Source of the DNA: an uncultured Rubripirellula sp.
Lineage (GTDB): Bacteria; Planctomycetota; Planctomycetia; Pirellulales; Pirellulaceae
DNA length: 64,000 bases
Reading direction: 5' to 3'
Assembly (NCBI GenBank): GCA_938075415.1
Contig: CALJHC010000010.1
Span: 62,001-126,000, forward strand
Part shown: in pieces, positions 1-64,000 of the stretch
Layout of the letters: the number at the start of each line of letters is the position of its first letter
Position numbering within the stretch: the first letter of the stretch is position 1
Notes under the pieces: generated by a model
Seen by the model: only the letters and a program-made list of their open reading frames with translations
Told to the model about the DNA's origin: nothing
Databases searched by the model: none
Made by a program: the position numbers and the translations under genes

Positions 1-1
1 A

Positions 2-85
2 GACGAAGCGTCCGTGCTCGCGTCTGATCGAATCGCTGAGGGTCTGCTGCCGCAAGAGGGCGATAGCAAACTGCTCAGGCGTTAA
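2..85 (+). CDS. 3' end of an unidentified gene (partial)
   Basis: An open frame enters the window from the left and stops at TAA 83-85, giving 27 C-terminal residues ending in KLLRR. The composition (acidic and alanine-rich, then a basic tip) looks like an ordinary soluble C-terminus, but the fragment is too short to identify. It would converge on the csrA-like gene, with only 15 bp between the two stop codons. An untranslated region is the alternative. Confidence 0.35.
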   Translation, partial: DEASVLASDRIAEGLLPQEGDSKLLRR

Positions 86-100
86 GGTTGTCTTTTGTAC

Positions 101-742
101 CTAGTTGCCGAGGTAACGACTGAGCGGACCTTGGGTAGGTTGTTGAGATGCGAAAGTTTTCTTGATTCGGCCAACCAGCAGTGTCCGCGGGATTAGTTCC
201 TCTTTGCTTTGTTCATCATGGTTTGAATGCTCGGAGGCGGTTGTCTTTCTAGTGTCGTTGGATGCAGCGTTGGAATCTCGCTGATTGGATGCAATTGTTT
301 TCAGGCGGTTGATGGGGCGTTGCCCCAAGGGGCTCGAGCGTGTTTGCTCGCAGTTCCCGTTTTTAGGAACCACATCACTGCTCTGGGACCCAGTGGAAGT
401 TCTCTGGTGACGGTCTGTTGAGGACTGGTTTTTAACGGCGTGTGTTGGTGCGAATTTTGAATGGACTGAGTGCGGCACGCGGCTTTTGGCTTTTCGATGC
501 GGCTTTTTCGGCATAGTCTTGGCTTCATTGTTTGAAGATGAAGACTCAGTTTCCGTTGCCGTAACCTGCTTGGGCGGAGCGTTGATCGACGGTAAGGGAT
601 CTAGTTCACCGCGAACCACTCGGATTTCCCTTGGTGCCTCGATGCCGAGGCGAACTGAATTTCCCCGAACCTTAACGATGGTGATTTTCACATTTTCACC
701 AATCAGAATTTGTTCGTCTGCTTTTCGTGTCAGTACTAACAT
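101..742 (-). CDS. csrA: CsrA-family RNA-binding regulator with long C-terminal extension
   Basis: Residues 1-50 form a complete CsrA domain: it begins MLVLTRK, has IGENV at 14-18, and keeps Arg6 and Arg44 (VVRGEL). In the family these residues contact GGA motifs in mRNA 5' leaders to block ribosomes or change RNA stability. Usual CsrA proteins have about 60 residues; this one has 213. The extra ~160 residues are Ser/Thr/Asn/Gln- and Lys/Arg-rich with no visible fold, so they are probably disordered and may bind RNA or partners (inference). The start is well supported: AAAGGAG (plus-strand 748-754) lies 5 nt upstream of ATG. No flagellar or fliW neighbour is visible in the window. Confidence 0.9.
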   Translation of the reverse strand: MLVLTRKADEQILIGENVKITIVKVRGNSVRLGIEAPREIRVVRGELDPLPSINAPPKQVTATETESSSSNNEAKTMPKKPHRKAKSRVPHSVHSKFAPTHAVKNQSSTDRHQRTSTGSQSSDVVPKNGNCEQTRSSPLGQRPINRLKTIASNQRDSNAASNDTRKTTASEHSNHDEQSKEELIPRTLLVGRIKKTFASQQPTQGPLSRYLGN

Positions 743-1426
743 GGCTTCTCCTTTGCCTTTTTATCCAGTTACATCGTTTCCCATTGATCTTCATGGGATG
801 TTGTAAGCACTCGAATGCATTTGCCGTGCCAAAGAACTGCGAACAGGTTGTCTGCCTGTCAGGAAGGAATGAAATCGCCGGAATTTGCGAGCTATTCGGA
901 GCCAACTCTTTTGGCGATTCTGTTCTTGCGTGAATCACATTGCCATCAATTTGGTAAGAATTGCAAATCATGGAAAAAAGCCACACCGTTGAAATCGGAG
1001 TCTAGTAGGGAATTATCCCTGGTCACACCATTCGACAGGCGATCCGGAGCGATCTTGGGTTTTGCAGCGAGTGCGGTAGGTGTACCTCGATGTGAGCCAA
1101 ACTCGACTAGGGGGCCTCAGTTGAATCGCTTCCAGGGACGTGCAGGGAAGTTGATGTGTGGTGTTTTGGGTCTGGATACGATTCAGGCAGAAGGTTGATC
1201 AAGGCGGTACCGGCGTGCTGTTGCTAGCTTTTGGGATTCGACTTGAGTGAAAAATGCGAATTAGATAATGTTTGTGCCACGCGAGGCTGTGAAACTTGAC
1301 GAGGATGTCAGTTGCATCTTGAGCGGCCTAGCTTTTCCGAATGTCTTACTCGCACGAATTTCTCGGGCGAATCAGCCTAAGACTTTTCATTTTGTGACCG
1401 TTTGCCGGTTCAAAGGAGTGACCGTG
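743..1426. other. intergenic region between csrA and the parvulin gene
   Basis: This 684-bp region is shared by two divergent genes and should hold both promoters. Open frames here have no convincing protein character or ribosome site. An in-frame upstream extension of the parvulin gene exists from 1268, but it lacks the signal peptide at its N-terminus and has no Shine-Dalgarno, so I read it as leader. No repeat or terminator was seen. Confidence 0.5.
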
Positions 1427-3232
1427 ATGCGTCTACCCATCGCGCCAAAGCGTGCATTGATTCAACAAGTTTGTGTGATCGTTATGTTGGTCACGACGTT
1501 CGCGATTTCTTTTGCCCCGGAGGGGGTGGCTCAGTCCGTTGATCGCTCAGCATCACCCAATGATGTTGTGGCTGTGGTCAACGCTGATCCGATCACTCGT
1601 AACATGCTTTCCGAAGCAACCGTTCAACGGTTTGGGGATGAAATATTAGAGAACATTGTTAATCGATATCTCATTCTGCAAGAATGCAACGAGCGTGGGA
1701 TTGAGGTGACCAAGCAGGAAGTCAGCGGCGAGATTCGTCGTTTGGCTGGAAAGTTTGGTCTGTCGATGGAAAGCTATCTCAATTTGCTCGAGGAAAATCG
1801 ACAGATCACGGCGAGCCAATACAGCCGAGAGATCATTTGGCCCATGCTTTCGCTTCGTAAGTTGGTTGCTGATCAAGTTGAGGTGACGGATGAAGAATTC
1901 ACTCGAGCCTATTTGTCTCAATTTGGAGAGGCGGTCAAGTGCCGGCTGATCATGGTTGAGGATCGCGCGAAGGCGACGGAGTTGCATCAGCAGGCGATTT
2001 CGAAGCCGGAGTTGTTCAATCAACTGGCCAAGGAATTTAGTGAGGATGAGGCGAGCGCGAGTGTCGGTGGGTTGATTCCTCCGATACGTCGATACAGTGG
2101 CGACAGTCGGTTGGAGGATGCTGCGTTTGCTCTTTCCAACGGTGCGGTTTCTCAGGTTCTGCAATTGGGCGATCAGTGGATTTTCCTGCAGGCCGTTCGC
2201 CGGATTCCAGCTTCGACACCAAGTCCGCAATCGCTACCAGCGATTAAGGAGCAGATCAACGACCGGATCCGAGACGAGAAGGTTCGTGCCGCGGCGGGCG
2301 ATTTATTTGCACGATTGCAGCAAAAGGCACAGGTCGTCAAAGTTCTCGGTGATGAGCAAAATGAAAAGCAATACCCCGGTGTTGCCGCAATCATCAATGG
2401 TCAGCAAGTTCTGGTTTCGCAGGTCGGTGGTGAGGCAATCAAACGCTATGGACAGGATGTGCTAGAGGGCGAAATTAATCGCAAGCTTTTGGTTCAGGCT
2501 TTGCGAGCTGAGAAAAAGCGAGTTTCTCAGGCAGATTTGGACCAGGAAATTGCCGAAGCGGCAATTGGTTTTGGTTACGTGGAAACAGATGGGTCACCCA
2601 ATCTGAGTGCTTGGTATGAATCGATAGCAAGTGATGCCAAGACCACACCTGAGCTGTATATCGAGGATGTGGTTTGGCCGAGTGCTGCATTGAGGAAGTT
2701 AGTCGAGGAAGAAGTCGAGGTAACTCAGCTTGATCTCGACAATGGTTTTGAGTCTGCCTATGGCCCCAAGGTCGAGGTGTTGGCGATCGTCTTGTCGGAT
2801 CAACGAACGGCACAGAAGGTCTGGGAAATGGCTCGCGACAATCCAACCGATGTCTTTTTTGGTGGTTTGGCCGAGCAATACAGCGTCGAGCCGGTATCCT
2901 CGAGTAACCAGGGTAAGGTTCCACCCATTCGAAAGCATGGTGGTCAGCCTGCGGTGGAGAGGGAGGCATTCAGCCTGCAGCCCGGTGAGTTAAGTGGAAT
3001 CATCGCTACCGGTGGAAAGTATTTGGTGCTCAGGTGTCAGGGTTACACCGAGCCAGTTGTTTCGGACAAAACCGTTGTGCAGGCAGAGTTGCTGCGAGAC
3101 CTGTCGGACCGAAAGACAAAGCGAGCGATGACCGCCAAGTTCGAAGTCTTAGTGAATGATGCCGAGATCGATAATCTTTTGGAAGTTGAGTCCGTACCAC
3201 GTGTTGCGGCGAATCCCTCTGCTGATCGTTAG
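1427..3232 (+). CDS. exported SurA/PpiC-like protein with duplicated chaperone-parvulin module
   Basis: A signal peptide (hydrophobic ~12-30, cleavage near VAQ36) is followed by two homologous halves. Each half starts with a 'V.A..N...I' SurA-type N-terminal chaperone segment (~47 and ~318), continues through a helical region with a shared '.IIWP...LRKLV' / '.VVWPSAALRKLV' motif, and ends in a parvulin-like domain (~170-262 and ~448-540) with GGLIPPIRR and QGKVPPIRK. The family assists folding of exported proteins. The usual catalytic His of the parvulin 'HILV' strand is replaced (CRLIMV, VLAIVL), so chaperone rather than isomerase activity is likely. The start at 1427 is chosen for AAAGGAG at 1412-1418 and the signal peptide. 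A strong terminator follows at 3335. Confidence 0.85.
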   Translation: MRLPIAPKRALIQQVCVIVMLVTTFAISFAPEGVAQSVDRSASPNDVVAVVNADPITRNMLSEATVQRFGDEILENIVNRYLILQECNERGIEVTKQEVSGEIRRLAGKFGLSMESYLNLLEENRQITASQYSREIIWPMLSLRKLVADQVEVTDEEFTRAYLSQFGEAVKCRLIMVEDRAKATELHQQAISKPELFNQLAKEFSEDEASASVGGLIPPIRRYSGDSRLEDAAFALSNGAVSQVLQLGDQWIFLQAVRRIPASTPSPQSLPAIKEQINDRIRDEKVRAAAGDLFARLQQKAQVVKVLGDEQNEKQYPGVAAIINGQQVLVSQVGGEAIKRYGQDVLEGEINRKLLVQALRAEKKRVSQADLDQEIAEAAIGFGYVETDGSPNLSAWYESIASDAKTTPELYIEDVVWPSAALRKLVEEEVEVTQLDLDNGFESAYGPKVEVLAIVLSDQRTAQKVWEMARDNPTDVFFGGLAEQYSVEPVSSSNQGKVPPIRKHGGQPAVEREAFSLQPGELSGIIATGGKYLVLRCQGYTEPVVSDKTVVQAELLRDLSDRKTKRAMTAKFEVLVNDAEIDNLLEVESVPRVAANPSADR

Positions 3233-3334
3233 AACCCCTGCGATTAAACGGGCTGCAATCACTCAAGTCATTGTGATGGGATTCCCCAATTTGGAGTCCG
3301 GAGTGTCTTGGGGTGTTAATCGCAGCGACGAGGT

Positions 3335-3363
3335 GCCCGATGAAATACATCGGGCTTTTTTTT
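3335..3363 (+). terminator. intrinsic terminator
   Basis: An 8-bp perfect stem, GCCCGATG (3335-3342) with CATCGGGC (3348-3355), has a 5-nt AAATA loop and is followed by eight T residues. It lies 103 bp after the parvulin gene stop and should end that transcript. Confidence 0.9.
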
Positions 3364-3422
3364 GTTTGTTGATTAGGAAAGGAAATGGTTGCCGCTTGTT
3401 GGTTGCCAATGATTGGGTGAGC

Positions 3423-3458
3423 GACAGAGACGGGGTAAGAGACAGAGACGGGGTGACT
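3423..3458. repeat. 18-bp direct repeat, 2 copies
   Basis: Units GACAGAGACGGGGTAAGA and GACAGAGACGGGGTGACT lie head to tail between the terminator and the next gene. There is no coding potential around them. Confidence 0.75.
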
Positions 3459-3511
3459 GTTTCAGGATCACTTGGCCCACGGCCTTGAGCGCTAATTGCA
3501 ATTTTCTGATT

Positions 3512-3570
3512 GGATTTCGGTTCACGGATTTCGGTTCACGGGTTTCGGTTCACGGGTTTCGGTTCACGGG
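3512..3570. repeat. 14-bp tandem repeat, 4 copies
   Basis: The unit GGRTTTCGGTTCAC occurs four times in a row (two with GGA, two with GGG), ending with a partial GGG. It sits in the non-coding stretch 3364-3828 upstream of the aminotransferase. Apart from this and the 18-bp repeat, I see nothing in that stretch. Confidence 0.9.
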
Positions 3571-3828
3571 AAATTATCGGTTCTACTTTGAGCTGTGTTC
3601 ATCGTCTAGTCGCCATTAAGATTGCTTGAAATAGGTGAGTGGTTGTGATAGCGGTCGCATCAACGATGGTTCGCTTTGGAACCGGTTCGCATTGGATTGT
3701 TGGGCAGGGTTGGAGCCTCGTTGGGAGTCGGTCCCTGTCATAAATTTTGGCGACCCCTGTGCGTCATCTAAACTTCTGTTGACAATAATTCCTAAACCTT
3801 CGTTTGACCCTTTTGCGATAAGCAAATC

Positions 3829-5100
3829 ATGAGTGAGCAATTTAATCAGGACAGGCCAAATATCGACGCACCCGCGATTGATATGCCCACCACCGATCCA
3901 GTTCCGGAACCCTTCGAGGTTAAATTTGCTGCGCGTGTGGATCGTTTGCCACCGTACATGTTTGGCCGGATCAATAATTCGCTTTACCAGAAACGCCGGG
4001 CTGGCGACGACGTGATCGACTTGGGGATGGGGAATCCATCGGATCCCCCCAATCCTTCGGTGATACAGAAATTGGCCGATGCCGCTGCGGATCCCGGAAA
4101 CCATGGTTACAGCAAGTCCAATGGGATTGTGAACCTTCGTCGGGAAGTCGCGAGTAAGTATTTTTTGAAATACGGAGTCCGTTTGGACCCAGAGAACGAA
4201 ATTATTGCTTGCCTTGGGAGCAAGGAAGGCTTTTCGCACATGTGCCTCGCGTTAATGGGGCCTGGCGATACGGCAATGATTCCTTCGCCGTACTTTCCCG
4301 TCCACATGTACGGGGTCATTTTAGCATCGGGCAACGTGGTATCGCTTGATGTGGCTGATCCAGATCGTTTTTTGAAGAATGTGGCGTACACTTGTGAGCA
4401 CTTGGCACCACGTCCCAAAGTTCTGATTGTCAATTATCCCCACAATCCGTCTTCGGCGGTGATTGAGTTGGATTTCTTTGTGGAAGTGGTTCGTCTGGCA
4501 AAAAAATATGGCTTTCTTGTCATTCATGATTTTGCTTATGCCGACGTGGCCTTTGACGGTTACCAGCCACCAAGTTTTCTTGCTGCACCAGGTGCCAAGG
4601 ATGTTGGTGTCGAGTTCACCACGATGAGCAAAGGTTACAATATGGCCGGTTGGCGTGTTGGATTTTGCGCGGGGAACGCCGATATGATTCGTGGTCTGGG
4701 TACCATCAAGGGGTACTACGATTACGGCATGTTTCAGGCGATCCAGATCGCGGCAATTGTTGCGTTGCGCGAGACCGAATCGAGCGTGGAGAACCAGTCA
4801 ATTATTTATCAGGGTCGCCGTGATGTGCTTGTGAGCGGATTGCGAAGGATAGGGTGGACTGTTGAGCCACCAAAAGCGGGCATGTTTGTTTGGGCTGAGG
4901 TGCCAGAGCCCTGGCGTAGTTCGATGAGCACGATGGATTTTGCCATGAAGTTGCTCGAAGAAGGCAATGTGGCGGTCAGTCCTGGAAGCGGTTTTGGAAC
5001 CGCCGGTGAGGGTTTTCTGAGAATGTCATTGGTTGAAAATGAGCAACGACTTCGTCAGGCCGTGCGGCAGATCGGTAAGTGCCTTGTGGGTAACTCGTAA
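3829..5100 (+). CDS. PLP-dependent class I aminotransferase, AlaC-like
   Basis: This is a 423-residue fold-type I aminotransferase. Visible features are [11 protein letters not shown] near the N-terminus of the core, SPYFPVH, the NYPHNPSS substrate/PLP loop, DFAYAD (Asp contacting the pyridine N), and the Schiff-base lysine K268 in [10 protein letters not shown], followed by the phosphate-binding arginine region. The sequence most resembles the AlaC glutamate-pyruvate transaminase branch, which is related to LL-diaminopimelate aminotransferases, so it probably makes alanine from pyruvate and glutamate; substrate is inferred from resemblance only. The N-terminal ~40 residues are extra relative to AlaC. 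No strong Shine-Dalgarno precedes the ATG. It is monocistronic by spacing. Confidence 0.85.
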
Positions 5101-5140
5101 AGAGTGCGATTGATGGTGTTGTGATTTCCAAGTCAATCCC

Positions 5141-5214
5141 CAGCCGTCAAGTGGACTTCCAGCCATCAAGTGGACTTCCAGCCATCAGTTGGACTTGCAG
5201 CCACCAAGTGGTGG
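5141..5214. repeat. 19-bp tandem repeat, ~4 copies
   Basis: Units CAGCCRTCAAGTGGACTTC run at 5141-5159 and 5160-5178, a variant at 5179-5197, and a degenerate fourth copy to about 5214. The array sits 40 bp after the aminotransferase stop. The rest of 5101-5358 shows nothing else. Confidence 0.85.
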
Positions 5215-5358
5215 TCTTTGGTCAGGTTCACGGATTCTTGACCCCGTCCATTTTTTTATGGGATGCACTGTTTCCACTGAGAACAGCGGGCGAGAGTGAG
5301 TTGCTCTACAATGAGCCTTCACTGGTTACCGAATGTTTTTGCGATTTTCAGGTGTTGA

Positions 5359-6309
5359 ATGTTTTCTTGCTGCCGTTTTTGCATCACCTTGGTGTTTGTC
5401 AGTGCCTTGGTTTCATGGGTTTCTGCTGAGCATACGGTTCTGCTGCATGGCAAAACTGGCTTGGTGAAATTTGAGCCCAATGGAACCGTCTCATGGCAGA
5501 TGCGTTGGGGGGGAATTCATGATCTGCATCTTTTGACTGATGGCAAGATTCTCACACGCGAAGGAGGTGCCGCGGTCGTGGAAATTGATCCCGCGAGCAA
5601 GCAGGTGGTTTGGCGATATGACTCATCAAAACAGAATGGCAATGATGGCAGGGCGGTTGAAGTGCACGCCTTTGAGCGTCTCGATGATGGCCTGACGATG
5701 ATTGCCGAGTCGGGTGTGGCTCGTATCATCGAGGTTGATCGTGAAGGGGAAATCAAGAATTTAATTCCACTGGTTGTGGACAATCCCAGCACGCACAGCG
5801 ACACTAGGCTCGTCCGGTCAACGCCACAGGGAACTTATTTGGTCGCTCACGAGGCAGATGGAAAAGTTCGTGAGTACGAAAGGGGTTCCGGGAAGGTAGT
5901 TTGGGAGTATGAAGTACCTCTATTCGGGCGGAAATCCAGACCCGGTCACGGGCCTGAGGCATACGGAAATCGCCTATTCACCGCTGTTCGTGTTGATAGT
6001 GGAAACACCCTCATTGCGACGGGAAATGGTCATGGAGTGATTGAGGTAACGCCGGATAAGCAAGTTGTGTGGCAGATTCAGCAGAATGATTTATCAGGAA
6101 TCTGTTTGGCTTGGGTTACCACCTTGGAGGTATTACCGGACGGTAACCTTGTTTTGGGGAACTGCCATGCTGGACCTGGGCAGCCGTTGTTGATTGAATT
6201 AGAGCGAAAGACCAAGCAAGTCGTTTGGCAATTTGATCAACACAAAGCGTTTGGGAATGATGTTTCCAATTCGTTATTAGTCGATATGGTCGGAAAATCA
6301 GTGAGATAA
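5359..6309 (+). CDS. secreted PQQ-like beta-propeller protein
   Basis: The 316-residue protein has a Sec signal peptide (hydrophobic ~5-20, cleavage after VSA). Repeated blades of the form 'G.V.W.....' follow: GTVSWQMRW, KQVVWRYD, GKVVWEYEV, KQVVWQIQ and KQVVWQFD. This W-containing strand recurring about every 45-55 residues is the hallmark of PQQ-like/quinoprotein-type propellers. No quinone or metal ligands can be assigned, so it may be a binding scaffold rather than an enzyme. Homologues in planctomycetes are usually annotated as PQQ-binding-like or arylsulfotransferase-like. It ends 96 bp before the Ni-SOD gene on the same strand. Confidence 0.75.
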   Translation: MFSCCRFCITLVFVSALVSWVSAEHTVLLHGKTGLVKFEPNGTVSWQMRWGGIHDLHLLTDGKILTREGGAAVVEIDPASKQVVWRYDSSKQNGNDGRAVEVHAFERLDDGLTMIAESGVARIIEVDREGEIKNLIPLVVDNPSTHSDTRLVRSTPQGTYLVAHEADGKVREYERGSGKVVWEYEVPLFGRKSRPGHGPEAYGNRLFTAVRVDSGNTLIATGNGHGVIEVTPDKQVVWQIQQNDLSGICLAWVTTLEVLPDGNLVLGNCHAGPGQPLLIELERKTKQVVWQFDQHKAFGNDVSNSLLVDMVGKSVR

Positions 6310-6408
6310 ACAGTTTAGTTGTGGTCCTTGCTACAACTTCGTTACGAATGACATCACATCGGTGAGCCGTCGTCGAATTTTTCAATAATGTTCTCTTAGG
6401 AGTGAATG

Positions 6409-6870
6409 ATGAAACGTGGATTGATTTCTCTTTTTTCAATGTTGATGGTAGCCTCGTTTGCTTTCGGGCATTGCCAAGTTCCCTGTGGGATCTATGGCGA
6501 TCAGATGCGATTTGAGCAAATGCTTGAGGATGAGCACACCATTTCCAAGGCTCAGATGCAATTGAATGAACTGAGCGAAGGTCCTATGGATGCTCAGTCG
6601 ATTAATCAGATTGGTCGTTGGATTGCGGCGAAAGAAGAGCACGCAACGAAGATTCAACAGACGATCGCAAGTTACTTCATGGCACAGCGGATCAAGGTTG
6701 ATAACCCAAAGTATGTGAAGCAGTTGACGGCCGCGCACTCGGTGATTCTGCACGCAATGAAATGCAAACAATCTGCTGATCCCGCGACGGCAAAAGCATT
6801 GGAGAAGTCAATTTTCGATCTCTATCGCGCCTATGAAGGCAAAGAGCCAGATTTCGAACACACTCACTAG
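6409..6870 (+). CDS. sodN: exported nickel superoxide dismutase
   Basis: A short signal peptide (hydrophobic 4-19, ending AFG20) is followed by HCQVPCGIY. This is the nickel-hook motif of Ni-SOD, in which His1, Cys2 and Cys6 of the mature chain bind Ni and disproportionate superoxide. Here they are His21, Cys22 and Cys26. The remaining ~130 residues are helical, as in the family (mature length usually ~117), with an extra acidic/His tail. Signal peptidase cleavage after Gly20 would create the essential free His amine directly, predicting an exported enzyme. AGGAG (6398-6402) fits ATG 6409 (6 nt) better than ATG 6406 (3 nt). No sodX maturation protease is adjacent. A terminator follows. Confidence 0.93.
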   Translation: MKRGLISLFSMLMVASFAFGHCQVPCGIYGDQMRFEQMLEDEHTISKAQMQLNELSEGPMDAQSINQIGRWIAAKEEHATKIQQTIASYFMAQRIKVDNPKYVKQLTAAHSVILHAMKCKQSADPATAKALEKSIFDLYRAYEGKEPDFEHTH

Positions 6871-6900
6871 CTTTCGCAGAAGCTCAAGCATGAATCATAA

Positions 6901-6934
6901 GAACCATGATCCCGGGGATCGTGGTTCTTTTTTT
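6901..6934 (+). terminator. intrinsic terminator after sodN
   Basis: A 12-bp stem (6901-6912 with 6916-6927, one G-T wobble) is closed by a 3-nt loop and followed by seven T residues. It lies 30 bp after the sodN stop. Confidence 0.9.
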
Positions 6935-6956
6935 GGATAGGGATACTTTTCGACTT

Positions 6957-7886
6957 TCACCGGCGAGTTAATTGACCCTGCACCAGAGTTTTGATTTTGA
7001 ACACGGCGTCCCCCGCAGTGATGAATAAAGACTGTCTCGCAGGCCCCGCAAACGTTACATTCGCGGTCCATCGCCTAGGCACAGCAATGGTCGTGATTTG
7101 ATTTCCTTCTTGATCGAACACCATCACTCCGCGTCCTCCGGTCAGGTAGACGTTTCCATCGGTGTCGATGGTCATGCCGTCGCTACCAAATTCGCAGAAA
7201 AGTGTTTTTTTGGCGAGTTGGCCATCCTTGTCAATTCGGTAGCGATAAGTGCGGTTGGCGTTGATGTCAGCAACGTAAAGGATTCGTTGCTGTTGGTCAC
7301 CAATGATGCCATTGGGTTGTGTCAGATCGGTGGCTACTTGGGATAGTGAGCCTGAAGGACTCAAGCGATAGACCGCTCTTGGGTGATCGTTTGAGATGGT
7401 CTGTGTCCAATAAGGTCGTTGGTAGAGAGGGTCAGTAAAATAGACGGATCCATCATTGTCGACCCAGCAGTCGTTTGGTCCACCGAAGGATTGATCCTCA
7501 AAACTTTTGGCAAGGATCTCGAACTCCTTCGTTTGGATGTTGATTCGCCACAGCTCATTTCGCTCATCCGCGCAGGCGATCATTTGCTCGTTGTCGATAT
7601 AGAAAAGTCCGTTACTGCGACCGGATGGTTGAAGCCAGGTCGTTACTTTGTCAGTTTTAAAATCGTAATAAAGGATTCGATTGTTTGGCTGGTCAGTGAA
7701 GAAAACATTCCCGCGTTCGTCACTGGTAGGGCCTTCGGTGAATTTGAAGTCATCTGAGATAAGTTTCAACGTTGCACCCGGCGCAACAATCTGTGCACTT
7801 GCCACAGGATGAAGCTGAACAACAAGGGCAGCAAACCAGGCGGTTTTCAGGGTAGTGAGTAAAGCTGACATAATTCTGGCTAGCAT
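6957..7886 (-). CDS. secreted SMP-30/gluconolactonase-like protein
   Basis: The 309-residue protein has a signal peptide (to about ASA~31) and then a six-bladed propeller of the SMP-30/LRE family. Typical motifs include FTEGPTSDERGNVFFTDQ, GGPNDCWVDNDGSVYFTDP, TQPNGI and FGSDGMTIDTDGNVYLTG. In the family the Glu of the first motif, the Asn of the GPND-type loop and the later Asp bind Ca/Zn and hydrolyse sugar lactones; all are present. The periplasmic substrate is unknown. An alternative start is the Met at codon 6. It is convergent with sodN, and the terminator at 6901 separates them. Confidence 0.85.
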   Translation of the reverse strand: MLARIMSALLTTLKTAWFAALVVQLHPVASAQIVAPGATLKLISDDFKFTEGPTSDERGNVFFTDQPNNRILYYDFKTDKVTTWLQPSGRSNGLFYIDNEQMIACADERNELWRINIQTKEFEILAKSFEDQSFGGPNDCWVDNDGSVYFTDPLYQRPYWTQTISNDHPRAVYRLSPSGSLSQVATDLTQPNGIIGDQQQRILYVADINANRTYRYRIDKDGQLAKKTLFCEFGSDGMTIDTDGNVYLTGGRGVMVFDQEGNQITTIAVPRRWTANVTFAGPARQSLFITAGDAVFKIKTLVQGQLTRR

Positions 7887-8581
7887 TCGTTGTCGATTCT
7901 TTTGATGTGACTTGATTGTGATTGGCAGCGAAAGGGTACGGTGTGAGCAGTTGTTGGCTCTCGTTAGACGAAGTTTAATTGATTGGCTCGTTGACCGCAG
8001 TGTTTTGTGTCGCTCCGTAAGACTTGTCCGGCTGTCTCGCTTGATGAGCTTGATTGTTCCTCAGTTAATGTGTTCGCTAGCTAGTGTGTTATCTCATTAT
8101 TCTGTTCAGGCGATGGTTCCTTGCATCGCTGAAGCCACTCGTATTGGAAGCAATTTCGTGATGGAGGCGGTGCAGGGAATACTTGTAGCGTTTGGTCGTT
8201 GCGACTCGGTGAGAGGTGTTTTCAGTGGATGGATTCGACGTTGGGGAAGTTCTCGAAGAGTGTGGGAGTTTTTCAAGGTAGCTATCAATAAGGCCACGTC
8301 AGGCAAGCGTCTTGCTTCAACGCCTCACGCAGTGGAACCAAATGGCAGGTTATCCGGCTGCAGTTTGTTGTTTTTTGTCAAGTTGTCTTGTAGTGATTGA
8401 CGGTGGAGTGGAGTGGAGTGGGGCTGCAAATTAGATTTCTGTTGCGCTATTCAGGCGATTGAAAAATCGACGGTGTCAAAGCAACAAGCTAACGGATCTG
8501 TTACGTTACCATTTGCTGGCCTGTTGGCTGACCTTGTCAATGGGCAGTCATTTTTGGTGTGGTTTGTAAAACGGTGAATTC
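7887..8581. other. non-coding stretch
   Basis: These 695 bp contain one open frame (7912-8400) whose translation is rich in Arg, Ser, Val and Cys, without a ribosome site or fold pattern, so I do not call it. A short GTGGA/GTGGAGT run occurs at about 8402-8420. No terminator or RNA gene was recognised. Confidence 0.5.
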
Positions 8582-9055
8582 ATGATTGGTTATCAGAATA
8601 CGCAACCAGCATGGCTGATGCGTGTGGTATTAGCTGTTTCCATCTTGGTATCACTGTACGAGTCAAGTATGCCGAATGATTTCATTCGAGGCGCTTTTAG
8701 TTGGTCGTCCTCGATGGCCCTGGTGCTTGCTCTCCTCGCGGTTCTGGTGCTTTTTTATTCTCTTACCGTGAGGATTCAAGGGCCGCGATTGCTGGTTCGT
8801 TTTGGTCCCGGAGTGATTCGCTTTTCCTTCGCTCTCAACACAATTGAAGATGTGCGGTGCGTAAAAACGAGTTGGCTTAATGGGTGGGGGATTCGTAAAA
8901 TTCGCGGGGGTTGGCTGTTCAACGTTTCAGGTTTTGACGCAGTTGAAATTCGTCTGACCAGCGGTAAGGTTTATTGGATTGGGACCAATGATCCACAGGG
9001 GCTAGCTGCCGCATTAACTGATTGCCTTCAATCAACACCGTCAGATAAGGATTGA
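8582..9055 (+). CDS. small membrane protein with PH-like domain, function unknown
   Basis: The 157-residue protein has two hydrophobic segments (~12-25 and ~42-62). A cytosolic or periplasmic beta-rich part follows (~65-150), containing WGIRKIRGGWLFNVSGFDAVEI and KVYWIGTNDP. That pattern resembles bacterial PH-like membrane-anchored domains, but no specific family can be named. GGTGAA lies just upstream of ATG. It stands alone between two non-coding stretches. Coding character is good, with alternating hydrophobic strands and a clean stop. Confidence 0.7.
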   Translation: MIGYQNTQPAWLMRVVLAVSILVSLYESSMPNDFIRGAFSWSSSMALVLALLAVLVLFYSLTVRIQGPRLLVRFGPGVIRFSFALNTIEDVRCVKTSWLNGWGIRKIRGGWLFNVSGFDAVEIRLTSGKVYWIGTNDPQGLAAALTDCLQSTPSDKD

Positions 9056-9126
9056 AGGACTCGGTGAAATGCCTCGTTGTTTGATCGTCGCCTCACGAAG
9101 TGGTTTTGTGTCGATCCCCAGGGCGG

Positions 9127-9198
9127 ACAAGAGGCCCGCTTGCAACAAGAGGCCCACTTTCAACAAGAGGCCCGTATTGAACGAGAGGCCTTGATGGT
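9127..9198. repeat. 18-bp tandem repeat, 4 copies
   Basis: Units of ACAAGAGGCCCRCTTKCA type run at 9127-9144, 9145-9162, 9163-9180 and 9181-9198, the last being degenerate. A second small array (ACTGAGATTC..., ~14 bp, 3 copies) lies at about 9317-9347. The rest of 9056-9444 shows nothing. Confidence 0.8.
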
Positions 9199-9444
9199 TC
9201 AGGAGAGTTGATACAGGTTGCGAAGTCGATGGAGGGGTGCGATTTGCAATCACTTGCCTTGACGGCGATTAGGAGTCATTATTTCAGCGAAGTTTTTTAA
9301 CTGTAACGCTTTCTACTGAGATTCTTTTACTGAGATTCCTTTACTGAGTTATGGCGTCTTTGTTGACGGTTGGTCTTTGCGTTGCAGTAGCTTTCTTCAA
9401 CCGGCTGATCAAGTTGGGTATCTGTTTTTTTGAGGAGAAGGGGT

Positions 9445-9828
9445 TTGTCGTTTTATTATGTTGAGACAACAAAAGGAGAAACAATTCTGGTTGCGGCATC
9501 AGGTGTGGTAGGTGGTTCGGCATCTAAGCCAGAGGAGACGCAAGAGATGGTCGCCAAAGAGTTGATCAATCTCTCTGAAGTCAATCAATGCCGTAAATGG
9601 TTCTCACAGGCGAAAAAGTCGAACCCTCCGAAGGTTAGCAGCTTTTGGTTGCAGCAATTCCTTCAGCACTGGTCCGGGCTAAAGGTTTCTCAGGGGGCTG
9701 TGATTGTTGCCGCTTGGGAGTGCGGGTTTGTCGTCGATCAGGATCCAGACAGTCGGACTGCTAGTGCATCGATTGGTGTTGCGATGGAAAGCATTAACGA
9801 ATTTGATTGTGGATGCGGCCATCCGTAG
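9445..9828 (+). CDS. hypothetical protein, TTG start
   Basis: The protein has about 127 residues, starting MSFYYVETTKGETILVAASG and ending FDCGCGHP. The N-terminal third looks like a beta-hairpin domain; the middle (~45-95) is amphipathic helical with KSNPPKVSSFWLQQF. The C-terminal Cys-x-Cys-x-His cluster could bind a metal, but no family is recognised. The TTG at 9445 is chosen because AGGAG (9433-9437) lies 7 nt upstream. An in-frame TTG at 9430 has no ribosome site. It is the last gene before the tRNA and element region. Confidence 0.55.
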   Translation: MSFYYVETTKGETILVAASGVVGGSASKPEETQEMVAKELINLSEVNQCRKWFSQAKKSNPPKVSSFWLQQFLQHWSGLKVSQGAVIVAAWECGFVVDQDPDSRTASASIGVAMESINEFDCGCGHP

Positions 9829-10254
9829 GGTTTAGCAATTCGTCTGACGTGGCGTTGATTTTCTTTAGCGTCTCATTCTGGTGCACTTTCGGAATAATGA
9901 TCTCTCGGCCCCCGGCCTCGAGTCGATTCATCCTTCCAATATTCACCCCGGAAATCAGACGAAGGCGTCATTGTGTTGTGGCATGGTTTTGGTTCGGACG
10001 AGGGGGCCCTAAAGGAGGCTTGAGAAACTCTTCGAGCTAATGCGAAGCGGTCACTGCGCGAAGCTGTTTCAGTTCGGGGTGGCCAACGTCGATCTGTCAG
10101 GTTTGTCGATTTCGGCTGTTTCGATGCCGCGTTTTAGAATGATTTCGGCCCAACCCGAAATCGATGTAGAGGCCAACTCGCTCGGGGGCAACACCTCTTG
10201 CACGCTTGACCAGCAACGGATCAAGCGGTTTCTACGAGTCAGTCGGTGACTGAG
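9829..10254. other. non-coding stretch before tRNA-Glu
   Basis: No credible gene is visible in these 426 bp. A frame at 10040-10249 is open but lacks a ribosome site and recognisable content. No repeat was found. Confidence 0.45.
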
Positions 10255-10327
10255 TACCCCCTAGCAGAGTCGAACTGCTGTTTCTGGACTGAGAATCCAG
10301 CGTCCTGGGCCACTAGACGAAGGGGGC
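10255..10327 (-). tRNA. tRNA-Glu (anticodon CTC)
   Basis: Read on the minus strand, the 73-nt cloverleaf has a 7-bp acceptor (GCCCCCT with AGGGGGT, one G-U), a D arm with GTCTAGTGGCCCAGGAC, and an anticodon stem CTGGA/TCCAG closing loop TTCTCAG (anticodon CTC, decoding GAG). The T arm is AGCAG-TTCGACT-CTGCT. The 3' CCA is not encoded. The D-loop and acceptor match the bacterial tRNA-Glu pattern. Confidence 0.95.
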
Positions 10328-11131
10328 TGAGGTTTTATTGTTCCTATCCTCGATCTTTTTGCAACGAAAGTCCGGTAATTCTCGCTCACGTTTCGTATCT
10401 AGTTCGATGGTGCAGTTGATCATTCCGAATAATCCACATCAGCGTCTCACGCTAAGGGGGCTTTCAGTTTCAGGAGAATTCAGCGGCATGACACCAACGG
10501 CACGGTGTAAGTTGATTCCTGCCGCCGGGTGACGTCATAAGGAACTGGGCTGGCGGTGATGCATCCACCTGGGGGTCGTTGTGCTTTAACTTCGAGGGTA
10601 AATCTTACCTTGGAGGCGTTGCCCGGCCGTGAAAAATCAATCGATGCAACAAACATCGGCTTGGTTAGTTGGCACGGTGGTCCGCTTTCGCTGACCAATT
10701 GGACTTTGCAGATTGAAGCCACGGCGAAGGTTCTTTATGAGCTTCTCTGCCTGACCCTGCCCCGTGGGAGCAAGCCTGATGGCCGGTGTAGGCGTGGGAG
10801 GGGGCCTACAAAGAAACACACCTCACGACGAAAACCATCCTCTCAAAAGATATTTTCCCCGGACACATCGAAAAAATCTGGCTCACGACACTCTTGTAAG
10901 AACGGTGGCAAGAGGAAAGGACGTGCGTGAGCGATGGAGATGGTCTGTCAGGCGGTTAGTAACGAACAATTTGAAGAATGGGAGGACGAAGAACCACGGG
11001 TTCCCTGCTATAACCAAGCCCAGCCCCGGCAACGATGGGAGCTTCCTTGGGGGAACCACAAGAACCGGACCCCATCGGCTTCCATCGAGTCTCGGCAGAA
11101 TTGGGCGGTGAGGGAGTGTGGGATTCTGAAC
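10328..11131. other. stretch between tRNA-Glu and the mobile-element genes
   Basis: These 804 bp contain several overlapping open frames (for example 10556-10930 and 10764-11111) that are rich in Arg, Gly and Pro and have no recognisable domain. The composition shifts toward G/C from about 10.5 kb, so the left end of the imported element may lie here. No terminal inverted or direct repeat was found. Confidence 0.4.
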
Positions 11132-11518
11132 ATGAATCATCGGTATGCTCAGCCGACCCATGAAGCGGTGGTCAAGTTCAGCGAGATTCGCACGATCCCA
11201 GAGTTTTGGGAATTCCATGAAAAGCTACGACGGCAAGCAGGCTACTTCGCCACGACAAGGGCGGTGGAACTGGCCGTTTACTTCGTGCGGGAGATCGAAC
11301 GAAACAATCTGATCCATCTGCATCTGCTCATCAGAACCAGCATGGATGATCCGGCAGACGTGTTGGGGAAGATCGTGCAGAAGGCCAGCGGAACTATGGC
11401 GGAATTGGCCCATTGTGAGAACATCCGGTCGGTGGCCGCCATCGCAAGAGCGACGGGACTATCGAGGCCCACCATCTACGACGTGTTGAAGACCGAGCCG
11501 GCGTTGCAAAAAAACTAA
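11132..11518 (+). CDS. mobile-element protein with HUH-like motif and C-terminal helix-turn-helix
   Basis: The 128-residue product has two readable motifs. EIERNNLIHLHLLIR (54-68) resembles motif 2 of HUH replication/relaxase proteins, with His62 and His64 on a strand after an acidic residue. The segment 102-120 (AAIARATGLSRPTIYDVLK) looks like the helix-turn-helix found in serine recombinases, and also contains a Y-x-x-x-K (Tyr116, Lys120) as in HUH catalytic sites. The upstream HUH motif 1 is not visible, so it may be a truncated Rep or a regulator derived from one. The same frame stays open back to 10934, so the start is uncertain. A terminator follows at 11556. Confidence 0.5.
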   Translation: MNHRYAQPTHEAVVKFSEIRTIPEFWEFHEKLRRQAGYFATTRAVELAVYFVREIERNNLIHLHLLIRTSMDDPADVLGKIVQKASGTMAELAHCENIRSVAAIARATGLSRPTIYDVLKTEPALQKN

Positions 11519-11555
11519 TTCGGAAATTCCGAAGTGTTTCCCTCCTGCGAGTTCC

Positions 11556-11597
11556 GCCCCCCTAGCCTCCCTATCGGCTAAGGGGGCTTCTTTTTTT
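11556..11597 (+). terminator. intrinsic terminator directly before the recombinase
   Basis: The stem is GCCCCC/GGGGGC (11556-11561 with 11582-11587) plus TAGCC/GGCTA (11563-11567 with 11576-11580), with one mismatch and an 8-nt loop. It is followed by TTCTTTTTTT. The hairpin ends only 12 nt before the ATG at 11600. Confidence 0.85.
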
Positions 11598-11599
11598 GT

Positions 11600-13537
11600 A
11601 TGGACGATGAAACCAGACCGATGACCCATAACGACAACTTCCCAGCGGGACGGATCGCCGGATTGATCCGAGTCTCGACCGACAAGCAGGACAATGACCG
11701 ACAGAAGAAATCATTCAGCCGGTTCCAGACGCAGCACAAGCTGCAAATCGCTCCCATGTTCGAGGACGTGGGGTCCAGAGACAAAGCCGACAAGCGGGAG
11801 CAGTTCCAACTGCTGCTCGATATGGTGCGGAACGAAATGCTTGACTGGATCGTGGTCGAGTCGCAGTACCGCTTCGGAACCAGTGGGCCGCATGAATGGG
11901 GCGAGTTCCTTTCGACTCTCCGCAAGGGCGGCTGCCGGTTGTGGTCGATCATCGAGAACCGTTGTCTCTCTGATGAAGACGACACCACCGTGCTGACCAC
12001 CACGGTCAATTCACTGGCTTCCCGACGAGAGCAGAAGGTAAAGGCCGACCGGGATTAGTCCAAGAAGATCGTGCAGGCCAAGGCCGGCGAATGGACGGGC
12101 GGCCCGGTTCCCTACAGTCTGGATGTCGTGTGCATGAGCGGCAAGAAGATCAAGTGGCGAGTGGTCATCGAAGGGTGGAGCCACCGCTTGAAGGTCTGCC
12201 CGGATGGGAAGGAAGAACGGTTCGACGGCAAAGATAACTTCCCAGCGAAAGAACGGAACGACAAGTTCTATCTGGCTCCGTCGATCCGCACCGAACGCTT
12301 GGAGGCGGCGAGAAAAATCTTTGAGTGGTATGCGACTGAAACCATCAGCTTCAACAAGATTGCCGTGCGGCTGAAAGAGATGGAGGTCGATCCAGTGCGA
12401 GCCGGGGCATGGTCAAGCGGCTTCGTCAGCAAGTTGCTGTTCAATCCGGTTTACATCGGTCTGCCGGCCTACAACAAACGCTCCAACAGCCGGTTTAGCG
12501 AGTTCGTCGAGGGCGAATACCGAACGGCTCCCTGAAAGAAGAACGGCGACAGCATCAATGGTCGCCAGCGTGAACCGGATGATTGGATTCAACCTGATGA
12601 ACCCGTCTTCGACGTAATCGTGCCGCTGGACGTGTGGGAGAAGGTTCAAGAAAAGATGAACGACCGGGAAGTTCACAAAAAGACCAACCGTGGTGACGCT
12701 CACTGGTTGTCTGGGTTGCTCTACTGCGGCAAGTGTGGCGAGAAAATGTCAGGCGACAAAGCCTGCCACGACTACATCTGCAAGACTTACAAGGTCAACG
12801 GGAAGAAGAACGAAAGCGGCTGCCAGTGCTTCCGTGTTCCCAACGCCGAAATCGAGCCGATCTTAGAATGCTACTTTGAAGAAGTCGGCCATCGGTTGAA
12901 TGTGATGGTGGCTGCCGACCAGAACTCATCGCTGGTCCATGCTCTGTTCACCGAGAGTTGGATGAAGGAGTGCGAACTGCACTACGTCTACATGAAGATG
13001 ACCGACTTCATCACGGCCAATCTCGCCCAAGGCATTCACTACATCGACGATAGCGAAGTCATCATCGACCAAGACACGATGGATGTGTATGGCGAGATCA
13101 CGCTGGAAGAAATCTACAACGAAGCCTACGCCAGCAACGCCAAGATGCTGCAAGAGAAACTGGCCGAGAAGGAAGCCGAGTTCGACCGCCTGTTCGAGCG
13201 ATACAAGTCATTGAAGACCGAGATGGCAAGAGAACGGGCCGACGCCGAAATGGGGATGATCGAAGTCGAGATCAAGAAGTTGAAAGGTCAGTTGGAACCG
13301 CTGGTCGAACAGTATCACGAAGTTCTGGATGAATCGAAGCGACTGGCCGCCGCCTACGAGTCAGCCTTGGAAACCGTGAAGGGCAACGAGAACCGCCGCA
13401 AGGGGGAAGTCGTTCGTCAGTTGATCGACAAAATGATCTGCCGCTTCGACGACGACAGCCGGGAACTGATCGACGTGGAGATCATCCCCAAAACCGGCCA
13501 TCCGTGGAGTTCACAACGAAACTACGGCACAACATAG
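11600..13537 (+). pseudogene. large serine recombinase, broken by two in-frame stops
   Basis: One reading frame of 646 codons carries TAG at 12056-12058 (codon 153) and TGA at 12533-12535 (codon 312), with no frameshift. The N-terminal resolvase domain (~18-150) has IRVSTDKQ with catalytic Ser26, then ESQYRFGTSGPHEWGEF. The 'recombinase' DNA-binding domain follows (~160-320). Next come a zinc ribbon beginning YCGKCGEKM with later Cys residues (~375-415), a long coiled coil (~515-605) and a C-terminal RRKGEVVRQLID segment. This is the layout of large serine integrases, which recombine attP/attB or excise elements. Both stops fit single C-to-T changes (CAG to TAG, CGA to TGA; inference). Met at codon 8 is an alternative start. 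Confidence 0.9.
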
Positions 13538-13671
13538 CTTTGCATCTTTCCACTTCCAGTCTCGATGCCTGTCTTGAGTGGGGCAGACGTTCGGTCCTTT
13601 CACGCTTACGGTTGGCTTTGCGGACGGTTGACCAACTGAAAGGAATTGCATTCAGGAAAATGCAAGCTGGT

Positions 13672-14154
13672 CTAGTTTGTGTTTTGGCTACCTTCGTGTC
13701 GTTCTATTTCAAGCAATCTCCGCTTCCGCTCGATACCCCATCGGTAACCACCCAGTTCTCCGTTGCTGCGAATCACACGATGGCAGGGTATGAAGAACGC
13801 GATGGAGTTTGCGCCACACGCGTTCGCTACTGCTCTTGCTGCGGTGGGTCTACCGATGCGATGGGCAATGTCAAGATATGTTCGCACTTGGCCGACTGGG
13901 ATCTGCAGCAGTTCGGTCCAGATTGTGATTTGAAAAGAAGTGCCATTTAGAACCAAGGGCAGGTTGTTCATCCAATGCAGGTTCTGGAGACTATTTATGG
14001 CTTCCAGCAGATCTGGGTTTTTGATCTCTGGATGACTCGGAGACCCCTTCTCTGATTGGGTTATAGAATGGTCACCAAAGGAAATCGCAGAAATACCAAG
14101 CTGACTGAGGTAAACCGCGGCAGGTCCTATCTGAGTGGCAACTGTAAGCTTCAT
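13672..14154 (-). CDS. ogt: methylated-DNA--protein-cysteine methyltransferase
   Basis: The 160-residue protein removes O6-alkyl groups from guanine by irreversible transfer to a cysteine. The active site IPCHRVI is intact, followed by the NGELGGYRWGIERKRRLL segment. The helix-turn-helix (GQVRTYLDIAHRIGRPTAARAVANA) supplies the DNA-binding helix and arginine finger. The start at 14154 gives the length usual for Ogt. The frame stays open to 14340, but those extra residues look non-coding. It lies downstream of a DUF1805 gene on the same strand, with 220 bp between. It marks resumption of chromosome-like sequence after the element. Confidence 0.9.
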   Translation of the reverse strand: MKLTVATQIGPAAVYLSQLGISAISFGDHSITQSEKGSPSHPEIKNPDLLEAINSLQNLHWMNNLPLVLNGTSFQITIWTELLQIPVGQVRTYLDIAHRIGRPTAARAVANACGANSIAFFIPCHRVIRSNGELGGYRWGIERKRRLLEIERHEGSQNTN

Positions 14155-14374
14155 GATGGTCGGTCGGATCACGTTGGATGGATCAACGTCAGTTAAGCGT
14201 TTGCACTGCCGTGCTTCGATTGGGGTGGTATGCGATAAAGAGGATCTGGGAATGCGGCGAACACGCCTTGAGTCAGTTTGTCGATGAGAACCAGACCACT
14301 CTTGGCACCAATAGAATTCTACTTCGCAATGTTGAAGCACTTGGTAAGGTAGAGCTCGTAAGCAACTTGGCGAT

Positions 14375-14713
14375 CTACTTCGAGGCTTGAAGCATCATTT
14401 CCACCGCCTCGTTACCTAGCATTCCGATGCGAATTCCAGCTTGTTCTGCTTTTGGGGTAAGCCCAACGATTTTGGAGTCAAGCAAGTCCTCGGGGTCAAC
14501 GAGTGGGCGTTGCGGAGTTCCCTTTGCGATGGCGATTGCCTGACCAAATTCCCCCGCGGTTTGGAGATCATAGATACCGCAGCCGACGATTCCATAAGGG
14601 GTCATGATCGCACAGTACTGACCACCGATCCAGCGATGGCTCAGGCCGTTTGCGCATCCGTTTTTAAAATCCATCGGTTTAGTGACACTTTGTGGAAGGA
14701 TGTCGTTCATCAC
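14375..14713 (-). CDS. DUF1805 (YunC-like) protein
   Basis: The 112-residue protein matches the DUF1805 pattern: a short N-terminal strand region, then GGQYCAIMTPYGIVGCGIYDL, AIAIAKGTPQRPLVDPEDLLDSKIVGLT and a C-terminal IGMLGNEAVEMM. In the family, as in Bacillus YunC, the fold is known but the function is not. It is probably a small cytoplasmic alpha/beta protein. It may be cotranscribed with ogt. Confidence 0.8.
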   Translation of the reverse strand: MMNDILPQSVTKPMDFKNGCANGLSHRWIGGQYCAIMTPYGIVGCGIYDLQTAGEFGQAIAIAKGTPQRPLVDPEDLLDSKIVGLTPKAEQAGIRIGMLGNEAVEMMLQASK

Positions 14714-15089
14714 AATGTTCTCGTTGGGGGATGGATGCGTCTGGCAGCCGTTTGGGTAACCCTAACGGGGCTAGTGCTTTGGGAAAAAAGGATTCTTTTG
14801 TTCGGATTTTTCAATCTGAGCAAGCTTTGCAGGCTTCAAGAAATGTTAGCGGAATCATAACCGGAAATGTGTTGGAAGGTTACAATTCGTCGATGGAGAG
14901 TCCCGATGAAAGATTGGCTTTTTTCTCTGTCGTTTCAGGCCAATAAAACTCACCGTTTGTTCATCTCTGTGGGGGTTGGATGGTCCGGTGCTGTTTCCAA
15001 CTGAAGGGATTTCGGCAAGAATGGGTACCGTGTCGAACGAAGTGTGATGATGACGCAACGTTGATTTTCCTCAAACTTAAAAAAAATAG
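14714..15089. other. divergent intergenic region
   Basis: These 376 bp separate the divergent DUF1805 and UxaE-like genes and should hold both promoters. An A-rich run (15079-15086) lies just upstream of the latter start. No repeat or palindrome stood out. Confidence 0.45.
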
Positions 15090-16340
15090 ATGAATCCCAT
15101 AGAGCGATTTTCGTTTGGTGTTGGAGACCGGTTTGCTCATCAGGCCAAGGCACAGTTGCGCGCTTTTCAGAAACTCGCGGTGGATGGAACTCATGTCGCC
15201 CCGGTTTGGAACAAATCAAATCGCGAGCACACCTTTGTCGGTTCGGTTCCTCAAAGTGTATTCGACGCGGCGAAAGTGGCCATCGAGGAGCTGGAGTGGA
15301 CAGATCCTTGGTACGTCGACGCTGATCACATTCAGTTGGCCACCGTGGATCAGTACCTGTCCTGCTCTGATTTCTTCACCATTGACGTTGCGGACTCCAT
15401 TGGAAAGGACCCGGAACCGGGTGCTATTGAAGCGTTTGTTAATCGACATCCGGAATTGATTGGGACCCACTCAATTGATGGTGTCAGTGAGCCGATGACC
15501 ATCGCGCAATCGGATGTTGAGTCGGTGGCGGCTACCTATCTTCTCGCGGTGCGTGAGGCAGGCGAAATTTACCGGCATATCTTGTCCACCAAGGGTGAGA
15601 ACGGTTTCATCCCGGAGGTATCGATGGATGAAACCGATTCCCCGCAGACGCCTCCGGAGCTGTTGATTATCCTTGCCGCATTAGCGGATGAGGGCGTGCA
15701 GTTGCAGACGATTGCCCCCAAATTCACCGGGCGATTCAACAAGGGCGTTGACTATGTTGGGGACTTGGCACAATTCGAGAAAGAATTCAATGACGATCTT
15801 GCGGTGATCGCGCATGCGATCCAGACGTATGGACTGCCATCGAATTTAAAACTCAGTGTGCATAGTGGCAGCGATAAGTTCAGTCTGTATCCCATTATTC
15901 GCCGTGCCTTGGCCGCAACAGGTGCTGGAGTTCATTTAAAGACTGCGGGAACAACCTGGCTTGAGGAATTGATCGGTCTGGCTGAAGCTGGTGGAGACGG
16001 GCTTGAGTTGGCAAAGGAAATCTATGCGTATTCATATGAGCACGTTGACGAACTTTGCGCACCCTATGCCTCGGTGATCGATATTGATCAATCGCAGTTA
16101 CCCGATGCTCAGACTGTCGCACAGTGGTCCGGCAAACAACTGGCAAATGCGATTCGACACGTACCTGATCATGCCGAATTCAACGCTAACGTCAGACAGC
16201 TTCTGCATGTTTCCTTCAAGGTGGCTGCCAAGGCAGGGGATCGTTACACCGACCTGCTGAAGAAACACGAAGAAATCGTTTCCAATGAGGTAACAAAAAA
16301 TATTTACGAACGACATCTCAGGCCGCTTTTCATCGGTTGA
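15090..16340 (+). CDS. tagaturonate epimerase-family protein (UxaE-like)
   Basis: The 416-residue protein begins with a segment I associate with the tagaturonate epimerase family: GVGDRFAHQAKAQLRAF, then HVAPVWNKSNREH and DADHIQL. Those enzymes interconvert tagaturonate and fructuronate in hexuronate (pectin-type) breakdown. LSVHSGSDKFSLYPIIRR in the second half suits a sugar-acid-binding TIM-type barrel. The protein lacks a signal peptide, so it is cytoplasmic. No other uronate gene lies beside it, so the pathway role is inferred from family only. The start follows an A-rich leader without a strong Shine-Dalgarno. Confidence 0.75.
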   Translation: MNPIERFSFGVGDRFAHQAKAQLRAFQKLAVDGTHVAPVWNKSNREHTFVGSVPQSVFDAAKVAIEELEWTDPWYVDADHIQLATVDQYLSCSDFFTIDVADSIGKDPEPGAIEAFVNRHPELIGTHSIDGVSEPMTIAQSDVESVAATYLLAVREAGEIYRHILSTKGENGFIPEVSMDETDSPQTPPELLIILAALADEGVQLQTIAPKFTGRFNKGVDYVGDLAQFEKEFNDDLAVIAHAIQTYGLPSNLKLSVHSGSDKFSLYPIIRRALAATGAGVHLKTAGTTWLEELIGLAEAGGDGLELAKEIYAYSYEHVDELCAPYASVIDIDQSQLPDAQTVAQWSGKQLANAIRHVPDHAEFNANVRQLLHVSFKVAAKAGDRYTDLLKKHEEIVSNEVTKNIYERHLRPLFIG

Positions 16341-16754
16341 TAACCATCAGTTGAAGTGCTGGTTCGTCAAATTACCTGCGAGGTAAACGGACAAGCTCTT
16401 CTCCAATTTGGAATCTTTACCCGTCGGGTCAGGCACGATCTTGGCTCGCCCGAAGGTTACGTTCGCGGTGTGCTCACGACAAACGCGAGGAAGGTTTGGA
16501 TTTCGAAGGTGGTCCCGGGCCAACACCAGATGAGTTCGGTTTCTCTTTGGGGCTTCGTATTGAGAACACAGTTCGGCTCAGGATTGTTTGTCCATCGTGC
16601 ATTGGTCAGCTAGTCCGATCGTTCCCTTGGGTATGCGTGGAGCGGTGGCCAAGGCAATGAGGGTTGCTTTTGTACTGACCGCTTGCAACTCGGCTGAGTA
16701 GGGTGGTGAGGTTTTCAAGCTGGGAGGAAGCAAGCATGCGTCGATTTGAGTCCT
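16341..16754. other. non-coding stretch between convergent genes
   Basis: These 414 bp lie between the 3' ends of the UxaE-like and DUF1552 genes. No gene, terminator hairpin with T tract, or repeat was recognised. Confidence 0.5.
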
Positions 16755-18095
16755 TTAAAGTGTGTTCAGCGGTTTCTTAGCATCCCCAAACTTACTGAGG
16801 CTGCTGCCCATTCGATTGGCAATGGAAATGTAGAGACTGCAGAGTTTTCGATCTTCATCTGCCGATTCCGAGTAATCAAGAACCCGACCGGTCTCCAGTT
16901 TTTGATCCAGTCCACCGGCTAATAAAAGGGGAACACGGGTGGAATCATGGCGACTTCCAGACCACATGTTGTTGACGAACATGAGGCATGAGTGATCGAG
17001 GACAGTACCGTCCGCTTCTTGCATTGAATCCAATTTGCCAGCCAAGTAAGCGTATTGTTCACAATAGAATCTGGAGATTTTTTCCCAGTCCTCCGAGGTG
17101 TCATTGTGTGAGGCGGAATGATGGGCATTTCGTACACCAAGGAAAGGATAGAACAGTCCTGAGATGTCACGACACAGAAGCAGACTTGCGAATCTTGTTC
17201 TGTCGGTTTGGAGTGCCAATGCTACGATGTCACACATCAAACGCATGTGCTCTCGTATATCCTCCGGCAGTCCATTTTCTGGTCGAGACATCATCGCAGG
17301 TGAAGTGCCCGTTTGGACGCTGCGCTGCTTTGCTTTTTCTTGTCCATCCCGCATTTTATCACTGCGTTTTTCCACCTCCCTGACGCTGGACAAGAATTCA
17401 TCGAGCTTGACGCGATCGGCCTGGCCGACCGACCGGCGGATATCTGCCGCATGTTCGCTGACTCGATCCAGAATACTTTTGTTACGTCGGCTGCCTTGGT
17501 TGTCGAACAGGCTGTCGAAGGCGAGCGATGGATAGACTTCCATGGGGACCGGGGAGGTCGCATTTTGCCAAGAGATATGGGAGCTGTAAGCCATCGAGAA
17601 GTTGGTTTCGTGGTAGCCGGTGATTGGCTGTTCACAACCCAACACCATGCTGGGGACAGTGGTTTCTTGTCCAAGCTGATTGGCGAGCAATTGATCGATG
17701 CTGATTCCACCTTTGAGTTCGGCACCTTTTTGAAGTGCCGCACCTGAGAGGATATTTCCGGTTTGTCCGGGGTGAATTCCGACCCCATTTGCATTCTGGT
17801 TGAAGAGGCCTTGTACGACGTTCAGTTTCTCTTTGATTGGATCAAGGGGCATCAGGCTCTTGCCCAAAAGCATTTCCTTTCCGCGACCCTTGGCCCACCA
17901 ATGAGCCGTATGCACACCACAGGCCATGAAAAGAACTGCAAAGCGTTGTGGGTAAAGTTCAATGTCTGATTCGTTCCGTTTTTCCATTCCCCAAACCGAG
18001 CGAGATTCCATCCAAGGAAGTGCGATGGTGGTTCCCGCTCCTTTTAGCAGAGTTCGGCGGTCGATTCTTGCGCTGCGGGTCCGGTGTGCGGTCAT
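16755..18095 (-). CDS. Tat-exported DUF1552 protein
   Basis: The 446-residue protein starts with a twin-arginine signal (DRRTLLKGAGTTIALPW, Arg13-Arg14). The DUF1552 body contains GVHTAHWW, LNVVQGLFNQ, GIHPGQTGNILSG and SIDQLLANQLG. DUF1552 proteins occur in planctomycetes and relatives, almost always beside a DUF1592-type cytochrome gene as here, and their function is unknown. The overall layout recalls the DUF1501/sulfatase-like alkaline-phosphatase superfamily, but no catalytic set is assigned. It lies 87 bp downstream of the cytochrome gene on the same strand, so one operon is likely. Export in folded form suggests a cofactor or a partner in the periplasm. Confidence 0.9.
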   Translation of the reverse strand: MTAHRTRSARIDRRTLLKGAGTTIALPWMESRSVWGMEKRNESDIELYPQRFAVLFMACGVHTAHWWAKGRGKEMLLGKSLMPLDPIKEKLNVVQGLFNQNANGVGIHPGQTGNILSGAALQKGAELKGGISIDQLLANQLGQETTVPSMVLGCEQPITGYHETNFSMAYSSHISWQNATSPVPMEVYPSLAFDSLFDNQGSRRNKSILDRVSEHAADIRRSVGQADRVKLDEFLSSVREVEKRSDKMRDGQEKAKQRSVQTGTSPAMMSRPENGLPEDIREHMRLMCDIVALALQTDRTRFASLLLCRDISGLFYPFLGVRNAHHSASHNDTSEDWEKISRFYCEQYAYLAGKLDSMQEADGTVLDHSCLMFVNNMWSGSRHDSTRVPLLLAGGLDQKLETGRVLDYSESADEDRKLCSLYISIANRMGSSLSKFGDAKKPLNTL

Positions 18096-18182
18096 GGTTC
18101 AGTTTGGTGAATGGAATCTCGATGCTGGCTTGGAAGCCACTGGACAGGTCGTAACGAAAAAAAAGGCGAGGTTGAGGTGATC

Positions 18183-21100
18183 CTAGGGTTCTTTCTGTGA
18201 CAGGAGGCTAGAGCTTCCTCGTTTTGTCCGAAACTGTGGACTGTTAATCAGAAGATGGATAAGACTTTTGAAGCCAGCATTCTGTTGGATTGCCGAGTTC
18301 ACCATATTCTCTATAAGTTCTTCATCCGACAGTTCAATACTGCGGCCCAAGGCATAGCTTACTAGCTTCTTGCATGCGTTGGTAACGAACTCTTTCTGGC
18401 GATGCTTCTGAAGGTAGATTTTCAATGCCTTGATGCTGGCCAAATGCTCGTTGGCTTCGCTCTCTTCCTGACCCGGGAAAACAACTTTGACTTCGATTGG
18501 TCGCCCGCCCAAATCATGTGTTCGGCGTTCGCCGATTGGTCCGAATCCCTCGAATGCCAGTCCAATCGAATCAAATCTTTGATGGCAACCAGAACAGCTT
18601 TCATTTTCTCGATGCAGTGCCAGTGCTTCGCCGAGGGTCAGCGACCCCAGTGATTCTTCGTTGTTGGGTAGTTCTGGGACATCGGGTGGTGGAGCTGGAA
18701 TCTTTTCACCAAGGAGATGCCGAATGACCCAGTATCCGCGTTTCACCGGACTGGTGCGTAGCCCTGGAGCGTTTTTCGTCTGAAAAACAGACATGCCAAG
18801 GATGCCCCCGCGTCCATATTTGGAGGCATTGGGGATATGTATCCATCCGCGAGCGGTCTCGGGATAGGGTATCCCGTAGTGATTGGCTAGAGAGCGATCC
18901 ACGTAGGTGTCGTTGCCGATTAGCAGGTCCACAATGGGTCGATCATTCTGAATGAAGTCGTGGAGTAATTCGATGGGTTCTTCAAACATCGATTGCCGCA
19001 GTTGGTCATCGAACTGTGGAAAGCGTTCGCGGTCAACACTGTTGTGATTTTCGAAGCGGCGAAAGTTAAGCCAGTGCCCCCCGAACTCAATCGCCAACGC
19101 TCTGCTTTTCTCGTTATCCAACATCCGGTTGGCTTGCGTCACCAGTGTTTGGTTTTTGTTCAATTCACCTTGGCTTGCACGCTGATAAAGTACCTGATCC
19201 GGCATGCTTGACCAGAGAAAATAGCTGAGTCGATTTCCTATTTCGTGATCATCGAGTGGGATCACAGTTTTGGAGCGGGTCGCCAGATCAAGCCGGTAGC
19301 AGAAATAGGGTGACATCAGAATTGAAACGAGTGTGTCCTGAATAGCATCTTCATGGCTGAGTCCATCCAGTTCCCGTCTCGCTTGGTAAAAATCGTGAAT
19401 CTCCGTTATCTCCCCAGCCTCAAGTGGCCGACGAAAAGCTTTTTGAGCGAAGTCGGTTATCGCGTTGAGGTGGAACGGTTGAGCTTCGAGTCGCTGAGAT
19501 TCGACCGCTCGAATCTGCCGATTGATCTCATCGAAAAATCGGTCAATGGCGAGAAGTTCATCAGCACCGGCCTGGTTCTTAACCGCCTTTGCGCGATAGA
19601 GCGATCCGAGTTTTCGGATCTGCAATTCGTCGATTGAAGATCGATTTTCGGGCCTGGCAAAATCGAATTGGGGATCACGCATGTAACGTGAATCGGTTCG
19701 TTCAAACCAGAGGAAACCGTTGTACTGGCGTTCGGGGTCTGAGGTCAGGAAATGAAGGCAATCCCAAAGGCGATCGAGTTCACGCTGCTGTTGCGAATCG
19801 AGGATCAAGTCGTACAGTGGTCGGTCGTCGCGAAAGTAGCCCATCATGCTGTGGAATCCAGCACTCAGTAGACGGCCCCGCTCACCATCCTGCTTGCTGC
19901 CATCGTCAACGTAGTCCCTGCCACGTTCAGAGATGTAGAGAGCATCAGGGAAAACCGAGCAGAATGAGTTGACCGCCAGAGTCCACTGTTCCCGAGCCTT
20001 CGAGTTCTCCGGCGGATTGAGGGTGTTGTCGATCAGGGTTGATGTTCTTGGGTCGGCGTCCGTCGTATCGGATTGAGTCAATGGTTTCAGATTTGCAAGC
20101 CTTCGATGGGCACTGTATTGATGGTTCCTCCAGAGTACGAACGGTTGCGATCCAGCGTGTCCACCCTCGACCTTCAGGTTAGGAAATCGAAAAGTAAGTT
20201 GCTTCCTGATTTGATGCACCTCATCACGCAGTGACTCGCAACGTTGTTTGACGACTGCCTTGTTTTCGTTGCCTTTTGGGAGCGCGTTCCATTTTGATTG
20301 TAGGTAAGCAATCGGGTTCGCATGATGCCCGGATGAGTGAAGCAGATTCCAGATGATGCTGAGGTATTTTGGACTGATTGATTGTTCATTCGCCAATTCA
20401 CTGATTCTTTTCGAGTCCGGTAGGTCCGAGGCAATTTCTTGCTGCAAACGCCAACAAGCAAAGAGGTAGTCGGCATAGTCGGTTGGTTGCGAATCGTAAA
20501 AGGCAATAATCCGTTTCACGCAATATTTGTCACGATCGGTGTCAGTTACGACCGGGTGAGGCGCAAATTGAATACCCGTGGGGGTAAGTACCAGGTGCTG
20601 GGCAACCTGACGAGCGGCATCGAGGTATTTACTCAACAGGGCGGGTGACATCGTCAAGGATTCACCGGAATTATCGAAGCCAGCTTCATTGGCCGGATCA
20701 ATGGGGAAAGTGGCGGTGGGCTTGATGTCGAAGCCGGTCAGATCACGAATGGTGTAATTATATTCGGCGCTGCTGAGACGTCTGGCCAGGACCTCGCCGG
20801 GATCACCAGCGGTGCGTTCTGCCTCTTGGGATCTGAGGGTTTTGTACCAATGGCTAAGCTGGTCTCGCTCACGTTGATTGATTTTAATATCGGAATCTTG
20901 TGGCGGCATCTCGAGCGAGTTAACGCGGTCAATAAGGGTTTCCCAAGATTGAAATCCGTCGATAACATCCTGTTGAGTTTGGAAAATTGCCAGGTCGAAC
21001 ATTGCCTCTGGATCGTCTGGACCGTGACAGTCATAGCAGTGCGTTTTTAGAAGCGGAAGGATCTCCGTTTTGAACTTTGATTCCGAACTTTTTTGCGTGA

Positions 21101-21227
21101 CCTTGTTTTCCGGATTCGCCGCTACGGCTGAGGTAACAAAGCAAATAAAAACAAGTGTCAACCAAATTGCTGGAACTGAGCATCGGAGACGTGGGTCGTT
21201 AGATGAAGAAGTCGTTGACAAGAACAT
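18183..21227 (-). CDS. planctomycete-type c-cytochrome protein (DUF1587/1592/1588/1585)
   Basis: The 1014-residue protein has a signal peptide or anchor (hydrophobic ~20-36). A heme site CYDCHG (64-68) lies in a PSCyt1-type domain. DUF1587 (RRLSSAEYNYTIRDLTG) follows, then a long variable insert, a DUF1595-like segment, DUF1592 (YFLWSSMPD ... FGGHWLNFRRF), DUF1588 (GGILGMSVFQTKNAPGLRTSPVKRG, with a second CSGCH heme motif) and C-terminal DUF1585 (SYALGRSIELSDEELIE). Such proteins are predicted to be periplasmic multidomain cytochromes whose substrate is unknown. Its neighbour DUF1552 is the standard partner. The ATG at 21227 is preferred because the signal segment begins there; the frame is open to 21470. 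Confidence 0.92.
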   Translation of the reverse strand: MFLSTTSSSNDPRLRCSVPAIWLTLVFICFVTSAVAANPENKVTQKSSESKFKTEILPLLKTHCYDCHGPDDPEAMFDLAIFQTQQDVIDGFQSWETLIDRVNSLEMPPQDSDIKINQRERDQLSHWYKTLRSQEAERTAGDPGEVLARRLSSAEYNYTIRDLTGFDIKPTATFPIDPANEAGFDNSGESLTMSPALLSKYLDAARQVAQHLVLTPTGIQFAPHPVVTDTDRDKYCVKRIIAFYDSQPTDYADYLFACWRLQQEIASDLPDSKRISELANEQSISPKYLSIIWNLLHSSGHHANPIAYLQSKWNALPKGNENKAVVKQRCESLRDEVHQIRKQLTFRFPNLKVEGGHAGSQPFVLWRNHQYSAHRRLANLKPLTQSDTTDADPRTSTLIDNTLNPPENSKAREQWTLAVNSFCSVFPDALYISERGRDYVDDGSKQDGERGRLLSAGFHSMMGYFRDDRPLYDLILDSQQQRELDRLWDCLHFLTSDPERQYNGFLWFERTDSRYMRDPQFDFARPENRSSIDELQIRKLGSLYRAKAVKNQAGADELLAIDRFFDEINRQIRAVESQRLEAQPFHLNAITDFAQKAFRRPLEAGEITEIHDFYQARRELDGLSHEDAIQDTLVSILMSPYFCYRLDLATRSKTVIPLDDHEIGNRLSYFLWSSMPDQVLYQRASQGELNKNQTLVTQANRMLDNEKSRALAIEFGGHWLNFRRFENHNSVDRERFPQFDDQLRQSMFEEPIELLHDFIQNDRPIVDLLIGNDTYVDRSLANHYGIPYPETARGWIHIPNASKYGRGGILGMSVFQTKNAPGLRTSPVKRGYWVIRHLLGEKIPAPPPDVPELPNNEESLGSLTLGEALALHRENESCSGCHQRFDSIGLAFEGFGPIGERRTHDLGGRPIEVKVVFPGQEESEANEHLASIKALKIYLQKHRQKEFVTNACKKLVSYALGRSIELSDEELIENMVNSAIQQNAGFKSLIHLLINSPQFRTKRGSSSLLSQKEP

Positions 21228-21867
21228 GCGTTTTAGCTGGTTAAGTTTGTGGGCAATGTAGTTTAGGTTGTTCGATGTAAGGTTTGGTTCAGTCCCACAT
21301 CTGTTCTTACCAACCTGCCGTCTGTCACGATGAATAATTCCTGTTGGAGTTGGAACCCGGTTTTGAAATGAAGATCGTTGGTAAGACGCAGTCTTCAAGG
21401 CTCGTTGACGAGTGTCCAATGCGTTTTGATTTGCGAGGGAAATTGTTATGAGTACTGGGGGCCAATTCAAGCGTGTTGCGGTATTCGAGAGGCTGTAGCA
21501 GTCGGGTTTGTGCCATGGCGGACCATTGGGTTAAGGGCCATTGCAGAACGTTGATTCTAGGTCACGGATGGTTGGTGCATTGTCTGCCAACCCACATTCT
21601 AGCTTGAGTCTTTGTTTTTTGACGCTTCGTTGATCTTGCTGAGGGCATGGTTTGCAACATGAGGCCGCAGGGCAAACGCTGCGTGTTGACCATGAAAGAC
21701 GAAAATGGAGTGGTTTTAGAGCGTGGTGGCAGGCGTGGGAGCAGTCTGAGCTGAATGGTTTGTGTTAAATTACCCGGTGCCGGGGGCTGATTAGTTCTGA
21801 TCACGTTGAGAGAAATGGACCGACAAGCCGTGAGCGTGGACGGCTGGGGCTTAGCAAAAAAGTGAGA
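21228..21867. other. divergent intergenic region
   Basis: These 640 bp separate the cytochrome operon from the epimerase/transporter genes. No credible gene, repeat or RNA was seen. Promoters for both directions are expected here but cannot be fixed by eye. Confidence 0.5.
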
Positions 21868-22911
21868 ATGATGGTCATTAATGATGGGATCCAAAATTCA
21901 TCGCCAAGCCGTAGGCAATTCTTGTTTCGGGGTGCGATTGTTGGTGGGACGGCAATCAGCAGTGCGGGAGTTATTGGTGCGAATCCTGCGTGGTCTCAAG
22001 AGAAAGCGACCACTGAAGATTCATCCAAATCGGATGGCAAAACGGGTCAAACGCCGCAATTCACGGGTATTGGGTTGGGGTTTGGGACCTATGGGATGCG
22101 GGGGCTCTCATTGGTCGAGTCAATTCGGCAGTGCGGCAGAATTGGCTATGACGGAATTGAGATTTCATTGCTGAAAGGTTGGGTGACGGATCCATCAACC
22201 ATGACTGCGGGTGATCGAACGCTATTGGGAACACTGTTGACGGATCATCAGTTAGAGGTGCCGTCGCTCTTGGAGAGTCTTCCTTGTTTACGGTCCCCGA
22301 AAGAACACCAGGCAAATCTATCGCGATTGAAGGCGGCGGTTGAACTCGCTTGCGAACTAAATTCTGGATCACCACCAATCGTCCAGTCAATTGTTGGCGG
22401 GAGCAAGGCATCATGGTTAGGCAGCAGGACGCAGTTGGCTTCAGAACTTCGTGACTGGGCGGAGGTGGGAGCCAGATCGGGAGTGACAATTTGTTTTAAG
22501 CCACACGCGTCTCACCTGGTTAATACACCGGAGCGGGCGTTGTGGTTGATCAACGAAATTCAACATTCCTCTCTCAAGGTGGTCTATGACTACAGTCATT
22601 TTTCACTCGAAGGTCTTGGGCTTAAAGAGAGTCTCCAGTCGCTTCTTCCAGTGGTTCCCTATCTTCAAGTGAAGGATAGTCGCGGAACACCCAGTGATCA
22701 TGAATACTTACTGCCGGGTGATGGAACGACGGACTACCCGATGTTATTGAAAACACTTGTGGACCACGGATATTCAGGATTCGTGAATGTCGAGGTGAGT
22801 TCAATGATTCACCGGTTGCCCGGCTATGATCCTGTTGCCACAGCGGAATTATGTTTTGGTCGTTTAAAACCTGTTTTTCGACGTCAGGGTGTCCAACGTC
22901 AGTCGGCTTGA
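21868..22911 (+). CDS. Tat-exported sugar phosphate isomerase/epimerase-like TIM-barrel protein
   Basis: A twin-arginine signal (SPSRRQFLFRGAIVGG, ending near PAWS) precedes an AP-endonuclease-2/xylose-isomerase-like barrel. Motifs include GYDGIEISLL, CFKPHASHLVNTPERAL, VVYDYSHFS, PYLQVKDSRG, LLPGDGTTDYPMLLKTL and GFVNVEV. The Glu, Asp, His and Glu residues on successive strands are the usual metal site of the family. Planctomycetes have many such exported paralogues with unknown sugar substrates. The start may be ATG 21868, ATG 21871 or GTG 21862. It lies 107 bp upstream of the TctC-TctB gene, so both may form one carbohydrate/organic-acid uptake operon (inference). Confidence 0.85.
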   Translation: MMVINDGIQNSSPSRRQFLFRGAIVGGTAISSAGVIGANPAWSQEKATTEDSSKSDGKTGQTPQFTGIGLGFGTYGMRGLSLVESIRQCGRIGYDGIEISLLKGWVTDPSTMTAGDRTLLGTLLTDHQLEVPSLLESLPCLRSPKEHQANLSRLKAAVELACELNSGSPPIVQSIVGGSKASWLGSRTQLASELRDWAEVGARSGVTICFKPHASHLVNTPERALWLINEIQHSSLKVVYDYSHFSLEGLGLKESLQSLLPVVPYLQVKDSRGTPSDHEYLLPGDGTTDYPMLLKTLVDHGYSGFVNVEVSSMIHRLPGYDPVATAELCFGRLKPVFRRQGVQRQSA

Positions 22912-23018
22912 TCGTTTGGATTAACGCTGGCTTGGTAAAGAAGTCCGGTGGACTCTGATCGTTTGTTTTGTGACATTAGCCGGGCTGCTGCTAATGACCA
23001 ACGATATTGAGGCGTGAT

Positions 23019-24359
23019 TTGAATCGAACTATTTTTTTCCGTTTTTGTATCGGCTTCCTGAGCCTGATAGCGATCGGCTGTCAGCAAGATGTGGTGTATC
23101 CCTCTCAACCAATCACGTTACTGTGTCCATGGTCAGCCGGTGGTGGGACGGATCGGGTGTCCCGACAGATCGCAATGCAGCTGGAGCAGTCGCTCGGTGT
23201 CCCTGTCAATGTGATTAATGCCACCGGTGGATCAGGTGTGACCGGACATACGCGAGGTGCTCAAGCCAGACCCGATGGTTACACCCTGGCAATGGTCACT
23301 GTTGAGCTGAACATGCTTCATTGGCGTGGACTTACCTCAATCACCTATGAGGATTTTGAACCACTGCAATTGCTTAATCGTGATAGCGCCGCCATTTTTG
23401 TGCTCGACGAGAGTCCCATCGAAACACTTGATGAACTGGAGGTGGCGATTGGGGAACGCCCTGGGGAGATCAAGGCAAGTGGAACGGCGGCCGGTGGGAT
23501 TTGGCATGTGGCGGTCGCAGGATGGTTAAATTCAAGAGGCGGCGACCCCACCGCAGCCAACTGGATTTCAATCAATGGTGCAGGGCCCTCGGTGCAGGAA
23601 TTAAATGCGGGTGGTCTTGATTTTATTTGCTGCTCGCTTCCCGAGGTTGACGCCATGTTGGCCAGTGGTGCGGTCCGTTGCCTGGGAGTCATGGCCGATC
23701 AGCGCATTGAAGGATTTGAACAGGTGCCGACGTTCAAGGAGCAAGGGCATCAATGGTCACTTGCGGGGTGGAGAGGTCTTGCGGTTCCCATCGGGTTACC
23801 TGAGGATCGCGTCGAAGTTCTTCAGTCTGCCATGCGCTCAATTGGCCAAAGCGATGAGCTGAGGGACTTCATGATGCAGGCAGGCTTCAACTTAAGTATC
23901 GAGGGACCAGAGGACTTTCGAGCGACTTTGGCCAGCCAAGATGAGATTTTCGAGGAAGTTCTTACCGGTCCGGCATTCCAATCGATGCAGGGTGATTCGT
24001 TTGGTCCGTTTGTGTTTCCGTTTATTGTCGGTTTGGCTGCTTGTGGTTTGATTGTCTTGATGTGGATCACGGGTGAATCACCGCAAGAGAATGCCGGACG
24101 TGGGGAAGGATCGATTCGTGGGGCGATCCTGACACTGAGTGCGTGCTGTTTTTACCTGCTTGTCTCGGAGAGCTTGGGTTTTGTACTGGCAGTTGGCTTG
24201 ACTTTGGTCGTGATGCTGACTGTTCACGGAAAGGTTTTGGACGGGAGTCGATTTTTCCGATTCAGCTTGCCTTTCTCGTTCGTTTGCAGCGCTGTTCTGT
24301 ACCAACTTTTTGCCGTTGGTTTACGTGTTCCATTGCCTCGTGGCTTGTTGGGGTGGTGA
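23019..24359 (+). CDS. fused TctC-TctB subunit of a tripartite tricarboxylate transporter
   Basis: The 446-residue lipoprotein has a lipobox at LIAIGC. Residues ~28-325 form a TctC/Bug-type solute-binding domain: YPSQPITLLCPWSAGGGTDRVSR, NATGGSGVTGHTRGAQARPDGYT, INGAGPSVQELNAGGLDF and LPEVDAMLASGAVRCLGV. Residues ~330-446 contain three or four membrane helices with a TctB-like end, GLRVPLPRGLL. In known systems TctC is a separate periplasmic protein and TctB a separate small membrane subunit. Here the receptor would be tied to the membrane at both ends. The TTG at 23019 is chosen for GAGG at 23009-23012 and the lipoprotein signal; TTG 23007 is possible. It ends 5 bp before tctA. Confidence 0.88.
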   Translation: MNRTIFFRFCIGFLSLIAIGCQQDVVYPSQPITLLCPWSAGGGTDRVSRQIAMQLEQSLGVPVNVINATGGSGVTGHTRGAQARPDGYTLAMVTVELNMLHWRGLTSITYEDFEPLQLLNRDSAAIFVLDESPIETLDELEVAIGERPGEIKASGTAAGGIWHVAVAGWLNSRGGDPTAANWISINGAGPSVQELNAGGLDFICCSLPEVDAMLASGAVRCLGVMADQRIEGFEQVPTFKEQGHQWSLAGWRGLAVPIGLPEDRVEVLQSAMRSIGQSDELRDFMMQAGFNLSIEGPEDFRATLASQDEIFEEVLTGPAFQSMQGDSFGPFVFPFIVGLAACGLIVLMWITGESPQENAGRGEGSIRGAILTLSACCFYLLVSESLGFVLAVGLTLVVMLTVHGKVLDGSRFFRFSLPFSFVCSAVLYQLFAVGLRVPLPRGLLGW

Positions 24360-24364
24360 TTGAT

Positions 24365-25861
24365 ATGTTAGTTGATCTTCAGCAAGCTTTCGAACTGGTC
24401 TTTTTGGATCCGATGATCTGGTTGATCGTAATCGGTTCGGCATTTTACGGAGTGTTTTTGGGAGCGATGCCGGGGCTGACCGCGACGATGGGGGTTGCGT
24501 TGTTCGTGCCCATCACGTTTTGGATGGAACCAATACCGGCCTTGGCTGCGATTGTCACGATGGTGGCCTGCGCCATCTTTGCCGGTGATATTCCCACCAC
24601 CTTGATGCGAGTTCCGGGTACGCCGGCCTCAGCGGCGTACGCGGATGATGCCTATGCCTTGGCGCGACGTGGTGAGTCGGATCGGGCTTTGGGGCACTCG
24701 CTCTGGTTTAGCGTGTGCGGTGGCGTGCTCGGTGCGATCATTTTGATGCTAATGGGTTCGCAGTTGGCCAAACTTGCATCTTGGTTCAGTGTTGCGGAGT
24801 ACTTTTGGCTTTACGTTCTTGGCCTGAGCTGTGCGGTGGTTGTGGGTAAGGAGGGTGTGATACGGTCGGCGTTTGGTTTATGCGTTGGCATCCTCTTTGC
24901 GAATATTGGCTTAAGCGCGGTGCATGGCCAAGCGCGGTTTACTTTTGGGCATCCTGAGCTATTTCAGGGAATTAACTTCATACCAGCCATGATTGGTTTA
25001 TTTGGTCTGAGCGAAGTGCTCCGAGGCGCCATGCAACCCGGCGACGCCTGCGATGATCAGTCTGGGGCTGCAGGTGATGGGCGACTGCTTGGTGGCGCAT
25101 TGATGACCATGAAGAATCGTCTGCCTGCATGGCTGCGTTCAAGTGGTATCGGTTCCCTGATTGGCGTGCTGCCCGGTGCGGGCGCGGATATGGCAGCCTG
25201 GGTTTGCGTTGCGGTATCAAAGCGGTTTAGCCGCAACCCTGAAGGATATGGAAAAGGGTCAATCAATGGCATCGCAGATGCTTGCGCCGGAAACTCCTCC
25301 TCGCTAGCTGGGGCCTGGGTTCCCGCTTTGGTCTTTGGAATACCGGGTGATTCCGTCACGGCCATCGTGATCGGTGTGCTCTACATGAAGGATCTTAAAC
25401 CGGGGCCGGAAATCTTTGAGCAGCAGGGGAGTACGGTTTACAGTATCTACCTGATTTTTCTGCTGGCCAATTTTATCTTGCTGCCGGTGGGTTGGCTGGC
25501 AATTCGTCTTGGTCGGCAAGTGCTTCGTGTTCCCCGAGCGGTTTTGTTGCCAATCGTCGCGGTGTTCTGCATCGTTGGATCCTTTGCGGTCAATGGGAGT
25601 CGCTTTGATATCGGCCTCATGATGTTTTTTGGAGTGGTTGGTTTGGTATGTGAGAGAGTTCGCGTGTCGATTGGTGCCTTAGTGCTGGGATTGATTCTTG
25701 GTGGTCCACTGGAGGAGCGTTTTGTTCAAACTGTGACCGGCAGCCAAGGAAGTTTACTGGGCTTTGTGGATCGACCGGCTTCCTTTCTTTTGGCGATTGC
25801 TTGTGGCGTGATTTGGTGTCGGATGGTCTACGTGGCAACTCGGCAGAAATCAATCGGTTAA
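24365..25861 (+). CDS. tctA: TctA large membrane subunit of tripartite tricarboxylate transporter
   Basis: This 498-residue polytopic membrane protein has about 11-12 hydrophobic segments and the family signatures AMPGLTATMGVALFVPITFWM, GDIPTTLMRVPGTPASAAYADDAYALARRG, GVLPGAGADMAAWVCVAVSKRFS, and FGIPGDSVTAIVIGVLYMKDLKPGPEIF. TctA is the transport channel of TTT systems, which import citrate-like or other carboxylates using an ion gradient. It follows the fused TctC-TctB gene by 5 bp, so the set is complete in two genes. The cargo cannot be told from the sequence. Confidence 0.92.
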   Translation: MLVDLQQAFELVFLDPMIWLIVIGSAFYGVFLGAMPGLTATMGVALFVPITFWMEPIPALAAIVTMVACAIFAGDIPTTLMRVPGTPASAAYADDAYALARRGESDRALGHSLWFSVCGGVLGAIILMLMGSQLAKLASWFSVAEYFWLYVLGLSCAVVVGKEGVIRSAFGLCVGILFANIGLSAVHGQARFTFGHPELFQGINFIPAMIGLFGLSEVLRGAMQPGDACDDQSGAAGDGRLLGGALMTMKNRLPAWLRSSGIGSLIGVLPGAGADMAAWVCVAVSKRFSRNPEGYGKGSINGIADACAGNSSSLAGAWVPALVFGIPGDSVTAIVIGVLYMKDLKPGPEIFEQQGSTVYSIYLIFLLANFILLPVGWLAIRLGRQVLRVPRAVLLPIVAVFCIVGSFAVNGSRFDIGLMMFFGVVGLVCERVRVSIGALVLGLILGGPLEERFVQTVTGSQGSLLGFVDRPASFLLAIACGVIWCRMVYVATRQKSIG

Positions 25862-26014
25862 ACTGCCCGTGTTGAGTTAACTTTGATTTGTTCAATGTGG
25901 TTTGCTGGTGTTGGATGTTTTGGCAGTGAGGTCGGTTGCCCGGTTTTCGACGGCCTTGATGCTGAGGATTGCTGGATGTGTTTGTGAAGTTTTATACCCA
26001 CTAAGGTTTTCCCG

Positions 26015-27358
26015 ATGAAAGTTCCGCTAAAGCAGTTCATTTTCTATATCGCTCTTTTGCAGTGCAGTATTCTTTGCTTGAAGGGTTTCGGACAAACTCG
26101 CGACGAAATGGTTCGGGAGGATCGCCGGAAGGTTACAGAAGATGGTTTCTGGATCTATAACGATTTACCCAAGGCTTTTGAGAACGCGGAAAAGTCCGGA
26201 AAGCCAATTCTTGTTGTTTTACGGTGCATTCCGTGTCACGAATGCGTGAAGTTAGATGACGAGTTGGTGGATCAAGACCCCGTCATTCGTCCATTGTTGG
26301 AGCAGTTCATCTGTGTACGACAAGTGTCCACCAATGGATTGGATCTGAGTCAATTTCAGTATGACACGGATCAGTCCTTTGCTGTTTTTATGTTAAACGC
26401 GGACGGATCGGTTTATGGCCGCTTTGGGACACGCTCGCATCGGACGGAATGGTATGGCGACGTATCGTTGCCTGGGCTGGCCAAGGCGTTGCAGGGGGCA
26501 CTGGATTTGCATCGAGGCTACCCTGCTAACCGGACTTTGATTGCTGGAAAACGGGGCGGTCAACCTGAAGTGCTCACGCCGGAGATGTATCCCAGCTTGC
26601 GTGAGCGTTTCACGGAAGCTTTGGACTACAGTGGGGACGTGGCGAAAAGTTGTATTCATTGTCACCAGATTGGCGATGCACAACGAAATCAATATTGGAC
26701 CCGGGACAACTATCTTCCCGAGAGCGTGCTGTTTCCCTACCCACATCCGAAATCAATCGGTTTAACCTTGGACCCCAAAGAGTGTGCAACGGTGCAGGGC
26801 ATCACTGCTGATTCACTTGCGGCGGCGTCGGGGTTAAAAAAGGGGGATGAGATCGAGCGTTTTGGTGGGCAGTTGCCACTTTCGTTCGCGGACTTGCAGT
26901 GGGTCTTGCATCAGACGTCGTCCGAGGGCGGAGAGGTGCCGATGCGTGTTCGTCGAGGTGACGCCTTGATGGATTTGACATTGGAATTGCCATCAGGCTG
27001 GCGTCAACTTAGCGATATCTCTTGGAGAGTCTCTACTTGGGGACTCCGTCGAATGGTGACCGGTGGCATGGTTTTGGAGAGCCTCACCACTGAAATTCGC
27101 AGTGAGTTCGGTCTTGAGAGTTCGCTGAATGGATTGCTTGTCAGGCGTGCTGGCAAGTATGGGCCGCACGCGGCAGCACGACGTGCGGGATTCAAAGAGG
27201 GGGATGTGATTATTTCCTATGCCGGAGAGCGTGACTTTCGCAGTGAGCAAGAGATAATGCATTATGCAGTGACGCATCTTAAGCCGGGGCAGAATATTCC
27301 TGTGGTGATAAATCGCAAAGGTGTGAAGGTCTCTCTTCAGTTGCCCATCCAACCTTGA
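26015..27358 (+). CDS. exported thioredoxin-like / CxxCH / double-PDZ protein
   Basis: The 447-residue protein has a signal peptide (to about FGQ27). A thioredoxin-like domain (~45-165) follows with KPILVVLRCIPCHEC (Cys71, Cys74, His75, also matching a heme motif). A second CIHCHQ motif (213-217) lies in a linker resembling a small cytochrome or metal site. Two PDZ domains come last (~255-330, GLKKGDEIERFGG; ~365-445, GFKEGDVIISYAG). It probably works in the periplasm, coupling a redox or heme site to peptide binding. The function is not known. No protease triad is present, so it is not a DegP-type enzyme. Confidence 0.75.
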   Translation: MKVPLKQFIFYIALLQCSILCLKGFGQTRDEMVREDRRKVTEDGFWIYNDLPKAFENAEKSGKPILVVLRCIPCHECVKLDDELVDQDPVIRPLLEQFICVRQVSTNGLDLSQFQYDTDQSFAVFMLNADGSVYGRFGTRSHRTEWYGDVSLPGLAKALQGALDLHRGYPANRTLIAGKRGGQPEVLTPEMYPSLRERFTEALDYSGDVAKSCIHCHQIGDAQRNQYWTRDNYLPESVLFPYPHPKSIGLTLDPKECATVQGITADSLAAASGLKKGDEIERFGGQLPLSFADLQWVLHQTSSEGGEVPMRVRRGDALMDLTLELPSGWRQLSDISWRVSTWGLRRMVTGGMVLESLTTEIRSEFGLESSLNGLLVRRAGKYGPHAAARRAGFKEGDVIISYAGERDFRSEQEIMHYAVTHLKPGQNIPVVINRKGVKVSLQLPIQP

Positions 27359-27422
27359 TAGGATTCATGCCTGTCTGGTGATTGATTGACGGCAAGAGTA
27401 CTTTTTCGGAGTTTGGTTGACC

Positions 27423-28304
27423 ATGAAAATTGTTCCCCGGACCATGGCTGGTATTCAATCTGGTGCGCAGTCTTTGCGGGGTGGAGCCAATCGACTGATG
27501 CATCGGCTGCGAGGTTCCGCGACCGCTCGAGATCGGTCAAAGTTGAATTCGCTTGCCGGTGAAGTCGCATTAAGGACGTTTGAACCCGATGTGATACGGG
27601 GATATCAAGAAGAAATATTCAGAAATTCACTGCAGTTGAGTCGCACGTTTCAGGGGCCGAATTTTAATCGTGTGGGGCGAGATGATCTTGTTCGCATGGT
27701 GAAGCAATATGACGAACGTTTCTTTGGCGGAAAGGTGTTGCCGTTGGCCAAAGCCGAGGGGCTTGATTTTTCCATCTCGTCTCGGATGACCAAAGTTGCG
27801 GGAAAACTGGTGACTCATTACGAGAACGGGACCGCTGAAGGCAGGCGGCGCTTTGAAATGGTCCTCTCATCCACTTTGCTTTTTCAGACTTTTGAGGACT
27901 CGGGGCAGGCGGTCGAGGTTACCGGGCGCCTCTGTCGCAACCGACTCGAAGCAATGCAACGGGTGGTCGAACATGAATTTGTGCACTTGGTTGAAATGCT
28001 TATCTGGAATGATGGAAACTGCAATGAATCGCGTTTTCAATCCATCGCCAAGCGATACTTTGCGCACACAGATTACCGACATTCTTTGATCACACAACGC
28101 GAACGTGCGGCGATGCGGTTCAATGTGCGATTGGGAGATCAAGTGCGGTTCAAGCACGAAGGTCGGTTCATTTCTGGGCGTGTTAATCGCATCACTCGAC
28201 GCGCGACGGTTTTGGTTCCAAGCGACAGGGGCCAATTGTTTTGCGATGGAAAACGCTATCAACGTTTTTACGTACCACTGGAAAAATTGAAGAAGGTTGG
28301 TTAG
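27423..28304 (+). CDS. SprT-like zinc metalloprotease-family protein
   Basis: The 293-residue protein carries HEFVH at 184-188, the HExxH zinc site, after a segment typical of SprT-like proteins (LVRMVKQYDERFFGGKVLP, then ISSRMTKVAGKLVTHY). A further glutamate/histidine region follows (NESRFQSIAKRYFAHTDYRH). The C-terminus (~225-293) holds a small beta-barrel-like domain (GDQVRFKHEGRFISGRVNRITRRATVLV). In eukaryotes, SprT/Spartan proteases digest DNA-protein crosslinks; bacterial members are little studied. GGAG (27408-27411) fits TTG 27417 (5 nt) or, less well, ATG 27423 (11 nt). Confidence 0.8.
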   Translation: MKIVPRTMAGIQSGAQSLRGGANRLMHRLRGSATARDRSKLNSLAGEVALRTFEPDVIRGYQEEIFRNSLQLSRTFQGPNFNRVGRDDLVRMVKQYDERFFGGKVLPLAKAEGLDFSISSRMTKVAGKLVTHYENGTAEGRRRFEMVLSSTLLFQTFEDSGQAVEVTGRLCRNRLEAMQRVVEHEFVHLVEMLIWNDGNCNESRFQSIAKRYFAHTDYRHSLITQRERAAMRFNVRLGDQVRFKHEGRFISGRVNRITRRATVLVPSDRGQLFCDGKRYQRFYVPLEKLKKVG

Positions 28305-28315
28305 GGATTAGCAGC

Positions 28316-28351
28316 GATTGCTAAACCGATTGCTTCGCCGATTGCTTCGCC
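28316..28351. repeat. 12-bp tandem repeat, 3 copies
   Basis: The unit GATTGCTWMRCC occurs at 28316-28327, 28328-28339 and 28340-28351, immediately after the SprT-like gene. The rest of the 353-bp gap (28305-28657) has one open frame (28362-28652) without a ribosome site, which I do not call. Confidence 0.75.
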
Positions 28352-28657
28352 GTGTTTTCTGGTGCCGTGTGACCGAATCATTCCTGTTTGTGGCCCATTG
28401 GTGTATCACCTTGCGTCGATCAAGGCGCGCATGGGTCTTCACAGGCTGACTTCGCTAGTGTTTTATCTGGACAACAACGAATGTCCGTTGATTCGTGGTC
28501 ACCGTTGGGTATTACCAGGCTTTGAAATGGTTTTGAGAAGAATGCTAAAATCCCACAGAGTTTGGTCTAGCGTGGGCGATGAGGCCCTCGTCATGATCCT
28601 GCCAAGGGTGCATGGTAAACTTCTCGACAGTTTCCCGATCGGAACGTGGTGACTGAT

Positions 28658-29539
28658 TCAGTGTGTCATTGCGTAGGTGACAATGTTGATGCCCATCGGG
28701 TAGGCTTTTTTGACAGAGAATTCATCGAAGTACCACTGAGCCTCTCCCTCGCGTTCCCAGCCGTCGCCCAGATCGGTGTTATGGCAAATGAATACCATGA
28801 TTCTGCCTTCGTCATCGTAGATGGCGCGATAATGCGGTGTGCTCGTATCGCTACCGTCTCGTGATCGCTCCCATGTTCCCATTCGGCCGTCTCGTGTGGC
28901 ATAAGCTGCATTGATTGCGGGAACCTGTGGTTTTTCTTTCATTGGATAAACGCATTGGAAAATCTCGTGAGAAAGCGGAACCTCCTGCGGGTCGCGATCT
29001 GGAAAGACACGCTTCAATTCCAGACGCATATTTTCGTACTCGGAGTCACCCCAAAAGTCGTCCACCATCAGAAAGCCGCCATTGAGGCAGTATCGTCTTA
29101 ATGAATTCACTTCAGCTTGGCTGAAGATAAGTGCACCGGGTTCGATGATGTAAATGAATGGGTAATCGAATAGTTCGGGATCGGTCAAATTCAGGACGAT
29201 TGGCTCAGGATTGACTTTCATGGAAGTGAGTTCCTGAAGCCTCAGCGAAAAATTAAGATCGCTATCTCGGTAATCGGTCGCCCATCCTCCACCGCGTCTT
29301 CCATAACCTCCGTAGGAGTCATAGCGAATTCGGACGAAGGTGAAAACATCCTCAGGGAAATCGGGGTCGACATCCCAGTTGGGAACTCCATTACGGCCGG
29401 TCTGAACACCTTGCCTCCAGCTGCCTCGTTGCCCGAGTGTGATACCGGCGATAATTGCGAAAATCAGTCCACTGATTACTGGTAACCAGATGCGACGTGG
29501 TTTCCTGTTGGTTTGATTGAGATCATTGTTGACGGTCAT
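28658..29539 (-). CDS. membrane-anchored DUF4159 protein
   Basis: The 293-residue protein has an N-terminal membrane helix (~18-36) followed by a DUF4159 domain: FTFVRIRYDSYGGYG, DSDLNFSLRLQELTSMKVNPEP, LFDYPFIYIIEPGALIFSQAEV, LRRYCLNGGFLMVDDFWGD and the C-terminal YPMGINIVTYAMTH. The fold resembles GATase-1-like domains. Planctomycete members often sit near MoxR/VWA-type genes, but none is adjacent here. Its function is unknown. The Met at 29539 places the helix close to the start; the frame extends to 29593 without a ribosome site. Confidence 0.85.
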   Translation of the reverse strand: MTVNNDLNQTNRKPRRIWLPVISGLIFAIIAGITLGQRGSWRQGVQTGRNGVPNWDVDPDFPEDVFTFVRIRYDSYGGYGRRGGGWATDYRDSDLNFSLRLQELTSMKVNPEPIVLNLTDPELFDYPFIYIIEPGALIFSQAEVNSLRRYCLNGGFLMVDDFWGDSEYENMRLELKRVFPDRDPQEVPLSHEIFQCVYPMKEKPQVPAINAAYATRDGRMGTWERSRDGSDTSTPHYRAIYDDEGRIMVFICHNTDLGDGWEREGEAQWYFDEFSVKKAYPMGINIVTYAMTH

Positions 29540-29798
29540 CGCTTTTTGTCTCTTATCAGAAAGTTGCTGAATCTCGAAGCGCCTCATCCACATCAGTTGG
29601 TTTTTATAGGCGACTGATTTTATGCAAAGTTTGGCCGATTGTTTTGGTAGGGGCTTGGGTGGTCAAATTGAGCAGTTGGTTGATGTTGCGTCCGTAAGGG
29701 TCTCTTTCATCAACCCGTAGCAACGCATCCATAAGTAATCTTTCACTTCACGATTGGTCATTGTGAAAGATAAAGACATGACGGTTCATCGCTAATTC

Positions 29799-32612
29799 TC
29801 ACGTCTTGTCCGGTGTTGCCTTGTCCGGTGCTGCCTTGTCCGGTGTTGCCTTGTCCGGTGTCGCCTTGTCTGGCAGCTTGAAGGCATCGTTTGGGAGGGG
29901 GGTGGATAAAGCTGGAGTGGTTTGGGTTGAATCGACCTGCGGTTCCCCGCCGGCAGCCTCCGTTGATTTTCCGAGGTCCTTTTCTTCCGTCGCCGAATTG
30001 TTGAAAGGTTTTTCTGAATCCGGAGGGGACTGCTTGGTTGGATTCGATTTTATTTCTTCTGCGGATTGTTTCTGCATCTCGTTGGATAGGGCGACGATCT
30101 CTAGCAGTAATCGATGTGCGTCACGGTATCGAGGCGCTTCTTCGAGTGCGAGCATCGCGTGAGTCTTTGCCTGATCAAAGTCGTCGAGCGAAAGATGGGT
30201 TTTGGCGAGTTGGTATTCGATCAGTGCTGGATCGATCGGTGACATGGAAGCCAGCGCAGAGAGAGCTTGCAGTGTTTTTTTCGGTTGCTGTAGTTCGGAA
30301 GCCGCCAATGCGAGAGTTTTGTGGCCATCAGATCGGAGTGGATCAACGGCCAGGAATTCTTCTGAGTGAGTTAACAAGTCAGTCCATTGTTTCTCGCTCT
30401 CGGCGAGTTCAGACAGACGCGTCAACGCGGGCAGTGAATCCGAGGAAAGCGAGGTGATTCGATTGAGAATGTTCCGTTCTTTCTCGATTTCTCCAAGTTC
30501 TTGGTGAACTTTTGCCAGAAGAAAAATCGGGTCACCGGATTGACCGGTGAGGCATTGCAACTGATCGAGTTTCTCAAGCAATGGCTTGGCCTGTTCGTAT
30601 TGCTTCTCTGCGACCAAGGTCTCGGCGAGTGTCCGAAGGCCCCAATAGTGTTCGGGATTTGAACTTGCAAATGCCAGGAGTTGTTCTTTCGATGGTTTCT
30701 CAGGAAGCGTCTCTCTCGACCAATCCGCATCTGCTCCAAAAGTATTCGCAACCTCGTGCGCATAATCTTGAAACTGGGCATCAAGCTTATCGACCGATCC
30801 GACCGTGCTTTCAAGAGCCTCTCGCGTCGGTAATCCATCAGCAAGTGATTCAAGAATCTGCAGCAGTGACTCAAATCCATGCCTGTTAATGATAAATTCC
30901 ACAACGAGCGATGCTTCGTAGTAAGCAAACTGCAGGTGGATGGGTGAAGGAGGGTTGAGGAACGCGCCGCTTAGTTCACTTACGGGGGTGAGAGTGTCAC
31001 CAAGTAACATCTCTCGGTAGATCGGGTTGATTTTCTCGCCCCAAGAAGCGTCACGCTGTTTTTCCTCGTAAACGGAGATTCCTTCGCTAAGCCAGCGAGG
31101 CATTCGATTTTTTGTTTTTTCCAAGGTGACAACATGGCAGAACTCGTGCCACAAGACGCTTTGCCAATTTGATGGCGATTGCCCCTGTGAAGCGGGGCTG
31201 TTTGCGGTGATGACTCGGCCGAAACAGACCCCCAAAAAACCGGCGCCTCCGGGCAGCCCAAACGTTCGAATTGCAAAATCCTTCTGGTCAGGAAAGATTT
31301 CGACGACGATGGGTGCATCGGGTTCAATTTGGTACTTTTCGCACAGACTTTTCTTCGCTTCGGTAAGAAGCAGTATCACCTGTTGCCCGTAGACGGCAGC
31401 TTCCTCCGACGACATTTTGACGGAGATGCCATCGGATTCTATTACATCAAATGATGTAATACGTTGATTCAGATTGAGCAGGTTGACGGCAACCACGTTG
31501 TAAGGATCCTGGTCGGCAACTTGCCTTGCAAGTTCCCAACCCACCTCGTCATGCCCAAGTCGTAGGAGATCCTGCGCGAGTTGAAACTTGGCGGGAATGA
31601 AGCCAGAATCCAGTTCGAGTGACTTTCGTTGGTATGCCGCACCTTCAGAGAAACGATACTTATCAGATAGTTTGCGGCCGATCAGGTGATCAATTTGAGG
31701 ATTCTTTGCCCAAGTCGCGAGCGCTTTTTCTCTTCGGACTTTTTCCTCTTTGAAGTCACCTCGAAGATGGGCCAGCACCGCCCGTAATGCGTGGGCTTGT
31801 TGATGATTAGGGTTAACCGAGTTGATCAAATCAAGGATAAGTTCGGCTGCTGTGTACTGTTCGCTGTCGATTGCCGATTCGGCTTTTAGTAGCAAACTTG
31901 CGAGGTGTTTAGGATTAAGTTCCAAGGCGCGATTGAGTGATTGATTCGATTTTTGTGCATCTGACGTTCCCCAAGTGCGCGCAAGATAATAATGAACCTC
32001 TGGGTTGTTCGGCGCGATTTCCAGTGCCCGTTTCAGCACCTCTGCGGCAACCTTGAAGTCGCTTTTGCTAAGGGCTAGTTCTGTCGATGCGAGGCAAGCA
32101 CCTAAATGCGTAGGGTCGGAGTCACGGACTCGGTCATAGAAAAGTTCAAGGATTTGTCGAGCATCCTCACCCTGCTGAGTGAAGTATTGACCCATCGCAA
32201 CCAGGTTGTCTCGACTGGCGTATCTTGAGGGGGCAGTTTTCATCAGAAGCAGCATCTGGTTGTCGGCTTCGATCGCCTCGTCGTGCAAGCCGCATTGCCG
32301 CAGGGCATCGATCCCGAGTAGGCGCAGCGACAGGCTTGTTGGATACCTTTTGATTGCAGCTTCATATACCTCTTTGGCGAGTTGTGCTTTGCCCTGAATT
32401 AATTGACAGCGGATCAGTGTCTTGGGCCAATTCTCGTTCCAGATACCACGTTTGACTTGTTCCGCCGCAAACGCTTCTGCCTCGGTGTAATTGCCGGAGT
32501 TGTACAGATTGCGGACGTCATCCAGGTCGGACGCCAAGGCGGAACCAACAGTGATGAAAAAGAAGGAAAGCAGGGTGAGGTATCCGGTTGAACGCATCCG
32601 TTTGATTTCCAT
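29799..32612 (-). CDS. exported TPR protein with gluzincin (MA-type) peptidase domain
   Basis: The 937-residue protein has a signal peptide (to ASA~27). TPR repeats fill ~30-385 (for example NSGNYTEAEAFAAEQV, NPEVHYYLARTWG). A peptidase-MA-like domain follows with HEFCH at 489-493 and the downstream ligand in WLSEGISVYEE, giving an HExxH...E zinc site. More TPRs occupy ~640-830. The tail is low-complexity and Pro/Glu/Lys-rich. The last ~24 residues are near-perfect PDKAT pentads (DKATPDKATPDKAAPDKAT), encoded by a 15-bp DNA repeat. It is probably periplasmic or surface-linked; the substrate is unknown. No neighbour shares its strand closely except DUF4159, 259 bp downstream. Confidence 0.82.
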   Translation of the reverse strand: MEIKRMRSTGYLTLLSFFFITVGSALASDLDDVRNLYNSGNYTEAEAFAAEQVKRGIWNENWPKTLIRCQLIQGKAQLAKEVYEAAIKRYPTSLSLRLLGIDALRQCGLHDEAIEADNQMLLLMKTAPSRYASRDNLVAMGQYFTQQGEDARQILELFYDRVRDSDPTHLGACLASTELALSKSDFKVAAEVLKRALEIAPNNPEVHYYLARTWGTSDAQKSNQSLNRALELNPKHLASLLLKAESAIDSEQYTAAELILDLINSVNPNHQQAHALRAVLAHLRGDFKEEKVRREKALATWAKNPQIDHLIGRKLSDKYRFSEGAAYQRKSLELDSGFIPAKFQLAQDLLRLGHDEVGWELARQVADQDPYNVVAVNLLNLNQRITSFDVIESDGISVKMSSEEAAVYGQQVILLLTEAKKSLCEKYQIEPDAPIVVEIFPDQKDFAIRTFGLPGGAGFLGVCFGRVITANSPASQGQSPSNWQSVLWHEFCHVVTLEKTKNRMPRWLSEGISVYEEKQRDASWGEKINPIYREMLLGDTLTPVSELSGAFLNPPSPIHLQFAYYEASLVVEFIINRHGFESLLQILESLADGLPTREALESTVGSVDKLDAQFQDYAHEVANTFGADADWSRETLPEKPSKEQLLAFASSNPEHYWGLRTLAETLVAEKQYEQAKPLLEKLDQLQCLTGQSGDPIFLLAKVHQELGEIEKERNILNRITSLSSDSLPALTRLSELAESEKQWTDLLTHSEEFLAVDPLRSDGHKTLALAASELQQPKKTLQALSALASMSPIDPALIEYQLAKTHLSLDDFDQAKTHAMLALEEAPRYRDAHRLLLEIVALSNEMQKQSAEEIKSNPTKQSPPDSEKPFNNSATEEKDLGKSTEAAGGEPQVDSTQTTPALSTPLPNDAFKLPDKATPDKATPDKAAPDKATPDKT
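29804..29875 (-). repeat. 15-bp coding tandem repeat (PDKAT tail), ~5 copies
   Basis: The plus-strand unit CTTGTCCGGTGYYGC recurs about every 15 bp at the 3' end of the TPR-peptidase gene and keeps frame, so copy changes would alter only the length of the tail. One copy has A for T and gives PDKAA. Confidence 0.9.
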
Positions 32613-33473
32613 TTGAGGGATGACAGACAGTGGAGGGCTCTTTTAGTTCATCGTAGAAACGGAAAAGCAGCTCCGAGGAAGCACTTTCGTATTTCGAGGA
32701 TCAAAAGACAACCGAACTCTCAGTTTAGCGTTTCAAAGGCACTTTGGGGTGTGGATTTCCCCGGCTCTTTACGCCGCTTCCCGCTTCCCGGCTCTCGCTT
32801 CTCGCTTACCCGGCTCTCGCTTCTGCCGCCTGCTCTCGGATCCGAGACGGATGGATCGTTTCAGTGTTGAGGGGTTCGGAGCTAATGAAGGGAGGAATTT
32901 GTAGATGTTTGGGAAGGTTTCTGGCGTGAACTCATTGGACTTTCCTTGGGGTGCTGATGGCGGTCGTTGGGCTGTTTTTGCCGCAGCCGCCGGCCTGACA
33001 GTAATCCTGGTTTGATTCCGTCTGCGAAGTTGGCTGTCAGTGAGAGCTTTTGGGAGGCAAGCGTGGCAAGGAATCGTACGGGGCCGGGAGGTTTTAGAGC
33101 GTGGGTCGCGGATTTTGGGAGAATTGGTGATTCGCCGCCATTGAAACGGTCCTAGTGTGTCGCTTTTGCAAAACTGCTGTCATCAAGGAAATGTTTCACG
33201 CCTCTGGGTGACGCGGTGAAACGAAACCGCGATACTGTCAGCGTTCAGCCGTTGGCTGACGATCGTGTTGTGTCTGTCTTGCGGTGCAGGAAATTGATTT
33301 GCTTTGATCGAAGCAACGTGGCCCATGCAGTCTGTTGTTGGGGTGCCTGCTTGATGATGAGACACTTCATTTGCGGTCGGAGTGACTAACTTTGCACTCT
33401 GCTTGACGGTTGTCTGTTAAGTGACTGATTGCATTGCGATTCTTTGCGGTAAAACAATTAGGAGATTGTAGAA
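32613..33473. other. divergent intergenic region with direct and inverted repeats
   Basis: No gene was recognised in these 861 bp. There are two copies of a 22-bp C/T-rich unit (32787-32808, 32809-32830). Two mutually exclusive short stems lie near 33193-33230: GTTTCAC (33193-33199) with GTGAAAC (33216-33222), and GCGGT (33213-33217) with ACCGC (33226-33230). Promoters for the oxidoreductase and TPR genes are expected here. Confidence 0.5.
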
Positions 33474-34547
33474 GTGATTCATCCAACCCATCCGCTTTTG
33501 AGACTTCGTGCGATTTGTCAGCGCGTCGCTATGATTTTTTGCATCGTTATGGTTCAAGCCATTTTTATGAATGTTGGTTGTGCAGAGGAGGTTCGCGAGA
33601 TGCGATTGGGAATCATTGGACTCGATACATCACATGTTCCAGCCTTCACGAAGGAATTTCATCGAGATCCCGTTGCAGATGAGGCCCTGAAGGGGTTTCG
33701 CGTTGTAGCAGCGTATCCACAGGGAAGTGCAGACATCGAATCAAGCGCGAGTCGTATTCCTAAATACACTGCCGAGATGCGTGAGCTGGGTGTTGAGATC
33801 ACCGACTCAATTGCAGCCCTTCTTGATCAGGTGGATGCAGTTCTTCTGGAAACGAATGATGGTCGGGTGCACCTTGAGCAGGCGTTGCAGGTGTTTCGGG
33901 CGGGTAAACCTGTCTTCATTGATAAACCAGCTGGCTCTCGATTGGCAGAAGTGGTTGCCATCTACCGAGCCGCTAAGCACTTCCAAGTTCCTGTCTTTTC
34001 CAGTTCGTCACTTCGTTTCAGTCCCGGCGCTCAAGAAGTCAGGTCTGGAAAATACGGAAAGGTACTTGGGTGTGACGCCTACAGCCCGGCCGCCTTGGAG
34101 CCAACTCATGTCGATCTGTTTTGGTATGGGATCCATGGTGTCGAGTCGCTCTACACCTGCATGGGAACGGGTTGCGATGTGGTCACTCATCAATCCACAA
34201 AGGATTCAGAATTTGCAGTCGGGCTGTGGGAGGGCGGGAGAATTGGAACATTCCGTGGGATTCGTGCGGGATCTGGCGGTTATGGAGGCAGCGTTTTTGG
34301 CGATCAAGGTATCGGGCCAATTGGTCCCTATGGCGGTTACCGGCCATTGGTGGTTGAGATCGCTAAGTTCTTCCGTTCCAACGAAGTTCCTGTCACTTCA
34401 GACGAGACCGTGGAGTTGTACGCGTTCATGCAAGCCGCCTTGTTGAGCAAGAAAAGAGGTGGAGTTCCGGTGAAAATTCAGGAGGTGATGGAAGCGGCGT
34501 CAGCGGAGGCTTCCAAGCTGCTTGAGGGGGAGCTCACGGGAGAATGA
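33474..34547 (+). CDS. Gfo/Idh/MocA-family oxidoreductase, exported
   Basis: The 357-residue protein has an N-terminal signal ending MNVGCAEE, which could be a lipoprotein box. A Rossmann-type start (MRLGIIGLDTSHV) is followed by DAVLLETNDGRVHLEQAL, GKPVFIDKPAG (the conserved EKP-like lysine motif as DKP) and a C-terminal substrate-binding sheet. Members oxidise or epimerise sugars with bound NAD(P). The Gly-rich dinucleotide loop is altered (GIIGLDTSH instead of GxGxxG), so cofactor binding may differ. The GTG start is supported by TTAGGAG (33458-33464) 9 nt upstream. It overlaps the next gene by ATGA, so the two are likely translationally coupled. Confidence 0.85.
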   Translation: MIHPTHPLLRLRAICQRVAMIFCIVMVQAIFMNVGCAEEVREMRLGIIGLDTSHVPAFTKEFHRDPVADEALKGFRVVAAYPQGSADIESSASRIPKYTAEMRELGVEITDSIAALLDQVDAVLLETNDGRVHLEQALQVFRAGKPVFIDKPAGSRLAEVVAIYRAAKHFQVPVFSSSSLRFSPGAQEVRSGKYGKVLGCDAYSPAALEPTHVDLFWYGIHGVESLYTCMGTGCDVVTHQSTKDSEFAVGLWEGGRIGTFRGIRAGSGGYGGSVFGDQGIGPIGPYGGYRPLVVEIAKFFRSNEVPVTSDETVELYAFMQAALLSKKRGGVPVKIQEVMEAASAEASKLLEGELTGE

Positions 34548-35095
34548 AAAGCTCATTTTTACAACGTATTTATGCGACGACGGTTTTCTACCCGACGCTG
34601 CTTTGGAATTGTCTGCTGGGTCGCGTGCTGAAGGTGCGAAACTGGTGGGACACCGTGGACACGCATGTCATTGTTGGTGCGTTTCCTTTTGAGCGAGATG
34701 TCAAAGCGATGCATGAGGCGGGTGTGAGAGCGGTCGTCAATACCTGCGAGGAGTACCGAGGCCCGGTAATCGGATACGAGCGTTACGGCATTGAGCAGTT
34801 ACGCATCCCCACAACCGATTTTACGCATCCCGAGTTATCCGATGTATCGGAGGCCGTTGAGTTTGTGCAAAGGCAGGCAGAGAAGGAAAACACGGTCTAT
34901 ATCCACTGCAAAGCGGGCCGAGCACGCAGTGCAACCGTTGCGATGTGCTGGTTAATCAAGTACCGAAATCTTACCCCCGTCGAGGCTCAGGATCGATTGC
35001 TGGAGCGAAGGCCACACATCAATCCTCGGCTGACCGAGCGGCCCGTTGTCCAGGCGTTTGTCGAGCGTTTGAAGGACGAAGACCCACCTGCGTGA
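34544..35095 (+). CDS. PTPMT1-like dual-specificity phosphatase
   Basis: The 183-residue protein is a cysteine phosphatase with signature HCKAGRARS (Cys122, Arg128), preceded by a general-acid region PTTDFTHPEL. An N-terminal hydrophobic stretch (~8-25) may anchor it in the membrane. The sequence resembles the PTPMT1 branch, which dephosphorylates phosphatidylglycerol-phosphate in cardiolipin synthesis. Protein or inositol-phosphate substrates cannot be excluded. Its ATG lies inside the stop of the upstream oxidoreductase (ATGA, 34544-34547). Confidence 0.88.
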   Translation: MKSSFLQRIYATTVFYPTLLWNCLLGRVLKVRNWWDTVDTHVIVGAFPFERDVKAMHEAGVRAVVNTCEEYRGPVIGYERYGIEQLRIPTTDFTHPELSDVSEAVEFVQRQAEKENTVYIHCKAGRARSATVAMCWLIKYRNLTPVEAQDRLLERRPHINPRLTERPVVQAFVERLKDEDPPA

Positions 35096-35170
35096 TTCAA
35101 GGGCGCCGTGACGATGATTTAGCCTCCGGACACCATGTTGGATCGACCCTTGGTGTTAGATGGCGTTGCT

Positions 35171-35200
35171 TCACCAAGCTTCACCAAGCTTAACCAAGCT
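35171..35200. repeat. 10-bp tandem repeat, 3 copies
   Basis: The unit TMACCAAGCT occurs three times in a row, 76 bp after the phosphatase stop. The remaining part of the 512-bp gap 35096-35607 shows no gene, terminator or RNA that I can support. Confidence 0.75.
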
Positions 35201-35607
35201 TTGCTGCATCGTTACTTGCAAGGTTTCGAGAGGAAGCATGTTCAAGTCGCACCGGCAGCCTTTTTGTACTCGGATGACGTCTTGTCAACGTGCGGGGTAT
35301 TTTGAGGCTATTGGTTCGAAGGGTTTGAACCAGTTTCCGATCGTAGATTGATCTGATTTATCTCGATCAGCTGATTTGTTGCAAGGTTTCGAATCAAGAT
35401 GCCGTGATGCAAAATTTCACCGCACCGTGCTGCTTGAACGCATCATTTTCTTTTTGCGAATTTTACCGAATGTAACGACTGGAGTTCTAAGTCGTTACTG
35501 ATAAAGCTTTTGCGTTGATCAGGTATGGGTGGCCTTTTTGGTATGGCACCACGATTGCGGTGGGGTGGAAGAGCTAGCACCAAAACCCTAGACCAACTGT
35601 TCATCAC

Positions 35608-36513
35608 ATGCACGCGATTTACTCTGCTGTCGTCGCATCAATATTTGCCCAGAACAGCAGTATGATGATGCGAGAATGTAAGACGGTTTCGTTTTCCGCC
35701 GTTGCAGATTATTGGTGTGTGTCCAGATCACGCATCGATTTGTGGGAACGGGTGATGGAGCGATTGAGTGAGGTCGAAGAGGTCGGTGATGTCGCAGGAG
35801 CGACCAGATGGTGGGACGATCACCATACAGTTGTCGAAGAGATTTTCGTGGGTGATATGCTCACAAGAGTGCTCGCGGCCTTTGTGGGTGAGTTTCGAGT
35901 GGAGGGGCGTAACAGCAAGGTGGCACCGGTATTGGATGCGATTTTCTTGCTTCACTTGGACACTCGTGGCGAGGTTCGCCGCGCCATGCTTCGTCATCAA
36001 CATCGCGCAGCGAGGCAACATTTTTCTCGATTGAACCGAGTTCGCTTAGCAGTGGAACATTGGACGGATAGCCTCATTGCATGGGTACAACCTGCCGGTG
36101 ATCATCAGCTGGCTTATGGTTTTTGTGAGAGCCGAATGCAGAGGGTTCGTGAAGAATTGGATGCAGTGGAGCAGGTTGCGGCGGTGCCTCTGGTGATGAA
36201 TCTAATGAGTTCCGCAATGATGATCGAGATGAAGAAGCTTTTGCGGCCCGAATGCGCACTGCCACAGGCGAATCATGAGGTCTTGCAGTCCGCAATGAAA
36301 ATGTTCGGTACTGGCGCCTTCGACGAGCTTGGGATGATGAAACCGATTGGTAAGAAGGTTTCGGGTGGTGGTGAGCAGTGTCTTACCCAAAAGATCAGTG
36401 CGCCTCATCCTGCCTGGCACTCGCATTTGTCAAAGATCGTGGATTATTTGGAACCGGTGAATGCAAAAGCGGCATCGAATTCTCCGCCGAGGTCCGACCG
36501 CTGGCATCTCTGA
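35608..36513 (+). CDS. hypothetical protein, helical
   Basis: I do not recognise this 301-residue protein. The middle (~45-220) is predicted helical by eye with many charged residues (DLWERVMERLSEVEEVGDV, RRAMLRHQHRAARQHFSRL, CESRMQRVREELDAVEQVA). There is no signal peptide or membrane helix. The C-terminus (PHPAWHSHLSKIVDYLEP) is His-rich. Coding character is convincing, but the start is uncertain: the ATG at 35608 has no ribosome site, and ATGs at about 35662-35668 are alternatives. It is isolated from other genes on its strand. Confidence 0.65.
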   Translation: MHAIYSAVVASIFAQNSSMMMRECKTVSFSAVADYWCVSRSRIDLWERVMERLSEVEEVGDVAGATRWWDDHHTVVEEIFVGDMLTRVLAAFVGEFRVEGRNSKVAPVLDAIFLLHLDTRGEVRRAMLRHQHRAARQHFSRLNRVRLAVEHWTDSLIAWVQPAGDHQLAYGFCESRMQRVREELDAVEQVAAVPLVMNLMSSAMMIEMKKLLRPECALPQANHEVLQSAMKMFGTGAFDELGMMKPIGKKVSGGGEQCLTQKISAPHPAWHSHLSKIVDYLEPVNAKAASNSPPRSDRWHL

Positions 36514-36741
36514 AAATCCAGTTTTGTCAGTGGCGCCGAAAAGGTAGCGAGCAGTGGTTGACTTGGGCGATTAAATCAAACGCGCAGCGGGCAGTCACTC
36601 GTTTTGCAGTGGCCGTTCAGGCGGCGAGTCGGGGTGAATCGCACGCCGCATTACGATAGATGGGTTGTTGGGATAGATGGGTTATTGGGACAGATGAAAA
36701 GATGATTTTTTTTCTGGTCCGCATCCCGGTGCGGAGAATGA

Positions 36742-37320
36742 TTACCACTGAAGGAATCGAGTGAGCATTTCAATGCCCGGTTCGGTCAAGAAGCTTTCGG
36801 GATGAAATTGCCATCCTTCCAATTTAAATTGGCGGTGTCTCACTCCCATGATTTGTCGAGTCCCGCCAGTTTCAGTCCAAGCAGAAACTTCAAGTTCACT
36901 GGAGAGCGTCGGAGGGTCGATCACCAGGCTGTGATAGCGAGTGGCGACGAAGGGGTTGGGAAGGCCATGAAATAGACCTTGGTCGTCATGTGAGATTTCG
37001 TCAGTTTTTCCATGCATCAGTTCTGGAGCACGAACGATGTTTGCACCGAACGCTTGGCCTATGGATTGATGTCCTAAGCAGACACCGAGCAGCGGGACTT
37101 TTCCGGCGAACGCCTTGATACAGTCGACGCTGATTCCCGCCTCGTTGGGTGTGCAGGGTCCAGGGGATACTAGAATTCTTTCAGGTGAAATGCCCTCGAT
37201 TTCATCTATGCTGATTTCATCATTGCGGTGGACTTGAATATTGATATTGGGATCAATCTCACCAATTCGCTGAACGAGATTGTAAGTAAATGAATCGTAG
37301 TTATCGATGACGATGACCAT
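36742..37320 (-). CDS. glutamine amidotransferase, anthranilate/aminodeoxychorismate synthase component II
   Basis: The 192-residue class I glutaminase (TrpG/PabA) begins MVIVIDNYDSFTYNLVQ. It has VSPGPCTPNEAG (oxyanion region), nucleophile Cys81 in LLGVCLGHQ, RYHSLV and the His-Glu pair in GWQFHPESFLTEPG. It supplies ammonia from glutamine to a chorismate-using synthase, making anthranilate or 4-amino-4-deoxychorismate. The partner subunit is not in this window, so TrpG and PabA roles (or both) remain open. The start at 37320 matches the family N-terminus; the frame extends to 37416. It is divergent from the DUF2617 gene. Confidence 0.93.
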   Translation of the reverse strand: MVIVIDNYDSFTYNLVQRIGEIDPNINIQVHRNDEISIDEIEGISPERILVSPGPCTPNEAGISVDCIKAFAGKVPLLGVCLGHQSIGQAFGANIVRAPELMHGKTDEISHDDQGLFHGLPNPFVATRYHSLVIDPPTLSSELEVSAWTETGGTRQIMGVRHRQFKLEGWQFHPESFLTEPGIEMLTRFLQW

Positions 37321-37711
37321 GGCGAGTTCTTTGAGAATCTTGTCAACGAGAAAATTTGGTGGAAAGTGTAGAAAGTTATTGTCTGTTGGGTCACAGTTAC
37401 GCTCTTCAGCCCTCACAGGTTGTGGGTGTATAATACACAGTCTGTTGATTTATCGAATGGTCGACTAAAACGATCGTTCGATTGAATCTTAAAAAAATCT
37501 ATCGCATTGCGACAATCTGTTTTGGTATGAATCAAGTCTGCGTCGTGGTGGTTGTTGGTTTGCGGCGTTTGTATGCCTAAAGTCGGTGTTGCAGTTTTTG
37601 TTCGATGATTGTCTCTTTTGGCCTTCTTCCGGCGTGGAGTTGGTTGTTTAATTGAGGCCATTGAATTTCAGTTTGCCGAATGGTCCTAATTGATTTTACG
37701 GAAGTTTTGTT
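37321..37711. promoter_or_regulatory. divergent control region with two perfect palindromes
   Basis: The spacer between the glutaminase and DUF2617 genes holds GTGTATAATACAC (37426-37438, a 6-1-6 perfect palindrome that contains TATAAT) and AACGATCGTT (37469-37478). A regulator site overlapping a -10 element is plausible. No good -35 hexamer lies at the right distance, so the promoter reading is weak. Nothing else was seen in the 391 bp. Confidence 0.4.
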
Positions 37712-38266
37712 GTGCTATCAGTTCGTCCAAAAGTCGCTGAATTAGCATTTCACGTATTCAGTCGATCTTTGCACCCTGAACTTTACAAGCTTCAGAAGAG
37801 CCGCGTGATCAAGCGGACGAATTACGAGGCTCAGGTAAATATCACCAATTGTGGGCATGTCATAACTTGGGTGGCCTCGGGAGTCACGTTATGTGAAGTC
37901 GCTTCTGGGGCTCATCAGCCGTTGCCAAAAAAACGTTGTTTGCTTTCCCAACCGCTTAAAGGTAGCCGCACGGAGCAGTCAACCTGTCGTGAGGGTGTTC
38001 AGTATCGAACCCATTTCCAGTTAGAGCGAGTGCAGCCGGATCTGTTTTGGATGGTGCAGCAGCAGCTTGGAGCAGAACAGACTGAGGGCTTGGTGCATCA
38101 CTTTGAATCTAGCGGGCGGATGGCCCTCGGCGCACTGAGCTATGTGGGTGTCGAGACGCGGCACCGATCGATGTTGGTTCAGGCCATTCACACCTTTCCC
38201 GATGACCACGCCATCGTCAAAGTCGAGTCGCTTTTCTCACTGCCTGATTCCGACGCTAAAGTCTGA
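37712..38266 (+). CDS. DUF2617 family protein
   Basis: The 184-residue protein starts LSVRPKVAELAFHVFSRSLHPELY, the characteristic N-terminus of DUF2617. VNITNCGHVITW, QPLPKKRCLLSQPLKGSRTE, YRTHFQLERVQPDLFW and a C-terminal AIHTFPDDHAIVKVESLF segment follow. The family is found in planctomycetes and actinobacteria and has no known function; it looks cytoplasmic with mixed alpha/beta content. It starts at GTG 37712 with GGAAG about 8 nt upstream. The next gene, a HisA-like protein, begins 229 bp downstream on the same strand. Confidence 0.8.
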   Translation: MLSVRPKVAELAFHVFSRSLHPELYKLQKSRVIKRTNYEAQVNITNCGHVITWVASGVTLCEVASGAHQPLPKKRCLLSQPLKGSRTEQSTCREGVQYRTHFQLERVQPDLFWMVQQQLGAEQTEGLVHHFESSGRMALGALSYVGVETRHRSMLVQAIHTFPDDHAIVKVESLFSLPDSDAKV

Positions 38267-38495
38267 AATTTTTGATTGAGGTCGCTCAGGTCTCTCAAGG
38301 TGATTGTGGGAACTTGTCGGGTCGAGCTGGGTTGACCGATGGGTGTTAGCCTTTTTTCGGTTGAGCCGCGTGCTAGCTGATAATCGAGAGGAATCAGAGT
38401 GGTTATGGTGGTAAGTGAAGATTGCTTTCTTGCAATCGGCTAAGAAGTTGCCGGTCGTCTCGCATTTTGAACCGTCCCTATCCAAAGCAAGCAAT

Positions 38496-39242
38496 ATGAA
38501 CGAGCAATTGGGTGCGGCTCGGCTGACGGCGTTCAAAGATGAGGTTCAGAATCTTATTGGAGTGATTGACTTACTGCGTGGTAGGGCGGTTCATGCGGTA
38601 GCTGGAAAGCGGCATGCTTATCAGGGTGTTGATTTCTGCGGTGGTGATTACCTGGCGTTGGTTCGGCATTACCAAAATCTCGGAATCGGTTCGTTTTACA
38701 TCGCTGACCTCGATGCGATTCAGGGTGGGACTCCGGGTTGGCACGATCTGTCGATTCTTGCGGAGGAATGTTCAGGACGTGCGATGATTGATATTGGTTG
38801 GCGTGGTGGGTCGAGGGCTCAGACACGCGAGGTGATATCGCTAGGGCAACGCTGGAAAATGTTGAAGTGGCTAGTGGCTACTGAGACTTGCAGGGATTTG
38901 AATGCGTTACAGGAATTGGCCGACTTGGTGGATCCTGAACGGCTGTGCCTGAGTCTGGATTTTCGCGATGGTCAGTTTTTGTCGACCATGGGAAGCTGGC
39001 AGGATTGGGTTGATTGCGGTCAGAGAATGGGGATTCGCCAGGTAGTTGTTTTGGACATCGCAGCGGTGGGTAGAATGCGGGGCGCGGGTACGAGCAGGCT
39101 TTGCCAAGAGGTTGCCGCATGCTGGCCTGATCTATGCCTTTATTCCGGTGGAGGCGTGCGAGAGGTTGGCGACATCAAAGGATTCTTAGACGTGGGTTGC
39201 GAGGCGGTGCTGATCGCAACGGCGCTGTACCCTGCTCGATAA
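38496..39242 (+). CDS. HisA-like TIM-barrel protein
   Basis: The 248-residue protein has the phosphoribosyl-isomerase (HisA/HisF) layout: IGVIDLLRGRAVHAVAGKR with the first catalytic Asp, IADLDAIQGG at the strand-2 phosphate region, LSLDFRDGQF with the second Asp position, and the C-terminal phosphate-binding YSGGGVREVGDIKGFLDVG and VLIATALY. It departs from true HisA in the middle, and no his genes are adjacent. A specialised HisA-family role is likelier than histidine synthesis. Such paralogues accompany tetrahydromethanopterin-dependent C1 genes in some planctomycetes (my recollection, not shown here). The frame is open to GTG 38415; ATG 38496 fits the family start. Confidence 0.75.
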   Translation: MNEQLGAARLTAFKDEVQNLIGVIDLLRGRAVHAVAGKRHAYQGVDFCGGDYLALVRHYQNLGIGSFYIADLDAIQGGTPGWHDLSILAEECSGRAMIDIGWRGGSRAQTREVISLGQRWKMLKWLVATETCRDLNALQELADLVDPERLCLSLDFRDGQFLSTMGSWQDWVDCGQRMGIRQVVVLDIAAVGRMRGAGTSRLCQEVAACWPDLCLYSGGGVREVGDIKGFLDVGCEAVLIATALYPAR

Positions 39243-39256
39243 TGAAGACGATTCGG

Positions 39257-39307
39257 CACTGAATCCTGTTTGATACTGAATCCTGTTCGATACTGAATCC
39301 TGTTTGG
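39257..39307. repeat. 17-bp tandem repeat, 3 copies
   Basis: The unit YACTGAATCCTGTTYGR occurs at 39257-39273, 39274-39290 and 39291-39307, between the convergent HisA-like and YmdB-like genes. Confidence 0.9.
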
Positions 39308-39373
39308 CAGTGAGCAGAGAAAGTGAGTGCGCATCCCAGATGGGGCCTGTCATACTAATAGCAGCCCCAAGGA

Positions 39374-40150
39374 TCAGGTGATTTTTCTTTCAAAGCGTTT
39401 AATCGAGGTTGCTGTGCCATCTTCACTTGCCTCGATGATTGCCCCGCAAAGTCTCACATCGTCTGTCGCAACGTGGAAGTGCTGGGGTTGGAAGGTTGTT
39501 TTTACTGCCAAGACGGGAGCAACTGAGCGTCCCAAAATGCTGTCGTGCGGCCCGCACATGCCGACATCGCATTGAAAGGCGGTGCCTTTCGGCAGGATGG
39601 TTGCGTCATCAGTCGGTACGTGAGTGTGAGTGCCTAGGGCAGCGGTGACTCGCCCGTCTAAATGCCGTCCAAGCAGTTGTTTGTCACCCGTTGCCTCGGC
39701 ATGGATATCTACCAAAATGTACTTGGCGCTTTCTCCAATTTCTTCAATGACTCGATCTAACGCATTGAATGGACAATCGACAGGATTCATGTAGACCCGC
39801 CCAAGAACGGAAGTCACCGCTATTTTCCCTTTTTCTGTACTGACAGTCGTCCAGCTTCGCCCGGGTGCAGCTTCGGGGAAATTAGCGGGTTTCACAATCC
39901 TGTCGCTAGAGTTGAGTACTTCGGTGATCTCCTTTCGGCGATAGATGTGATCGCCCATTGTCACTGCATCGATCCCACAACCTATCAGCTGTTTGAATTG
40001 TCTCGGCATCAAGCCGGAGCCATCGGCCGCATTTTCTGCGTTGACGACAACGGCATCCAGTTCAAGTTCTTTGCGAAGTTCCGGTATTGCGGAGAGGACT
40101 GCTGACAGGCCGGGCTTGCCAACGATGTCGCCGAGGAAAAGCAGTTTCAT
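39374..40150 (-). CDS. ymdB: YmdB-family metallophosphoesterase
   Basis: The 258-residue protein has the family motifs in order: KLLFLGDIVGKPG, VVNAENAADGSGL, VTMGDHIYRR, VDIHAEATGDK and LGTHTHVPTDDATIL. YmdB enzymes are dinuclear-metal phosphodiesterases acting on 2',3'-cyclic nucleotides and influence biofilm or sporulation choices in Bacillus. The metal-ligand motif usually written GNH is GDH here, a notable but possibly tolerated change. The protein is cytoplasmic. It is transcribed away from the NfeD genes, with its promoter in the AT-rich 40151-40350 stretch. Confidence 0.88.
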   Translation of the reverse strand: MKLLFLGDIVGKPGLSAVLSAIPELRKELELDAVVVNAENAADGSGLMPRQFKQLIGCGIDAVTMGDHIYRRKEITEVLNSSDRIVKPANFPEAAPGRSWTTVSTEKGKIAVTSVLGRVYMNPVDCPFNALDRVIEEIGESAKYILVDIHAEATGDKQLLGRHLDGRVTAALGTHTHVPTDDATILPKGTAFQCDVGMCGPHDSILGRSVAPVLAVKTTFQPQHFHVATDDVRLCGAIIEASEDGTATSIKRFERKIT

Positions 40151-40531
40151 GAAAACTCGTTAATTCGTCAATGCGTGGAAGGTCGAGAGTCTTGGTGAGT
40201 AGTGCGTCTTATGGATGTCGATCGCTCGGCGGAAAGCAGTAAAATTAAATTGTTTTTCCTCTTTCATTACTTTTGAGTTTTTTTGAAATATACACTAAAG
40301 CCGGCAGAAAGTTTCTATTTTTGCCAAAGTTTTTGACAAGTTTTCGGTCTTCTATTGGAAAGGAATTGTGACCGCGAGCAGACAGCAAAGAACTCCACGT
40401 TTGACAGGATCGTTGTGGTGTAACACCACTTCAGTGCATCGTTACATTCCGAGGATGAACCAATGCCGATTCGATCCGTTTTTGCACCGGAAAATTGATC
40501 GAAAATTTATTTTTTCCTGAAACTCCCGTGC
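40151..40531. other. AT-rich intergenic region with 15-bp perfect palindrome
   Basis: GTGGTGTAACACCAC (40415-40429) is a perfect 7-1-7 inverted repeat, preceded by a TTGACA (40401-40406). The half toward ymdB (about 40230-40350) is very A/T-rich and likely contains its promoter. No gene was seen in the 381 bp. Confidence 0.45.
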
Positions 40532-41095
40532 TCAGGATTCCTCGAAATCCTCAATCGGTGTCTCTAGGCTTCTGGGGGATTCAGTCAAGCGATTGGCGTC
40601 TTCACTCGCAGGAGATATCGGTCGAACGTAGAGCCTTCCCATTTCGAGATGGCTAACGCAAACACCCTGACCGGCCTTGATGAACTGTCCTTCGGTGACC
40701 ACGTCAATGTTTTCACCTGCGAGCAAGGCGGTGCCATTAGGCTGTAGATCTGTTTCGGCAATTCCGGTTTGGTTAATCATTTGCGACAGTGGAGTGCCTC
40801 GAGATGTGGTGTGTACGACTCGCTTCGCCAATTGTCCTGGATAGCGGTTGAGGATCTTTTGCCCCATTTTCGTTCTAGGCCAAGTCTTGACCAACGCGGC
40901 AATCAGGGCAGGGGTCACAACGAGGATGAATAAGAGAACAGCAAATCCTGACACCGAACTGAGGGAGAATCCAAAGGCAATGGCGGTGAATAGGCAGATG
41001 GCGGACGCAGTTGCCAGCAATCCACTTGTTGGCAGAAGGCATTCGCCGACAAGCATGATGTAGCCAATGGCAATGAGAAAGATGATGATGATCAA
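40532..41095 (-). CDS. short NfeD-family membrane protein
   Basis: The 187-residue protein has an N-terminal hydrophobic region with two or three membrane helices (~1-68, including GYIMLVGECLLPTSGLLA). A cytosolic OB-fold domain (~110-165) follows with IAETDLQPNGTALLAGENIDVVTEGQFIKAGQGVCVSHLE, the NfeD C-terminal pattern. NfeD proteins partner SPFH/stomatin proteins and membrane proteases, and no SPFH gene is visible here. The start is a TTG just 5 bp after the stop of the long NfeD gene, so translation is probably coupled. The acidic tail is not conserved. Confidence 0.85.
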   Translation of the reverse strand: MIIIIFLIAIGYIMLVGECLLPTSGLLATASAICLFTAIAFGFSLSSVSGFAVLLFILVVTPALIAALVKTWPRTKMGQKILNRYPGQLAKRVVHTTSRGTPLSQMINQTGIAETDLQPNGTALLAGENIDVVTEGQFIKAGQGVCVSHLEMGRLYVRPISPASEDANRLTESPRSLETPIEDFEES

Positions 41096-41100
41096 CGGTA

Positions 41101-43596
41101 TTATTCCAAAGTTTGTTCGACAATCACTCGGTTGGCAAAGACTTGAATGACTTTCAACCGAGTTCCTGATTCGATCGCTATTCCCTCGCTAACAACTTGC
41201 ACCGTTTCTTCACCAAACTTTGCCTTACCTGAGGGATGGAGAGGAGTGGTGGCGACACCATCCGCCCCTAGCAAGTGATCGTAGTTTTCGATTCTTTCGG
41301 CATCATTTAATGCAACCAAGTCCGGAGAATCCATCACCAGTCCTCGGAAGCCGGGGATCCTTGACAGCAACGTTCGCATAAGGATTAAGCCCGTTAGAAG
41401 GCCCGCGAAGCCACCGAGCATGACCCAAACGCCGTGGGAGAAAGCATTGAGCTGATAGGTGTTGCGGGGGATCACAAATGTTTGGCTCATCAATACGATT
41501 GCGAGTCCGGTCAGAAGGAATCCGCCAATGCCGAAAATGCCAAAGCCTGGAATAACGAAAAATTCGATGCCGATGCATATGATTCCGAGCGTGAAGAGGA
41601 TGAGTTCAAACCATTCTGCCGTACCGGCGAGCAATTTGATCCAAAAGTAGAGCGAAAAGCAGAGCAAGGAGAGGAAACCCGGTACGCCCAATCCCGGTGA
41701 GCTAAATTCTGCCGAGAGTGCAGCAAAGCCGATAAAAAGAAGTACGACGGCAAAAGCCTGGTTGCCACCAAGTTTTTCGATTACGCGAACGAAATTCTGA
41801 TCGGTGACCGGTCGCAGTTCTTCTTTGATACCGATCTTGGTTGCTGCGGAGGTGGGTGTTTCCGCAATGCCATCGGCGAGTCCCAGTTCGATTGCTTGTC
41901 GGGCCGTGATCCCGTTTTGTAGTTGGACGCGATCGCCTCGAATCCACTTTTCTCGTTCTCGATCCTTTTCTCCGGCGTCCATTTCGATCAAACCAAGTGA
42001 CCGGATAAGATCCGATTCATTGCAATACACGATCGCACCTGTTTTTCGATTGGTGAAGGAATAGATCGTCAGGCTGGGGTCGAGGAGGCCCCTGATCAGA
42101 CCATCACTTCTCCCTGTTTTTTGAGCGAGTGAAGCGATGAGTATTTTGTCGCTAGCGTTTAAGGAATCGATCAAAGTGGTTTGGGTGCCAGGTCCGCCGA
42201 GTACCGCATCAGAAGCTAGGTAAAGCGGTTTGCAGGCAAGTGCGATCAACGTTGCATCACCCGAGGCTTTTTTGGTCACGATGCCCGCAACACTCTGAAT
42301 CGGCGATGGTGGCTCAACGAGCCAGTCAGAAAAAACAAGGCTATCAGCCGGGCTGCCACCATCTGAGTCAATTGAAATGAGCCAGGTGTTGACGGTTGTG
42401 TCCTTCAGGGTAGCCCTCAAGTTACTTTGCCAGCGGGCAATTCTTGATGAGGAGATCGCGCCGCTGATTTGCAGGTACCTTGCGACACGCTCGATCTCAC
42501 TGGTTTCTGGCTCGATGGCTTCTGTCTTCGCAAGGTCGAGAAAATCAGCCACTTCGAGTTTGTTGTCGACGATTTGGCTTGACGCGTTCGAGCTGCGAAG
42601 TTTCGCGGATTCAAGTCGCAAGGGCGTACCCGATTCTGACCAAATGCTTTCCGAAATGATTTGTCCCTCGGCGCGGACGCCCTCAAGATCCTCTCCGCAG
42701 AGCAATTGTTGCCCCTCCGAGATGGTTGAGGCCAAGGAGAGTTTTGTTTTCGAGTCCAGGAAGGCACGAACCATCGGCTGGGGAAAGACGCCACGTTGTT
42801 TCGCGATTTCTAGGTAGGAAAGTCGTACTGTTTTGTCGGGAGCCTCCACTTCAAGATCATCCGCGTCAAACCCGATGAGTTTCCCCTCTTTGGAGCAGAG
42901 AGAAGATTCAGCGGCAAGAATTGGAAGCAAGGCGTGGTTAGAAACGGGACGATCAATCCAGGCGATGATCTTTAGTCGCCGCTGTTTTGGGTTGGAAAGA
43001 TAGCGAGCAAGCTTTAGAGCATCTTCAAATCGCGTCAAATCGTTTCCAGGTTCATTACCAACGGTTGTAGCCTTGGTGGACAAACGCGTGCGAGATGGGA
43101 TCCTCCCCGAGGCGTAGTGAAGGATTACCGTGGTTCGCTTACCATCAGAGCCCAGCTTCTTGAGGCTCTCTAGTTGTTTGATGATTCGGTCGATATCGTC
43201 GGGATTCAGGTTCGCTGGGACAGTGATAAAGAATCCGGTTCGCTGCTGGCTAGCTCGAGGTACAGTGCTGGAATTGGAGGCATCAACGCTGTTGGATCTT
43301 GGGGCTGGCGGCGTTTGGGCAATGATTGAACCGTCTTGAGCCAGCTGATCCGTTTCAATCGACACGAACGTGGTTGGTTCGATTGCCTTGACGGCGGTGG
43401 AGCAAACGGGCAACGGATCACTTGTTATTTCTCCCGCGTCTGTGGTCTGGGAATTCCAAAGTGCGCCCCAAAAGCAAGCCGTCACCAATAATATTGCGAA
43501 AAGAAGCCAGTCAGCGTTGGCTCGTTTTGGTAGCTGTGGATTCAGTTGCCCGCTTGATGGATCGGGATGCTGATGATGAGCTAGGTCAATTGGCAT
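41101..43596 (-). CDS. long NfeD protein with ClpP/SppA-like domains and membrane-OB part
   Basis: The 831-residue protein has an N-terminal anchor helix (~29-46). Two crotonase/ClpP-like serine-protease-fold regions follow (~115-270 and ~390-575), the second with WLISIDSDGGSPADSL and ACKPLYLASDAVLGGPG. A block of membrane helices (~610-745, with EFSSPGLGVPGFLSLLCFSLYFW and IEFFVIPGFGIFGIGGFLL) and a C-terminal OB domain (~760-831, GADGVATTPLHPSGKAKFG) complete the long-NfeD layout, with an unusual extra N-terminal protease-like repeat. A catalytic Ser/Lys pair could not be fixed, so proteolysis is uncertain. It is followed directly by the short NfeD. Confidence 0.85.
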   Translation of the reverse strand: MPIDLAHHQHPDPSSGQLNPQLPKRANADWLLFAILLVTACFWGALWNSQTTDAGEITSDPLPVCSTAVKAIEPTTFVSIETDQLAQDGSIIAQTPPAPRSNSVDASNSSTVPRASQQRTGFFITVPANLNPDDIDRIIKQLESLKKLGSDGKRTTVILHYASGRIPSRTRLSTKATTVGNEPGNDLTRFEDALKLARYLSNPKQRRLKIIAWIDRPVSNHALLPILAAESSLCSKEGKLIGFDADDLEVEAPDKTVRLSYLEIAKQRGVFPQPMVRAFLDSKTKLSLASTISEGQQLLCGEDLEGVRAEGQIISESIWSESGTPLRLESAKLRSSNASSQIVDNKLEVADFLDLAKTEAIEPETSEIERVARYLQISGAISSSRIARWQSNLRATLKDTTVNTWLISIDSDGGSPADSLVFSDWLVEPPSPIQSVAGIVTKKASGDATLIALACKPLYLASDAVLGGPGTQTTLIDSLNASDKILIASLAQKTGRSDGLIRGLLDPSLTIYSFTNRKTGAIVYCNESDLIRSLGLIEMDAGEKDREREKWIRGDRVQLQNGITARQAIELGLADGIAETPTSAATKIGIKEELRPVTDQNFVRVIEKLGGNQAFAVVLLFIGFAALSAEFSSPGLGVPGFLSLLCFSLYFWIKLLAGTAEWFELILFTLGIICIGIEFFVIPGFGIFGIGGFLLTGLAIVLMSQTFVIPRNTYQLNAFSHGVWVMLGGFAGLLTGLILMRTLLSRIPGFRGLVMDSPDLVALNDAERIENYDHLLGADGVATTPLHPSGKAKFGEETVQVVSEGIAIESGTRLKVIQVFANRVIVEQTLE

Positions 43597-44420
43597 CGTT
43601 TCACGACCAGTTCGGAATGTCGGGGCAGGAAGAACGAATCGATGAGGTTGATGAGTCCGTGCATCAGAGTGTGTCCGATTTCGCAGAGTATCTCTGATAT
43701 CTAAGACTGTGTTAGTATTTTACGTTGTTCAGGCTCGTCGGCAAAGGTTCTTGGCTTCTCCTTCTCTGGGTGGAAATCAATTAATTCGATGCATCCACCA
43801 CTTTACGGCAACCGCCCGGTAGCGGTGAGATAGGAGTGGATTTCGCGTTGCGGAAAAAGAGAATTGACGTCGAACTTAACCTGCTCGTCGATTGGAAGCT
43901 GTTGGATGGGATGATGATTTCGCCGATTAGCAGGGACATTTGTACTGTTTGCTGAGTGAAACTATTTGTTTGACGGGTTTGATTTGTCGACGCGAGAAGT
44001 GGGGATAATCTGCTAGGATTGGTCGTTGGATGCTGATTGAATGGTGTTTTTTTTGAAGTAATCGACCTGAGTGAGTCATTCCGACTGCCGATTTCGGCGA
44101 TTGATTGGTCGTGGAAACCCTATGCCGATCGTTGCCTTGGAGCATGCTTGTTTCGTAATCAACCTTGCATTGGCATTGATAGTTTGAAGAAAGTTACACA
44201 ATGCGTTCCGTTGGAACGGTGTTGAAATCGAAATGCGGTTGAGGTAGACGCAGGCTTCAAAATCCAGCGTACTGATTGCTGAAAAGTCACAAATCATTTT
44301 TTGCAGGTGTAACACAACGAGAGCAGAAGTGGATTGTTCATAGGTTGGCGTGTATGCGGAGGCGTGTATGCGGAGGCGTGTGTCTGCCGAGTTGGATGAA
44401 GAGTTTTTGATTGGGTTCAA
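43597..44420. other. divergent intergenic region with 14-bp repeat
   Basis: The 824 bp separate NfeD from the M28 peptidase gene. A 14-bp unit GCGTGTATGCGGAG occurs twice (44348-44361, 44362-44375) with a partial third copy, just upstream of the peptidase. No gene or RNA was recognised. Confidence 0.5.
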
Positions 44421-45467
44421 ATGAGGAAGGGCAAGTCGGTGAGCGATAGATCGCCAACAAGGCGTCGTGGCAAGGGATTTTGGGTTGTATTTGTCGTTGC
44501 TGCATGCTGCACTGCATGGCCGATCGTTATTTCTCTACGGCAGGTAAAACTCGAACAACCCGGTTCCCGCGTCATGGCCGCGGTGCCGGTTCGGTACCAG
44601 CCAGATCGAGCCATGCGTTATTTGACGCAAATCTGCGATCTCGGCACCAGAATGTCTGGCTCACCGGGGATGAAACGCCAGCAGGATGATTTGAGTGCAT
44701 TTTTCAAGAAGCGCGGTGCAGAGGTTCAGTTGCAGAATTTTGTCATCCGGCACCCCGTCGATGGAACGGACGTACCGATGGCGAACTTAATTGCTTCTTG
44801 GTATCCGAATCGTCCAAAGCGTTACTTGTTATGTGCACATTATGACACGCGACCGTTTCCAGACTCTGATCCCAAAAACAAGCAGGGTCGATTCATTGGA
44901 GCAAATGATGGTGGAAGTGGTGTCGCAGCGTTGATGGAACTCTCACACCAACTCAACCAACTGCCAAGTGGAGTGGGAGTTGATATTGTGTTGTTTGACG
45001 GTGAGGAATTTGTGTGGCAGCAGGGGCGCGACGAATACTTTCTCGGGTCAACCTTCTTTGCAGAAAAGTATGCTTTGAACGCTCCCAAAGTTCCGTATCA
45101 AGCCGGAATCCTTTTGGATATGGTTGGGGATCGAGAGCTGAAAATTTACTATGAACACAACAGCATGAAATATGCAAAAAGCGTTGCCAGAGACCTGTGG
45201 CGTACGGCAGAATCACTTGGCGTTAATGCGTTCATTCCTCGCTATCGACATCAAATCGACGATGACCATATTCCTTTGAATGAGATTGCAAAAATTCCCA
45301 CCGTGGATGTGATAGATTTTGATTATCCGAGACCGGGGTTTGGCGCCCCGAGTTATTGGCACACCGAGCAGGATGTTCCCGCCAACTGCAGTGGAGAATC
45401 ACTTGCCGCCGTTGTTTGGGTCGTTCATGAGTGGTTGGTGGGTCAAGTTGAACGTGTGGGAAGGTAG
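44421..45467 (+). CDS. M28-family peptidase / glutaminyl-peptide cyclotransferase-like protein
   Basis: The 348-residue protein has an N-terminal membrane anchor or signal (~20-38). The M28 zinc-site residues are spread as expected: CAHYDTRPFPD, GANDGGSGVAALMEL, VLFDGEEF, LLDMVGD and the last His in YWHTEQD. The insertions and the AHYDTRP...NDGGSG pattern are close to bacterial glutaminyl cyclases, which form pyroglutamate at N-termini, but aminopeptidase activity is equally possible. It probably faces the periplasm. The next gene starts 8 bp later, so they form an operon. Confidence 0.88.
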   Translation: MRKGKSVSDRSPTRRRGKGFWVVFVVAACCTAWPIVISLRQVKLEQPGSRVMAAVPVRYQPDRAMRYLTQICDLGTRMSGSPGMKRQQDDLSAFFKKRGAEVQLQNFVIRHPVDGTDVPMANLIASWYPNRPKRYLLCAHYDTRPFPDSDPKNKQGRFIGANDGGSGVAALMELSHQLNQLPSGVGVDIVLFDGEEFVWQQGRDEYFLGSTFFAEKYALNAPKVPYQAGILLDMVGDRELKIYYEHNSMKYAKSVARDLWRTAESLGVNAFIPRYRHQIDDDHIPLNEIAKIPTVDVIDFDYPRPGFGAPSYWHTEQDVPANCSGESLAAVVWVVHEWLVGQVERVGR

Positions 45468-45475
45468 TTGGTATC

Positions 45476-45838
45476 ATGGCTGCAGGCAGCATCATCCTAG
45501 GGTTAACCCTGTGTTTTTTCGCCGGATGGCTACACTGGAAGGACACAGAGGGTTGGCCAAACGAATCCTTCGAGACTGTGCTGGATAAGCAGTATCGATC
45601 GAAGCGGTCGGCGGGAAGACGGCGGATCCATTATTTAATCGCAGGCTGTGGGTTGGCGATTTTGGTTGCGGCGGTCGCAGGTCCGGGTGTCATCTGGTTG
45701 GTTTCCTGGTCGCTTGTCATGATTGGGTCTTTGGTGGTTGTGCTGTTGGCCTTGGTCGATGCGTTTCGAACCCATCGCTATCACAGTGCCAAACTTCCCG
45801 AAATTCGCCGAGAGACCATCGGTGATTCCGAAAATTGA
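45476..45838 (+). CDS. small membrane protein, unknown
   Basis: The 120-residue protein has three hydrophobic segments (~3-18, ~51-69, ~72-92), a basic loop (KQYRSKRSAGRRRIHY) between the first and second, and a polar C-terminal tail. No family was recognised. The start lies 8 bp after the M28 peptidase stop, with GGAAGG at the end of that gene serving as ribosome site, so it is probably made together with the peptidase. Confidence 0.7.
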   Translation: MAAGSIILGLTLCFFAGWLHWKDTEGWPNESFETVLDKQYRSKRSAGRRRIHYLIAGCGLAILVAAVAGPGVIWLVSWSLVMIGSLVVVLLALVDAFRTHRYHSAKLPEIRRETIGDSEN

Positions 45839-46095
45839 ACGAACGTTTTGGCTTTGGGCTGGTTTCGATTCTGGGACCCATTGAATGGCAAGCTGTTGTC
45901 AATCCCTGCTCTCTGATGAGGTAGAAATCTTCAGCGGTCTGTTTGCGAGCACAAACTACAATTGCTTTCATCCTACAATCGTTCCGATGCCTAGCTTGCA
46001 GCTTCTCTCTTGTCGGGATCCATGTGTTGAACCCGAGTCGCGGAATAGCCGAATCTGTTTCACGACATTGACAGCACCTTACGAAACGAAGAAAA

Positions 46096-46746
46096 ATGGA
46101 TTTGTCCAACCTGCGTCAAGAATATGCTGACCGACAGTTGGATGTGGATCACGCAGATGGCGATCCACACCAGCAGTTCGAACGATGGTACCGCGAAGCG
46201 GAAGCCGCAGAATTGCTAGAGCCCAATGCAATGGTGCTCGCCACGGTCAATGCCGAGGGCGGTCCAACGCAGCGTACGGTGTTGCTGAAATATTTTGACT
46301 CTCAAGGGTTTGTTTTTTTTACCAATTATCAAAGCCGTAAATCTCAGCACCTGAAGTTGAACCCACACGCATCCATTCTTTTTCAGTGGTTGCCATTGCA
46401 GAGGCAAGTGGAGGTCAGGGGCACGGTTTCGAAGATCGCTCAGGAGGAAACCGAAAACTATTTTCTAAGCCGACCAAGAGGCAGTCAGCTTGGCGCCTGG
46501 GTCTCCAGACAGAGTGAAGTTCTCAACTCTCGGTCGGTACTTGACGATCGCTTGGCGGATCTGACCAAGAAGTTTGGCGACGGGCAGATTCCCGTGCCAT
46601 CGTTTTGGGGTGGTTACCGCTTGGTGGCAGAAAGTTTTGAATTCTGGCAAGGGCGTCCGAATCGGTTGCATGACAGAATTGCCTACGGGATGGGATCGGG
46701 AACGGATCCGAAATCTCAATGGAATCGTGTTCGGCTATCCCCCTAG
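46096..46746 (+). CDS. pdxH: pyridoxamine 5'-phosphate oxidase
   Basis: The 216-residue FMN enzyme oxidises pyridoxine/pyridoxamine 5'-phosphate to pyridoxal phosphate. Clear family segments are LLEPNAMVLATVNAEGGPTQRTVLLK, GFVFFTNYQSRKSQHL, QVEVRGTVSKI, SRPRGSQLGAWVSRQS, PSFWGGYRLV and the C-terminal FEFWQGRPNRLHDR...WNRVRLSP ending. The length is typical (~210-220). The 257 bp before it hold no gene. It stands alone between convergent or unrelated genes. Confidence 0.96.
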   Translation: MDLSNLRQEYADRQLDVDHADGDPHQQFERWYREAEAAELLEPNAMVLATVNAEGGPTQRTVLLKYFDSQGFVFFTNYQSRKSQHLKLNPHASILFQWLPLQRQVEVRGTVSKIAQEETENYFLSRPRGSQLGAWVSRQSEVLNSRSVLDDRLADLTKKFGDGQIPVPSFWGGYRLVAESFEFWQGRPNRLHDRIAYGMGSGTDPKSQWNRVRLSP

Positions 46747-46845
46747 CTGATGTCAAGTCGTGACGTTTTGAGCGTGGCGTTTGATTTCAGCTTCAACCCG
46801 TTTGTTGATCACTTGTCGGGTTGCCAATCAGTTTCTGTGCGTGGC

Positions 46846-47331
46846 TCATAAAATGACGCTGGTAAGCATTTTGATGACAAGTTGCGTTGCCTCGCGTTGA
46901 CGTGATGTCCGGTTTGTCTCTTTGAGTACCCGGCGAACTGATAAGACATCAATCAAATCACCTTTGATCCTTTTTGTGATCGATACATAAACCACACCAT
47001 CGAGTTCGCTGGGGGCACCTGGTCCAAGATGACCGGTAATTGCAGCCGCAAGGGTTGCCTCCTCGGTCATTTCGAGAACGGAACGACACATTGCTCTGGT
47101 GACTTCGGCACTCTCGGTCGAAAACTCGTCAATCATCTCCGGCGAGATTTGAAGCCAGTTCATCTTTGTTTCTGGGCGATAGGTAACAGCTGATCCGCAT
47201 AACCATTGTGATATCCCAGGAATGGTGGTCAGTTCAGCGCTGATCATCCCACCGGTGCAGCTTTCCGCAAAAACGATCCGTTGATTGCTGGATTGGAGGG
47301 CGAGTAGGATTGGGTGAGTCTCTGGATCCAT
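46846..47331 (-). CDS. pncC: CinA C-terminal family / nicotinamide-nucleotide amidohydrolase
   Basis: The 161-residue protein corresponds to the stand-alone C-terminal domain of CinA (PncC). AESCTGGMISAELTTIPGIS contains the catalytic Ser; GSAVTYRPETKMNWLQI and AAITGHLGPGAPSELDG-VYV complete the signature. It deamidates nicotinamide mononucleotide to nicotinate mononucleotide in pyridine-nucleotide recycling. The family GxTGxAGP loop is GHLGPGAP here, a small change near the active site. It is convergent with pdxH, with 99 bp between. Confidence 0.9.
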   Translation of the reverse strand: MDPETHPILLALQSSNQRIVFAESCTGGMISAELTTIPGISQWLCGSAVTYRPETKMNWLQISPEMIDEFSTESAEVTRAMCRSVLEMTEEATLAAAITGHLGPGAPSELDGVVYVSITKRIKGDLIDVLSVRRVLKETNRTSRQREATQLVIKMLTSVIL

Positions 47332-47536
47332 CGGGAAGCCTTCGCCGGTGTGATGGTGGCGGTCACTTTATCAGGGCTGGCGAGTGACCGGTGGTTTCTG
47401 CTGTTTTAGCGTTCGGAATTAGAATGCGCGTTGAATTGCTTGTTTGACAGTTGGCTACCTTTCTAGTCACCGTCGCAGCGATTGAAAAGATCCATCATGG
47501 TTTCAGTTCACTCGGGGATCCATGGGCGGGAATCCG

Positions 47537-47625
47537 CCGGTTTGATTGCTTGGCCGGTTTGATTGCTTGGCCGGTTTGATTGCTTGGCCGGTTTGATTGC
47601 TTGGGCGGTTTGATTGCTTGGGCGG
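47537..47625. repeat. 17-bp tandem repeat, 5 copies
   Basis: The unit SCGGTTTGATTGCTTGG occurs five times without interruption (47537-47621) plus a partial GCGG. It sits in the 751-bp gap 47332-48082. The rest of that gap shows no convincing gene, terminator or RNA. Confidence 0.95.
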
Positions 47626-48082
47626 AGGAGTCACTGATTTCCGTGAGGTCATGAAGATCATTCGGCGATGTTTCACTAACGGGTTCTTCGAGAAGTGTTA
47701 TCCGGGTAGGTTGGACAAAAACTTTTAGCGTTCAAAAGTTCCCGCGGTGAAGCCCGCGTCCTCATGAGAGGAGTGGTGCAACGAATGGTGACGGTTTCTA
47801 GGTGAATTTGGCCTGTTTTTGTTCGGTGCACGGACGGCATGTCCCGCTTGAGCTACCTGTGTCAGAACTGCGTTGGTTTACAGGCAGCCTTGCAATTTGC
47901 CGAGAGACTGAGCATCTTAGTTTTACGTTGGGCAAGTGATCCTGATTGGCAACTTTTACGCGTGCATGGTTCGGGTTTTCTCAACGCTGGTTTCATTAGA
48001 GAATTGGTGAGTGGTTTTCGCTGGTAAAAGTATGGCTGGTACCCAAGAACCGGCGCAATAATTTAGAGGAAAGGTTTACAAG

Positions 48083-49168
48083 GTGAACGAATTGATTGCT
48101 ACGCCGGAGGATCTTTCCATGGATGACCTTTGCCAAGAGCTTGTGCGGTTGGCGTCTAGGGGGAATTCTGTAACCGATTGGCCAGAAGATTCTTTGAGGC
48201 TCTGCGCGGATTCTGGTGTTTTTCGTTGGTTTTTGCCCGAGGGCAAGGGTGGATTTGGCTGGAGTGATCGAGATCAGACGCTTGGTTATTTGCGACTCGC
48301 AGAATCAGACCTTGTGACAACCTTTGTGATTACTCAGTACATGGGCGCCATCCGAAGGATAGCGGCGTCTGAGCATTCGAGCGTCGCCGACAACTGGTTG
48401 GAGCGTTTGGTCGAGGGTAAAGTTTATGCTACTGTTGGGATAAGCCATCTTACGACCAGTCGACGACACCTAGCCGAACCCGTTCTACGGGCGAAGGAGA
48501 CGACGGATGGATTCATTCTATCTGGAATGTCACCGTGGGTGACTGGTGGTGCGCACGCCGAACTGCTGGTGATCGGTGCAACCTTGGATTGTGGACGGCA
48601 GATTCTTGTCGCTGTGCCCAGTGAATTGGAAGGAGTGTCTCGAGGCGTCGGTGTCGACCTTGTGGCCTTGTCGGCCAGTTGTACGGATCGGGTGGAATTC
48701 CGAGAGGTGCATGTTCGTCGCTCGATGTTGCTTGGTGGACCTTGCGAAAATGTTTTGCAATCAGGCGTCGGTGCGAGAACCGGAGGCTTGCAGACTTCAA
48801 CGCTTGCTGTCGGGCTCTCTATGGCAGCACTGGGTTTTCTTGAACGTGAGGCGGCTAATCGGGAGGATTTATCAGAGCCAACTCAGCAATTGCGGGCAGA
48901 GGTCAATGAACTGAAAAAGACGCTCCTCTTAGCTTGCGATGACTCACAGGTTTGTGAACCGAGCGAGATTCGAGCGAGGGCAAACCGATTAGTTTTACGA
49001 AGCACGCAGGCGGCATTGATGGCAGCCAAGGGTGCGGGGTACGTCGAAGGGCATCCGGTTGGGCGTTGGTGTCGTCAAGCTTTGTTTTTTCTGGTGTGGA
49101 GCTGCCCACAGCCTGTTAGTCACGCTCACTTATGCGAGCTCGCATTCGGATCCACTGAAGTTTCGTAG
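48083..49168 (+). CDS. acyl-CoA dehydrogenase-like flavoprotein
   Basis: The 361-residue protein has the acyl-CoA dehydrogenase layout: an N-terminal helical domain (FRWFLPEGKGGFGWSDRDQTLGYLRLAESDL), a middle beta domain (GKVYATVGISHLT, DGFILSGMSPWVTGGAHAELLVIGA) and a C-terminal four-helix bundle with RSTQAALMAAKGAGYVEGHPVGRWCRQALFF. It is slightly shorter than the usual ~380 residues, and I could not place the catalytic Glu. It may be a desaturase-type member or a noncatalytic flavin protein. The start is GTG with AAAGG (48070-48074) 8 nt upstream. No beta-oxidation genes adjoin. Confidence 0.8.
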   Translation: MNELIATPEDLSMDDLCQELVRLASRGNSVTDWPEDSLRLCADSGVFRWFLPEGKGGFGWSDRDQTLGYLRLAESDLVTTFVITQYMGAIRRIAASEHSSVADNWLERLVEGKVYATVGISHLTTSRRHLAEPVLRAKETTDGFILSGMSPWVTGGAHAELLVIGATLDCGRQILVAVPSELEGVSRGVGVDLVALSASCTDRVEFREVHVRRSMLLGGPCENVLQSGVGARTGGLQTSTLAVGLSMAALGFLEREAANREDLSEPTQQLRAEVNELKKTLLLACDDSQVCEPSEIRARANRLVLRSTQAALMAAKGAGYVEGHPVGRWCRQALFFLVWSCPQPVSHAHLCELAFGSTEVS

Positions 49169-49364
49169 CGATCCAGTTTTTCTTGGTTACGATCTCGTGA
49201 AGGCGGATCTGCCCATGGAATGCGTTAGCAGTCCCTTGGCATCCTCACAAACCTTCAAGGATGTGTTTGGGTACGTGCGTCATTGCATCCCACGCAGGGA
49301 TGCCGCGATCGATAGATCGGATCTTTGGATTTAACGCGAGTTGATTTCTATTCCCGTTGTGCCT

Positions 49365-51929
49365 TTAGGGTGCAACAGCCAACCTCGGTGATTCTTCATC
49401 GCTGATTGCTAAACCGATCCAACCCCGGGTTAATTCCAGGTGCGTGATAGAGAGTCCAGCCAAAACGGGACGGTTTTCAAGACCTTTGAGAGTGATTGGC
49501 AACGAGTGATTTGTCGAGAGAACTTTGTTGAAGATGGTTCTTGCAGGGAATCGCTTTCGCATGGACATGTTAGGGCCATTAATGCTCAGGTGGCCATCTC
49601 GGATGAGGTAGGCATGCAAGCCTTTGACTTCAGGTTTGTAGGATGCCGTGATAATGACATTACGGAGATCAACTGCCCTTCCGCGTTTGAGTTGAACAAT
49701 CCGCAAGGTCAAGTTTAAGCTCTCTTCGTCAATCTCGACGAACACGGGACGAGTGGATGCAAACCGAACTTCCACGTCATTCGGCATGTCGGGAGGAGTT
49801 TGGAAGTCAGTTTGACCAAATGAAGCTGCTATCTTTTTTAATACCTGATCAATAGGCATCGTTTCACCGCTGGGCAATAATTGTTCCAGCGTGTTGTTAA
49901 TTGCAGATTGATGCAGCTGAATACTCAACAGGCTATTGTTCGGTGCTCTTGGACGCGGCGTGAATGCGGCCATTTGCCAGTCGCCGGCAATTCGAAAACG
50001 TCCGAGTAATTGCTCTTGAGTTGTTCGTAATTCAGTGACCGTGGGATCCAGTTCCATCTGTTCAAGTGGTTGGACCACGAGGTCCTCGAGCTTCTCGCTG
50101 GCTTGGGTTGTTTGAGATTCGAGTGTGTTATCAATTTCTGAACGTATTTGTCGACGCAGCGTCTGGTTGGCGATCTGGTTCGCCTTGGGCCTAAGCGTCT
50201 GGAATCGCTTTTCTGCGATTGTGCGAACGAATCCACCGAGAATTGGATAGTCATCGAGGTCCGATTTTACACCCCTCAGTTGCAAACGTCCGGCGACGTC
50301 GACATTGGTTTCGTTCAGCTTGATCCCTTGTCGATGAATTGAGACAGGTGTTCCTGACTCGAATCTGGCGGTTCCTCGAGTATGCAACTCGACAACACTC
50401 TGTTGCCCCGTCGAAAGTGTGGTGACATCACCAATGCTCTTGAGAAGGACTGACCATTGGTTTTGGGACGGAACCAACTGGATACCGATGGAGGATTTTA
50501 CGTCGCTTGTGCCTTGAATTAAGGTTCCCATCGTCCGAGTGCGAAGGGGCACGCTTTTGGGTTCGGTTTGAGGTAACAGTCGGTTGATCAGATGATCGCT
50601 CATCGCGATGCGCAGGTTTGCATTGCGATAATGGCTGTCAATCGCATGAGCCAGATGTTGATCCTCGGGGTGATCGGAATGCTTGAGGTTTTGGATGGAC
50701 CTTGCGATTTTCAGCGAGGTAGCGTTGCTGAATTCTGATTCCTGAGACTCGATTTGATTCAATAATTCGCCGTAATTCGTTGAGCCTGCGGCCCACGGTC
50801 TGACGAAATTGGACATTGCGGCAAACTCAGGTTGGTCAAGCCACTGTTGTTGTATCTTGGTGAGACGGTGCCACTTCATTCGCGAGAGGAAGCGTTGCGC
50901 GACCTGGTTTCTTTCCTGGTCGATCTTCGTCGTCGTTGTCTCGGTGCGTGCCAGCTTTGCCAAGTCATCCAACAGCAGGTACTCGCTCCAACGCTCTGAA
51001 TCACCTGTGGCGTCTAGCAGTGGTGCGATTCGTGACAGCACCTGCTCAAAAGTTTCAGACGCCCCCTGTGAGGTGTTGGTTGTGTTCACGATGCGAGGTT
51101 GGGCGGCCGCGAAAGCAGCCTTCCAAACGCAAGCTCTTCGCTGGACCGAATAGGCTGCGCACAGCCACAGGGTTCGAAGTTCGCTATTTTGTACTTGTTC
51201 GCCCTGCAGCGAGCCCAGGCTCGCCAGTGTTTGCAGTCTTTCCAAGTCAGACGTTGATGGATTGGCTGCCGGGTAATTCTGCTGTTGGAGTGAATCAAGT
51301 GTGCGCATCACGGCATTCGTCCACTCGACAATTCGCACCGACGGACTGGATTCGATCGGATTTGAGATCATCAGCTCGAAGGGAGAGGACAACGAAGTTG
51401 CTGCTTGGGAGCGAAGTTCTTGCATGTCCGCCTGAAGTTTTTTAGCAGCCGGCCACTTCTCAAACGCTGGTGAACTAGGTTCTGGCTTAGAAAAGTCAGT
51501 GCGACCAGATGTCGCTGAGGACGAGACGGATGAGGCAGTCGGTGGCAGGGAGAGCCCGGCCTCGGGGGAAAGGCCATTCGTGGTTAAATCGGTTGGGGCC
51601 GAGAGAGGTGATCTGGTTTCTGCCGGAACGGACTCACGATCAGCAGTATTTTCTGTCGGTTCAAGGGTCGAAACGAGGTAGACGTTGACGGCATTGATGT
51701 CGGATTTGGCGAGCTTTGAACCGAATGATCGATGGCTGAAATTGTTTGTGAGGGGCTTTGCAGCGACCGTTTGCAACGATGTGTGCGTCGATATGAGCGT
51801 CGATATGAGCGTCGAGGCGTTCACGGAGAGGCAAAGCAAGAGACCGTACAAAAACATAATTTCAACCGTTCGTCTCACGTCAATTGGCGACTTCCCTCGC
51901 GTTAGATGGCGAGAGAATCGTGCGAGCAT
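49365..51929 (-). CDS. large exported protein of unknown function
   Basis: The 854-residue protein begins with a membrane segment (~22-38) followed by a Ser/Thr/Pro-rich linker (~70-150). The helical middle (~160-450) contains FELMISNPIESSPSVRIVEWTNAVMRTLD. The C-terminal half (~470-850) is beta-rich with repeated lipid-binding-like blocks (GTARFESGTPVSIHRQGIKLNE, FRIAGDWQMAAFTPRPRAPNNSLLSIQLHQSAINNTL). No family was recognised, but the style matches large planctomycete envelope proteins. A 12-bp DNA repeat (51786-51809) encodes LISTLIST near the signal region. The frame is open to 52025; Met at 51929 puts the hydrophobic segment closer to the start. Confidence 0.7.
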   Translation of the reverse strand: MLARFSRHLTRGKSPIDVRRTVEIMFLYGLLLCLSVNASTLISTLISTHTSLQTVAAKPLTNNFSHRSFGSKLAKSDINAVNVYLVSTLEPTENTADRESVPAETRSPLSAPTDLTTNGLSPEAGLSLPPTASSVSSSATSGRTDFSKPEPSSPAFEKWPAAKKLQADMQELRSQAATSLSSPFELMISNPIESSPSVRIVEWTNAVMRTLDSLQQQNYPAANPSTSDLERLQTLASLGSLQGEQVQNSELRTLWLCAAYSVQRRACVWKAAFAAAQPRIVNTTNTSQGASETFEQVLSRIAPLLDATGDSERWSEYLLLDDLAKLARTETTTTKIDQERNQVAQRFLSRMKWHRLTKIQQQWLDQPEFAAMSNFVRPWAAGSTNYGELLNQIESQESEFSNATSLKIARSIQNLKHSDHPEDQHLAHAIDSHYRNANLRIAMSDHLINRLLPQTEPKSVPLRTRTMGTLIQGTSDVKSSIGIQLVPSQNQWSVLLKSIGDVTTLSTGQQSVVELHTRGTARFESGTPVSIHRQGIKLNETNVDVAGRLQLRGVKSDLDDYPILGGFVRTIAEKRFQTLRPKANQIANQTLRRQIRSEIDNTLESQTTQASEKLEDLVVQPLEQMELDPTVTELRTTQEQLLGRFRIAGDWQMAAFTPRPRAPNNSLLSIQLHQSAINNTLEQLLPSGETMPIDQVLKKIAASFGQTDFQTPPDMPNDVEVRFASTRPVFVEIDEESLNLTLRIVQLKRGRAVDLRNVIITASYKPEVKGLHAYLIRDGHLSINGPNMSMRKRFPARTIFNKVLSTNHSLPITLKGLENRPVLAGLSITHLELTRGWIGLAISDEESPRLAVAP

Positions 51930-52518
51930 GGAGATTCGATTTTTACTTCCAACGGGAAGATGCCGCCCTTTAGGAATCGGAAGAAGAGGTGGCAGAATCA
52001 AGCCGATTGCGATCCAGTTTGTCAACTGTCTTATTCAGAACAGGCAGTACAACCGATAAAGACGATGCATTGAGGATGGATTTGAACTTAAGGGAAACTT
52101 GCCCTCAATCTCCGGATTGGGGCATCAATCAGGTCTTTTCATTGGATGGATCCACGTCGGAGCGTGGTCAAGCGGTGCAGCAATTTAAGTAGTTTTCCTT
52201 GAAATCGATAAGTGCAGGCATCGAATCTTGGAGAGGGGTGCGGTCCGTCCAGCTGGTTTCTGTCGGTGATTGGTTGATACCAGCTTTGGATAGGGTTCCA
52301 TGCCCAACTGTCGAGGCTGTGTTGTTTGAATTTTCGAAGTGTCTCGCGAGTATTTTGTTGGACTTAGGTGGACCTTGTTTGGTCAAGTCGAGTGAGGAAT
52401 GACGCTTGTGAGATGGTCCGGCGGGGGAAGTGATTAAGGGTGTCGATCCGAGGAGCAGGGGTTCAGTTAGCGGAAATTGCTGATGACTTTTTCATCATGA
52501 TGACGCTATTATTTCGCC
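51930..52518. other. divergent intergenic region
   Basis: These 589 bp lie between the unknown exported protein and the GDP-fucose synthase gene. No gene, repeat or RNA could be supported. A TGATGACTTTTTCATCATGATGACG stretch of overlapping short dyads (about 52481-52506) lies just before the latter start and could be an operator. Confidence 0.4.
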
Positions 52519-53472
52519 ATGGGCATTCAGGACACGGAACGAATCTTTGTCGCAGGACATCAAGGGATGGTGGGCGCCGCATTGATGCGCCGTTTGAAAT
52601 CCGAGTCTTGTAAAACATTGACAGTAGGACGTAAGGATTTAGACCTCTGCGACGCTGAGGCGGTTAATCAGTATTTTGATCGCCAGCGTCCGACCTCGGT
52701 GGTATTCGCCGCTGCCAAAGTGGGTGGCGTGCTCGCCAACCAACGTTACCCTGTGGAGTTCCTGTCACAGAATCTCTTGATGACCACGCACACCATCAAT
52801 GCTGCGTTTCGGTTTGGAGTCAAAAGATTTCTTTTTCTTGGTAGCACCTGTATTTATCCTCGCGACTGTCCTCAGCCAATTTCGGAAGCCGCTCTGTTGA
52901 CTGGGCCGTTGGAATCAACGAACGAGGCATACGCATTGGCCAAGATTGCTGGACTGAAGTTGTGCCAAGCGTATCGTTCGCAGCATGGTGTTTTGTACCA
53001 CAGCGCGATGCCCACGAACCTTTATGGCCCAGGTGATAACTATCATCCGGAGCACAGTCATGTACTGCCAGCTATGATTCGTCGGTTCCACGAGGCAAAG
53101 TTGTCGAAGCAGTCCGCAGTAAAAATTTGGGGAACAGGCAAATCTCGCCGAGATTTCTTGCATGTGGATGATCTGGCGGATGCCTTGGTTTTTCTGATGG
53201 GGCTGGAGGATCCACCGGATTGGGTGAATGTCGGCTCGGGTCGTGATCTAACGGTGTATGAGCTGGCTGAAAGAATCGCTGAAGTGGTCGGGTATCACGG
53301 TGACATCCTCACCGATGAATCACGACCCGATGGTGCGCCGGTGAAATGCACGGACATGACTTGTTTACATGGCATTGGCTGGAAGCATCGCATCGAATTG
53401 ATGGATGGACTGAAGCAAACCTATCAGGACTACAGGTCAGATTTGGATACCGGTGTGTTGCGATCGATCTGA
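52519..53472 (+). CDS. fcl: GDP-L-fucose synthase
   Basis: The 317-residue extended short-chain dehydrogenase has the Rossmann motif GHQGMVGAAL, AAAKVGGVLAN, GSTCIYP with the catalytic Ser/Cys, YALAK (Tyr-xxx-Lys) and PTNLYGPGDNYHPEHSHVLPA, the GDP-sugar site. It epimerises and reduces GDP-4-keto-6-deoxy-mannose to GDP-fucose with NADPH. The enzyme that makes its substrate (gmd) follows 311 bp downstream, so the pair makes GDP-fucose for surface polysaccharide or glycoproteins. No glycosyltransferase is adjacent. The ATG is preceded by a weak ribosome site. Confidence 0.94.
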   Translation: MGIQDTERIFVAGHQGMVGAALMRRLKSESCKTLTVGRKDLDLCDAEAVNQYFDRQRPTSVVFAAAKVGGVLANQRYPVEFLSQNLLMTTHTINAAFRFGVKRFLFLGSTCIYPRDCPQPISEAALLTGPLESTNEAYALAKIAGLKLCQAYRSQHGVLYHSAMPTNLYGPGDNYHPEHSHVLPAMIRRFHEAKLSKQSAVKIWGTGKSRRDFLHVDDLADALVFLMGLEDPPDWVNVGSGRDLTVYELAERIAEVVGYHGDILTDESRPDGAPVKCTDMTCLHGIGWKHRIELMDGLKQTYQDYRSDLDTGVLRSI

Positions 53473-53783
53473 TGACAGAGCATTGTTCGTGGTGTGCCCA
53501 GCTTTATCCAATGAGTGAAAGTGGCGGAGGGGACTCGTTTTTATTTTCATTAAGCGGATTTCAGCGAGATTGACCGAAAGGAGTCGCCTTTGGCCGTTTT
53601 TTTGTCAGGTCCGTTCGAATCCGCGGTCCTGTATTTTGGGTCCCTGTCTAGAATCTCGCATCTGTGCTCTTTTTGGGAATGTTGCTGAGGTCGGGTGCTC
53701 CTAACGGTTTTCGAAAATGTTTGCCTCTATTTGTCTCGTAGACTGGAACAGGTCGACCTTGAAGCTTGGTTGGTGAATTGCTG
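53473..53783. other. spacer between fcl and gmd
   Basis: No gene was recognised in these 311 bp. The length suggests gmd has its own promoter. No terminator with a T tract was seen. Confidence 0.45.
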
Positions 53784-54791
53784 ATGTCAAAAATTGCATT
53801 GATTACCGGAATTACCGGACAAGATGGTAGTTACCTCGCGGAACTGCTACTCGAAAAGGGATATGAAGTTCACGGTGTTGTTCGTCGGAGCAGCACCTTT
53901 GCGACCGAAAGAATTGATCACCTGTACAAGGATCCACAATCGGAATCCTCTTTACGGTTGCACTATGGTGATTTGACCGATGGTCAAGCGCTGACCAACC
54001 TGGTTCTGGAAGTGAAGCCGGACGAGATCTACAACTTGGGTGCACAAAGCCATGTTCGGGTCTCTTTTGATCAACCTGTCTATACCGTGCAGTCGGTTGG
54101 AGTGGGTGCGTTGAACGTACTCGAGGCGGCCAAGCTGCTGAACGTTGAGAAGAAGGTGCGAGTTTATCAGGCTAGCAGCAGTGAGATGTACGGGGATGTA
54201 TTTGAGATCCCTCAGAAGGAATCCACTCCCTTTAATCCGCAGTCGCCGTATGCCTGCGCAAAGGTGTATGCCTTTCACCAGACAGTGAATTATCGACGCA
54301 GCTATGATCTGTTTGCAAGTAATGGAATACTTTTTAACCACGAGTCAGAACGGCGTGGCGAGACTTTTGTCACCCGGAAAATTACGCGGGCAGCTGGAAG
54401 GATCAAGGCTGGTCTCCAGCAGAAACTCTTCCTTGGCAATCTGGATGCCAAGCGTGACTGGGGCTATGCGAAGGACTACGTCGATGGGATGCACCGGATT
54501 CTTCAGCATGATGCGGCGGATGACTTTGTGTTGGCGACAGGACATACTGCTTCCGTTCGTGAATTCTGCCAACTTGTGTTTGAACGGTTGGAATTAGACT
54601 ACGAAGATTTTGTTGCCGTTGACCCACGCTACTACCGACCGGCTGAAGTGCAGTTGTTGTTAGGTGATCCGAGTAAAGCTGAGCAAGAGCTGAATTGGAA
54701 GGCGAAGACCTCCCTGGAAGAACTAGCGGCGATCATGACAGATCATGACTATGATCTGGCCCAACGCGAGGCTCACGCCTCAAAATTTTAA
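53784..54791 (+). CDS. gmd: GDP-mannose 4,6-dehydratase
   Basis: The 335-residue protein shows [33 protein letters not shown] at the NAD(P)-binding start, [20 protein letters not shown] (Tyr-xxx-Lys), [24 protein letters not shown] and [15 protein letters not shown]. These are the family's dehydratase active-site and GDP-binding segments. It converts GDP-mannose to GDP-4-keto-6-deoxy-mannose, the substrate of the upstream fucose synthase. The start at 53784 fits the family; six more in-frame codons precede it. The active-site region has YACAK rather than the more usual YAVAK. Confidence 0.96.
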
Positions 54792-55421
54792 AAGTCCGTG
54801 AGGCTCGGTGATCGAGATTTGTGATGGATCCCGGAGTCAAAAATTTGCTGTGGCGGTAACTGATTTTTTGCTGCTTAAAATAATGGGTCACCCCACGATC
54901 ACCGGGAAATCGTTATTGGTCAGCCATGTTCAATGAGAAAAGCGGTGGAGGGATCCCTGCGGTAGTTGGCTCTGCTGTGAAGGTCAAGCAGCGTAGAGGT
55001 TCGCAGAAGTAAAGCGTCCGTCCGAACCGAACAGTCGTTGGGCTGGTGACTGATAACAATAAAGCCAGGTTTTGGGATTTTTCTTAGCCAGCTTTTTTAC
55101 CCCTCCACCTTCCCTGAGGCCTCGTGGCGATTGAGACGAGCCCACATTGCTTGCCATGGAATCGTGGTTAGAAAATTGAGTTTTCCGGCTAATCTTTCAT
55201 TTTGAAACATGCTGACGCTGGTTCTGCTAGGTGTCGTGCAATCAGGTGTTTTCAGCGCGGGTTGCAACAATTTAAGATACTAAGCTTTCCTGATCCGGGT
55301 TGAACTGGTTTCGGGGGCTGGCATTTTTTGTGATTGTGATGATGATTGTTTGACCTTAAAACTATGTTGCGATGGCATTTCCCTGATTGGCGTTGCGATA
55401 AATATTTGACTCGGAGAAGAG
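54792..55421. other. non-coding stretch before groES
   Basis: These 630 bp contain no recognisable gene. I looked for a CIRCE element (TTAGCACTC-N9-GAGTGCTAA) and a clear heat-shock promoter upstream of groES and found neither. Confidence 0.5.
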
Positions 55422-55745
55422 ATGGCAAAGAAAAAAGCGCAGTCGTTTGAATGCGTTGAACCAATTGGTGATCGTGTGTTGGTTCGGAAAGATGAACCCA
55501 AGCGAGAGACTCGAGGTGGTATTGCCTTGCCGGACGCCGCAGAAATTCCAACGATCACGGGGCGAATCGTCACGATTAGTGCTGTTGTCGAAAATGATGA
55601 GGAGTTGCCTCTTCGCCAGTATGACAAGATTCTGTTTCATCCCAAAAGTGCCATCCCTGTCGATCTCGAGCATGACAACCAACTGTTCGTGGTGCCGGTC
55701 GAAGATGTAGTGGCAGTTTTTCGACGCGAGAAATCCAGCTCGTGA
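55422..55745 (+). CDS. groS: GroES (Cpn10) co-chaperonin, lone copy
   Basis: The 107-residue protein has the Cpn10 core: ECVEPIGDRVLVRKDEPKRETRGGIALPD, a shortened mobile-loop area, GRIVTISAVVENDEELPLRQYDKILFHPKSAIPV and FVVPVEDVVAVFR. GroES caps GroEL during protein folding. It is slightly longer than standard GroES (~96) because of an extended N-terminus (AKKKAQSFE) and a Lys/Ser tail. GGAG (55413-55416) lies 5 nt before ATG. No groEL follows, so it must work with a chaperonin encoded elsewhere; several planctomycetes have multiple chaperonin copies. Confidence 0.92.
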   Translation: MAKKKAQSFECVEPIGDRVLVRKDEPKRETRGGIALPDAAEIPTITGRIVTISAVVENDEELPLRQYDKILFHPKSAIPVDLEHDNQLFVVPVEDVVAVFRREKSSS

Positions 55746-55842
55746 TGCTATGCAGTGGGATCGATCTTACTTAGCCGGATTTCTCAGGGCTGAGTATCTC
55801 TTTTTCGGCGTTCAGCGCGATTCGCTCAGGTCGATTCGATCA

Positions 55843-55890
55843 GGTCATTGTTTTCGAGGGTCATTGTTTTCGAGGGTCATTGCTTTCCAG
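55843..55890. repeat. 16-bp tandem repeat, 3 copies
   Basis: The unit GGTCATTGYTTTCSAG occurs at 55843-55858, 55859-55874 and 55875-55890, with a further partial GGTCATTG at 55903-55910. It lies in the 588-bp gap 55746-56333, where I see no gene. Confidence 0.88.
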
Positions 55891-56333
55891 ATTGTTTTCA
55901 AAGGTCATTGGATGATTGCAGTCGACATCAGTAAAAGTCGGTTGGTCCGGGCGGCAACAGAGAAAACAATTGCCTGAGTTTCACTCGTCAAACAAGGCCA
56001 AGGCGGGGGGGCAGACCGCCGATTCATGATGCCGGGGGTTGGCTTGGAGTCGCAGGTCGGTTTCGCTGTTTCTGGGCCTGCTTTTATCTCTGTTCACGTC
56101 TCTAAGTCGACTAGCCATTGTCTTTGAGTCCACTTGCTAATGTCGGTTGGCATTCTGTTCGAACTTGGCAGGATTTGGTGCCTCTCTCGGAATGAAATCG
56201 ATCCTATCCGGAATCCTGGGACGCCAAATGTTGAGCAGTACCTGTAACACGTTTTTTTACCGTTAGCGAAGAGAGGTTCTGTTCGCTACGATAATGTTGC
56301 GGACTCATCTCTAATTTTCTTGGGAGTTTTTTC

Positions 56334-57881
56334 ATGTTGTTGCGACTCTTTGCATTGTGTCTCGTTGTCACTGTCTTTTCTGAATTTTCGCTGCACGCAG
56401 AGGAGCTTCCAGAAATCTCCAAGCGTGAGGATGCAAAGCCACGCAATGTTGTTTTTATTCTTACCGATGATCATCGATACGACGCGATGGGCTTCATGGG
56501 GCATCCTTTTCTTGAGACGCCGCATCTTGACTCGCTAGCGTCAAACGGCGTGCATCTGAAGAACGCATTCGTCACAACTTCCCTTTGCTCACCGAGTCGA
56601 GCTTCCATTTTAACGGGGCTTTACACACACAAGCATCGGGTGATTGACAATAATCGGCTGGTGCCGGAAGGGACCATTTTCTTCCCGCAGTATCTGCAGA
56701 ATGCGGGGTACAGCACAGCTTATATTGGAAAATGGCACATGGGTGGCGCTCACGACGATCCACGTCCAGGTTTCGATCATTGGATCAGTTTTCGCGGGCA
56801 AGGGAATTATCTGCCGCCGGGTCCTAAATACACCCTGAATGTGAACGGCCAGCGAGTCAAACAAAAGGGTTACATCACCGACGAGTTGACGGATTACGCC
56901 ATTGACTGGTTGGAGGAGCAAGATGATTCCGAGGAGCCCTTTTTTCTTTATCTTTCACACAAGGCGGTGCATTCTAATTTCACACCTTCAGAACGCCACG
57001 CAGATCGCTACAAGGATGTTGATTTGAGTTTTCTTCCGCGTGGTGAAGGAATCACTGCTGAGAATGATGCACCGCGTTGGGTTCGCGACCAGTTAAATAG
57101 TTGGCACGGAATCGACTTCAGTTACCACAGCGATAATGGCCTCGATTTTTTATACCGACGGTATTGTGAATCACTTTTAGCCGTCGATGACAGTGTCGGA
57201 AGAGTACTGGATCAACTCAAAAAGATGGGGATCTACGAAGAGACCTTGGTCGTCTACATGGGTGATAACGGATTCATGTGGGGAGAGCATGGTTTGATTG
57301 ATAAGCGAGTTTCCTATGAAGAATCGATTCGCGTACCCATGATGATGCAGTGCCCCGATTTGATTGATGGTGGCAAAGTTCTCGAGCAAGTCATTGGTAA
57401 TATTGATGTTGGTCCAACGATCTTGCACGCAGCTGGTTTGTCCACGCCCGAGTACATGGATGGCGAGAGTTTCTTGAATCTTGCCAATGAGCCGGATTCA
57501 GATTGGAGAGATTACTTCCTGTACGTTTATTATTGGGAGAAGAACTTCCCGCAGTCACCGACTCAGTTTGCGTTGCGTGGCGATCGATTCAAGTACATCA
57601 CCTACTATGGTTTGTGGGATGTTGACGAATTGTACGATCTGACGACCGATCCCGGCGAAAAAATCAATCTGATCAACAATCCTGAATATCAGACTGTCGT
57701 GAAAGAGATGGAGAATCGGCTTTATGAAATGCTTGCTGATGCGGGGGGAATGGATATTCCGATGAATCAACCAGCTGGTCGTTCACAGAATAAACGTTGG
57801 TTGGACAAGGGTGGACGAGAGTCTGCAGATTTCCCGAAGTCATTGGTGGTCGAAGAACCCATTAACCGAAACGCTAAGTAG
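56334..57881 (+). CDS. secreted formylglycine-type sulfatase
   Basis: The 515-residue protein has a signal peptide (to about LHA~22). VVFILTDDHRYDAMGFMGHPFLETPHLDSLA supplies the paired metal-binding Asp residues, and CSPSR at 85-89 is where Cys85 becomes formylglycine. GKWHMGG, LSHKAVHSNF and MGDNGFMWGEHGLIDKRVSYEESIRVP complete the type I sulfatase site. It would release sulfate from sulfated algal polysaccharides or other esters in the periplasm, as planctomycetes are known for. GGGAG (56322-56326) lies 7 nt before ATG. A strong terminator follows, so it is a single-gene unit. Confidence 0.95.
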   Translation: MLLRLFALCLVVTVFSEFSLHAEELPEISKREDAKPRNVVFILTDDHRYDAMGFMGHPFLETPHLDSLASNGVHLKNAFVTTSLCSPSRASILTGLYTHKHRVIDNNRLVPEGTIFFPQYLQNAGYSTAYIGKWHMGGAHDDPRPGFDHWISFRGQGNYLPPGPKYTLNVNGQRVKQKGYITDELTDYAIDWLEEQDDSEEPFFLYLSHKAVHSNFTPSERHADRYKDVDLSFLPRGEGITAENDAPRWVRDQLNSWHGIDFSYHSDNGLDFLYRRYCESLLAVDDSVGRVLDQLKKMGIYEETLVVYMGDNGFMWGEHGLIDKRVSYEESIRVPMMMQCPDLIDGGKVLEQVIGNIDVGPTILHAAGLSTPEYMDGESFLNLANEPDSDWRDYFLYVYYWEKNFPQSPTQFALRGDRFKYITYYGLWDVDELYDLTTDPGEKINLINNPEYQTVVKEMENRLYEMLADAGGMDIPMNQPAGRSQNKRWLDKGGRESADFPKSLVVEEPINRNAK

Positions 57882-57927
57882 GTTGAGAAGGTAAGGGACT
57901 TTGATTCCCGATGCGAAACATCTTTAG

Positions 57928-57965
57928 AAAAGCCACTCCGTAGAAAAAACGGAGTGGCTTTTTTT
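57928..57965 (+). terminator. intrinsic terminator after sulfatase
   Basis: A 14-bp stem (57928-57941 with 57949-57962) with a 7-nt A-rich loop merges into a T run. It lies 47 bp after the sulfatase stop. The left arm starts with AAAA, so it may also work in the opposite direction for the asparagine-synthetase-like gene. Confidence 0.92.
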
Positions 57966-58107
57966 AGAGGTCCATACTGGAGAACTTTGTCAACGCCGAC
58001 GCCTGATGCCTAGAGTTTGGACACAAAGAGTTTTGTAATTCGATTGAATCACGGATCGCTGCAATACCGTGCAGTGCCGCGGTGGAGCGAACGAGAGGTT
58101 CTTGCAC

Positions 58108-59523
58108 CTAGCGGTTGTACGCCTGCGCAAACTCATCCCGGAACGCTTGGTCTTGGGATGGAAATAATTGATCAAAGGTATTGAGGTCGGCTGCCCCACG
58201 CTGGAAACGTTGCTTTGGGAACACTGGCATTGTCGTTCCCGTGACCTGCTGGATTCCAGAGGAGACGATTGCGCCTTTGAGGCTGTAGAGTCGTTCGTGA
58301 TTCCAGTCAGTCAGTTTGACAAACGGAATTGCCTCGGCAATTTCAATCACGTCAGGAAGGGCGTAGGGGCTGAAGCCAAGAAACCCTAGGGAACTAGCCG
58401 GTGCGCTGGTTCGGATATGACCTCGGCTTTGGCCACCGCTGTAGACGAGTGAATGCTTGACGGCGTCGACGCCCCACCCTTCCTGATAGAGCATTCGGTT
58501 GCCCAGCACGCTGCGTATGGTCAGTTCCGGATTTTCCTCGATTGGATAATCTTTCAGGTTCTCATCGCCTCCGTCTCCGTCGATGAGGTACCGCCACTGT
58601 GGATACCGACGCCGCACCTCCTTGAGGAGTGCAAGTCCCATGGTTGCAGCTTGGACATCGAGTGCTTTGTAATCTTCAATGACTCGTACGGCCTCTCGCC
58701 AGCAGATTTGACTGGGTTCGACATCAACCGTTTCGAGGTACATTTCACGATCGACTTGCTTCAAGAAATCGATCGCCTGTTTTGCGTCGGTTGACTCGGG
58801 TCCGGTGGTTAATGTGAAAGCCTTTAAGCGTGCGGGGGACTCACCACGCCGCCGCAAGAGAAAGTCCAGCAAAATTAACAGACTGCCACTGTCGACACCG
58901 CCGCTGAACATCAGCCCGATTGGTTCGGTTTTCGGGATTGCATCGAGCCAGCCATCGCAAGCTTCTGCGAGTTTTCCGATGTACTGAGCCCCGATGGAAT
59001 CGATATCACTTTGCAGTCGGTTCCTTTTAGGTGCGAAGAACCGTTGCAGGGTCGGGTTTGGATCGGGGCAACCGACCAGCTGAAGCTCGAGGAGATGGTG
59101 TGCTGGTACCATCCGCGTGTAGGACGGATGAAATTGATCCCCCAATCCCTCACGCTCCAACTGTTCACGAATTTCGTCCATTCGCTCAGCGATGATCAAT
59201 GCGGGGCCTTCTGCTCGCTTTGCGAGGAAGTATCGCATCGGTCGGCCGATTGAGCGAGCCATTCGGATGGTCTTTCCCGATTGTTCACAGATTGCGAATT
59301 GGCCGCGAATGCTGCGAACCGCTGCGGGATCACCCAGTCGAACCGCTTCGGACGCTTCCTGAAGTGTCGTGCCCAGAAAAATGTTTCCCTGAGGATCGAG
59401 CAGATTGACCACTCGGTCAATCAGTTCCATGGCACGACCGTCAAAATCCCGCTGAACGGGTTGTTTTTTGTCCATGGTGGGAACGTTATGGGTGGCTTGG
59501 GAGCGGGAGGGCGAGTTAGACAT
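58108..59523 (-). CDS. asparagine-synthetase-like amidotransferase/ATP-pyrophosphatase protein
   Basis: The 471-residue protein has the AsnB synthetase domain (~180-440) with SGGVDS (207-212), the PP-loop that adenylates a carboxylate, then DGDGGDENLKDYP. The N-terminal half (~30-170) resembles the glutaminase-like beta domain (GTTLQEASEAVRLGDPAAVRSIRGQFAICEQ, GRPMRYFLAKRAEGPALIIAERMDEI). The N-terminal catalytic Cys2 is missing, so it cannot hydrolyse glutamine itself. This suggests a beta-lactam-synthetase-like or ligase role on a non-aspartate acid (inference). It is divergent from the acyl-ligase fusion, with which it may act. Met at 59523 is chosen; the frame reaches 59604. Confidence 0.85.
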   Translation of the reverse strand: MSNSPSRSQATHNVPTMDKKQPVQRDFDGRAMELIDRVVNLLDPQGNIFLGTTLQEASEAVRLGDPAAVRSIRGQFAICEQSGKTIRMARSIGRPMRYFLAKRAEGPALIIAERMDEIREQLEREGLGDQFHPSYTRMVPAHHLLELQLVGCPDPNPTLQRFFAPKRNRLQSDIDSIGAQYIGKLAEACDGWLDAIPKTEPIGLMFSGGVDSGSLLILLDFLLRRRGESPARLKAFTLTTGPESTDAKQAIDFLKQVDREMYLETVDVEPSQICWREAVRVIEDYKALDVQAATMGLALLKEVRRRYPQWRYLIDGDGGDENLKDYPIEENPELTIRSVLGNRMLYQEGWGVDAVKHSLVYSGGQSRGHIRTSAPASSLGFLGFSPYALPDVIEIAEAIPFVKLTDWNHERLYSLKGAIVSSGIQQVTGTTMPVFPKQRFQRGAADLNTFDQLFPSQDQAFRDEFAQAYNR

Positions 59524-59884
59524 GTGGATTCGGTAAAATGAGTTTTTCGGGTTGAGCCAACCTCGGCATGACGGTTCACATCTTGATATGCGGAAATCCG
59601 ACAATAGACATCGGGGTTATTAGCGCTTTTGGCGTGTTACTCGATAAAATCACAGTTGAGTGAGTGATTCGTCGTGAATCATTCGTGGCGTAAAAAAAAG
59701 ATCATCGCCAGCGACTTACCCTATTTTACCGCAATTTGTCACCGTTTGTCGGTTCTCCATGAGTGTTGTTCTCGTTGCTTCATGGCGGATCCGGTAGTCG
59801 ACGGGTACGGTTGCGGCGTTACAGATCTTACATTTTTCGTCAGCGGATACCTAGCGGCAAAGCCTCTCGAAGAGCGCGAAGCGG
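59524..59884. promoter_or_regulatory. divergent control region of the acyl-ligase/amidotransferase pair
   Basis: The 361-bp spacer contains TGATTC-GTCGT-GAATCA (59665-59681), a perfect 6-bp inverted repeat with a 5-nt spacer, placed between the two divergent genes. It is a candidate operator for joint control. No promoter could be fixed by eye, and nothing else was found. Confidence 0.35.
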
Positions 59885-62800
59885 GTGTCGGCGGAAAAAA
59901 GTGTATTCACCATTGATCCAAACTGGCAGCGAACCATCGTGGATTTGCACATATTTGACGGCGTTGAGCCTCCACCACGCACGAATTTCACCGATGTGCT
60001 TCAGCATTGGGCGAATCTTCGTCCCGACCAACCAGCGTTCATCTTCACGGATTTAGAGTCCGTCGAGGAACAAGTCACCAACGCTGAACTGTGGAGGGAG
60101 GTGCGCGCTTTGGCCGGAGCGTTGCAGGATCAATGCCGGATCCGGGCAGGCGACCGAGTTCTTTTACTCTACCCGCCCGGTATCGAGTTTGTGATTGGTT
60201 TCTTCGCCTGTCACGCCGCCGGGGCAATTGCAGTGCCGGCCTATCCACCTCGAAGGAATCGTAAAGCCTCTCGTATTCGCTCCATTGTCGTTGACTCTGA
60301 CGCTCGGTGGGCTCTTTCAACTCAAGCCGTCGTGGATTTGCTCAAGGGTGATCGTCCCCACGATGACTTGATCGGCGTTCAGTTGTTGGGTACCGACAAT
60401 CCAGGCATGAGGGACTTGGACAAGTGGCGTCCACCAAAGTTGCAGGACTCATCGCTTGCAGTGCTTCAGTACACTTCGGGTTCAACCGGGTCACCCAAGG
60501 GAGTGATGCTGAACCATGCGAACTTGATTGCCAACAGCGAACTGATTCGAGAGGCGTTCCAACCCGCATCGAACACCGTGGGGATGACTTGGTTACCGAC
60601 CTATCACGACATGGGGTTAGTGGGTGGAGTGCTGATGCCGCTATACATGGGACGCACAAATGTGCAAACGAGCCCCATGACCTTTCTGCAGAGACCTTTG
60701 CGTTGGCTTCAGGCGATCACCCGCTATGGAGTCACCGTGAGCGGTGGACCAAACTTCGCCTATCAATTGTGCGTGGACAAAATTCATGATGACGAGTTGA
60801 GCGGCATCGACTTGTCGTCCTGGGCCATTGCGTTCAATGGTGCTGAGCCTATTCGCTCTTCGACGCTCGAGGCGTTTTGCGAACGGTTTGAGCCGTATGG
60901 TTTCAACCGCGGAGCGTTGTTGCCTTGTTACGGAATGGCAGAAACCACCTTGATTGTCACCGGTGGACCGTCTGAGACGCGCCCGGTGCTTTCGACGTTT
61001 GACGGTGGTGGTCTAGAGCAGAAGATTGTACGTCCCGTTGGGGCTGATCACGCAAACGCACGCAAGCTGGTTGGTTGTGGGGCCATACTTGCCGACGAAA
61101 AGGTCACGATTGTTGATCCAGAATCCCTTCAGGTATTGCCGGGAGGAACAATTGGCGAGATTTGGGTTCAAAGTCCGTCGGTTGGTGTCGGATATTACCA
61201 ACGCAAAGAGGCGACTGAACGCACCTTTGGTGCCTACACCGATGAAGGTGAAGGGCCTTTTTTACGCACAGGTGATCTCGGTTTTCTTCACGAGGGGCAA
61301 CTTTACGTATCAGGTCGTCTCAAGGACATGATCATCGTTCGCGGGGTCAATCGTTACCCGCAGGACATCGAAGAGACGGTTGAGCAGGCCAGTGATGTTG
61401 TGCAAGCTGGGTCAGTTGCTGCGTTTGCAATGGATTACGAAGGTCGCGAGCAGTTGGTCGTGGTTGCCGAGACGGTAAGAATTCGGGATATCGATTGGGA
61501 CGCTAACTTGCAGGCAATTCGCCGAGCTGTCACCGAGGAGCATGACCTGCCACCCGATGCAATCTATCTTGTGCGTAACAGCAGTGTGCCCAAGACCAGC
61601 AGCGGTAAAATTCAGCGACATGCCTGTCTACACGCGGTGCGTGATGGTGATTTGAAGATCATTGCCAAGTGGGTTCGCTGGGAGGAAGCAGAAGGCGGCG
61701 GGTTTGCAATGGGCGCCCAACCGATGATGAAAGCTGCCGCGGCGGCCACAGCGTCGGAGGAGATCGGCGAAGCAGATGTGAATCCAGCGATTGTTGAGGC
61801 CATTGAACACCACGTCCGTCGAATTGCCGGGGAACGCGCGGCGCAACTTGACCTCAGCACGAATATTGTGCTGGACTTGGGGCTCGACAGCTTGGAACGT
61901 CTCGAGATTGCCCGAATGCTCGAGCGAACTTTCGGTGGACGATTTCCCGAACAGGTTTTGGATGAAATCGAAACGATAGGCCAAACAGCGGTCGCTGTTG
62001 AACGGTACTTACCGAGCGGTGCCGGGTCGAGAGCTGAGGCGATGTTGGAAGGGGGAGAATCCAAACAGGTCATCCCCCCGACCAACGCGGAGCGTCCGCC
62101 ACAGGAATCGGTCGAACCCGAATCACGCGTGGAGGATTTCGGGGAGTATCGTCGGCTAAAGGCTGCCATGCAGCAAATGATGATGACCGGAGTACCCAAT
62201 CCGTACTTTACGGTTCACGAGGGCGTTGTTCGTGACACAACAGTTGTGGATGGCCAAGAGTTGATCAGTTTTGCGTCTTACAACTATCTTGGGCTCAGCG
62301 GCCATCCCGCAGTGGTGGAGGCTTCATCGGCGGCAATACAGAAATATGGCACGAGCGTCTCGGCCAGTCGTTTGGTCTCGGGCGAGAAGCCGATTCACGG
62401 TCAGTTGGAGAGGAAAATTGCAAAATGGATCGGTGTCGATGATTCCATTTTGATGGTCGGTGGTCACGCAACTAATGAGACAACGATTGGTCATCTCGTG
62501 GGTGCCGGGGATCTTATCGTCCACGATTCACTTGCACACAACAGCATCGTGCAGGGGGCATTGCTCTCGGGAGCACGCCGACGTCCGTTCCCACACAACG
62601 ACTATGAAGCCCTTGACCGCATGCTGACGGAAATGAGGTCCCAGTATCGTCGAATCCTAATCGCGATCGAAGGGGTTTACAGCATGGATGGTGATTTTGC
62701 GAATGTTCCGGAGTTTATCGAAGTCAAGAAGAGACATGGTGCAATGCTGATGGTTGATGAAGCACATAGCTTTGGAACCATGGGGCGTACCGGCCATGGA

Positions 62801-63358
62801 ATGGCGGAACACTTCGGGATCGATGCGAGGGACGTTGATATCTGGATGGGGACACTCAGTAAGTCGGCCGCATCATGTGGCGGCTACATCGCTGGTTCTA
62901 AGGCGTTGGTTGAGTTACTACGCTACACTGCGCCGGGGTTTGTTTTCAGCGTTGGAGCACCTCCAGCGCAGGTTGCAGCGGCTCTGGCAGCCCTGGAAAC
63001 CTTGCAGAAGGAACCGGACCGAGTGGATCGGTTACGGGAACGCAGTGATCTTTTTCTCTCGTTGTGTCGTGAGGCTGAACTCGACACTGGTGACAGCCAG
63101 GGCACGCCGGTCATTCCCGTGATCACCGGTAATTCGATGGTCGCGCTGCGTCTGTCCAACCGTCTAAGGGGTGATGGAATCAATGTGCAGCCAATTCTTT
63201 ACCCAGCAGTTGACGAATCCGCGGCGCGGTTGAGATTCTTTATTACCAGTGAGCATAGTGAAGAACAGATTCGTTACACCGTCGCAAAAGTAGCCGAACG
63301 ATACGCCGAGCTCGGTTTTCAACCCACCAGCCTCGCTTCTGCGGCGGAGTCAAATTGA
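59885..63358 (+). CDS. fatty-acyl-AMP ligase / acyl carrier / alpha-oxoamine synthase fusion
   Basis: The 1157-residue protein has three modules. (1) A fatty-acyl-AMP ligase (~20-590) has YTSGSTGSPKGVML from Tyr196, GMTWLPTYHDMGLVGG, PCYGMAETTL and LKDMIIVRGVNRYPQDIEE. (2) An acyl carrier domain (~635-715) has phosphopantetheine Ser669 in LDLGLDSLERLEI. (3) An 8-amino-7-oxononanoate/serine-palmitoyl-transferase-type domain (~745-1150) has SYNYLGLSGHP, GHATNETTIGHL, VDEAHSFGTMGRTG and PLP-lysine Lys993 in GTLSKSAASCGGY. Together these can activate a fatty acid, hold it on the carrier and condense it with an amino acid, releasing CO2 to give an alpha-amino ketone. The start is GTG with a weak ribosome site. 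Substrates are inferred. Confidence 0.93.
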   Translation: MSAEKSVFTIDPNWQRTIVDLHIFDGVEPPPRTNFTDVLQHWANLRPDQPAFIFTDLESVEEQVTNAELWREVRALAGALQDQCRIRAGDRVLLLYPPGIEFVIGFFACHAAGAIAVPAYPPRRNRKASRIRSIVVDSDARWALSTQAVVDLLKGDRPHDDLIGVQLLGTDNPGMRDLDKWRPPKLQDSSLAVLQYTSGSTGSPKGVMLNHANLIANSELIREAFQPASNTVGMTWLPTYHDMGLVGGVLMPLYMGRTNVQTSPMTFLQRPLRWLQAITRYGVTVSGGPNFAYQLCVDKIHDDELSGIDLSSWAIAFNGAEPIRSSTLEAFCERFEPYGFNRGALLPCYGMAETTLIVTGGPSETRPVLSTFDGGGLEQKIVRPVGADHANARKLVGCGAILADEKVTIVDPESLQVLPGGTIGEIWVQSPSVGVGYYQRKEATERTFGAYTDEGEGPFLRTGDLGFLHEGQLYVSGRLKDMIIVRGVNRYPQDIEETVEQASDVVQAGSVAAFAMDYEGREQLVVVAETVRIRDIDWDANLQAIRRAVTEEHDLPPDAIYLVRNSSVPKTSSGKIQRHACLHAVRDGDLKIIAKWVRWEEAEGGGFAMGAQPMMKAAAAATASEEIGEADVNPAIVEAIEHHVRRIAGERAAQLDLSTNIVLDLGLDSLERLEIARMLERTFGGRFPEQVLDEIETIGQTAVAVERYLPSGAGSRAEAMLEGGESKQVIPPTNAERPPQESVEPESRVEDFGEYRRLKAAMQQMMMTGVPNPYFTVHEGVVRDTTVVDGQELISFASYNYLGLSGHPAVVEASSAAIQKYGTSVSASRLVSGEKPIHGQLERKIAKWIGVDDSILMVGGHATNETTIGHLVGAGDLIVHDSLAHNSIVQGALLSGARRRPFPHNDYEALDRMLTEMRSQYRRILIAIEGVYSMDGDFANVPEFIEVKKRHGAMLMVDEAHSFGTMGRTGHGMAEHFGIDARDVDIWMGTLSKSAASCGGYIAGSKALVELLRYTAPGFVFSVGAPPAQVAAALAALETLQKEPDRVDRLRERSDLFLSLCREAELDTGDSQGTPVIPVITGNSMVALRLSNRLRGDGINVQPILYPAVDESAARLRFFITSEHSEEQIRYTVAKVAERYAELGFQPTSLASAAESN

Positions 63359-63547
63359 ATCGGTGACTTTTGGGATCTCTGTGAGACTTTCGATAACATC
63401 TGACCAACAATGCCCTTGCGAGGAATGGACTTCATTCTAAAATCGGGTTTGACCCGACGCGGAACGTTGGATTTGCTGTTACGGCACCTTCTGGATGGAT
63501 GATCGTGCGTTCCGCCCAAGAGATTTCCCCCATCAGGAGTATGGACG

Positions 63548-63730
63548 TTGCTTACTGAGTCAACTGTTGAGACCATGTTTCGCCGCCTCATGAACGAACC
63601 AAATCGCAATGAGGAGACTTTTGACAAGGCGGAAGAACTTCTCGAGGATGAACTTCGTCCCGAAAGTCCTCTACGCCATCGTCTCTCGGTTGAATTGGAT
63701 GAACTGCGGTCGCTCGCGGCCAAGAACTAG
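63548..63730 (+). CDS. small acidic helical protein downstream of the fusion
   Basis: The 60-residue protein is mostly charged and helical (EETFDKAEELLEDELRPESPLRHRLSVELDELRSLAAKN), and no family was recognised. TTG 63548 is chosen because AGGAG (63535-63539) lies 8 nt upstream; an ATG at 63541 runs into a stop after five codons. It follows the fusion by 189 bp on the same strand and could belong to its unit. Its size and charge would suit a carrier-type partner or regulator, but there is no phosphopantetheine motif. Confidence 0.55.
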   Translation: MLTESTVETMFRRLMNEPNRNEETFDKAEELLEDELRPESPLRHRLSVELDELRSLAAKN

Positions 63731-63887
63731 ACCATCGATGAAAATCTCCTGAATCCCTGGCAGCGGTTTTCTCCACGAGTGCTATTTTGGCAATTCGTAG
63801 GACGTCAGGTTTGTTGCTGGGGACGATGTGGTTTGGCAGAGCTTTCAGCTTGAAGGCGTAAGAAAAATCCATCAACCAGTCATGCCC

Positions 63888-64000
63888 AGAGCTTGCGGAG
63901 ATTCAGAGCTTGCTTAGGCCTAGAGCTTTTTGGAATCGCAGAGCTTTTTGGAGGTCCAGAGCTTTTTGAAGGCCCAGAGCTTTTTGAAGGCCCAGAGCTT
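63888..64000. repeat. 17-18-bp tandem array running off the window end
   Basis: Units begin AGAGCTT: 63888-63904 and 63905-63921 (17 bp, divergent), then 63922-63939, 63940-63957, 63958-63975 and 63976-63993 (18 bp, AGAGCTTTTTGRAGGYCC type, the last two identical), and a partial copy to 64000. Copies become more alike toward the right, as expected if the array grows at one end. The rest of 63731-63887 shows nothing. Confidence 0.92.

Follow-up and report, generated by a model that had tools for sequence, protein, structure and literature searches.

Fatty acyl-AMP ligases (FAALs), carrier proteins, and alpha-oxoamine synthases are families that together lead from a fatty acid and ATP via acyl-AMP and the acyl-carrier to a 2-amino-3-ketone, with loss of CO2. 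The RkpA/RkpG pair of Sinorhizobium meliloti (WcbR type in Burkholderia), which serves a K-antigen capsule lipid, presents on a carrier domain an acyl chain that is built by a polyketide synthase (PKS). For rkpA and rkpGHIJ of S. meliloti, a role in providing a lipophilic carrier or anchor of the capsule has been proposed (PMC3557214). The AasR/AcpR/Spt system of Caulobacter and Rhodobacteria comprises a dedicated acyl activation, a carrier, and a PLP-dependent oxoamine synthase, and in Rhodobacteria these three jobs are done by separate proteins (PMC9386255). In BioWF of Corynebacterium amycolatum, an acyl-activating enzyme is fused to an AONS (PMC9544090).

The protein described here has the domains for all three functions in a single polypeptide. 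It resembles RkpA/RkpG in that its oxoamine synthase belongs to the same clade (two RkpG-type proteins are 52-57% identical to it) and in that the acyl chain would be presented on a carrier domain, but an FAAL of the same polypeptide would activate the chain, whereas a PKS builds it in RkpA/RkpG, and the gene has a stand-alone location without Kps capsule genes. In comparison to the three genes of the AasR/AcpR/Spt system, it is one fused protein with a PLP domain outside the serine palmitoyltransferase (SPT) models, and it differs from BioWF, which is a CoA ligase without a carrier domain that is devoted to pimelate and biotin. A KS-AT-carrier-AONS protein of Streptomyces anthocyanicus (WP_331764634) likewise joins a carrier to an AONS, the latter being 58% identical, but with a polyketide synthase front end in place of the FAAL. 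In the fusion, known domains are combined in a new way, the synthase being of the RkpG type, and its role is a core one. We consider it likely that two unrelated systems meet at this locus, namely a self-contained alpha-amino-ketone lipid synthase and an AsnB-like member of a separate gene trio.

The window, which is the whole stretch of 64,000 nucleotides that was analyzed, is part of contig C10 in a genome of 5.96 Mb. The features are as follows, with their basis in brackets:

58108..59475 (conserved part), minus strand: AsnB-like PP-loop ligase without the glutaminase Cys (Pfam PF00733 at 1e-10, alignment, AF2 model)
58108-59604, minus strand: listed open reading frame of the AsnB-like gene, extending past the conserved part
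59476..59884, no strand: divergent intergenic region between the AsnB-like gene and the fusion gene (sequence, homologue starts)
59885..63358, plus strand: FAAL-carrier-oxoamine synthase fusion, 1157 aa (Pfam domains, homologues)
59981..61672, plus strand: fatty acyl-AMP ligase domain, residues 33-596 (FAAL structure matches, adenylation residues)
61805..61990, plus strand: carrier domain, residues 641-702, with the phosphopantetheine Ser669 at 61889-61891 (Pfam PP-binding, 1.9e-10)
62237..63304, plus strand: RkpG-type alpha-oxoamine synthase domain, approximately residues 785-1140, with the PLP Lys993 at 62861-62863 (sequence matches, tree)
63548..63730, plus strand: small helical protein of 60 aa, conserved, starting with TTG (conservation, ribosome-binding site)

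An Rfam search of 57000-64000 gave no match, and a scan for promoters and terminators gave nothing above chance. Elsewhere in the window, at 52519-54791, a GDP-L-fucose synthase-like gene (444 bits, below the NCBIfam cut-off of 500) precedes a gene for GDP-mannose 4,6-dehydratase.

The Pfam domains of the fusion protein, AMP-binding, DIP2-like AMP C-terminal, PP-binding, and Aminotran_1_2, all score above their cut-offs; the exact start of the protein is unsure, with homology setting in at about residue 17-30 in the comparison with homologues. Ser669 of the carrier and Lys993 of the PLP domain are invariant in the 43 full-length homologues, and the PLP lysine is accompanied in all 43 by the two conserved histidines of alpha-oxoamine synthases. 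The ligase half aligns over its full length to FAAL structures, and its nearest solved relatives are FAALs, with 534 bits to the polyketide synthase FAAL 7r7e and 407 bits to 3kxw, besides FadD23, FadD28, and FadD32. The first-pass annotation had read the protein as an FAAL, a carrier with Ser669, and an AONS/SPT-type PLP domain with Lys993, and this composition is confirmed by Pfam and the homologue alignment. The FAAL active site is likewise in order, with the adenylation motifs A3, A5, A7, A8, and A10, including Lys575, being kept in 39-42 of the 43 homologues.

The domains and their intact residues also support the proposed formation of an amino ketone from a free fatty acid and an amino acid as the likely chemistry. 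Using ATP, the FAAL domain would adenylate the free fatty acid, whose acyl group would move onto the phosphopantetheine of Ser669 in the protein's own carrier, and the PLP domain with Lys993 would condense the acyl-carrier with an amino acid, yielding a long-chain 2-amino-3-ketone with loss of CO2. We infer this order of the reactions, as well as the long chain and the lipid role. In its mode of action, the fusion would correspond to RkpA/RkpG of rhizobia, except that fatty-acid salvage replaces polyketide assembly.

With E<=1e-120 as the threshold, the fusion or a close relative is encoded in 59 of 60 genomes from the family; some 50 of these copies are of full length, and identities are 48-76%. 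It is therefore a core gene and not a sporadic cluster. If the proposed chemistry is true, this near-universal one-protein amino-ketone lipid synthase gives the Pirellulaceae a core lipid; to our knowledge, the structure of a core lipid from such a synthase has not been established in this family. In the phylum panel, the count was at least 14 of 392 genomes with two candidates scored per genome, and a later scan scored three. Outside the family, similarly sized fusions occur in two genomes (f2) from the same order, and family f30 has open reading frames of about 1,090-1,150 aa, while genus g44 and others have proteins of some 2,500-2,600 residues that terminate in the same carrier and PLP domains. 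As a side observation, proteins of about 2,540-2,590 aa (L131-L134, L221, G018/G395) end with a carrier and the same PLP domain in the manner of an RkpA-RkpG fusion, and the genomes concerned mostly also carry the FAAL fusion.

The genes flanking the fusion are not conserved, except for a convergent gene for a beta-barrel BBP7-like protein, which is a neighbor in 10 of 27 family loci; the copy belonging to this locus lies just past the window at 64170-65375 (L002 10170-11375). Conserved reductase, acyltransferase, or polysaccharide neighbors were not found across the loci compared.

As to the kind of oxoamine synthase, the PLP domain scored below the cut-off with each of the NCBIfam BioF, SPT, KBL, and ALAS models. 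The best match was bioF (TIGR00858, 355-358 bits against a cut-off of 426.45), and the SPT equivalog models NF047600, NF047599, and NF047603 gave 318, 277, and 212 bits against cut-offs of 640, 500, and 670, respectively. By sequence, the nearest solved structure is the SPT of S. multivorum (234 bits), with E. coli BioF reaching 168 bits. In a maximum-likelihood tree of 62 PLP domains, which includes a single SPT and in which the reference branches are few and long and were left unordered, a branch supported at 100/99 unites 57 rows, comprising the fusion domains, PKS-linked planctomycete domains, and RkpG-type proteins of S. meliloti and a Pseudomonas plasmid. This branch excludes the genome's own BioF-like protein, KBL, the AONS/KBL of T. 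thermophilus, and SPT. The question raised at the outset, whether the domain might group tightly with BioF, is answered by its placement outside BioF and together with the RkpG-type proteins.

The RkpG-type gene of S. meliloti is located between an RkpA-like PKS gene and an SDR gene, followed by a Capsule_synth gene and KpsF, which matches the rkpAGHIJ arrangement, and the Pseudomonas gene adjoins a type I PKS gene and two Capsule_synth genes. In the genome studied here, Capsule_synth (PF05159, KpsC/KpsS type) has no match, and it was found in only five of the 60 family genomes, so a capsule role is not simply transferable. The product of the fusion is probably not a Kps capsule anchor, as the Kps-type capsule genes are absent.

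The affiliation with the RkpG-type proteins that adjoin PKS, SDR, and Capsule_synth genes suggests that the product might still be a lipid anchor or carrier of some surface polysaccharide, in line with the rkpA/rkpGHIJ proposal (PMC3557214), and a GDP-fucose synthase-like gene and a GDP-mannose dehydratase gene, located within the window 5-8 kb upstream, would suit such a role. However, PF05159 is absent from this genome and from 55 of the 60 family genomes, although nearly every family genome has the fusion, and no polysaccharide gene is among its conserved neighbors, and we regard this role as unlikely. A possible but doubtful alternative is that the fusion is the equivalent of an SPT that starts sphingolipid (ceramide) synthesis, with the FAAL and the carrier replacing AasR and AcpR. 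SPTs with specialized ACP and acyl-ACP synthetase genes are known in Rhodobacteria (PMC9386255), Spt-like genes have been reported in 138 Planctomycetota MAGs (PMC11334938), and S. multivorum SPT is the closest solved structure. This has to be set against the scores far below the SPT cut-offs, the tree that groups the domain with RkpG and not with its one SPT, and conserved neighbors that include no ceramide-like genes.

The bioF match could point to a biotin enzyme acting on pimelate, especially as BioWF fusions are known that also take other acids (PMC9544090), but the activating domain is an FAAL and not BioW. We rejected a biotin role on the basis of the bioF cut-off, of the tree, in which the domain is apart from the genome's own BioF, and of the separate stand-alone BioF-like gene in this genome, although the latter (371 bits) is also below that cut-off; a biotin role is thus extremely improbable.

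The AsnB-like open reading frame matches Asn_synthase PF00733 weakly, and its likely true start is at about 59475 (ATG, residue 44), given that the first residue of most homologues corresponds to listed residues 47-62. The 36-row alignment of AsnB-like proteins showed an invariant SGGxDS PP-loop and DGDGGDEN motif, whereas the N-terminal catalytic Cys of glutamine-hydrolyzing AsnB was found neither in the homologue alignment nor in the model. With TIGR01536 (AsnB), the protein reached only 34 bits against a cut-off of 267.1, and no PDB chain matched its sequence at E<=1. The AF2 model (mean pLDDT 83) has the Ntn-like plus PP-loop synthetase fold and aligned over its whole length in VIA-align, with Z 24.6 to human ASNS (385 residues, rmsd 3.7) and Z 24.5 to beta-lactam synthetase. 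As the model aligns only from residues 37-40 of AsnB/ASNS and beta-lactam synthetase, the strand with the glutaminase Cys is absent. Alignment and model thus agree with the initial description of a divergent AsnB-like gene with an intact PP-loop and without the glutaminase Cys. The most conserved stretch, model residues 308-350 (about 58426-58554 of the window), reads KDYPIEENPELTIRSV...YSGGQSRGH and is predicted with very low confidence; perhaps it is ordered only with substrate or a partner.

The protein therefore shares with beta-lactam synthetase and AsnB the PP-loop and, in the model, the whole-length fold, and with beta-lactam synthetase also the absence of the catalytic Cys, but it differs from both in an Ntn domain that lacks the first approximately 36 residues, an invariant loop of its own (308-350), the lack of a detectable PDB sequence match, and its association with radical SAM and flavin partners. 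Cys-less AsnB relatives such as beta-lactam synthetase adenylate a carboxylate, which is then attacked by an amine other than glutamine-derived ammonia. By analogy, we infer that the AsnB-like enzyme would form an amide by carboxylate adenylation without using glutamine, and that the radical SAM and flavin enzymes would act in the same pathway.

When 84,980 species genomes were scanned, 521 relatives of the AsnB-like gene emerged, the closest of which are from Rubripirellula and Rhodopirellula. Among the best 80 of these 521 loci, the fusion is adjacent to the AsnB-like gene only in the nine closest. With the family genomes added, the divergent pair is present in 13 distinct genomes, nearly all of them from one Rubripirellula clade of the AsnB-like tree, and in most relatives the two genes are not neighbors, an outcome that the first-pass annotation had named as refuting its reading. 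The context that is widespread on the tree is adjacency to the RaSEA-like radical SAM gene and not to the fusion, and the fusion itself shows no such link, as nearly all family genomes carry it with or without the trio.

A single pathway, in which the AsnB-like enzyme amidates or lactamizes the amino-ketone product of the fusion, would fit the divergent neighborhood in the 13 genomes. It is nevertheless very unlikely, as the fusion is present in 59 but the AsnB-like gene in only 35 of the 60 family genomes, as the AsnB-like gene tracks the radical SAM and flavin genes, and as it is the RaSEA-like adjacency that is widespread. The AsnB-like gene almost certainly belongs to another, uncharacterized pathway. 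There could still be a lineage-specific link to the fusion, given the 13 genomes. These include one genome (G028; L160, L188) that has two AsnB-like copies, one in a radical SAM/flavin operon and the second divergent from the fusion; in another genome (G055), a radical SAM gene, the AsnB-like gene, and the fusion are all neighbors.

The functional pairing with the fusion had to be abandoned in favor of the trio, since the presence of the AsnB-like gene is strictly tied to that of the radical SAM gene and almost as strictly to that of the flavin enzyme gene. A same-strand radical SAM gene follows the AsnB-like gene in 34 loci and the flavin enzyme gene is found in 25, with the operon order AsnB-like/radical SAM/flavin enzyme in loci of Planctomycetota, Rhodothermota, and Bacteroidota. 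In the panel of 392 Planctomycetota genomes, the AsnB-like and radical SAM genes are present in the identical 22 genomes and nowhere else. The family panel has the AsnB-like gene in 35, the radical SAM gene in 34, the flavin enzyme gene in 36, and all three in 33 of 60 genomes. Of the 35 AsnB-like-positive genomes, the radical SAM gene is present in 33 and the flavin gene in 34 (p of about 1e-13 by Fisher's test; these statistics ignore phylogeny, though presence and absence vary within genera, in the phylum panel within g44, g63, and g65). The AsnB-like and radical SAM genes are within about 1 kb of each other in about 25 of 33 genomes and apart in eight, including the genome studied here, in which the radical SAM and flavin genes lie side by side on another contig (C49:36167-38739; L155 8167-10739). 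Relatives of the AsnB-like gene on plasmids were not found.

The CxxxCxxC motif of the radical SAM protein is invariant in 25 rows, while the copy of this genome is divergent and does not have the C-terminal Cys motif of most relatives. With TIGR01210 (archaeosine RaSEA), the protein of one locus (L072) scored 110.8 bits and the genome's own copy 65.1 bits, below the cut-off of 212. The model (pLDDT 94.7) matches the folds of MgmA, PFL-AE, Elp3, and queuine lyase with TM of about 0.5-0.6, which are generic relatives. The flavin enzyme is closest to the halogenases PltM and tetracycline 7-halogenase and has the catalytic Lys (K87 of PltM) in 44 of 44 sequences, but instead of the halogenase motif WxWxIP most have WxWxLR, with the Pro in two of the 44.

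As far as our literature search shows, in which no published description was found, the trio is an undescribed pathway, and it is a more unexpected result than the fusion. Its strictly matching presence and absence across the phylum make it a well-defined target for an unknown pathway. The closest parallel is archaeal, where ArcS adds lysine to preQ0, RaSEA turns the adduct into archaeosine, and both form a complex (PMC11298593). In the trio, a RaSEA-related radical SAM protein is likewise paired with a putative nitrogen-attaching enzyme, but the trio is bacterial, an AsnB fold replaces ArcS, the radical SAM protein is below the RaSEA cut-off, and a flavin enzyme is added. A nitrogen transfer in the manner of ArcS/RaSEA may be possible for the bacterial pair, but this is no more than a guess. 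In the complete scheme, which is speculative and improbable, the ligase would couple a carboxylate with an amino acid, the adduct would be cleaved by the radical SAM enzyme so that only the nitrogen stays behind, as in the ArcS/RaSEA logic but independent of glutamine, and the product would be halogenated or oxygenated by the flavin enzyme.

Two other candidates were considered for the trio. A RiPP precursor was rejected, as the search for conserved small open reading frames near the trio operons gave only alternative-frame artefacts, and the ammosamide cluster was rejected as a counterpart because its asparagine-synthase step differs and is unproven.

The small helical gene that had been noted behind the fusion proved to be real and conserved. 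In 17 of 48 fusion loci, a gene for this 60-aa protein is found 92-365 nt downstream, every time with a TTG or GTG start and in most copies preceded by an AGGAG-like ribosome site, and a single copy, linked to the fusion or not, is present in 35 of the 60 family genomes. A Pfam search with the protein gave no match; possibly it helps the fusion. At the end of the window (63893-64000), there is a short repeat that translates to FEGPEL / SSGPSK.
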